Shown here piece by piece: positions 1 to 32,110 of a stretch of 32,110 nucleotides of DNA. Origin of the DNA: Promethearchaeota archaeon (GTDB taxonomy: Archaea; Asgardarchaeota; Lokiarchaeia; Sigynarchaeales; SOKP01); contig WJIN01000075.1 in the NCBI GenBank assembly GCA_014730295.1, forward strand, positions 1 to 32,110, written 5' to 3'. Numbering within the stretch: the first letter of the stretch is position 1; each line of letters starts with the position of its first letter. Made by a program: the position numbers and the translations under genes. The notes beneath the pieces are model-generated. The model was not told the DNA's origin. It saw only the letters and a program-made list of their open reading frames with translations, and did no database searches.

Positions 1-90
1 GGGATATACCGCTGGAAATGCATTATGCATTTTACAATCTCGATTCGAACAGCTATAATAATTGGTAACTACCCAAATTGAGCCTTTCAT
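1..90 (-). CDS. Partial ORF at left edge, zinc-finger/transposase-like N-terminus
   Basis: Reading leftward from an ATG at 88-90 there are 30 open codons that run off the window. A strong purine-rich ribosome binding site (GGAGGGAGGAGGG) lies just upstream, which favours this start over in-frame ATGs at 163-165 and 172-174. The visible residues contain a Cys-x4-Cys pair (CSNRDC) followed by KMHNAFPAVYP. Similar short zinc-binding segments occur near the N-termini of some archaeal transposases, so a transposase is a possible identity. That is a resemblance seen by eye, and only 30 residues are available. The start lies 71 bases past the end of the next gene on the same strand, so the two could be co-transcribed. 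Confidence 0.35.
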   Translation of the reverse strand, partial: MKGSIWVVTNYYSCSNRDCKMHNAFPAVYP

Positions 91-161
91 AGTCTCCACC
101 CTCCTCCCTCCATTGTTATATTCATGTCGGAGGGGCGATTCACAAAGATAAATGTTGCTAT

Positions 162-932
162 TCATAATACACATTCTCTATTTTTGTCGGGTGAGTGTTG
201 TTTGTCATTTAAGTTTTTTTTAAACCTATAAGATAGTTTTGATGGAGAAATGGTAAGAATTTCTTCAACCATATCCAAGGTCAACTCGAGCGTTTTTTTG
301 GGTTGAAAGTATTGGTTTAAATCTGTTGAAATCCACTTAATTTCTGAGGCGTTTTTAATTTCTTCTCTTTTTGCTATAACATATTTATCATCAAGCAGGT
401 CTTTTTTTTCTGTATTTTTAGAATGATGGGTATGTCTTGAAGATTTAAGATTATTCAATACACCTATAAATTCGTATCTCTTTGAAACATAAGCTCGTGC
501 GGCGTCATTATGATCGTTATCTGACAAAAGAAATCCACCTTCCTTTAAATATTTCACACATGCGACTGAAATGAAACCTGCACTTATGGAGATTAAAAGA
601 TCAAAACTTGAAGGTTTTTCATTAGGTATTTTACGATAATCGGTTAAATAAAACCTCCATTCTGATTTTTCATCATAAAATTTGTAGTGGTTGATAAATT
701 TCTTGGTATTTTTATCTCTAAAGGTTATTTCGGATGATTTTGTGTTGTCAATATAGACCACTTCCGGAAAGACCAATGAGGGAGTAATGTGGGTATAACT
801 TCCCGGATACAGTACTTTTTTAATTGGATATTTTTTTTTCACCCAATAAAAAAATGGAAGATAATAATCATCTAATCCCTTGTAATAGTTAAGATATTTT
901 CCCAATCCTTTTGTGAGTTTCAATTCACTCAT
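162..932 (-). CDS. Uncharacterised protein with SAM-methyltransferase-like Rossmann core
   Basis: 256 residues, no signal peptide or membrane segment. Residues about 39-62 read as a beta strand, glycine turn and second strand ending in an acidic residue (VLYPGSYTH...VVYID). This resembles a degenerate motif I/II of class I SAM-dependent methyltransferases. Residues about 110-135 (FDLLISISAG ... YLKEGGFLLSDN) resemble motifs IV-V. The usual GxGxG loop is reduced to YPGSYTH, so cofactor binding is uncertain. The C-terminal 60 residues are charged and low in complexity. A TATA-like stretch at 972-981 and a perfect inverted repeat at 987-1016 precede the gene. A methyltransferase-like fold is my best call; the substrate is unknown. 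Confidence 0.6.
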   Translation of the reverse strand: MSELKLTKGLGKYLNYYKGLDDYYLPFFYWVKKKYPIKKVLYPGSYTHITPSLVFPEVVYIDNTKSSEITFRDKNTKKFINHYKFYDEKSEWRFYLTDYRKIPNEKPSSFDLLISISAGFISVACVKYLKEGGFLLSDNDHNDAARAYVSKRYEFIGVLNNLKSSRHTHHSKNTEKKDLLDDKYVIAKREEIKNASEIKWISTDLNQYFQPKKTLELTLDMVEEILTISPSKLSYRFKKNLNDKQHSPDKNRECVL

Positions 933-986
933 AGATCTTTGCTCTTTATAGAATTATTATCAAATCTTTAACATTTTTAAATGTTC

Positions 987-1016
987 TTTTATGATAAAAT
1001 TCTCCCTATCATAAAA
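987..1016. repeat. Perfect 10-bp inverted repeat, 10-nt loop
   Basis: TTTTATGATA at 987-996 pairs with TATCATAAAA at 1007-1016 around a loop ending in CTCCC. It lies directly upstream of the TATA-like box of the leftward gene starting at 932, so it could be a regulator binding site. A loosely similar arrangement (ATGATAA, then TCCCT, then ATCATAAA) occurs at about 24123-24147. Function unknown. Confidence 0.5.
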
Positions 1017-1312
1017 TATAAATGGTACTCATTATCTATTAGAAATTTTAGATAACTAATTTAAGATCCTATTGGATGTTTTTTCCCATCAGAAATGTTT
1101 TAGCTTTTTTCTAGTCACCTAGATTCCCGTTTCTGCTAAAAATGAGAAATAGATATACTCTTCCATCATAAAAAGATTCAGTTAGTATGTTTAATCTTAA
1201 TATTTAATAGCGAATCTTCTTTTCTTTTTATTCCTAAAATGCAAAAATTTAAAATCTGTACTCTAACTTCAAGATATGGATCTATTAGGTCTTCATATTA
1301 TGTTTGAAATTG

Positions 1313-1349
1313 GTAATATTTAAGAATAATACTATATTAGAAGATAGTA
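1313..1349 (+). promoter_or_regulatory. Promoter and operator-like repeat of metal ABC cluster 1
   Basis: A TATA-like AATATTTAAG at 1315-1324 is followed by the inverted repeat TACTAT-N8-ATAGTA at 1330-1349. By archaeal spacing, transcription would start near 1345-1350, so the repeat would overlap the start site, a usual place for a repressor. The arms are only 6 bp in AT-rich DNA, so chance is possible. The repeat does not resemble the palindromes before cluster 2. Confidence 0.4.
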
Positions 1350-1356
1350 GGATCTC

Positions 1357-2394
1357 ATGATTAAAGAGATGAAAATTGTGAAAAATAAAAATAAAATAAT
1401 TATTCTATTATTAACATCAGCAATTTTATTCGGCTTGATTTTTCAAGCTACTAATTCAGATGAAAATATGAGAATAAAGACTTCTGCTGACCAAGAGGTT
1501 AAAGTAGTGGCAACCACTCATATACTTAGAGATTTTGCACAAGAGATAATTGGAGACACAGGGATCGTTTCAGTAATTATCGAAAGCGGTTCTTGTCCAG
1601 GGCATTATGATTATCCTCCAAGTGATATAAGTAAGGTGAGTGAAGCAGATATCGTGTTTTATCATGGATTTGAAGCATCTGGACTGATGCCGCTACTTCA
1701 AGAAGCAGAAAATATCGATGCAGCATTCGGTATGATTCAAAATAGTAGTATCTCTTGGGCAGACCAATGGGGTTCACCTGATATCGCACCCAAATTCTTG
1801 GAAGAGATATGTGCGCATTTAAATGATACATATCCATCATTAGCAGAAACATTTAATGATAATAAGGAAGCGTATTTAGCGAAACTTGAAGGATATAAAA
1901 CCTATTTTGAGATGAAAATAAATAGGACCTATAAATGGAATAATACAAACGCATATGTGATGAAACATCAAAATAAATTTATGAATTGGATCGGATTTAA
2001 CGTTTCTGGTCCTTCTGTTTGGACAATGGATGACAATACAATGACTCCATCCGATATTCAACATATTGCTGGTAATGCGACAGAACATAATGCTGAGATA
2101 ATCGTGGGGAATTATCATTCTGGAACAGATGTGGGAAAGGAAATTGCAAATAGTCTTGGTATCGAGAGTGTGTTTTTACTGAATTTTCCCGGTGTTTATG
2201 GTATCAATACTTATATAGAGCAATTAGAATTCAATATTGCGTTATTGAATCACGTTCTAAATGGTGGAATAGACCCGAGACCTTCTAATGGAGGGGGAAA
2301 TATAGGTATTAACTTAATTGTACCTCTTATAGTTGCTACTGTGGGATGTATTGGTCTGCTTATATATAAGAAACGAGAATCACTATTTAAATAG
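1357..2394 (+). CDS. Metal ABC transporter substrate-binding protein (ZnuA/TroA family, divergent)
   Basis: 345 residues. A basic start and one hydrophobic helix (about 10-30) export or anchor the protein. The body begins VKVVATTHILRDFAQEIIGD, the usual opening of cluster A-I (ZnuA/TroA) metal-binding proteins. A first histidine ligand is plausible in GHYDYPPSDISKV. The second canonical ligand region reads WADQWGSP where the family normally has a His, and a later HQN and NYHSG supply other histidines, so metal preference may differ from classical Zn/Mn proteins. A C-terminal helix with a basic end (about 318-340) suggests membrane anchoring on the outer face. It is the first gene of a cluster with an ATPase 54 nt downstream and then a permease. 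An ATG at 1369 is an alternative start. Confidence 0.85.
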   Translation: MIKEMKIVKNKNKIIILLLTSAILFGLIFQATNSDENMRIKTSADQEVKVVATTHILRDFAQEIIGDTGIVSVIIESGSCPGHYDYPPSDISKVSEADIVFYHGFEASGLMPLLQEAENIDAAFGMIQNSSISWADQWGSPDIAPKFLEEICAHLNDTYPSLAETFNDNKEAYLAKLEGYKTYFEMKINRTYKWNNTNAYVMKHQNKFMNWIGFNVSGPSVWTMDDNTMTPSDIQHIAGNATEHNAEIIVGNYHSGTDVGKEIANSLGIESVFLLNFPGVYGINTYIEQLEFNIALLNHVLNGGIDPRPSNGGGNIGINLIVPLIVATVGCIGLLIYKKRESLFK

Positions 2395-2448
2395 ATAAAA
2401 ATAAAATCGAATCAATCTAAAAAATAACTAAAATATTTTCTTTTTCTT

Positions 2449-3288
2449 ATGATGCTTGAAAAAAGTTTTAATAGGCAATTTCTTGAAGCTATAAAAAACC
2501 AGAAAAGCTACAAAGGAAGTTCTGAAAAAAAAATAGATTATTATATGAAACCACAAATAACATTGGGAAATGTAAATACAGTTTATGAGGGAGAGCGATA
2601 TCTTACGCTATATGATATCAATTTAAAGATACATAAAGGAGAATTTATTCTTATTATAGGTCCTAATGGATCGGGAAAAACTACATTACTAGAAACAATT
2701 CTTGGTATGTTACCCATTCAAAAAGGAACGATTAATATAAATGGAAAATCTATTTTCAAGAATGTGCGCCATTTAAGAAAGAAAATAGGATATTTAATCC
2801 AAGGAATAGAATTCGATCCAAAAACACCTTTTTTGGTTAAAACAGCGGTTATGACTGCTCGAGCGGGAAGGTTAGGGCTCTTAAAGTTTCCGAAGAAAGC
2901 AGACCGAGAGATAGCTCGATATTGTTATGATGCGATACGAAATAAACAGGAAGTGGAGGATTATTGGGAAAAACCTATCGGAAAATTATCAGGAGGAATG
3001 CAACAAAAGGTTCGAATAGCAAACATTTTAGCAGCTGAACCTGAAATTTTGTTATTAGATGAACCATTTGCGAATTTAGATATAAATGCCCGTCAAGAAA
3101 TGTTTGAACTTTTTTTAAGACTCAATAAACTTGCGAATATAACTATTTTATGTGTTACCCATAGACAAGAATTATCTGAAGATATAGATAGAATTATTAT
3201 GATTCAGAAAGGAAGAATTGTGTTGGATGCAGAACCTGAAGTAGCTCTGAAATCTGATAAATATAAAGCATATTGTAAATTTATGTGA
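2449..3288 (+). CDS. Metal ABC transporter ATP-binding protein, cluster 1
   Basis: 279 residues, cytoplasmic ATPase of the importer. Visible motifs are Walker A GPNGSGKTT (71-79), Q-loop Gln near 118, signature LSGGM (180-184), Walker B ILLLDE (200-205), D-loop and switch His238 (CVTHRQ). The order and spacing match ZnuC/TroB-type metal ABC ATPases. The N-terminus has about 33 extra residues before the usual start; an ATG at 2545 (MKPQITLG) would give a standard-length protein and may be the true start. It lies between the binding protein (54 nt before) and the permease (76 nt after) on the same strand, so the three probably form one operon. Confidence 0.93.
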   Translation: MMLEKSFNRQFLEAIKNQKSYKGSSEKKIDYYMKPQITLGNVNTVYEGERYLTLYDINLKIHKGEFILIIGPNGSGKTTLLETILGMLPIQKGTININGKSIFKNVRHLRKKIGYLIQGIEFDPKTPFLVKTAVMTARAGRLGLLKFPKKADREIARYCYDAIRNKQEVEDYWEKPIGKLSGGMQQKVRIANILAAEPEILLLDEPFANLDINARQEMFELFLRLNKLANITILCVTHRQELSEDIDRIIMIQKGRIVLDAEPEVALKSDKYKAYCKFM

Positions 3289-3364
3289 GACCATCAGTTT
3301 ATCATGAAAATATTGATATGTATATTATATATGAGAAAAATAAGAGATATCGTGTTGAGATATA

Positions 3365-4942
3365 ATGGTAAAAAATTTTAATTTGAATTGGAAAAATATT
3401 ATTTTTGCGGTGATAATTTCTTCAGTACTAACTGCCCTTTTTGCTTTTTATTCTTTTTATAATGAAATTTTTTTTGTTTTTTTACCAGAACGTATCATGA
3501 TAAAAATAATTCTCAGCGCATTATTGGCTGGCTTTGCTTTGAGTTTAGTTGGAACGTTCGTGGTCCATATGAAAATTACAACTGTTGGTTTCTGTATGAG
3601 CCATGCTGCTTTTGCGGGTGCTGCGCTTGGATTATTATTAGAATCATTTGGAAGTGGGATCAACCCAGTATATATGGCGGCCATCTTTACAATCGGGGTT
3701 GCACTCTTATTAGGGCCCCTTTCTGATAAGACAAAATTAGATTCCAATATAATACTTGGGATATTGTTTTCATTAATGATAGCATTAGGGTTTATTTTCA
3801 TTAGTATGATGCCAGAAGGAGTCACAGGAGCTAGTTCAATGGGAATTATTTGGGGAAGTTTATTTGGACTAAGTCAAGAAGAATTAGTAATCTTAATCAT
3901 ACTGAATTTATCTGTAATTCTATTGCTTATACTATTTTATAAAGAATTCATGAGTATTATGTTGAATGAGAAAATGGCATTAGCAGCGGGTATTAATGTG
4001 GCATTTTTCAAATTTTTGATTTTACTCGCAACAGCAGTCGCAGTATCGTTTTCGATTAATATTGTTGGAGCATTCCTCGTTTATGCTATGATTGTGAATC
4101 CCACTTCCACTGTATACCAATATGTCTATGATACAAAAAAGTTGTTTATATTCTCGCCTATTGTAGGGGTGGTCACTATATTAGGTGGTGTTTATCTTTC
4201 ATTGTTGTTGGACTTTCCCATCTCTTCTTCTATTATCGTATTTTCAGCAACAATTTTTGCACTCTCGGTATTAATATCACCCAAACATAAAAAAGTTAAG
4301 AGAAAAGATAAATTTATGACTTCCGAGGAAAAAAATATCAATAAAATACGAAAATATTTTGATGATCGAGCAGAAAATTGGGATGATAACGTTTTTCATG
4401 ATCCTAATAAAATTGAAATTTTGCTCCAAGAACTAGATTTAAAGAAAGGAGAAACTATTCTCGATGTAGGCAGTGGTACTGGTGTCATGGTCCCATATTT
4501 AAACGAAAAAATCGGAGAGAAAGGAGAGATTGTAGCTATAGATATCTCCGAGGAGATGATCTCGAAGGCCAAGAAAAAATTTGGTGATAGATATACAAAT
4601 TTACAGCTGAAAGTAGAAGATGTCAATGAAATCCAATATGAAATAAACTTTGATACTATTCTCTGTTATTCTTGTTTTCCTCATTTCTTAGATCAAGAAT
4701 ATACAATCAAAAAAATGGCGAACCTACTGAAGAAACAAGGAAGATTAATGATTGCTCATTCTCAATCTCGAGATGATATAAATAGTCTCCATAAAAATGT
4801 GGATGGGATTGTTAATGAAGATCGATTACCTCCAATGAGAAAATTGAAAAAAATGATGGAGAAGAACGGATTAAAGATAATAAAATCCTTGGATAATGAT
4901 AAGATGTTTTACATCATTGGAGAAAAAGAATTTCAGATATAA
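3365..4942 (+). CDS. Metal ABC permease (ABC-3) fused to class I SAM methyltransferase
   Basis: 525 residues in one uninterrupted frame. Residues 1 to about 305 form a ZnuB/TroC-type ABC-3 permease with about eight to nine hydrophobic helices; family-like segments include FVVHMKITTVGFCMSHAAFA and SINIVGAFLVYAMIVNP. A short basic linker (about 306-317) leads to Met318 (codon at 4316), where a complete methyltransferase begins. It shows IRKYFDDRAENWDD, motif I ILDVGSGTG (near 365-373), IVAIDISEEMI and motif IV-like FDTILCYSCFPHF. Stand-alone proteins of both kinds are common; the fusion is unusual. No ribosome binding site is visible before codon 318, which argues against two overlapping genes. 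The methyltransferase would lie in the cytoplasm next to the transport channel. Its substrate is unknown; a metal species, metal chelator or thiol are guesses. Confidence 0.88.
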   Translation: MVKNFNLNWKNIIFAVIISSVLTALFAFYSFYNEIFFVFLPERIMIKIILSALLAGFALSLVGTFVVHMKITTVGFCMSHAAFAGAALGLLLESFGSGINPVYMAAIFTIGVALLLGPLSDKTKLDSNIILGILFSLMIALGFIFISMMPEGVTGASSMGIIWGSLFGLSQEELVILIILNLSVILLLILFYKEFMSIMLNEKMALAAGINVAFFKFLILLATAVAVSFSINIVGAFLVYAMIVNPTSTVYQYVYDTKKLFIFSPIVGVVTILGGVYLSLLLDFPISSSIIVFSATIFALSVLISPKHKKVKRKDKFMTSEEKNINKIRKYFDDRAENWDDNVFHDPNKIEILLQELDLKKGETILDVGSGTGVMVPYLNEKIGEKGEIVAIDISEEMISKAKKKFGDRYTNLQLKVEDVNEIQYEINFDTILCYSCFPHFLDQEYTIKKMANLLKKQGRLMIAHSQSRDDINSLHKNVDGIVNEDRLPPMRKLKKMMEKNGLKIIKSLDNDKMFYIIGEKEFQI

Positions 4943-5370
4943 AAACATATTTATCAATTGGAAAAAGTATTTTAAATAATTTTTAAGATTGATTTTTATT
5001 CATTTTTAATATTTACTTAAATCTTTTATATTGATATGAAATTTCACTTCAAAACATTTTTAGCTGAAATTAAAAAAATAAAGGTCTTATAAGTGAGGAT
5101 ATAAAAGATTATGAAAGATGGGATGAGAATTACCCCACCACATCATAAAAAGGCGCAGTTATGAGTTGATTGAATATGAAAAAGTATTATCATTTATAAG
5201 TATTACATTTTTGGAATTCCGTATGAAGAGGGATCTATCATACAAATAGACTATTTACATAACTTTATGAGACCAATATAGGAAATCCATAGTAAAAGAA
5301 TTTAGAATACTTGTTATTAATATTTTTAAAGGTCTAGAAAAGGCAAAAACAAAACAAGAAGAAGAGAATT
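4943..5370. other. Intergenic region between convergent genes, possible decayed coding remnants
   Basis: This 428-nt AT-rich stretch separates the 3' ends of the two metal transport clusters. T-rich tracts after 4940 could end transcription of cluster 1. Two very short open stretches on the plus strand, one starting at 5111 (MKDGMRITPPHHKK) and one near 5187-5275 (containing YYIFGIPYEEG), look vaguely protein-like but carry stops between them and no start context. They may be remnants of a lost gene. No RNA gene was recognised. Confidence 0.35.
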
Positions 5371-5811
5371 CTAATCTGAGAATTCTTTTTGGCAAAAACA
5401 GTTATTGGAATTGAGTATTTTTTCCCCACATGGACATTCTTCTGGATGGTCATATTTTTCACAAATTCTATTTATCGTTTTACAAGAGAAAAGTAGATTG
5501 AATTTTTCGCTTTCATTGTGTGCCTCTTCTGTGGTTAAATCGAGTTCTTTATATAGAAGAACTTCTAATAGTTGTGTATGGCGTATTAATTCCTTTGCAT
5601 AATTTTCCCCTTCAGTTGTCAATTCTATCGGTTGATACTTCTCCCAAATAACCAGTTTTTGTTCATGTAAGCGTTCTATACAGCTGTCTATTGTGGAATA
5701 CCTCACTTCATGATATCCATAATTATTCAACTCATCCTGGATATGCTTAATCTTGGCTTTCCTATTATTCCGATAAATAATTTTTAGCACTTTATAGTCA
5801 ATGTCATTCAT
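5371..5811 (-). CDS. DtxR/MntR/TroR-type metal-dependent regulator, altered metal site, Cys-rich tail
   Basis: 146 residues. An N-terminal winged helix (1-70) ends in PIELTTEGENYAKELIRH, matching the wing and first dimerisation helix of DtxR-family repressors. Family positions kept are His78 (RHTQLLE), Glu83, His98 and Glu102. The conserved Glu-His pair that follows in MntR and DtxR (E102-H103 in MntR) is Asn105-Leu106 here, so two primary metal ligands are missing. The C-terminus instead carries cysteines 110, 117, 126, 128, 138 and 140. There is no SH3-like domain, as in TroR and MntR. It is the last gene of cluster 2 and likely controls it; TroR is also encoded in its transporter operon. 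What it senses (another metal, Fe-S or redox state) is open. Confidence 0.85.
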   Translation of the reverse strand: MNDIDYKVLKIIYRNNRKAKIKHIQDELNNYGYHEVRYSTIDSCIERLHEQKLVIWEKYQPIELTTEGENYAKELIRHTQLLEVLLYKELDLTTEEAHNESEKFNLLFSCKTINRICEKYDHPEECPCGEKILNSNNCFCQKEFSD

Positions 5812-5886
5812 ATTCCCAATTAACTCCTAGCATTTCATTCCAATTCTTAAAAATTTAATGTCATTTAAAATGGTTCTTATGATTTC

Positions 5887-6630
5887 TTAAAAGAAGGTAC
5901 TATATAATATCTTATCAACATTCTCTCCATGGGGAGATCCATCATAGATAATTTGTTTGTTTAATATAACTAATCGATTGATATCCTCACGCAGCAAATC
6001 CAAATTGTGATTTATCGTCAAGATAGTAAGATTTCGTTCATCATGCAGTCTGGTTATCAATTCTGTTATTTCTTTTGTAATTTTAAAATCAAGATTACTT
6101 GTAGGTTCATCTAACAACAGAATTTCTGGTTCTCTTACTAATGATCTTGCGATAAGGACTTTTTGCTGTTGTCCGCCGCTCAAGTGTCCTATCGGACGGT
6201 CTTTCTGCTCATACATCCCAACGAATTTCAGTTCCTCTTCCATTCTTTTATAATCTTCTTTCTTCAATGGGCTCCCTAAAAAATTTAACCCATACCTTCC
6301 CATTAAAACCACATCTTGTACTTTGGCGGGGAAAAATTGATCTATTTGATGAGCTTGAGGAACGTATGCGATCTTATTGAGTGTTCTTTTAGGCAAGTTT
6401 CCCACGGGTTTTCCATATATACTTACTTGCCCTTCAATCGGTTGTTTTAGTCCTAAAATCACTTTAAATAATGTTGTCTTACCCGAAGCGTTAGGTCCTG
6501 CAATTCCAATATAATCTCCCCGAGAAACATCCAAATTTATTTGCCATAATGCCACTACATCTCCATAAGTCACGGTTACCCCATTAACACAGATCGCATC
6601 TCCTTCTTGACATATTTGTTTACCTCTCAT
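5887..6630 (-). CDS. Metal ABC transporter ATP-binding protein, cluster 2
   Basis: 247 residues. Motifs are Walker A GPNASGKTT (45-53; Ala where Gly is usual, a tolerated change), Q-loop Gln92, signature LSGGQ (150-154), Walker B ILLLDE (170-175), DPTSNLD-type D-loop and switch His208 (INHN). It has the standard length and domain order of ZnuC/TroB ATPases. Its start overlaps the permease stop by 4 nt (ATGA), a sign of translational coupling. The regulator gene starts 75 nt downstream on the same strand. It powers the second metal importer. Confidence 0.95.
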   Translation of the reverse strand: MRGKQICQEGDAICVNGVTVTYGDVVALWQINLDVSRGDYIGIAGPNASGKTTLFKVILGLKQPIEGQVSIYGKPVGNLPKRTLNKIAYVPQAHQIDQFFPAKVQDVVLMGRYGLNFLGSPLKKEDYKRMEEELKFVGMYEQKDRPIGHLSGGQQQKVLIARSLVREPEILLLDEPTSNLDFKITKEITELITRLHDERNLTILTINHNLDLLREDINRLVILNKQIIYDGSPHGENVDKILYSTFF

Positions 6631-7682
6631 TTTTCCTCCACCATGTTTTTTTTGGTTTCTTTATTCTCTTCCTTTATTGGTTTATGACCCTCCCATTTAT
6701 GCTCGGGAGGGAATTTTTTTGGTTTGACCTGCAAGATAATTTTTTCTGTATCAATATGAGCATGAGGGACGTCAATTCCAAGCGGATGGTCAAATCGCTG
6801 TTGTAATTCCTTATAACCCTTCGAATATTTGAATTTGAGTTTATTAATAAATTTTGATAAACGTTTCGGAGAGAAGATAAACGCAACTAAAAAAAATCCA
6901 GTCGCGATGATGACTATGGAAGGTCCTCCCGGAAGATTATATAAAAATGAAATCAACACACCCAAAAATCCTGACAGAGCTCCGAACAGAGCGGATAAGA
7001 TAATCATTAGGCGGTAATTATAAGTAAGCATATAGGCCGTGGCAGCGGGCATTATAAATATTGCGAATACTAGTATTGCACCTATAGATTGAATAGTTAC
7101 GGCGATTAATGCGGCTAAAAGCATTAAGAAAAGGTAATCAAGGACTTTTACGGGAATCCCAGACAATTTTGCCATCTCTTTATCGAATACCAGAAAAAAC
7201 AACTCTTTTCGAAAATACAGAAGAATACCTATCACTATCACACTGACGATTATCAATGTTACCACTTGTTCTTGATTTATATAAAAAAGCGCCCCAAAAA
7301 GTATACTGCTAACACTCGCAGAAACCTCAGTTAATAGGTTTATAAATATAATTCCTAAAGCCATCATCCCAGAAAATATTATTGCGAGAATGATATTCTC
7401 GTTCATTATTTTTTTCTGGTTGACATATCCCACTGAAAGTGCACTGAGTTCTGAAAATAGAAAGATCATGTATATGGGTTGAACACCGATGACTAATGCT
7501 AAAGCAACCCCGGCAAATGCAGAATGGGCTATTGCCTCTCCTAAAAAGATGATTTTGTACAGTATTATAAATGTTCCGATAATCCCACCCACAATCCCAA
7601 TTACAATAGCAGCTACTAAAATTCTTTGCATCCAAACCCGATCAAATAATTCAAAAAATTCGATTATTGTAATGTTTATCAT
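6627..7682 (-). CDS. Metal ABC transporter permease (ABC-3), cluster 2
   Basis: 351 residues with about eight to nine hydrophobic helices in the first 275 residues. Family-like segments include FLGEAIAHSAFAGVALA and SIGAILVFAIFIMPAATAYML. Beyond the membrane domain is a hydrophilic tail of about 75 residues that is lysine-rich and holds several histidines (HPLGIDVPHAHID, HKWEGHK). It could bind metal at the cytoplasmic side, although this is inference. The cluster 1 permease carries a methyltransferase at the same place, so both permeases have C-terminal additions. The gene lies between the binding protein (72 nt upstream) and the ATPase (4-nt overlap). Confidence 0.93.
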   Translation of the reverse strand: MINITIIEFFELFDRVWMQRILVAAIVIGIVGGIIGTFIILYKIIFLGEAIAHSAFAGVALALVIGVQPIYMIFLFSELSALSVGYVNQKKIMNENIILAIIFSGMMALGIIFINLLTEVSASVSSILFGALFYINQEQVVTLIIVSVIVIGILLYFRKELFFLVFDKEMAKLSGIPVKVLDYLFLMLLAALIAVTIQSIGAILVFAIFIMPAATAYMLTYNYRLMIILSALFGALSGFLGVLISFLYNLPGGPSIVIIATGFFLVAFIFSPKRLSKFINKLKFKYSKGYKELQQRFDHPLGIDVPHAHIDTEKIILQVKPKKFPPEHKWEGHKPIKEENKETKKNMVEEK

Positions 7683-7754
7683 AACATTCTCACCAATAGT
7701 ATTATTGTTTGATATTAGATTTAAAATAGAAAAAAAATTATTGAATATTATTTA

Positions 7755-8852
7755 TTATTGAAGTTTCCTCTTTCGATATATAATTACGATTATTGAGCTA
7801 ATTCCAAATATCGACAATAGAGTGATTATTAAGTCAAATCCTGGAATGTATCCTCCATCTGGTTCATAAGGCTTGCCATTGATTAATTGATACGTATTAA
7901 ATTCGACCATTTCGAGGTATGTATCGATTTGACTACCGAATTTGGGAACCCATTCTGAAGGTGTTTGAATAGGTAATAGTGGGGTAAGCATTGTCATATT
8001 TGCTCCACTCTCCCTCGAAAGGTCAGTAGCGTATTCTTCACTTATGACTTCTTGCGGATGCCATATTATAGTGCAAGAGTCATTAAGAATACTTCTTATG
8101 TAATCTAAATGAGTTCCTGATACTTCAACACCCGGTTTTTCTTCAATCACCGCTACGCGAGTTAAGTTCAAATCATCCTCTAAATAATAATAAAACGCAG
8201 GATGAAAAGGGACTAATTTAAGATTTTTATATTCTGGAGTGTCTTTAATTGCATTTAGCCAATCAATCGTGTAATTTAATTGGAGGTCATATACTTCCAA
8301 ATTGGCATCAATTGTATTATTTATAAGCGCATTTGAACCGATCTCTGCCTTTAATCCATCAGCTAATCTATGGATAAAATTTCTCGCAATTAGGGGGCTT
8401 GTCCACATATGCATATTGGGAGGTTGTGCAGGATGTTGCCATTTGGGATCTTTTCTCGGATTATATCCCCATACAGGATCCTCTGTAATATTAACCCATA
8501 AATTGACTATTGGTACTTCGGGAAATGAATCCTCGATATCTTCAGCGTAAGTTTCTATTGGTATATTAAGTTTTACAAATAGATCGGCTCCATCCATCTT
8601 TAAAAGCGCATCTGAAGAAGGGTCGTAAGAATGGACGTCTTGGCTTCCGCTCACTAGCACATAGATATCTGCTTCCACATTTCGCAATAATTGTCGGGTC
8701 CAATCTTCTGTAATCGACATATAGGTGACGATTTTAGGTCTATTCGATGATGTGTTGAATTCAGAATGAGCTTTAGAATCAAAAGTTGGTAATCCAGTAA
8801 GAATAAATAAGCCCAAGAGGATAATACTTGCTATCTGTATCTTCTTTTTCAT
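7755..8852 (-). CDS. Metal ABC transporter substrate-binding protein (ZnuA/TroA family), C-terminally anchored
   Basis: 365 residues from the chosen start. The frame stays open to an ATG at 8906, but that start would fall inside the TATA box and operators, and the ATG at 8852 opens directly into a signal peptide (MKKKIQIASIILLGLFIL). Canonical ligands are visible: His in SGSQDVHSYDPSS, His in NMHMWTSPLIARNF, His in VPFHPAFYYYLED, and an HPQE/ESGANM region for the fourth site. This set is typical of Zn/Mn-binding proteins. The C-terminus (GGYIPGFDLI, a hydrophobic helix, then RKRKLQ) is an archaeal-style membrane anchor or sorting signal. First gene of cluster 2, preceded by two palindromes likely to be its operator. 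Confidence 0.92.
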   Translation of the reverse strand: MKKKIQIASIILLGLFILTGLPTFDSKAHSEFNTSSNRPKIVTYMSITEDWTRQLLRNVEADIYVLVSGSQDVHSYDPSSDALLKMDGADLFVKLNIPIETYAEDIEDSFPEVPIVNLWVNITEDPVWGYNPRKDPKWQHPAQPPNMHMWTSPLIARNFIHRLADGLKAEIGSNALINNTIDANLEVYDLQLNYTIDWLNAIKDTPEYKNLKLVPFHPAFYYYLEDDLNLTRVAVIEEKPGVEVSGTHLDYIRSILNDSCTIIWHPQEVISEEYATDLSRESGANMTMLTPLLPIQTPSEWVPKFGSQIDTYLEMVEFNTYQLINGKPYEPDGGYIPGFDLIITLLSIFGISSIIVIIYRKRKLQ

Positions 8853-8862
8853 TTTTAAGTTT

Positions 8863-8914
8863 TTACGAAAGTTCGTAATCATTTTACGATCGATCGTAAT
8901 ATACAATATTTAAA
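8863..8914 (-). promoter_or_regulatory. Promoter with twin TTACGA-N4-TCGTAA palindromes
   Basis: The perfect 16-bp palindrome TTACGATCGATCGTAA lies at 8884-8899 and the near-perfect TTACGAAAGTTCGTAA at 8863-8878. Their starts are 21 bp apart, two helical turns. On the minus strand a TATA-like CTTTAAATATT (about 8905-8915) would place transcription initiation near 8880-8888, so the palindromes cover the start site and early leader. This is the layout of a repressor bound as two dimers on one DNA face. The obvious candidate is the DtxR-like regulator encoded by the last gene of this operon. Confidence 0.75.
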
Positions 8915-9061
8915 GGTTTTCATACTAAATTATAAACATAATTAATTCTATAAGCTGAATTATCAAAAAAATCAGGTCCTGAGCTTGATTGAGGCTACTG
9001 ATTTATTGCTCATTTAGGAATAATGGCATTAGAAAGACAATGAAAAAGACAGGGAAGTTCT

Positions 9062-9091
9062 AGAAAAAAAGGAAAGGATTAGAAAAAATCC
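9062..9091 (-). terminator. Hairpin plus T-tract terminator of the Fe-S protein gene
   Basis: On the minus strand, 12 nt after the stop at 9104, GGATT and AATCC (9087-9091 and 9076-9080) form a 5-bp stem with a 6-nt T-rich loop. It is followed by TTTCCTTTTTTTCT down to 9062. T-tracts alone can terminate archaeal transcription, so this is a good terminator candidate. Confidence 0.6.
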
Positions 9092-9103
9092 GTACATATT
9101 AAT

Positions 9104-10267
9104 TTATTCATGCCGCTCTAATTTTTTATAATATTTTCTCAAGTTCTTTACGGGAATGATATTTCTTACCTTTTCCAGATTAATAGCGTCTTGGGGACAG
9201 TTAGAAGCACATACTCCACAGCCAATGCATAAGTTGTAATTGATGTCAATTTTTGGGGAGTTTTCGCCATTTGAAGTATTTTTCAGGCTGATCGCCTCCA
9301 TGGGACAGATTTCTACACATGCTTTACATAATGTGCATTCTTCAAAATCAATATGAGGATCAAAATTGGATTTAGTAATAGAAGAATAATTACCCAATTC
9401 CTTCACACTTTTTAGAAAACCGCAGCAACAAGGACAGCAGTTACAGATAAAAAGGGAGGCTTCTTGAACATTAAATGTCTCATGGACCAATCCTTCTTTT
9501 TCTGCTTTTTTCATAACCTCAATTAATTCCTCCAGAGTAACCTCTTTTCCAACGCCAGAATCTATACTATTTTTTGCTAAAGCTCCCGCGGTGATACAAA
9601 AATTTTCATCTGTCCTTTTACATGGGTTGCCCGCTAACGCCGCGGCAGTCCTACAACTGCATGGAACCACCGCAAATACATCCTTTTCAGCGAGATATTC
9701 TTCCATTAACTCATAAGTAAGGATTTGGTGTTGTAAATCCATTGATTTGTTGATCTTGTACGTTTTTTTTGTGGGCTCAATTGTCGGGATTACACGATAG
9801 ACCGTTGGATCCATTTTTCCCAGTCCCAAGGGATACCCTTCATAAAAAAGTGCGTCATGCGCCTCTGCAGCTTTCTTCATACGCTCGGGATCATCCCTAT
9901 TGGTTGTAAAATAGAATTCAAATCCACCGGGAATATAGGGAAAGATAAGGTAAAATGGACCTTTTTTGATTAATTTGCCTTTGTAGATCATATCCACTAA
10001 AATTTCTTGCAGCTCTTTTTTGGGGATTCTGGTCTTTCTTCGAATACTCCACCCCAATCTCGGGCCTAAAGGTTTCTTAAAGCCATATACAATTACATAG
10101 GCCTCTGTTTCTGTATACATGTTCGTTAAAAGCTTTTTCGTCGTATCGTTTTTGGGCAGTTTTAAGCTCTTTTCAGGACTTAAAAATTTGCGTAGATCCT
10201 CATAGAGTTGGTCTCTATCTATTTCTTCTATATTTGGGATAACATAAGTTTGAGTCAATTTAATCAC
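9104..10267 (-). CDS. Multi-cluster iron-sulfur protein with C-terminal 2[4Fe-4S] ferredoxin domain
   Basis: 387 residues, no signal or membrane helix. The N-terminal half (about 1-115) has basic, helix-rich sequence that may be a winged-helix-like domain. A middle cysteine region contains C203, C205, C216 and C224 (VVPCSCRTAAALAGNPC), then a dense group at 275-282 (CNCCPCCC). The end holds two classical ferredoxin motifs: CTLCKACVEICP (311-322) and CIGCGVCASNCP (347-358). Up to four clusters could be bound. The protein looks like a cytoplasmic electron carrier or redox enzyme subunit of the type annotated 4Fe-4S binding protein in archaea. The substrate and partner are unknown. It is monocistronic, with a terminator hairpin just downstream. 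Confidence 0.8.
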   Translation of the reverse strand: MIKLTQTYVIPNIEEIDRDQLYEDLRKFLSPEKSLKLPKNDTTKKLLTNMYTETEAYVIVYGFKKPLGPRLGWSIRRKTRIPKKELQEILVDMIYKGKLIKKGPFYLIFPYIPGGFEFYFTTNRDDPERMKKAAEAHDALFYEGYPLGLGKMDPTVYRVIPTIEPTKKTYKINKSMDLQHQILTYELMEEYLAEKDVFAVVPCSCRTAAALAGNPCKRTDENFCITAGALAKNSIDSGVGKEVTLEELIEVMKKAEKEGLVHETFNVQEASLFICNCCPCCCGFLKSVKELGNYSSITKSNFDPHIDFEECTLCKACVEICPMEAISLKNTSNGENSPKIDINYNLCIGCGVCASNCPQDAINLEKVRNIIPVKNLRKYYKKLERHE

Positions 10268-10796
10268 TTTTAGAAATTTACTGATAAATATTCGATTTAG
10301 ATATTAATAAATGCTGTGATATAGAAAGAAACAATCTTTAAATCGTAGAAAATAATCCAGAATTATAATGTCATTAAAAAATTAAACAAAAGTTTATGTA
10401 TAATTCTATTGGAATATGCTTAAAAAGTAATCAATTTCCTAAATAACTTTAGCCTCTTGAGTGAGCAGTTCAACTTTTAGCTTAGAATTTTTTAAACTAA
10501 AATAACTAAGAACAATATATATTAATTCAACCGTGAACATTTTGAATTTTGATATATTTTGAGATATTTTGATTTTAGTAGCAATTATAAACTGAATTTA
10601 TATTTATGAATTGCTAGAAATTCTCCCTAAATCATTTGCTAAAGCTAAAATCATGTTCCCTCCTACACATTTAGTTAGAAAAGATCCACGAAAAGAAAAG
10701 TTTATCATAAATCATTCATTACTTAAAACAGTTCTTTAAGAAGAACGTTTGTAGTATAATAAAAAATTTACATCATATAAAATATAGGTTTTTAAT
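10268..10796. other. Long intergenic region with one short SD-preceded ORF
   Basis: This 529-nt AT-rich stretch holds the promoter of the leftward Fe-S gene and that of the rightward cold-shock gene. On the minus strand a 16-codon ORF (10604-10654, beginning MILALANDLGRI) has a strong ribosome binding site (TAGGAGGGAAC). Its frame is open up to another ATG at 10708, which would give 34 codons. This could be a small protein or the remains of a gene start; I see no other support. No RNA gene was recognised. Confidence 0.35.
10731..10786 (+). promoter_or_regulatory. Promoter region of the cold-shock gene with inverted repeat
   Basis: GTTCTT-TAAG-AAGAAC (10731-10746) is a 6-bp inverted repeat. 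It is followed by TATA-like AT-rich boxes near 10753-10764 (TAGTATAATAAA) and 10774-10786. The start codon at 10797 leaves a very short leader, or almost none, depending on which box is used. The inverted repeat lies where an upstream regulator would bind. Confidence 0.4.
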
Positions 10797-11042
10797 TTGA
10801 CAAAAGGAACAGTAAAATGGTTCGACAGCCGAAAAGGCTATGGATTTATTAATTCCGAAGATGATGAGGATGTTTTTGTTCATTATTCTGCTATTGAGGG
10901 AGCTGATACCGAATATAAATCGTTAAACGAAGACGATAAGGTTGAGTTTAATAAAGTAGAAGGGAAAAAAGGACCTCAAGCAGAGAACGTTACCGTAACA
11001 GAAAGAGCACCTCGGAAAGAAAGAAGAGGATTTCGCTTTTAA
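10797..11042 (+). CDS. Cold-shock domain protein (CspA family)
   Basis: 81 residues, a single cold-shock domain that binds single-stranded RNA or DNA. The N-terminus [17 protein letters not shown] contains RNP1 (KGYGFI, 13-18), and RNP2 is VFVHY (about 26-30); both are intact. The tail [12 protein letters not shown] is basic and aromatic, which may add nucleic-acid affinity. Translation starts at TTG (10797); no ATG or GTG is available nearby, and the family's N-terminus begins exactly here. CspA proteins are common in bacteria and patchy in archaea, so acquisition from bacteria is plausible. It stands alone between two long intergenic regions. Confidence 0.95.
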
Positions 11043-11492
11043 GCAGGTTTTGTTCTAAGAGATAATAGTCTGTTTTATTTGGCATTATATCATCGGAATC
11101 AAGATACACATGCAAAAAAGTTTGCAAGGTACCAAATTAATATACATAAACAATAATAGTAGCATTACATATAACTTGAGAATTTCTTGGTTATTTTAAT
11201 TTCCAGTTATTACCGAGTTTGCTTTTTTTTTATTTATTTTAATTCTGTTAATTTTTACCGATTATAATAGCTTCCCATATTTTTTGAAGCAATTTTTGAT
11301 TTTTTACCACTCCAGTTATTCATTTCGATTATTTTTAAATTCAGCTTCATCTTTTTGTTTCCTAGTTTTTAAAACCGTTTTCAGCATTTTTTTTCGAGGG
11401 ATTTTCAACTCGAATCCTCTGCAATAAATTGAAGCATTAATAAATCAATATGTAAATATTAAAATAGACTAAAAAAAATTAACATCACAATA
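11043..11492. other. T-rich intergenic region, nothing firm recognised
   Basis: This is a 450-nt stretch. Multiple T-tracts, for example 11222-11240, could end transcription of the cold-shock gene. On the minus strand a 23-codon ORF near 11370 (starting MLKTVLKTRKQK) followed by a frame-shifted open stretch could be a decayed gene, but there is no supporting evidence. A TATA-like sequence before the toxin gene lies within the AT-rich 11440-11480. Confidence 0.4.
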
Positions 11493-11930
11493 ATGGATGA
11501 AGAGCGATTATTGCGATATAAGGAAAAATTAAAATACCTGGAAAAAACAATTGGTAATTTAAAGAATTGGATCTATGATATTGAAAAGAAAACATTTAAT
11601 ACTGAATCAGCCCTACAAAAAAGATACAGTATTTACCATGCTTTTCAAATTATAGTTGAAATTATATCGGATATAGCCGCAATGATAATTAAAGATGAGA
11701 AAATCTTACCTAAAGATGATTATACAAATATAGATTCTCTCATTGAGAAAAATATTATTAATACTGAACTTGGTACTAATTTAAAAGAGGCAAACGGTCT
11801 AAGAAATAGAATAGTTCATGATTATAATGGTCTTGATGATTTAATTGCATATGAAAGGATTTTAGTCTTGATAAATAATTTTAAATATTATATTGAGGAG
11901 GTAAATGGATGGTTAGTGAAGAACTCCTGA
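11493..11930 (+). CDS. HepT-like HEPN-domain RNase toxin
   Basis: 145 residues, mostly helical. The diagnostic HEPN motif RX4HXY is complete as R104-NRIV-H109-D-Y111 (LRNRIVHDYNGLD). In characterised HepT toxins this motif is the RNA-cleaving site, and its tyrosine is the target of adenylylation by the MntA antitoxin. The N-terminal coiled region and the IYHAFQIIVEIISDIAAMII helix match DUF86/HepT proteins. The last 22 nt overlap the nucleotidyltransferase gene, the usual coupling of a toxin-antitoxin pair. A defence or stress role is inferred. Confidence 0.9.
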   Translation: MDEERLLRYKEKLKYLEKTIGNLKNWIYDIEKKTFNTESALQKRYSIYHAFQIIVEIISDIAAMIIKDEKILPKDDYTNIDSLIEKNIINTELGTNLKEANGLRNRIVHDYNGLDDLIAYERILVLINNFKYYIEEVNGWLVKNS

Positions 11931-12304
11931 TCCAAATACAGCAAGATTTTTTGACTATTATTAAGAATAAAGACATTTTAGGAATTCTGTTATTTGGTTC
12001 GTATGCAAAGGAGACTCAAACAAATAGAAGCGACATTGATATTTGTGTGGTGGCACCAAATGAAGATCCTGTAAGACTTATCTCATTAATATTGCAAAAT
12101 ATTAATGTTAACTCTAAAAACTATGATATTAGAATATTCCAAGAGTTACCTCTCTATCTAAAAATTCGTATTATTCAAAATGGAATTGTTATATACAGCC
12201 CTGATAAATATGACCTTTATGAATTCTTTTATTTTTATAGAAAATTATGGAATGATCAAAAGCATCGCCAGATACTTTCTAAAAAAGAATTGCTTTCTTT
12301 ATGA
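11909..12304 (+). CDS. MntA-like minimal nucleotidyltransferase antitoxin
   Basis: 131 residues with the minimal nucleotidyltransferase motif GSX10DXD: G30-S31 (FGSYAKETQTNRS) then D42-I-D44. A third acidic residue is likely at D73 (NYDIRIF). In studied HepT/MntA pairs this enzyme transfers AMP to the toxin's HXY tyrosine and silences it. All catalytic residues are present, so the pair looks functional. The start is well supported by GAGGAGGT at 11895-11902, six bases before the ATG and inside the toxin gene. The toxin precedes the antitoxin here. Confidence 0.9.
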   Translation: MVSEELLIQIQQDFLTIIKNKDILGILLFGSYAKETQTNRSDIDICVVAPNEDPVRLISLILQNINVNSKNYDIRIFQELPLYLKIRIIQNGIVIYSPDKYDLYEFFYFYRKLWNDQKHRQILSKKELLSL

Positions 12305-12427
12305 AAAAGACATCACACTCTTTTAAAGAATTTCTGTATTTTCTTTATGTTATTAAACGAAAAAGTTCAAATTATTCACCTTATTCATGGATGGCGGAAA
12401 TTAGATCTACTGAAAGGTTTTTCCCCT

Positions 12428-12901
12428 TCATCTTTGAGCTTGTTCCTCCTTCATGAGCTCAGCAAACGAAGCGTCTTCCTTTATAATATTCAAAACAATA
12501 TGGGTATTCGTCCGAATCACATATTCTAGCGAATTTATTTCCTTAACTAATTGGCTCAAATCATCCCGTTTCCTAAACCTGGCAAAGATAAGGGCATCAT
12601 ATTCTCCTGTTATATCATAAACCCCAAAGACATGGGGATTTTTGGCAATATCTCTCTCTACCTCGAGCATCTTACCTTTAGAAATTGTTAGTTCGATTAC
12701 AGCTATAATTTCATAACCCAGTTTTTCATAATTGATCCTAATTCCATAATCCTCAATTATCCCCTTATTTTCAAGTTCTTCTACGTATTTTTTGATGGTA
12801 ACAGGTGATTTTTCTAATTCTTCGGCTAATTTATTATATGTTTTACGCCCATCTTTGCTCAATTTCGTGAGAATATCCAAATCGTCTTTAGAAAGATCCA
12901 T
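12428..12901 (-). CDS. Lrp/AsnC family transcription regulator
   Basis: 157 residues. An N-terminal winged helix-turn-helix (about 1-55; DILTKLSKDGRKTYNKLAEEL, SPVTIKKYVEELENKG) is followed by a RAM effector-binding domain (about 64-145) with the motif GEYDALI at 99-105. The length fits full-size archaeal Lrp proteins, which bind amino acids and form dimers or octamers. The gene is divergent from glutamine synthetase across 241 nt, suggesting it senses an amino acid such as glutamine and controls glnA, although this is inference from position. A repeat suited to a dimeric regulator lies at the glnA promoter. Confidence 0.92.
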   Translation of the reverse strand: MDLSKDDLDILTKLSKDGRKTYNKLAEELEKSPVTIKKYVEELENKGIIEDYGIRINYEKLGYEIIAVIELTISKGKMLEVERDIAKNPHVFGVYDITGEYDALIFARFRKRDDLSQLVKEINSLEYVIRTNTHIVLNIIKEDASFAELMKEEQAQR

Positions 12902-13057
12902 TCCAATGAATTATAAATTTTTTGTAAAATTAGGTTTTAGTATAATTAATAAGTTTTGGTGCTATATATATTTTTAGGTTGCTTTTGTGTAATTGTTTCC
13001 ACTTTGATAGTTAATCCATATCACAAGTTTTTATCATCAATGGCAAATAGTGGAAAC

Positions 13058-13114
13058 TTTTTAAATAATCTAACATTAGCTAATATAACTTAGTTGATCA
13101 TAATATAACTAAGT
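13058..13114 (+). promoter_or_regulatory. glnA promoter with operator-like repeats
   Basis: A TATA-like TTTTTAAATA (13058-13067) is preceded by GGAAAC, a plausible BRE. About 25 nt downstream lies ACTTAGTT-N11-AACTAAGT (13088-13095 and 13107-13114), a perfect 8-bp inverted repeat. The same stretch also contains TAATATAACT twice (13081 and 13101), 20 bp apart. The expected transcription start falls within the repeats, so a bound regulator would block initiation. The divergent Lrp-type protein is the natural candidate. Confidence 0.6.
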
Positions 13115-13142
13115 AAAAAAATATATAATTATATCAAAAAAA

Positions 13143-14498
13143 ATGATTGAAAAAGACGACCCACAGCGAAAGGAAATTTGTGAGAAGGTTATAGAAACCG
13201 TAAAAGAGTTGGATATCAAGTTTATATATCTTCAATTCACAGACATCCATGGTCTCATAAAATCTTTCGAAATCAATTCAAAACGTATCGAAGATTTTAT
13301 GGAAGTGGGAGAGAATTTTGACGGCTCCAGTATTACGGGCTACGGGGCGATAGAGGAAAGCGATAAAGTTGCGATTCCTGACCCAAGCACCTTTTATATC
13401 CTTCCGTGGAGAAAAGAGAACAAGGTCGCGAGAGTTATTTGCGATATTTACAAGCCCGATGGAGATAGATATGAAGGAGATCCGAGATACATCCTTCAAA
13501 AAACCGTGAATAAAGCAAAAGATTTGGGATATACCTACTACTGTGCCCCTGAAATGGAATTTTTCATATTGAGCAAAGAAGCCCAAAAAGAAAAGTTCAA
13601 ACCAAGCGATCTGAGGGGATATTTTGATTACGACCCGTACGACATAAACGAGATGATGAGATATCGTATAGCTCAGTATTGCGATCGGATGGGTATAGAA
13701 ATCGAAGCACTCCATCACGAAGTCGCATATGGACAGCACGAGGTTGATTTTCGTTATGATGAGGCGGTCAATTCGGCAGATAATACAATTACGATCAAAA
13801 CCATCATAAAAACCGTGGCAGCCCAGAATGATATGACCGCTACCTTTATGCCCAAACCTTTTCAAGGGATAAATGGTTCGGGTATGCACGTCCACCAGAG
13901 TTTATGGAAAGATGGTAAAAATGTATTTTATGATGAGAATGATGATGCATTTATCTCAATGCAGATGAAAAAGTGGATTTCAGGGCAATTAAAATATGCG
14001 AAAGCGATGTGTCCCGTATTATCGAGCTGGCCAAATTCGTATAAACGATTAGTGCCAGGTTATGAAGCTCCAGTATATGTCGCATGGGGTTTCCGAAATC
14101 GTTCTCCCTTGATAAGAGTACCCGATTTCCATGAAAAACCAAATTCAGCTCGATGCGAAATCAGGTGTCCCGATCCATCCGGAAATCCATATCTTCAATT
14201 TGCTGTGCTATTGGGGACTGGATTAGAAGGGATTACCTCGGATGATATTGAAATCCCTGAACCCACAGATAAAAACGTGTATCATTTCTCTACCAAGGAC
14301 CTCGAAAAAGCAGGCATTATTTCCCTTCCAGGGAGTCTCCGAGCTGCCCTAAACGAATTTAAAGAATCAGAAATGATGAAAGAGATTTTCGGAGAACAGA
14401 TGTTTAAAAACTATTATTACGCAAAACTGGAAGAATATGACGCCTATAGAACTGTTGTCTCTGAGTGGGAACGCGATAGATATATCCAAAGATTATAA
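13143..14498 (+). CDS. glnA: Glutamine synthetase type I
   Basis: 451 residues, the usual GSI length. It condenses glutamate and ammonia to glutamine with ATP in a dodecameric cytoplasmic enzyme. Signature segments in order are NFDGSSITGYGAIEESD, EMEFFIL (metal-binding Glu), QHEVDFRYDEAVNSADN, GSGMHVHQSLW (ATP and metal site), NSYKRLVPGYEAPVYVAWG (substrate loop) and ARCEIRCPDPSGNPYL. I do not see the tyrosine loop used for adenylylation in GSI-beta enzymes, so control is probably transcriptional or allosteric. Product glutamine feeds the glutamate synthase genes at 22.7-26.9 kb. A long T-tract after the stop ends the transcript. Confidence 0.98.
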   Translation: MIEKDDPQRKEICEKVIETVKELDIKFIYLQFTDIHGLIKSFEINSKRIEDFMEVGENFDGSSITGYGAIEESDKVAIPDPSTFYILPWRKENKVARVICDIYKPDGDRYEGDPRYILQKTVNKAKDLGYTYYCAPEMEFFILSKEAQKEKFKPSDLRGYFDYDPYDINEMMRYRIAQYCDRMGIEIEALHHEVAYGQHEVDFRYDEAVNSADNTITIKTIIKTVAAQNDMTATFMPKPFQGINGSGMHVHQSLWKDGKNVFYDENDDAFISMQMKKWISGQLKYAKAMCPVLSSWPNSYKRLVPGYEAPVYVAWGFRNRSPLIRVPDFHEKPNSARCEIRCPDPSGNPYLQFAVLLGTGLEGITSDDIEIPEPTDKNVYHFSTKDLEKAGIISLPGSLRAALNEFKESEMMKEIFGEQMFKNYYYAKLEEYDAYRTVVSEWERDRYIQRL

Positions 14499-14506
14499 TT
14501 TCAATT

Positions 14507-14528
14507 TTTATTTTTTTTTATTTTTTTG
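14507..14528 (+). terminator. Poly-T terminator after glnA
   Basis: Starting nine bases after the glnA stop is a 22-nt run that is almost entirely T, with two interrupting A bases. Oligo-T tracts of this kind are the normal intrinsic terminators of archaeal RNA polymerase. No hairpin is needed and none is seen. Confidence 0.65.
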
Positions 14529-14616
14529 GTTACTCAATTATAAGAACGCTGAGTATAAGAAAGCGGTACAAATCAATTAGTGTGGATTTTTTATAGTGCT
14601 TGTTAAAATTGTTAAT

Positions 14617-15207
14617 ATGAAAAAAAGGTATATTGCATTTATACTCTTCCCGTTATTTGGGGTACTTGTTCTTGAAGGAATTCAAAATGCAAACGCAACC
14701 TTTTCATATGAGATACACGTAAACAAGGATAGTTTTTATGAGGATGAGACTATAATCATAAATGCCTCTTGGTATATTCCGGAAACGGCGATTGATAACC
14801 AAGTTAGTCTTCATATCTTTAATAGCACCACATTTGAAAAAGTTAATCTGGTCTGGATGAGTGAACTATTTACACAAAAGGGTTATATTTCAGTTTTAAT
14901 CCCCATATCCATTTCCTCACTAAATCTGAATTTGAGCGCTGCTGCGACCGATTTTTACATTACATCATATATATTTTATCTTGACGGTCCATCTGGTATT
15001 GATAACTATTTTCCCAGCACACCAGGTATTTGCATCCAGATAAATAAGATAATGTCCTCCAAATATGATAAGCCAAACCCAGCCGGGTATCTCAACATAA
15101 TTATTCCCTCAGCAATAGGATCGGCGGCAATAATCATTGGATTAACATTATTTTTTATGAAACGGGATAAGTGTAAAAAGTTGGAGGACCTATTCATTGA
15201 ATTCTGA
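14617..15207 (+). CDS. Secreted or surface protein, C-terminally membrane-anchored, unknown function
   Basis: 196 residues from an ATG that opens a clear signal peptide (MKKRYIAFILFPLFGVLVL); a GTG at 14596 would add seven residues. The mature part begins FSYEIHVNKDSFYEDETIIINASWYI, a pattern of short beta strands like an Ig or cadherin-like extracellular domain. Asn-x-Ser/Thr sites (NAS, NST, NLS) could be glycosylated. A C-terminal hydrophobic helix (about 166-188) with a basic end anchors it in the membrane. No family recognised. It stands alone between glnA and the AhpD-like gene. Confidence 0.65.
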   Translation: MKKRYIAFILFPLFGVLVLEGIQNANATFSYEIHVNKDSFYEDETIIINASWYIPETAIDNQVSLHIFNSTTFEKVNLVWMSELFTQKGYISVLIPISISSLNLNLSAAATDFYITSYIFYLDGPSGIDNYFPSTPGICIQINKIMSSKYDKPNPAGYLNIIIPSAIGSAAIIIGLTLFFMKRDKCKKLEDLFIEF

Positions 15208-15401
15208 TATCATTATAAAATAATCCGAGAGTCTTTATTTCATCTAAAAAACCATCTCATATTGCCTAAAGCAAATATAAAGTTGTTGATGAATTCATTC
15301 GAATTTTTAGATAACTTTAATTTTTCTACCATCTGATCTATTGTAAAATTCTATTAGACTTATTAATTCATAAAATCCTTAATTAAAGGTGAAAAAGTGG
15401 A

Positions 15402-15758
15402 ATGGAAAAAGAAGATAAAGAAAAAATCCAAAAAATAATCTCAGATCGAAAGAAAGCTCACCAGACTCTTATAGAATCAAAATCAAAAGTGTATGATGCT
15501 TTTTTACAAATGGAAAAAGAAGCATTTTCAAATAGAAATCTTAAAAAGATGTATAAGGAACTGATAGCACTTGGAATATCCATAGCAATTAATTGTGAAT
15601 CATGTATGGAATGGCATTTACATGAGGCGCTAAAAGCGGGTGCTTCAAAAAGTCAGATAATGGAAACAATTGAAGTTGCGATCGAGATGGGCGGTGGACC
15701 CGCGACGGTGAGTTGTAGATTTGCTCTCAAGGTACTTGAATATTATCACGAGTACTAA
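15402..15758 (+). CDS. Carboxymuconolactone decarboxylase/AhpD-like protein
   Basis: 118 residues, helical. The redox motif is complete: C65-E-S-C68-M-E-W-H72, followed by EALKAGASKSQIMETIEVAIEMGGGPA, which is standard for the CMD/AhpD fold. In AhpD the Cys pair and His reduce peroxiredoxin partners. Small single-domain members are usually annotated only as CMD family, and no peroxiredoxin gene is nearby, so an alkylhydroperoxidase-type thiol-disulfide role is likely but unproven. GGTGA at 15388-15392 is a suitable ribosome binding site for the ATG at 15402. It ends 36 nt before the convergent exporter gene. Confidence 0.9.
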   Translation: MEKEDKEKIQKIISDRKKAHQTLIESKSKVYDAFLQMEKEAFSNRNLKKMYKELIALGISIAINCESCMEWHLHEALKAGASKSQIMETIEVAIEMGGGPATVSCRFALKVLEYYHEY

Positions 15759-15793
15759 TAAATTGGAAGAGTAATATTGAATATCAGTTCCCA

Positions 15794-17599
15794 TTAATTT
15801 TTTTCTTTCATTTTTTCAATATATTCTAATGATTGATGTCGGAAGTATGTATTATAGAGTTCCGCGTATTTTCCTCCTATTTCCATTAGTTTATCATGGT
15901 CTCCTTGTTCAATAATCTCCCCATGATCGATTACTATTATTCTATCCACATGTCGAACGGTCCACAGCCGATGGGCGATAATAATCGAAGTTCTGCCTTG
16001 AATTATACGTTCAACCGCCTCCTGGATACGTGTTTCGGTAAAGGGGTCTACAGACGCGGTTGCCTCATCCAGAATTAAAATTGAAGGGTCTTCAAGAAGT
16101 ACGCGAGCAAAAACTACCAATTGTCTCTGTCCCATCGAAAGGAGACTTCCCCTTTCCCGTATATTTGTATCTAAACCTTCGGGAAGGTCGTCAATCCAAT
16201 CATATCCTCCCACTTTATCTAATGTATCTATAACATCGTCGCTGGTTGCAGATAAACAACAATATTTAATATTATTCTCCACGGTATCAGCCCAAAGAAA
16301 GGGAGTTTGAGGAATAATTCCTAATTCTCGTCTATATGCATCCAAATCGAACTCTTTAATATCGTTCCCATCAATTAAAATTTTTCCCCCTTGAAATTCA
16401 TAAAATCGAGCGATAAGATTAGCGATGCTTGATTTACCTGCGCCTGTATGACCAACCAATGCGACTGTTTCTCCTGGTGTGATAGTGAGATTAAAATTCT
16501 CGAATACGTTTTTGCCCTCTTCGTATCGAAATACTACATTTTTAAATTCGATTTTTCCTCTCAGATTTTTTGGCATTATATTATTGGTTTGTTTAACCTT
16601 AGGTTCAGCATCTATTAATGAAAAACTACGCTCAGCTGCGGCTAATCCCGCTTGGAATTGTGGCCAAAAGGAGGCAATCGTAAAAATGGGAAAAAATAAT
16701 AACCAAATACTTTGTAAAAACAAGTATAAATCTCCACCGCTTATTATACCATTTAATACACCCAAGCCCCCAAAATATACTAATATAGCTATCAATACAC
16801 CCTGGATGATTCCTAAGCTTGGAAAAATAGCGTTCAAAACCCACGCTCGTTTAAGGTTTACTTCATATGATTGTTGATTAATCTGATTGAATTTTTTGAA
16901 TAATTTCTCCTCACGGCGGAAGGTTTTTGCGATTTGAATGCCAGAAATACTTTCTTTTATAAATGAATTCACATTAGCTCGCGCTCTTTGGCCTTTTAAG
17001 GTCTTTTCTCGAGCAATTTTTCTAAACGAGAATGCTATAATGAAAAAAAGGGGTACAGAGATAATAAATGCAATAGTAAGAATTAGGTTTATAAATATCA
17101 TGAATATAAGAAGAATGACAATAATAAGGAGTGATGAAAGTAATTGGATTGAAAGTTCAACTGTTTGAGCAAAATCTTTCCCATCAGAATTGATTCGGCT
17201 AACGATTTTTCCTGTAGGATTTTTATCAAAGAATGAGAGATCATGGTTCAATGTGGCACGTGTAGCATCTCTTCGAAGGTCTAACACAACTCCACCGATC
17301 ATTTTTGCAGAATTTATCTGACGGAAGTAATTAAATATCCAATTTAAAAGATTAAACCCTAAAATAACCCCTAACACAAAGGTTAGATAAAAAATATTTT
17401 GGTTAGCAGCCAGTTCATTGATAATAAGTCTGGAGAGAATAGGTACAAAAGAACTAGTTAGGGAATATAATGCTAAAAAGAGCACTACTATACCCAAGTT
17501 CCTAGAGTAAGGTTTAAAATATGAAGAAATTCGTTTCAATAATTTTGTATCAGAATATTTTCTATCATATCTTTCTGCTTCTAACCCAATACCCGACAT
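15794..17599 (-). CDS. ABC exporter half-transporter, canonical ATPase subunit
   Basis: About 601 residues: an N-terminal exporter membrane domain with six helices (about 30-320), then an ATPase with Walker A GHTGAGKSS, Q-loop IIPQTPFLWAD, signature variant LSMGQ, Walker B ILILDE with the catalytic Glu, and switch His in IIAHRL. The partner just upstream has Asp at the catalytic position, so together they form a heterodimer with one working ATP site, like TM287/288 or LmrCD. The ATG at 17599 is preferred because GGTGA lies five bases before it; an ATG at 17611 gives four more residues and an 11-nt overlap with the partner. The substrate may be lipid, drug or peptide. Confidence 0.92.
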   Translation of the reverse strand: MSGIGLEAERYDRKYSDTKLLKRISSYFKPYSRNLGIVVLFLALYSLTSSFVPILSRLIINELAANQNIFYLTFVLGVILGFNLLNWIFNYFRQINSAKMIGGVVLDLRRDATRATLNHDLSFFDKNPTGKIVSRINSDGKDFAQTVELSIQLLSSLLIIVILLIFMIFINLILTIAFIISVPLFFIIAFSFRKIAREKTLKGQRARANVNSFIKESISGIQIAKTFRREEKLFKKFNQINQQSYEVNLKRAWVLNAIFPSLGIIQGVLIAILVYFGGLGVLNGIISGGDLYLFLQSIWLLFFPIFTIASFWPQFQAGLAAAERSFSLIDAEPKVKQTNNIMPKNLRGKIEFKNVVFRYEEGKNVFENFNLTITPGETVALVGHTGAGKSSIANLIARFYEFQGGKILIDGNDIKEFDLDAYRRELGIIPQTPFLWADTVENNIKYCCLSATSDDVIDTLDKVGGYDWIDDLPEGLDTNIRERGSLLSMGQRQLVVFARVLLEDPSILILDEATASVDPFTETRIQEAVERIIQGRTSIIIAHRLWTVRHVDRIIVIDHGEIIEQGDHDKLMEIGGKYAELYNTYFRHQSLEYIEKMKEKN

Positions 17600-17600
17600 T

Positions 17601-19427
17601 CTATTCACCATCCAGTAATTCTTCCACTTTTACATCAAACTTTTTAACAAAAATTTTTCGATATTCTTCCGATGTTAAAATTAATTCTTCGTGTCTTCCT
17701 TTTGCGACAATCCCGCCTTTCTTAAGCACTATTATTAGATCAGCCCATCTGATTTGACTTAATCTGTGAGTAATGAGAAAGGTTGTTCTATTCTTAAGGA
17801 TGTTTTGTATTGCCTTCTGAATTTTGTCTTCGGTTTCAGAATCTATTGCTGATGTGGAGTCATCTAGTATCAAGATCCTTGGATCCGTTAAAAACGCTCT
17901 CGCAATCGCGATCCTCTGTTTTTCTCCACCGCTTAAGGTCACGCCCCTCTCCCCTACCTTTGTTTCATATCCATCGGGAAAGTTCATAATAAATTCATTT
18001 GCTTGTGCTTGTTTAGCCGCATTAATCACCTCTTCCATAGAGCTCACTCTTCCAAACGAGATATTTTGAAATATTGTATCTGAAAAGAGGAAAAGATCTT
18101 GTTCTATATAAGAAATTTGATTTCGAAGGGATTTTAACGAATAATCTTTTAGATTAATATCATCAATTAAGATTTTTCCTTTTTCGATATCATAGAGTCT
18201 TGAGATTAATTTAGTTAAGGTTGTTTTCCCAGAGCCTGTGGTTCCCACGATCGCCACGGTCTTTCCTTGATCAATTTTAAACGATATGTTCTTTAATACT
18301 GGAGTTTCTCCATCTGGATATGTAAAAGAGACCTTCTTGAATTCAATTCTGCCACTAATGTCTTTCGATACCCCCTCAATATTCTCATCAATTTCTGTCT
18401 CTTGATTCATTAACTCTAACAATCTTTCAGCTCCTGCTGTTGCTAATTTAATGTAGGAAAATACAAAAATAGAGATATTTGTCGGGAATCTATATAAGGT
18501 CAATAATCCCACATACCCTACTATTTGTCCAATATCCACTAAGCCGTTAATATATAGAAAAATACTATGCCCTAGTCCAATTGTTATAGATACCGCATAG
18601 AAAAGTATTGGTAAATATTTTGCTTGGACACGCCCTTGTTCTATATAAAAATCCCTGTACTTCTTAGCACTTCTATAATATTTCAGAACTTCACTCGATT
18701 CTTGGGCGGTTCCCTTGATAGTTTCTATTCCAGAGAGAGCTTCATTGAGCACAGCACCCATTTCTCCATATTGTGACCTTAAATCTCGAGATACGGGACC
18801 AATATTTCTACTATAATTCCTAAGTGCTAACAAAAATACGATGGTGAATCCAATTGGGGTGATTATTAATTGAGGGGGATAAAAAAGGAAAATATATAGT
18901 ATTGGTATAACTAAATTGGTAAAAGATTCGAAAATAAGAGAAATAGCAGGACTAACAAGAAAATTCAGATTACGCACATCATCAGTGGCTCTTGCCATAA
19001 TATCGCCTACTTTTTGACGATCATGGAAGGATTGACTCTTTCCTAATAAAATCATGAAAAACTCTTTACGAGTATCTCTTTCCATTCTTTGGGCAAGAAT
19101 TTCCCTTAACATGAAGTTAAAAAGCCGCACCAGAGAGCCTCCGATGCCGGCCAAAAGAATAATAATAGTATAAAAGAGTAAATTAGAGCCTTTACCTACG
19201 AGAAATTCAGAGATCGCATTTCCTATAATGACCATATTTAATGACTGGAGGTTTGCAGAAAAGATAGTACTAAAAAAAACAATAAAAATTATAATTTTGT
19301 TAGTACCATGGAAAAGATGAGAAATAATCCATCGATTTGGGCTTTTCTGTCTCACTTTTTTAAAGGGATCGCGTTCTGGAGAGAATTCAGATTGTAATGC
19401 CTTATATTCGGTCGTCTCACCATGCAT
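17601..19427 (-). CDS. ABC exporter half-transporter, degenerate ATPase subunit
   Basis: 608 residues: six-helix exporter membrane domain (about 45-340) and an ATPase with Walker A GTTGSGKTT, Q-loop YIEQDLFLFSD, canonical signature LSGGE, and Walker B ILILDD. Here Asp replaces the catalytic Glu (LDDSTSAID), while the switch His (LITHRL) remains. This is the classic pattern of the degenerate-site half of heterodimeric exporters. Its stop codon lies within the first bases of the partner gene, indicating strict coupling. The N-terminus carries a 35-residue charged stretch before the first helix. The start is the ATG at 19427. Confidence 0.93.
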   Translation of the reverse strand: MHGETTEYKALQSEFSPERDPFKKVRQKSPNRWIISHLFHGTNKIIIFIVFFSTIFSANLQSLNMVIIGNAISEFLVGKGSNLLFYTIIILLAGIGGSLVRLFNFMLREILAQRMERDTRKEFFMILLGKSQSFHDRQKVGDIMARATDDVRNLNFLVSPAISLIFESFTNLVIPILYIFLFYPPQLIITPIGFTIVFLLALRNYSRNIGPVSRDLRSQYGEMGAVLNEALSGIETIKGTAQESSEVLKYYRSAKKYRDFYIEQGRVQAKYLPILFYAVSITIGLGHSIFLYINGLVDIGQIVGYVGLLTLYRFPTNISIFVFSYIKLATAGAERLLELMNQETEIDENIEGVSKDISGRIEFKKVSFTYPDGETPVLKNISFKIDQGKTVAIVGTTGSGKTTLTKLISRLYDIEKGKILIDDINLKDYSLKSLRNQISYIEQDLFLFSDTIFQNISFGRVSSMEEVINAAKQAQANEFIMNFPDGYETKVGERGVTLSGGEKQRIAIARAFLTDPRILILDDSTSAIDSETEDKIQKAIQNILKNRTTFLITHRLSQIRWADLIIVLKKGGIVAKGRHEELILTSEEYRKIFVKKFDVKVEELLDGE

Positions 19428-19638
19428 AGTAAAAGGAGTTTCTAATATTTTTATTTGAAAATAAGATTGTTAGTGATTTCAATTTAACCTTTTTTTTATA
19501 TTTTCTATCTATTATTTATAATTTTAATCTGAAAGACCTACTCAGTAAAAATTAAAAAGAGAGTTCTATTAAATGAATTTTTATAAGGGGTGAGATTAAG
19601 GTAGAACAAAAATATAAGAAAAAAGTAATTTAAAGTTT

Positions 19639-21045
19639 TCAAACATCGAGATTTTCCTCATTGGGTGATGATTCATCTGTCCCAGCTTCTTCTGAAGGTG
19701 GTTGCATCGGTTTTTTGGAGGTATCGCTTTCCTTTTCGCTCTGAGAAGGTTTTTCAAATATCTCTTCAGAACTTATTTTCTGTTTTTCTAAAAAAGTTTT
19801 CAATTCTGCTTTACCTAAGTCTTGCTTTTTGATATATCCTAAATTATCTAAATGTTCTCTATAATTCTTTAAGATCTCAATTATTTCTTCACGTGTGAAT
19901 AAGGTTCTTTCAATCAATCCTTTTCTCTGAAGCATAAATGAAGAGTACCAAAGATAAAAGCCCACCGTGATAATGATAATTAAGAAGTTGTTAACCATAT
20001 CCACTTGATTCTGATCGCTAAAGACTCCAATCAAATTACCCGCTCCAGTAATCATAATTATCTGACCTTGGATATAAAGCATTGTAAATGCATATAGAAA
20101 GAATGGCATATTATCTTCGTTGAATATCGTCGCACCAAAAAGTTTACCTCCTAAACTTCTTAATACTAATATCGCAGTTAAAATCATAAGCAAAATGTCC
20201 ATAAATGCTGTAAAAATATCCGCTCCAACATTTCCCGCTCCTTGAAGTGAATTAAGGAAACTGAATGTGCGGTAACTGAGATAGAGCCAGATGAATATGA
20301 AAAAAAACGGAGAAAATATGTTTGGTGTATTATTTGCTGTACTCTTCATATAGAGAATTATAAGTCTCCAGGATGTAATGGCAATAATGATAAACATTAC
20401 AACACTTATAAGAATAAACCACGTATACATTTCCCCGCCAAGAGAAGAAAATAAAGGATTAAAAAAAACCAATAGAGCGATCTGTAATAGTATAGGGATA
20501 ATTACAGCACATATCATGATTATTAAGGAGATTTTTTCCTTCTTATCGAGCGATTCGTAATCAGGCAGTATTTTTTTCTCAATCTTCTCTGAGAGAGTTT
20601 CGATTCCGCTTCTGAGGAAAAGAATTTGTAATAAATTCCATCCAAAAAAGATGACAATAAATAATATTGGAAGCAACACGTCCCAGCCAAAAAATTCCAC
20701 CGTTAAATTTGTACTACTACCCAAAAGAAAGTAGATTAGCGTGATAATAAAACTTATCAAATAGGTTCCAAGAAATCCAATAATTTTATTTCTGTCAAAT
20801 CTCTTCTCCTCAGAAAACAAAAATTCTCGTAAAGCAGGAATGAGAGCGATGAACATCAGCAAGATAAATGTAAGGGAGATTGAAGTGGAGAGAAATAACA
20901 CCACGTTTCCCACATTAGTTAAGGGTACTAAGCTCAATAATGCTACAAAAAGGGCGGATATGAAGAAAATTATTGTATAGAAAATATGTGAATCGTTAAA
21001 AATCTTGTAGAAATTCTTGTTTAGAAATTCTTTTATTTTTCCCAT
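19639..21045 (-). CDS. Polytopic membrane protein of unknown function with acidic tail
   Basis: 468 residues with about ten hydrophobic helices between residues 18 and 375. These are followed by a cytoplasm-like region (about 380-420, TREEIIEILKNYREHL) and a Ser/Glu/Pro-rich acidic tail (about 425-468). No transport or enzyme motif was recognised. The short helical segment after the membrane part could bind a partner. It lies 211 nt upstream of the exporter pair on the same strand, so it may be functionally related, but the gap is large enough for a separate promoter and terminator. Confidence 0.7.
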   Translation of the reverse strand: MGKIKEFLNKNFYKIFNDSHIFYTIIFFISALFVALLSLVPLTNVGNVVLFLSTSISLTFILLMFIALIPALREFLFSEEKRFDRNKIIGFLGTYLISFIITLIYFLLGSSTNLTVEFFGWDVLLPILFIVIFFGWNLLQILFLRSGIETLSEKIEKKILPDYESLDKKEKISLIIMICAVIIPILLQIALLVFFNPLFSSLGGEMYTWFILISVVMFIIIAITSWRLIILYMKSTANNTPNIFSPFFFIFIWLYLSYRTFSFLNSLQGAGNVGADIFTAFMDILLMILTAILVLRSLGGKLFGATIFNEDNMPFFLYAFTMLYIQGQIIMITGAGNLIGVFSDQNQVDMVNNFLIIIITVGFYLWYSSFMLQRKGLIERTLFTREEIIEILKNYREHLDNLGYIKKQDLGKAELKTFLEKQKISSEEIFEKPSQSEKESDTSKKPMQPPSEEAGTDESSPNEENLDV

Positions 21046-21364
21046 TAGAGACGCCTTTATTTTGAATTTTCTAAGTGTAAAAAGTCAACCCTTCCTTAAA
21101 AATAATGAGTTAAATATTTTGATATAGTCTATATCCAATAATTTGAAATGTGAGTTTGAATCTTTTCAAGGAATATATCAGAGTTCATTTGATATATCTG
21201 ATATAACTTGTTTATTATAATGCTGAGATATTTATAGAGCCTTATATAAGAAATAATAAAACTTCTACATATTACAGAAATTTTTATAAATTAAGCTGGT
21301 ATATATTATATAAGCTAGATATAGTTTATTATTAAAAAAATAGACGGTCTTTAGGCAATTTCGA
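21046..21364 (+). promoter_or_regulatory. Promoter region of the HdrBC-glutaminase operon with inverted repeat
   Basis: This is a 319-nt gap between divergent genes. It contains a 9-bp perfect inverted repeat TATATCAGA/TCTGATATA (21174-21182 and 21197-21205). ATATAACTTGTTTATTATAAT (21201-21221) resembles the element at the glnA promoter (13083-13104). TATA-like boxes lie at 21241-21250 (CTTATATAAG) and 21299-21312. The start codon at 21365 leaves a leader of roughly 30-90 nt depending on the box used. No small gene was seen. Confidence 0.45.
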
Positions 21365-22702
21365 ATGGATGATATAGTACTTTTCCCGGGTTGTATGGTT
21401 AGTTATCGATTACCCTTCATCGAGGTTTCAGTTAAAAAAGCGTTAGAGCATTTTGAGATAAATTATTGGGAGAATGAGAAATTTTCATGCTGTCCAGAAC
21501 CAAATGGAATTAAAAATACGGATTCCGACTTGTATTCCATTACGGCATCAAGAAACCTCGCTTTAGCTGAAATGCAAGAAAAAGATATTTTAACTCCTTG
21601 TAATGGATGTTTTGAGACGTTAAAAGGAATCAGGAGTGAGCTCAGAGTGGATAGCCATTTCCGTGAACAAATCAACAGCCATTTAAATGAAATAAACCTA
21701 AAAGTGGAAGGAGAAAGCGACGTATTCCATCTCGTTGAATTTTTTCATCAGTTAGGCAGCGATACCATTAAAGAAAAGATAAAATATCCCTTAACGTCTC
21801 TAAAAGTTGCGGTTCATTATGGCTGTCATTTTCTTCGACCAAGTAATAAGATACAAATGGATGATCCGATGGAACCTCATATTTTTGACAAATTAATTGA
21901 GGATTTAGGAGCAAAAAGTGTGGATTATATTCATAAAATGGACTGTTGTGGAGGAAGCTTAGAGAGAGCGGGTAATTCTGATGCGGGATTAGAAATGATC
22001 CATTCAAAGCTGGAAAGTATGAAAGAAGCTGGCGCAGATGCAATCGTGGTGGGGTGCCCTCAATGTTTTATGCAGTTCGATCATCTTCAAAGGGAGCTGA
22101 AAAGATTAGACTATGAATTTGATATTCCCGTCTTTTACTATTCTGAATTGCTCTGTATTGCCTTAGGGATAGATATAAGAGATATTATTAAGAAATATCA
22201 TAGAACCCCAGTAGAAAATATATTTGCCAAAATCGATTCAATTCATGAAAAGAACAAAGAAATTGAAAAATGTTTTGATGTGGAGTTCTTGAAGGAATGC
22301 TACTCATGCGGCGCATGCAATAGTGATTGTCCTGTCGCAAAATATATGCCCCAAACATTTAATCCGCAGGAAATTGTTAAAAGAATCTTGAATGGACGTT
22401 TAGAGGAAGTGCTTAAAGATTCGTCCATATGGTTATGTCTCGATTGCTATGTATGCTATGAATTATGTCCGATGCGGGTCGGGCTGGTGGAAATCTTTAC
22501 CACGCTGCGTAATTTAGCCCAAAATCAAGGGAATAGTACTGATGGATTTGCACAAGAGTTAGAAACATTTAAAAAATTGGGAACCGTAGCAATGTTTTCA
22601 AAATCGGCAAGAAAACGAGTAGGATTAAAATCTAAAAAACCCGAATTAGAAGATTTAAAAATATTAATATATAAATTAGAAAAAAAAGTTAGAGACCCAT
22701 AA
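21365..22702 (+). CDS. HdrB-HdrC fusion, heterodisulfide reductase-like iron-sulfur protein
   Basis: 445 residues. The HdrB part has two complete cysteine-rich CCG domains: C10-X31-CC(42,43)-X35-C79-X2-C82 and C154-X39-CC(194,195)-X35-C231-X2-C234. In HdrB such motifs bind noncubane [4Fe-4S] clusters that reduce disulfides. The C-terminal part is HdrC-like, with two ferredoxin motifs: C312/315/318/322 and C358/361/364/368. In HdrD the order is HdrC then HdrB; here it is reversed. No methanogenesis genes are nearby. The stop lies 7 nt before the glutaminase subunit of glutamate synthase, so they are almost surely co-transcribed. This suggests the protein passes electrons to or from glutamate synthase, or reduces an unknown disulfide. 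Confidence 0.9.
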   Translation: MDDIVLFPGCMVSYRLPFIEVSVKKALEHFEINYWENEKFSCCPEPNGIKNTDSDLYSITASRNLALAEMQEKDILTPCNGCFETLKGIRSELRVDSHFREQINSHLNEINLKVEGESDVFHLVEFFHQLGSDTIKEKIKYPLTSLKVAVHYGCHFLRPSNKIQMDDPMEPHIFDKLIEDLGAKSVDYIHKMDCCGGSLERAGNSDAGLEMIHSKLESMKEAGADAIVVGCPQCFMQFDHLQRELKRLDYEFDIPVFYYSELLCIALGIDIRDIIKKYHRTPVENIFAKIDSIHEKNKEIEKCFDVEFLKECYSCGACNSDCPVAKYMPQTFNPQEIVKRILNGRLEEVLKDSSIWLCLDCYVCYELCPMRVGLVEIFTTLRNLAQNQGNSTDGFAQELETFKKLGTVAMFSKSARKRVGLKSKKPELEDLKILIYKLEKKVRDP

Positions 22703-22709
22703 AAAAAAA

Positions 22710-23906
22710 ATGAATTGGAAAAATTATACAAGTTTACCCGAGAAGTTTCGAAATCAACGTGTGTTTGATGGTTGTGGAATCTCTGGATATATCAATATTG
22801 ATGGAAAACGCGAGAGTGGTGATCAAATTATCGATATGTTGTGTATTTTAAGCGAAAGAGAAAATGGATTAGGCGCGGGATTTGCGGGTTATGGAATATA
22901 TCCCAATTATAAAGAGTATTATGCTCTTCATTTTCTTATAGATACCGAAGAATGTAAAGAGAAATTATTGCGCTATTTAGATGAAGTGGGATATATTATT
23001 CAATCAGAACCAATCCCAACCTTGGCGCCTCATAATGTCGATGATCCTCCTATTACCTGGAGAGTTTTTTATGAACCTAAACAGAAAAAAAGCTTCTCAG
23101 AAGATGAGCAAGTTGTTCAATTGGTAATGCATATAAACGAAAATTTCAAGGGAGTATTTGTTATGTCCTCGGGTAAAAATATGGGAGTGTTTAAAGGAAA
23201 TGGATGGTCCCATGAAATTGCCGATTTTTACAAAATTAAAGATTATAAGGCGTATATGTGGTTGGCTCATTCGAGATTTCCTACAAATACTCCCGGATGG
23301 TGGGGTGGCGCTCATCCTTTCAATTTATTGGGCACAAGCGTTGTGCATAATGGAGAAATAACTTCTTATGGAACGAATATGAGGTATTTAGAATCATTTG
23401 GGTATAAATGTACTCTGTTTACCGACACTGAAGTGATCGCCTATTTGTTTGATTTATTAATACGTAAACATAATATGCCCGTTCCTATTGCAACGATGGC
23501 ATTGGCTCCGCCATTATTTAGTAATATCGAGACGATGGAACAAAAATATCAAATAGCTCTGAAAAATATACGTGCAACGTATAGATCTGCAATGCTCAAC
23601 GGACCATTTTCGATAGTGGTTGGTCTGACTGATCCAAAACCAACTTTAGTGGGCCTCTCAGATAGAAAAAAATTACGCCCACTCGTAGCAGCAATTTCTG
23701 AAGATGAGGATACCCTTTTCTTAAGCAGTGAGGAAGCTTCATTTAAGCGCCTAAAACTAAGTGAGGAATATAATTTTAAAAAGATATGGCACCCAAAAAG
23801 CGGTACTGCGATAGTCGCACGGATAGGAGAGGGAATACTGAGAGACGGTTTAGAAACACCTTTCGAAAAAATTAATCTCAAAGTAGAGGGAGTAATTCGA
23901 GGTTAA
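22710..23906 (+). CDS. Glutamate synthase glutaminase subunit (class II amidotransferase, archaeal GlxB type)
   Basis: 398 residues. It releases ammonia from glutamine for the synthase core. The catalytic Cys22 lies in DGCGISGY after a 21-residue stretch that would have to be removed, since class II amidotransferases use an N-terminal cysteine; bacterial GltB also carries a propeptide. Other family segments are HSRFPTNTPGWWGGAHPF, VVHNGEITSYGTN and CTLFTDTEV. Archaeal glutamate synthases encode this domain separately, while bacterial GltB has all domains in one chain. It follows the HdrBC fusion by 7 nt. The FMN and GXGXG subunits lie 643 nt further on. Confidence 0.93.
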   Translation: MNWKNYTSLPEKFRNQRVFDGCGISGYINIDGKRESGDQIIDMLCILSERENGLGAGFAGYGIYPNYKEYYALHFLIDTEECKEKLLRYLDEVGYIIQSEPIPTLAPHNVDDPPITWRVFYEPKQKKSFSEDEQVVQLVMHINENFKGVFVMSSGKNMGVFKGNGWSHEIADFYKIKDYKAYMWLAHSRFPTNTPGWWGGAHPFNLLGTSVVHNGEITSYGTNMRYLESFGYKCTLFTDTEVIAYLFDLLIRKHNMPVPIATMALAPPLFSNIETMEQKYQIALKNIRATYRSAMLNGPFSIVVGLTDPKPTLVGLSDRKKLRPLVAAISEDEDTLFLSSEEASFKRLKLSEEYNFKKIWHPKSGTAIVARIGEGILRDGLETPFEKINLKVEGVIRG

Positions 23907-24549
23907 TAATATCTTTAAGTGATAAGATTAGCTTTGTTCAGATTTTTATTTATGCTTTCACTTCGCACTGTTCAACCAAAAAATAATTCAGATACGGGAA
24001 ATTTTAGATTAAGGGCAACTATTACAGATGAGTAATTTCTTGAGATATTCCAATAATATTTCAAAGGAAAATTATTAAAATATTCTTATGTTTATGTGAA
24101 GGGTAGTAGTTCAATATTTGGATATGATAATGTCCCTCATCATAAATACTTAAAAACATATCCAAATCATAAACTCATAAAAAGATATAGCAAAACTTGA
24201 GAATACATGTTTAAAAAACTTTCTAAAAGAATTTACTAAATTAAAAGCTAATATAAATTTTAAATGAGTATAATTCCTTATTCATTTTAAAATTCTATTT
24301 TGATTGGCTCCAAATCTTGACCTATTTTATGTTTAAAGGAAACAATCTTAGGATATTGAAGAGTTTTCATAAATCTATCTAAAGATTCTCAGGAAAATCT
24401 TGGGACGAAAAATATAAACAAGGTTCTTTATTTTTTTGGAGTATAGTTAATATATCCGGATTATATTCTATATAAGATAATCATAAGTAATATATATATT
24501 CAATAATAAATATATCATAATTATCGTCTAAGAGTAAAAAAGTAAAAAA
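23907..24549. other. Long AT-rich gap inside the glutamate synthase cluster
   Basis: 643 nt. It includes an 11-bp inverted repeat at 24116-24167, a smaller 6-bp hairpin (AAGATT/AATCTT at 24382-24401) and TATA-like boxes near 24470-24476 and 24495-24520, which probably serve the FMN subunit gene at 24550. A 27-codon ORF at 23952-24035 (starting MLSLRTVQPK) has no ribosome binding site and is probably chance. The length and hairpins would suit a regulated leader or separate transcription unit. Confidence 0.45.
24116..24167. repeat. 11-bp perfect inverted repeat with 30-nt loop
   Basis: ATTTGGATATG (24116-24126) pairs with CATATCCAAAT (24157-24167). Inside the loop ATGAT and ATCAT can pair around AATGTCCCTC. 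No T-tract follows, so it is not a typical terminator. It may be an operator or a structured RNA element in the glutamate synthase region. Confidence 0.5.
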
Positions 24550-26070
24550 ATGTCTTTAAAACACAACGTTCCCTCATATTTCCATGTGAAAGTGGATAGA
24601 GAACTATGTAAAAAATGCAAAAGGTGCACGAATCACTGTAGTTATGAGGCTTTATCTTTCAACGGGGAGCGAATCGTATCTGACGATCCGAAATGCGTGG
24701 CTTGTCAAAGATGCGTCGCGATGTGCCCAGCAGGGGCTATAAGAATTGAAAAAAACGACTCATATTTACCACCCCATGGAAACTATACTCGTAGGATAAG
24801 GAATGTAATTTGGTCTCAATCTGGGAATGGAGGTGTTTTACTCTCTGCTACAGGAAATGATCGCCCAATTAGGACTACATTTGATGATTTGCTTCTCGAT
24901 GCGTGCCAAGTCACCAATCCGAGTATCGATCCTCTCCGAGAAACCATTGAAACTAAAGTATTTTTTGGGAGGAAACCCAAGCAAATTGTATTTTCTGAAA
25001 GTTCAGTTAATCCAAGCGATATTTCGCTGAAAACTGAGTTTATGCCTAATTTTGAAATTGATTCCCCCATTATGGTCGGGCATATGAGTTTAGGTTCAAT
25101 TAGCTATAATGCATGTATGGCAATTTATCAGGCTGCCAAGGAACTGAATATATTAGCAGGTTCAGGTGAGGGGGGTCTCCATCAAGATTTTTATGAATAT
25201 GGACCCAATATTATTACCGAAATCGCTTCTGGGCGTTTCGGAGTTGATATTAATTATTTAAAAAATGCTGCGGGTATCGAAATTAAGATTGGCCAGGGCG
25301 CAAAGCCCGGACATGGGGGTCATTTACCCGGAGAGAAAGTCAATTCTCTAATCTCTGAGACGCGGATGATACCCAAAGGTTCAGATGCACTTTCTCCATA
25401 TCCTCATCATGATATCTACTCGATTGAAGATCTTGCACAATTAATCTCTGCGTTAAAAGAAGCGACCCGATATAAAGTTCCGATAGGGGTTAAAATTGCC
25501 GCAGTCCATAATTCAGCACCTATCGCTGTGGGTATTGTGAGGGGTGGTGCTGATTTTCTGACAATAGATGGATTCCGGGGCGGAACAGGTGCTGCCCCTA
25601 GAATCATTAGAGACCATGCGGGAATACCAATTGAATTGGCGATTGCTGCGGTTGACTCAAGACTCCGAGACGAAAACCTTCGAGATGAAGTGACTTTAGT
25701 AGCAGGTGGGTCTATTCGGTATTCTGCAGACTTAATCAAAGCAATCGCGTTAGGAGCAGATGTAGGAATGTGTAGTATGCCAGTGTTAATTGCTATGGGT
25801 TGTAGAGTCTGCCAACAATGCTTTAGAGGGCTCTGCTCGTGGGGGATTGCAACTCAACAAGAATATTTAGTAAAACGATTAGATATAGATGTCGCCCGAA
25901 ATCGTATAATTAACTTGTTTCACAGCTGGAATGAAGAACTAAAAGAAGTATTAGGAGCGATGGGGATCGATTCGGTGGAATCTCTTCGATCTAACCGAGA
26001 CCGGCTGCGCTATATAGGACCAAATCCAAAAATCGCAGAAATTCTAGGCGTGAAACATGCGGGTGAGTAA
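24550..26070 (+). CDS. Glutamate synthase FMN/Fe-S catalytic subunit with N-terminal ferredoxin (archaeal GltB/GlxD type)
   Basis: 506 residues. An N-terminal 2[4Fe-4S] ferredoxin domain uses C20/23/26/30 and C49/52/55/59. The FMN-binding synthase domain follows, with SGEGGLHQDFYEYGPN, KIGQGAKPGHGGHLPG, DGFRGGTGAAP and the cluster motif CRVCQQCFRGLCSWG, which holds the [3Fe-4S] centre in this family. It aminates 2-oxoglutarate to glutamate using ammonia from the glutaminase subunit. The ferredoxin domain replaces the separate NADPH-linked small subunit of bacteria, so the electrons probably come from ferredoxin or an Fe-S partner such as the HdrBC fusion. The GXGXG subunit begins 14 nt downstream. 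Confidence 0.96.
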   Translation: MSLKHNVPSYFHVKVDRELCKKCKRCTNHCSYEALSFNGERIVSDDPKCVACQRCVAMCPAGAIRIEKNDSYLPPHGNYTRRIRNVIWSQSGNGGVLLSATGNDRPIRTTFDDLLLDACQVTNPSIDPLRETIETKVFFGRKPKQIVFSESSVNPSDISLKTEFMPNFEIDSPIMVGHMSLGSISYNACMAIYQAAKELNILAGSGEGGLHQDFYEYGPNIITEIASGRFGVDINYLKNAAGIEIKIGQGAKPGHGGHLPGEKVNSLISETRMIPKGSDALSPYPHHDIYSIEDLAQLISALKEATRYKVPIGVKIAAVHNSAPIAVGIVRGGADFLTIDGFRGGTGAAPRIIRDHAGIPIELAIAAVDSRLRDENLRDEVTLVAGGSIRYSADLIKAIALGADVGMCSMPVLIAMGCRVCQQCFRGLCSWGIATQQEYLVKRLDIDVARNRIINLFHSWNEELKEVLGAMGIDSVESLRSNRDRLRYIGPNPKIAEILGVKHAGE

Positions 26071-26084
26071 AAAGAGGGAAAAAA

Positions 26085-26918
26085 ATGATTGAAAACAAAA
26101 ATCAGAAATTAGAATATGGAATGGAAAAGAAAGGATCTATTCAGATTGATGCTGCTCCAAATGGTCAGCCTCTAAATTATAAAGAATTAAATGAAAAAAT
26201 TCATGGAGCCCTTAGAGAGGGGCATTCAAAAGTTATTTTAAATGATGTGTGCGGTCAGCGATTCATTGGAGCCTCCTTACAAGGAGATTTAGAGCTTGAA
26301 ATTAACGGTCTTCCAGGAAATGATCTTGGAATCTTTATGGATGGTCCAAGAATCGTTGTGAATGGGAATTGTGAAGACCAAGCAGGAAATACGATGAATG
26401 ATGGAACGATGATCATCCACGGTGATGGAGGCGATGTGCTAGGGCTTTCGGCACGCGGGGGGAAAATCTATATCAAAGAAGATGTAGGGTACAGAGTGGG
26501 GATTCATATCAAGGAATATAAACAAAAATTCCCGGTGGTACTTATAGGAGGAACCGCAAAAGATTTTTTGGGAGAATATATGGCGGGAGGGTTGATCATT
26601 GTGTTGGGATTGAACATTCAAGATGATGGAACAGTGGTTGAAAGCGATTATCCGATCTGTGGAGGAGAATTAGGGACAGGTATCCATCGAGGCAAAATTG
26701 TGCTCAGAACCGAAGAGGATTTAGAATCAAGGTTAGGTGTAGGAGCAAAAGTTTATGAGCTAAAAAAAGAAACAGAAAGGACAATTACTCCCTATATCAG
26801 AGAATTTTGTGAGATTTTCAATATACCTTTTGAATTGATAGGAGAAAAACCCTTTCAAGTTGTTAAACCCATCTCTAAACGGCCTTTTGGCGGGAATTAT
26901 TGCGGAAATTTAATATAA
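26085..26918 (+). CDS. Glutamate synthase GXGXG-domain subunit (archaeal GlxC type)
   Basis: 277 residues. It forms the right-handed beta-helix of the glutamate synthase C-terminal domain, recognised by repeated Gly-rich turns (GNCEDQAGNTMNDGTMIIHG, GLSARGGKIYIKEDVGYRVG, GDFLGEYMAGG-like and GGELGTGIHRGKIVLR). In GltB this domain packs against the others and helps channel ammonia; in archaea it is a separate protein. The gene follows the FMN subunit by 14 nt, with a short GAGGG purine site, and ends about 200 nt before the exchanger gene. It has no catalytic residues of its own. Confidence 0.94.
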   Translation: MIENKNQKLEYGMEKKGSIQIDAAPNGQPLNYKELNEKIHGALREGHSKVILNDVCGQRFIGASLQGDLELEINGLPGNDLGIFMDGPRIVVNGNCEDQAGNTMNDGTMIIHGDGGDVLGLSARGGKIYIKEDVGYRVGIHIKEYKQKFPVVLIGGTAKDFLGEYMAGGLIIVLGLNIQDDGTVVESDYPICGGELGTGIHRGKIVLRTEEDLESRLGVGAKVYELKKETERTITPYIREFCEIFNIPFELIGEKPFQVVKPISKRPFGGNYCGNLI

Positions 26919-27120
26919 TCTTCTTTTTATAAAAATATTGCAAAGTAAGAACAAGTTGGAAGTATAGCGGAGCAATGCAGTAAGTACCACGAAATTATTG
27001 TATTTTTAATAAATAATCAAATTAATATTATAGGAAAAAATCCAATAATTATTCATTTTTTTGTAGTTCTAGTTTTGCTTTTCCTTAATTTTTTATATAA
27101 TTAGCATATTAGTTTTTCAA

Positions 27121-28152
27121 ATGCTATGGGCAATAATTATTGGTCTCTTATTGGGATTTCTCGGTCTATATTACGGGTCTAAATTAGTAGTGATTGGATT
27201 AGAGAACTTGGCCTTAAGGTTTGGAATTAGCCAACTTTTAATTGGGTTGACGATTCTGTCGATTGGGACAAGTTTACCAGAAATCGCTGTTAGTATAATG
27301 GGAGGGATTGATAAAATATTTGGATTAAACCATGGCATAGACGCTATTGTGATCGGGAATAAAGTGGGTTCATTTCTTACACAAGTCACCTTAATAATTG
27401 GTATTCTCGGTATAGTCCAACCAATCTTTATTAGTCGATGGAAACTTAAGAGAGAGGGGGTAAGTATGGCGATAGCACTATTAATTTTCTTTATTATTGC
27501 ATTGGACGGAATAATCACACAAATTGAAGCCCTCATCCTCATAATATCATATATAATTTATTTAATACTTATAATCTATAGTGAACGCCGCGTAACCAGA
27601 AAGCAAAGAGAGATCCAAGAATTTTTGAGACAAAGAGATGGAATCGAGTTTAAAGAGATTAAACCCGATTGTGAAGAGAAAGAGACGCCAGACTGTTCAA
27701 TATCGAAAGATATGGCATATACGGTTTTCGGATTATTAGCATTAATTATCGGGGCTGAGATAACCTTATTATCAGGTCATGAGTTAGCAAGAGAATTCGG
27801 AATTCCAGAAAATATCGTTGGTATTTTTATCCTTGGATTAGAAACCAGTCTGCCTGAACTAATTGCGAGTATTGTAGCGATACGTAGAGATTCATTTGGA
27901 ATAGCAGTTGGCGATATATTAGGCTCGAATATCTGCGATATTTTATTAGCCACTGGGTCTGGTGCGATTTTTGTGAGTTTTTACGTACCAAAAGTATTAT
28001 TGATTTACGAAATTCCATTGATTTTTATTGTTATAGGCTTCATATTATTATTTTTCTGGACAAGTGAGATTTTAAATCGATCTGAAGCAGGAGTATTGGT
28101 GAGCATATTTATAGGATACACTATCTTCAAATTTCTGTTTTTCCAAATCTAA
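27121..28152 (+). CDS. Cation/Ca2+ exchanger (CaCA family, NCX-like)
   Basis: 343 residues, about ten membrane helices in two halves with opposite-topology alpha repeats. Repeat 1 reads IGLTILSIGTSLPEIAVSI with IGNKVGS. Repeat 2 reads GIFILGLETSLPELIASI with GDILGSNICDILLATG. The ion-binding Glu of both repeats is present. Glu replaces the usual Gly before Thr in repeat 2, and repeat 1 lacks the usual Asn after Gly-Ser. A charged loop (about 165-200, with EIKPDCEEKE) joins the halves. The protein likely extrudes Ca2+ or another cation in exchange for Na+ or H+. It is a single gene, convergent with ilvE. Confidence 0.93.
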   Translation: MLWAIIIGLLLGFLGLYYGSKLVVIGLENLALRFGISQLLIGLTILSIGTSLPEIAVSIMGGIDKIFGLNHGIDAIVIGNKVGSFLTQVTLIIGILGIVQPIFISRWKLKREGVSMAIALLIFFIIALDGIITQIEALILIISYIIYLILIIYSERRVTRKQREIQEFLRQRDGIEFKEIKPDCEEKETPDCSISKDMAYTVFGLLALIIGAEITLLSGHELAREFGIPENIVGIFILGLETSLPELIASIVAIRRDSFGIAVGDILGSNICDILLATGSGAIFVSFYVPKVLLIYEIPLIFIVIGFILLFFWTSEILNRSEAGVLVSIFIGYTIFKFLFFQI

Positions 28153-28209
28153 TAATAGAATTCTTTAATCAAACGGTTTTAAAATAAAGGATAAAAAAAA
28201 GAATTAATA

Positions 28210-29244
28210 TTACTCAAGGATTTGAACCCATGCAAATTCATCTTCTATATCTAATCTCTGGATGCCAACCAAGGTGTTATATAATTTTTTCGTAATATCT
28301 CCGGGTTCTTGATTATTGAAGGTCTTGGATTTATTTTGATAGGTTATAGAACCGATTGGTGTGATAACCGCCGCTGTGCCCGTGCAAAAGGTCTCCGTAC
28401 AACTATCATTGAATAGTTCTTGATAGGATATATCTCTCTGTTCAGTCTTAATTCCAAATTTTCTTTCTGCGATGGTCAAAACAGACTTCAATGTAATACC
28501 TTCAAGAATGGTACCATCTAAGCGTGGAGTGACTAATGTATCATTTATTATCGCGCAAAAGTTAGCAGATCCAACTTCACTAATGAATTTCATAAAAACG
28601 GAATCTAGATAAAGGATTTGGTCATACCCGTCTTTTTTCGCTTCGGTTGCCGGTTTCATGGTTCCCGCATAATTCGAACACGTTTTTGAAAAGCCTGTAC
28701 CTCCAAGACTTGCGCGAGTGAACTTTTTAGAGATAAGAAGATTAATGCCTTTGAATCCTTCTGGAAAATAGGGCCCCACAGGAGAGCAAAAGATGATGAA
28801 TTTATACTCTCTAGCAGGTTTTATACCTAATAAAGGCTCGGTTCCGATCATCAAAGGACGAATATAGAGTGACCCTCCCGTCTCATATGGAGGAACAAAG
28901 CGCTCATTTGCTCGCACCACTTTTTCCACGGCGCTCAAAAACTCTGATTCAGCAAATGGGGGCATAACTAATCGTTCTGCGCTTTTTATAAATCTCTTGG
29001 CATTTTCCAATGGACGAAACAATGTCATCCTCCCATCCTCAGATTTTAAGGCTTTCATTCCTTCAAAAATTCCTTGTCCGTAATTCAATATACATGCGGA
29101 GGGAGAGAGTTCGATGGAACTATAAGGAAGGAGCTCACCATCATCCCATTCACCATTTTTGAAATCAGAAAGGAACATCCAATCAGTTTGAATAAAATCA
29201 AACCCAAGATTATTAAAATCTATTTCATTTCTTGTCGCTTGCAT
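28210..29244 (-). CDS. ilvE: Branched-chain amino acid aminotransferase
   Basis: 344 residues, fold-type IV PLP enzyme. It interconverts leucine, isoleucine and valine with their 2-oxo acids using glutamate/2-oxoglutarate. The PLP lysine is K187 in GGTGFSKTCSNYAG, aligned with the GGTGDCKMGGNYG segment of human BCAT. ISEVGSANFCAIIND, LDGTILEGITLKSVL and TCTEVFC-like SCTETFCTGTAAVITPIG are also family segments. This makes it closer to the BCAT (eukaryote/some bacteria) type than to the short IlvE proteins. Its promoter on the minus strand has a TATA-like box near 29282-29289. Its glutamate comes from the nearby glutamate synthase genes. Confidence 0.96.
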   Translation of the reverse strand: MQATRNEIDFNNLGFDFIQTDWMFLSDFKNGEWDDGELLPYSSIELSPSACILNYGQGIFEGMKALKSEDGRMTLFRPLENAKRFIKSAERLVMPPFAESEFLSAVEKVVRANERFVPPYETGGSLYIRPLMIGTEPLLGIKPAREYKFIIFCSPVGPYFPEGFKGINLLISKKFTRASLGGTGFSKTCSNYAGTMKPATEAKKDGYDQILYLDSVFMKFISEVGSANFCAIINDTLVTPRLDGTILEGITLKSVLTIAERKFGIKTEQRDISYQELFNDSCTETFCTGTAAVITPIGSITYQNKSKTFNNQEPGDITKKLYNTLVGIQRLDIEDEFAWVQILE

Positions 29245-29319
29245 CGTTTTTCACTTTTTTTGTTTAGATCTCCCACAAGCGCTTTATATCCTGACCTCGT
29301 TTAGATAGAATACTACAAA

Positions 29320-29379
29320 AGCAAGATGCTCTTCAAAAGAAAATAATAATTAAAAGAAGTCAAGAAAAGCTATCTTGCT
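29320..29379 (-). terminator. Terminator-like hairpin after the 28-codon ORF
   Basis: On the minus strand AGCAAGAT (29379-29372), which begins directly after the stop codon, pairs with ATCTTGCT (29327-29320), plus two further GC pairs after a 1-nt bulge. TTTTG follows. A shorter alternative hairpin, CAAGA/TCTTG, uses the same 5' segment. It could end transcription of the small gene or, less likely, form an attenuator ahead of ilvE. Confidence 0.5.
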
Positions 29380-29466
29380 CTATAATGCTACTGCAGCGGC
29401 AATAGCTAGAGCTATAGCCCACACATAACCTATAGACTCTTCCGCATTAGCATTATATGAGATCAT
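29380..29466 (-). CDS. 28-residue hydrophobic peptide, putative small membrane protein
   Basis: The ORF encodes a short polar N-terminus (MISYNANAEES) followed by IGYVWAIALAIAAAVAL, one Ala/Ile/Val-rich stretch long enough to cross a membrane. It ends exactly at the start of a hairpin. On the minus strand the TATA-like TTTTAAATA (29489-29497) lies about 23 nt before the ATG, which predicts a leaderless mRNA. The local sequence is richer in G+C than the surrounding DNA, as expected for coding. Because it lies upstream of ilvE on the same strand, a leader peptide is possible, but ilvE appears to have its own TATA box. A small membrane peptide or a subunit of an unknown complex is my best guess. 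No homologue recognised. Confidence 0.5.
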   Translation of the reverse strand: MISYNANAEESIGYVWAIALAIAAAVAL

Positions 29467-29488
29467 TATACTTTTTTATCATAAATAG

Positions 29489-29500
29489 TATTTAAAATTA
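29489..29500 (-). promoter_or_regulatory. TATA-like box of the 28-codon ORF
   Basis: TAATTTTAAATA on the minus strand, about 23 nt before the ATG at 29466. This spacing would put the transcription start at or next to the start codon. The divergent hydrolase gene (29595) has its own AT-rich promoter near 29560-29580. Confidence 0.5.
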
Positions 29501-29594
29501 TTCATTAAGAATGGGCAGTGAGTCCCATAAATTATTATGAAAACCTTTCATTATGATTTTCAAAACTTAAATAATAATAATAAGAGCTATCAAT

Positions 29595-30401
29595 ATGAGT
29601 AGTAATGGAATTGTAAACAAATATTCTGTAGAAAGAAATGTAGATCTTGCATATAAACGCTGGGGAGAAGGAAATTCTCAGAAAATTATGCTCATTCATG
29701 GTTGGACTGGTTTTAAAGAATTATGGGACAGTTTTGCTCCCAATTTAGTTAAAAACGACTATGATGTCGTAGTACCTGACTTACGCGGGCATGGGGACTC
29801 ATCAAAACCCGAGATGGATTATACACACCAAGTTTTTTCGAATGATCTCTATAATTTGGCAAAAAAACTAAATTGGGATAAAGGTTTTATAATTTTAGGA
29901 CAGAGTATGGGAGGATACATCGTGCTTGATTACGCCCTTCAATATCCAGAAACTTTAACCCATCTAATTAGTTCAAATACCTCAGCGTATCTTGCAAGAA
30001 ATCTCTTTTCCAAAATCGTATGGAAAATGACGATTAGAATGTATCGAAAGAATCCGGAAAAATTAATGAGAAAAATGGTCCCTCGATTTTTCTTAAATCC
30101 ACCCACTGAGAAAGAAGTAGATTTCTTCGTAAATAGTTCACTAAAAACGGCTAAACATGCGGGATTAAGCGCAATCAAATATTGTTATGAAAGAAATTTA
30201 GAACCTGAATTGCATAAAATTAGTATCCCCACATTAGTAATCTCCTCTGAACATGACCAAAAAGATCTAAGGAAGGCCACGCTTGCAATTCATGAATTAA
30301 TTCCTAATTCAGAATTGGTGGATATTAAAGACACGGGACACCTTCCATTTATAGAAAATCCAGATGATTTTCTGAATGCAATTAAAGGATTTACAAAATA
30401 A
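29595..30401 (+). CDS. Alpha/beta-hydrolase fold esterase or lipase-like enzyme
   Basis: 268 residues, cytoplasmic. The oxyanion region is LIHGWTGF (about 33-40), the nucleophile elbow is GQSMGG with Ser104, an Asp is available in SSEHDQKD, and the catalytic His is in DTGHLPFIENP. PDLRGHGDSSKP is another standard motif. The cap region (about 130-185) is basic. The family covers esterases, haloperoxidase-like and C-C hydrolases, and the substrate cannot be read from sequence. The gene is convergent with the zinc-ribbon membrane protein, with 13 nt between them. Confidence 0.93.
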   Translation: MSSNGIVNKYSVERNVDLAYKRWGEGNSQKIMLIHGWTGFKELWDSFAPNLVKNDYDVVVPDLRGHGDSSKPEMDYTHQVFSNDLYNLAKKLNWDKGFIILGQSMGGYIVLDYALQYPETLTHLISSNTSAYLARNLFSKIVWKMTIRMYRKNPEKLMRKMVPRFFLNPPTEKEVDFFVNSSLKTAKHAGLSAIKYCYERNLEPELHKISIPTLVISSEHDQKDLRKATLAIHELIPNSELVDIKDTGHLPFIENPDDFLNAIKGFTK

Positions 30402-30414
30402 TTAATAAGTCTGT

Positions 30415-30969
30415 TCAAATGGGATCTCCATTAGTTTCTATACCTTCAAGATAGGCGTTTCCAATGAAGACCTTGTAGGGTATCCACTTTGATTGCGATG
30501 ATAATCTAACTAAAAATGTGGAATTACTATTATTTTTTTCTATCTTTATATAGTTAGAGGGATTATTTTCTGAATTCTTTAAAATAAAATGGAAAATTAT
30601 ACCCAAAATAATAGAAAGAAAACCAATAAGGAGCAAAAAAAACATATAAAACGGAAAAGGAGTTTGAAAAATTAGGCTAAGAATGGCTAAAAATACGCTT
30701 ATTAAACTTAATGAGATAAATATCCATACTAACAACTCAGAAATAATTTTTGCGTTATTCCATCTAGAAAAAGCTTTACGACAGTCTTTGCACATTGGGA
30801 TGACTATATCTACTTGATCCATCGAATTCTTGATTAATGCTTTTATAAGACTCTGCTTGAGTGAAAAGGGATGGCTTAGTTTCTGACGAGAAATATTCTC
30901 TCGTTTGCCACATTTAAGACATTTAAGCATACTAAAATTCTTAAAATTTCTTAATTCATCCTTCGACAT
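30415..30969 (-). CDS. Zinc-ribbon membrane protein of unknown function
   Basis: 184 residues. Two CxxC pairs, C17-LK-C20 (MLKCLKCGKRE) and C60-KD-C63 (MCKDCRKAF), can form a zinc ribbon. Two adjacent hydrophobic helices follow (about 78-100 and 107-130), then a hydrophilic C-terminus. The layout is a small cytoplasmic zinc domain tethered to the membrane by a helical hairpin. No enzyme motif was seen. A 43-codon ORF ends 32 nt upstream on the same strand and may be co-transcribed. Confidence 0.7.
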   Translation of the reverse strand: MSKDELRNFKNFSMLKCLKCGKRENISRQKLSHPFSLKQSLIKALIKNSMDQVDIVIPMCKDCRKAFSRWNNAKIISELLVWIFISLSLISVFLAILSLIFQTPFPFYMFFLLLIGFLSIILGIIFHFILKNSENNPSNYIKIEKNNSNSTFLVRLSSQSKWIPYKVFIGNAYLEGIETNGDPI

Positions 30970-31001
30970 AGTATGTTCCTAATGGGTTAATCAAAATTGT
31001 A

Positions 31002-31133
31002 CTAAAGTAAGGTATCTAAAACGCTTAATTCTTCAAAATATTTTCTCTGATCTTTTGTTGATATAAATTTAAGAAATGTGATCATATCTTTAATAAGCCT
31101 ATCTTCATGCTTATCAGATTCTATTTTTTTCAT
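31002..31133 (-). CDS. 43-residue charged small protein, hypothetical
   Basis: An ATG at 31131-31133 opens 43 codons with a protein-like composition (MKKIESDKHEDRLIKDM, then FLKFISTKDQRKYFEEL), predicted to be helical and charged. The minus strand has a TATA-like TATATTTAAAG about 30 nt upstream (near 31163-31172). It is followed after 32 nt by the zinc-ribbon membrane protein gene. No family recognised and no strong ribosome binding site. The open frame in AT-rich DNA, the promoter position and the same-strand neighbour make it a reasonable real gene. Confidence 0.45.
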   Translation of the reverse strand: MKKIESDKHEDRLIKDMITFLKFISTKDQRKYFEELSVLDTLL

Positions 31134-31292
31134 GTTTTTCTATGAAAGATTCACTTTAATACTTTAAATATAATAAGAAGGATATAATTAATTAATGCTG
31201 ATTTGAAAAGACTTATTTTTCAAAATTTAACCAAAAATTATTTATATATCATAATAATGTATAAAAGTAATTTTTAACAAGGTGAGAAAAAA

Positions 31293-31532
31293 ATGAGTGA
31301 AACCCAGTGCTATATTTTCATAAAAGGTCATGCTGGATTTGTTGATGAGATTGTGTTGCGACTAAGAGAAATGGATGAAGTTGAAGAGGCGAATGTTGTA
31401 ACGGGAACGGTAGATATTATCGCGAAGGTGAAGGGAAAAGATATTCAAACAATATCCAACGTCATATTATCAAGAATTCACAAGATTGATGGGGTAGAGC
31501 GTACATCGACTCATTTCATCGTTCCAACCTAA
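31293..31532 (+). CDS. Stand-alone RAM-domain protein (Lrp/AsnC ligand-binding domain)
   Basis: 79 residues, only the effector-binding RAM domain with no DNA-binding part. The ligand region is TGTVDIIAKVKG (37-48), and the end is GVERTSTHFIV. Such proteins (SraM) form Lrp-like decamers or octamers that bind amino acids, and may modulate full-length Lrp proteins. The gene has a good GGTGA site (31281-31285), eight bases before the ATG, and a TATA-like ATTTATATAT near 31240-31250. It may act with the Lrp-type regulator at 12.4 kb. Confidence 0.9.
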   Translation: MSETQCYIFIKGHAGFVDEIVLRLREMDEVEEANVVTGTVDIIAKVKGKDIQTISNVILSRIHKIDGVERTSTHFIVPT

Positions 31533-31604
31533 ATCAGAACAATTAATCTATTTTATTTATAAAAATTCTTATATTTCACATTTATTACCGAAAGGTTTTT
31601 TTCA

Positions 31605-32110
31605 CTATTTATCTTTGAAATTGTGGTATTTTCCATCATGGATATTAGCAATATAGTCATTTCCCTTGATTGCCCATGTTATTTTTTCTCCTTTTTTTGC
31701 TTTTTCTGCCCAATGGGAATCTGTTTCAGGATTCTGTTCCACAAAAAAATATTCGTCGTGATATACGCATCTCAATCCCTTTTGAGATGTTTTCTCGATG
31801 GGATATTCTTCTCCTTCTAATTTAACTGATTTTTTATCAGAAAATATGGCATTTACCCAAAAATCATTAATATTTTCAAGATCAAAGAAAAAAAATCGTT
31901 CCCATACAGAGAAAATTGTTAAGGCAATGAAGGAGCATGGGAATGGACGTTCTCCTGGATTTATAATAGACCAAAAAGTAGAGCAGGCGTAAACCCATAA
32001 TATAAAAAATTGCTTTCTCATTGGTTCCGTACACGGTATTATGGAGTAGGACAAAAAGTAAGGTCGAGCCAATGCCCGCGAGAAGCACAAAAATCTTCTT
32101 TGATACCATA
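31605..32110 (-). pseudogene. CPBP-type intramembrane protease, 5' end outside window, frameshifted at a homopolymer
   Basis: From the right edge the minus strand encodes FVLLHNTVYG, GLRLLYFLVYYKSRRTSIP and MLLHCLNNF. These match the FxxxH and final HxxxN regions of CPBP (Rce1-like, Abi) membrane proteases; the EExxxR motif would lie beyond the edge. This frame stops at 31882, just after a run of eight T (31895-31888 on this strand). Removing one T joins it to a frame that stays open to 31605 and encodes a hydrophilic tail of about 90 residues (DLENINDFW ... KYHNFKDK). The protease part would be complete at the stop, so function may survive. It could be a real mutation, a programmed slip or a sequencing error. 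Confidence 0.65.

Follow-up and report, generated by a model that had tools for sequence, protein, structure and literature searches.

A permease-methyltransferase fusion of Asgard archaea as one form of a wider pairing between importers and a single methyltransferase family

In Asgard archaea an ABC-3 importer permease is fused, in one reading frame, to a complete class I methyltransferase, and this fusion is one form of a much wider pairing of importers with the same methyltransferase family, mostly encoded by separate genes. The fusion was studied in a window (the whole stretch of DNA that was analysed) of 32,110 nucleotides from contig WJIN01000075.1 of a Promethearchaeota archaeon (GCA_014730295.1). 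The best explanation, to which a probability of about two in five is given, is that this enzyme, here named importer-associated methyltransferase, methylates an imported compound at the cytoplasmic opening of the transporter. Both parts are of known kinds, and their pairing and fusion are undescribed in the literature searched.

The fused gene is the third of a row, following the genes of a binding protein and an ATPase with gaps of 54 bases between these two and of 76 bases between the ATPase and the fused gene. The features of the row are the following:

1357..2394, + strand: divergent substrate-binding protein of the ZnuA/TroA type, 345 aa (PF01297, E 1.6e-28)
1594-1596 and 1603-1605, + strand: codons of Cys80 and His83 in the CPGH motif of the binding protein (DPH in canonical members)
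2449..3288, + strand: ATPase subunit of the ABC importer, 279 aa (PF00005, E 1.3e-31)
3365..4942, + strand: fused ABC-3 permease and class I methyltransferase (Pfam, AlphaFold2 model)
3365..4276, + strand: permease part, residues 1-304 (PF00950, model helices, alignment to PsaC and ZnuB)
residues 9-33 of the fused protein, + strand: extra N-terminal helix of the permease (model helices)
3590-3604, + strand: G-x-x-x-x-H motif of the permease with Phe76, Cys77 and His80 (alignment to PsaC and ZnuB)
4277..4336, + strand: basic linker, residues 305-324 (model, with low confidence at 314-319)
4337..4939, + strand: methyltransferase part, residues 325-525 (PF13847, conservation over 114 relatives)
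4460-4483, + strand: motif I, LDVGSGTG, residues 366-373
4664, 4682, 4757 and 4790, + strand: Cys434, His440, His465 and His476 of the methyltransferase (conservation)

The frame at 3365-4942 starts with ATG and runs uninterrupted for 525 aa. Its first half matches PF00950 at residues 44-303 (E 9.2e-46) and, with 156.9 bits against a Pfam gathering score of 20.1, is an ABC-3 permease; the main Pfam match of the second half is Methyltransf_31 (PF13847, residues 360-484, E 1.8e-22), and this match, motif I and Rossmann-type fold matches make it a class I SAM methyltransferase. An earlier note on this DNA had described exactly such an intact frame with the LDVGSGTG motif, as well as a basic linker between the halves, and Pfam and the 525-aa frame bear it out, with 11 Lys or Arg among 28 linker residues. 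The AlphaFold2 model of the fused protein reaches a mean pLDDT of 91 and a pTM of 0.67, a value that leaves the mutual placing of the permease and methyltransferase halves loose.

The fusion is real and conserved. At least 30 other database proteins, from among the 8000 best-scoring candidates, match the fused protein with a coverage of at least 92% and identities of 48-77%, and the named nearest relatives among the matches listed belong to Lokiarchaeota or Promethearchaeota. The fused frame was also found without an internal stop in 4 of 227 genomes from the phylum of the L001 genome (E 1e-30, six candidates scored per genome), these four overlapping in part with the matching proteins. Because at least 30 proteins from several sources and four stop-free Asgard frames match, a sequencing error is very unlikely, and the possibility raised earlier, that a stop near 4300-4320 had been missed, was rejected on the intact frame and the conserved full-length relatives. 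A second protein starting at the ATG at 4316 was rejected as well, since just 6 of the 30 fused proteins that could be parsed have a Met in the linker (31 were taken, with P0023 unparsed, and only ATG starts were scored, not GTG or TTG); a clear ribosome-binding site was not found by eye for this ATG.

Besides the fusion in other proteins, the earlier note had proposed looking for separate neighbouring genes in relatives, and these occur in the Asgard genome G091, where the permease frame stops at a TGA and the ATG of the enzyme follows 44 bases on, with GGTGAG before it. Six more Asgard loci carry this permease type without any methyltransferase-like stretch nearby (a seventh, L105, was set aside for a contig edge downstream), so transport can do without the methyltransferase. 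The fused label needs seven changes on the methyltransferase tree, which means either that fusion and separation occurred repeatedly or that a part of the separate cases are broken assemblies. With residues 320-525 as query, 20 other ABC-3 fusions were retrieved among proteins of about 289-919 aa, together with one weak match of the glycosyltransferase type, P0085. No relative of the full protein was found in the viral contigs scanned. Another kind of permease fusion is P0066 (533 aa), for which both ABC-3 (PF00950) and the iron-dependent repressor domain PF02742 are listed.

For the wider pairing, one genome per species was scanned with an alignment of the methyltransferase domain, and the best 80 of 104 confirmed loci were kept, of which 8 were set aside for a contig edge upstream. 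Of the 72 informative loci, 57 have the methyltransferase either joined to an importer gene or directly behind one, the importer gene then lying on the same strand and ending no more than 450 bases upstream. The importer is of the ABC-3 type in 24 cases (4 fused, 20 separate), an ECF S component in 25 (L008, with the S component at 5440-5967 directly upstream of the methyltransferase, and 24 other loci), of the nickel/peptide type in 6 and of the FecCD type in 2; these neighbour classes were defined after the data were seen, the ECF, SBP5, ATPase, ZnuA, NikB and NikC profiles being built from neighbours of the same loci and the ABC-3 profile from fused-protein matches. For a control, 18 methyltransferases of lower score were taken from five genomes that had also supplied loci, and none of them lies behind an importer, or two if a bare ABC ATPase is counted (Fisher p 2.7e-10 and 1.4e-7, respectively); a FecCD profile of two sequences was applied to this control and not to the 72-locus count. 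Most separate ABC-3 loci repeat the order of the window, namely binding protein, ATPase, permease and methyltransferase, in Dehalococcoidia, other Chloroflexota, Hydrogenedentota, Elusimicrobia, Nitrospirae, Clostridia and a Treponema, and the separate neighbouring enzyme often overlaps the importer gene. The row at L029 combines two types, with a binding protein, an ATPase, an ABC-3 permease, a Fur regulator, an ECF S component and the methyltransferase. Because the paired importers are of unrelated types, a shared imported compound, or class of compounds, is the simplest link between them.

Draws of whole genome groups, which overlap in part with the 80 loci, agree with this picture. In the class of the L040 genome the enzyme is present in 11 of 197 genomes, each time behind an importer gene, while in the class of the L008 genome it is present in 19 of 291, behind an ECF S component in 13 and without an importer in 6. 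The class of the L029 genome has it in 4 of 46 genomes, three copies lying behind an ECF S component and one having an ABC-3 permease about 600 bases upstream. Thermoplasmatota carry 12 copies in 9 of 194 genomes: seven are behind a FecCD-ATPase and one behind a Nik-type ATPase, one is the second of a tandem pair, and three are without an importer. In one of their genomes (G906, L167/L172) tandem methyltransferases follow a permease of the FecCD type and an ATPase. The Asgard genome G212 has a putative FecCD-like permease, an ATPase and the methyltransferase in overlapping order.

The remaining 15 of the 72 loci have no importer directly upstream, the Asgard loci L007 and L009 among them, and they are what would be expected if importer and enzyme shared nothing more than regulation by metal scarcity, with the enzyme acting on an unrelated target and the fusion arising as a by-product of gene order. 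The alternation of fused and separate states and the Fur regulators close by would fit this explanation too, but with four importer types the gene of the enzyme follows that of the importer immediately, in many cases with an overlap, and the fusion is maintained in many Asgard proteins; we therefore consider shared regulation alone unlikely.

As to what is imported, ZnuABC, PsaBCA and TroABCD are ABC-3 relatives of the window importer, which differs from them by its fused methyltransferase. In contrast to these zinc and manganese importers, its permease is without the motif Asp/Glu and its binding protein without the canonical His at two sites, and on these altered sequences it is probably not an ordinary zinc or manganese importer. 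The solved relatives nearest to the binding protein are YfeA and PsaA-like proteins. Zinc and manganese binding proteins have canonical His positions in DPH, NPH and HP, and this pattern appears to be lost in the window protein, which in the alignment has CPGH, where the His is shifted one place on, WADQWG, where there is no His, and MKHQ. Among 23 linked binding proteins, with the canonical-looking one of L029 set apart, Cys-Pro replaces Asp-Pro in 20 and CPGH with the later His is found in 16; the NPH and HP pair is absent in all 23, nine having a His near the HP site. In the G-D-x-x-x-H motif of the permease His80 is kept and the Asp/Glu is replaced by Phe76, unlike PsaC (GDAISH) and ZnuB (GDTLAH), which both carry the Asp; Asp46 and His50 of PsaC are presumably metal-binding residues. 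The motif Asp/Glu is kept in none of the 56 fused-type or linked permeases as against 26 of the 38 others, and a Cys follows its position in 35 of the 56. In a tree of the 94 permeases compared, from which two partial ones were left out, one group (99/90, L066 included) unites the fused-type permeases with the linked ones of bacteria and leaves L029 out; a topology constrained to keep all 56 as one group was not rejected (p-AU 0.25). The term metal channel used in the earlier note is thus doubtful in its zinc or manganese sense, since the canonical ligand positions are lost in both binding protein and permease.

The ECF S partner has two invariant His residues (in FH and FLPMH) in 23 of 23 aligned members, and its sequence matched no solved structure up to E 1. 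Fur regulators are present at L029 and L075, TonB receptors stand beside the importer at L055, L016 and L030, and NikA-like binding proteins and FmdE are among the neighbours scanned. A few genes upstream of an ECF S and methyltransferase pair are acsB at L010 (62-6561) and RACo with DUF3786 at L008 (1923-6570); acsB and RACo both fit the metal theme of these neighbours. The altered sites, the His residues of the ECF S component, Fur, the TonB receptors, the NikA-like proteins, FmdE and acsB together point to the import of a metal complex or a metal-related cofactor and not of bare zinc or manganese.

In the L040 class, the CODH/ACS subunit PF03598 is found in 84 of 197 genomes overall, that is, in 11 of 11 genomes with the methyltransferase against 73 of 186 others, and in the L008 class CODH/ACS is found in 6 of 19 methyltransferase genomes against 9 of 272 others (Fisher p 6e-5 and 1e-4, respectively, with kinship ignored and with score cut-offs that differ between the two classes). 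Nickel, which the L040 class supports, was considered as a general answer and not adopted, because 13 of the 19 methyltransferase genomes of the L008 class are without CODH/ACS at the cut-off used.

The TonB receptors that adjoin the importer at three loci also agree with a different role, in which the methyltransferase makes or finishes an endogenous metallophore or related cofactor that the neighbouring importer then retrieves, and further methyltransferases beside it at L008, L037 and L043 could belong to such a pathway. Nevertheless, no exporter or metallophore synthase was recognised in the chosen part of the neighbours scanned, and fusion to an import permease suits incoming rather than outgoing material, which makes this role distinctly unlikely.

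The methyltransferase family is sharply bounded: in the eight genomes searched the best match scores 172-253 bits and the next methyltransferase at most 82, G235 being the genome with the lesser second match only. These eight genomes show one clear orthologue each, and the window copy is fused to the permease. Over 114 sequences Trp339, Asp340, Pro439-His440-Phe441, Arg469 and Asn473 are nearly or fully invariant, Cys434 is kept in 110, and His440, His465 and His476 are each kept in all 114 relatives. His440 and His465 lie within the patterns used to collect the loci, while Trp339, Arg469, Asn473 and His476 lie outside them; 11 loci without the first scan pattern and 64 without the second still keep those His residues. 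The AlphaFold2 model places Cys434 at the end of strand 4, His440 in the next loop, His465 at the end of strand 5, and Arg469, Asn473 and His476 in the helix after strand 5. In enzymes of this fold the substrate is bound beside SAM in this region, and the conserved Cys and His residues are thus predicted to lie at the substrate face of the enzyme.

The nearest folds are small-molecule methyltransferases, and the fold list names no ABC-3 fusion. UbiG, phosphoethanolamine methyltransferase and the archaeal Hvo_0019 are class I small-molecule kin of the methyltransferase half; unlike them, the present family has the specific stretches C-[YN]-S-x-F-P-H-F and H-[ST]-x-S-R-x-x-I-N-x-x-H. Among the best 25 of 57 NCBIfam matches no curated cut-off is reached, general class I likeness being seen to the DVU_1556 family methyltransferase (47.2 bits against a cut-off of 155) and to the corrinoid-associated CpaM (51.5 against 180). 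The DVU_1556 family and CpaM are likewise tied to anaerobes.

Conserved Cys and His residues would also suit an ArsM-like detoxification of a metal or metalloid entering by the importer. The window enzyme does show a weak similarity to ArsM-type models, but its scores of 56.5 and 50 bits are far from the cut-offs of 575 and 263, and the efflux or Ars neighbours expected in that case were not recognised in the chosen part of the neighbours scanned, so that detoxification seems highly improbable. Very unlikely, too, is that the enzyme adjusts the transporter by methylating it as a protein, or serves as a SAM sensor attached to it: the direct tether to the permease would suit such roles, but the family follows importers of the ABC-3, ECF S, Nik and FecCD types, among which no target surface is common to all, and the nearest folds act on small molecules. 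Syntrophomonas-type proteins of about 550 aa (P0049 and P0050) start with this methyltransferase, and at L043 a separate gene of the O-methyltransferase type (PF00891) is found in the Nik-type row that holds the methyltransferase; the two long proteins may join the methyltransferase to an enzyme of the PF00891 type.

Under the preferred reading, methylation of the imported compound, the binding protein (1357-2394), the ATPase (2449-3288) and the permease half of 3365-4942 would bring in some scarce compound, most probably a metal complex and not a bare zinc or manganese ion, and the methyltransferase half would be tethered by the basic linker at the cytoplasmic end of the permease. The linker and the need for SAM suggest that the enzyme faces the cytoplasm, and we infer that it acts on the incoming compound, because unrelated importers share its family. 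SAM-dependent methylation would then modify this compound during entry, the metal's ligand being the probable site; a guess is that methylation would trap the ligand in the cell, weaken its hold on the metal and so drive metal release. Against this reading stand the 15 importer-free loci, the importer-free copies in the group draws, the Asgard permeases that occur alone, the canonical-looking binding protein of L029, and the position of His440 and His465 inside the collection patterns. A broader proposal, which we regard as doubtful, is that anaerobes and Asgard archaea generally open imported metal complexes by methylating the ligand at the inner end of the importer, which would add a third route to reduction and hydrolysis; a single enzyme family would do this for importers of the ABC-3, ECF, Nik and FecCD types and would be fused to the permease in Asgard archaea.

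The suggestion of the earlier note that an enzyme at the cytoplasmic end modifies the incoming substrate or a chelator is therefore kept as the most likely reading, since members of the family are found behind importers of four or more unrelated types. Its statement that no system of this form had been described agrees with the literature searched, from which subscription journals were mostly outside and in which no account of the pairing or fusion was found; yet the fusion is not an isolated oddity but one version of a wider pairing. The available passages of an archaeal fusion survey did not contain permease or zinc (PMC11237513), and the available part of an Asgard transporter survey did not contain such a fusion (PMC7997004). 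In one database, some of these proteins have already been labelled permease/methyltransferase by automatic annotation. If the reading is true, an unnamed methyltransferase family of anaerobes would gain a role, the label zinc/manganese transporter would need correction for a whole importer subfamily, and a compound yet to be named would be imported by Asgard archaea, Dehalococcoidia, Clostridia and Thermoplasmatota alike. The fusion would also offer a direct handle, in that the binding protein could serve as bait for the compound and the enzyme as a readout of its methylation.

Two neighbours of the row complete the window. A 256-aa frame beside the importer (162-932, - strand) has no Pfam or NCBIfam match at E 0.001. 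On the other side lies a second importer set:

5371-8906, - strand: second, divergently placed set with a DtxR-type regulator, an ATPase, an ABC-3 permease and a ZnuA-type protein

The binding protein of this second importer keeps the canonical His pattern, and it carries a Loki-CTERM-like C-terminal stretch that scores 23.4 bits against a cut-off of 19.9.
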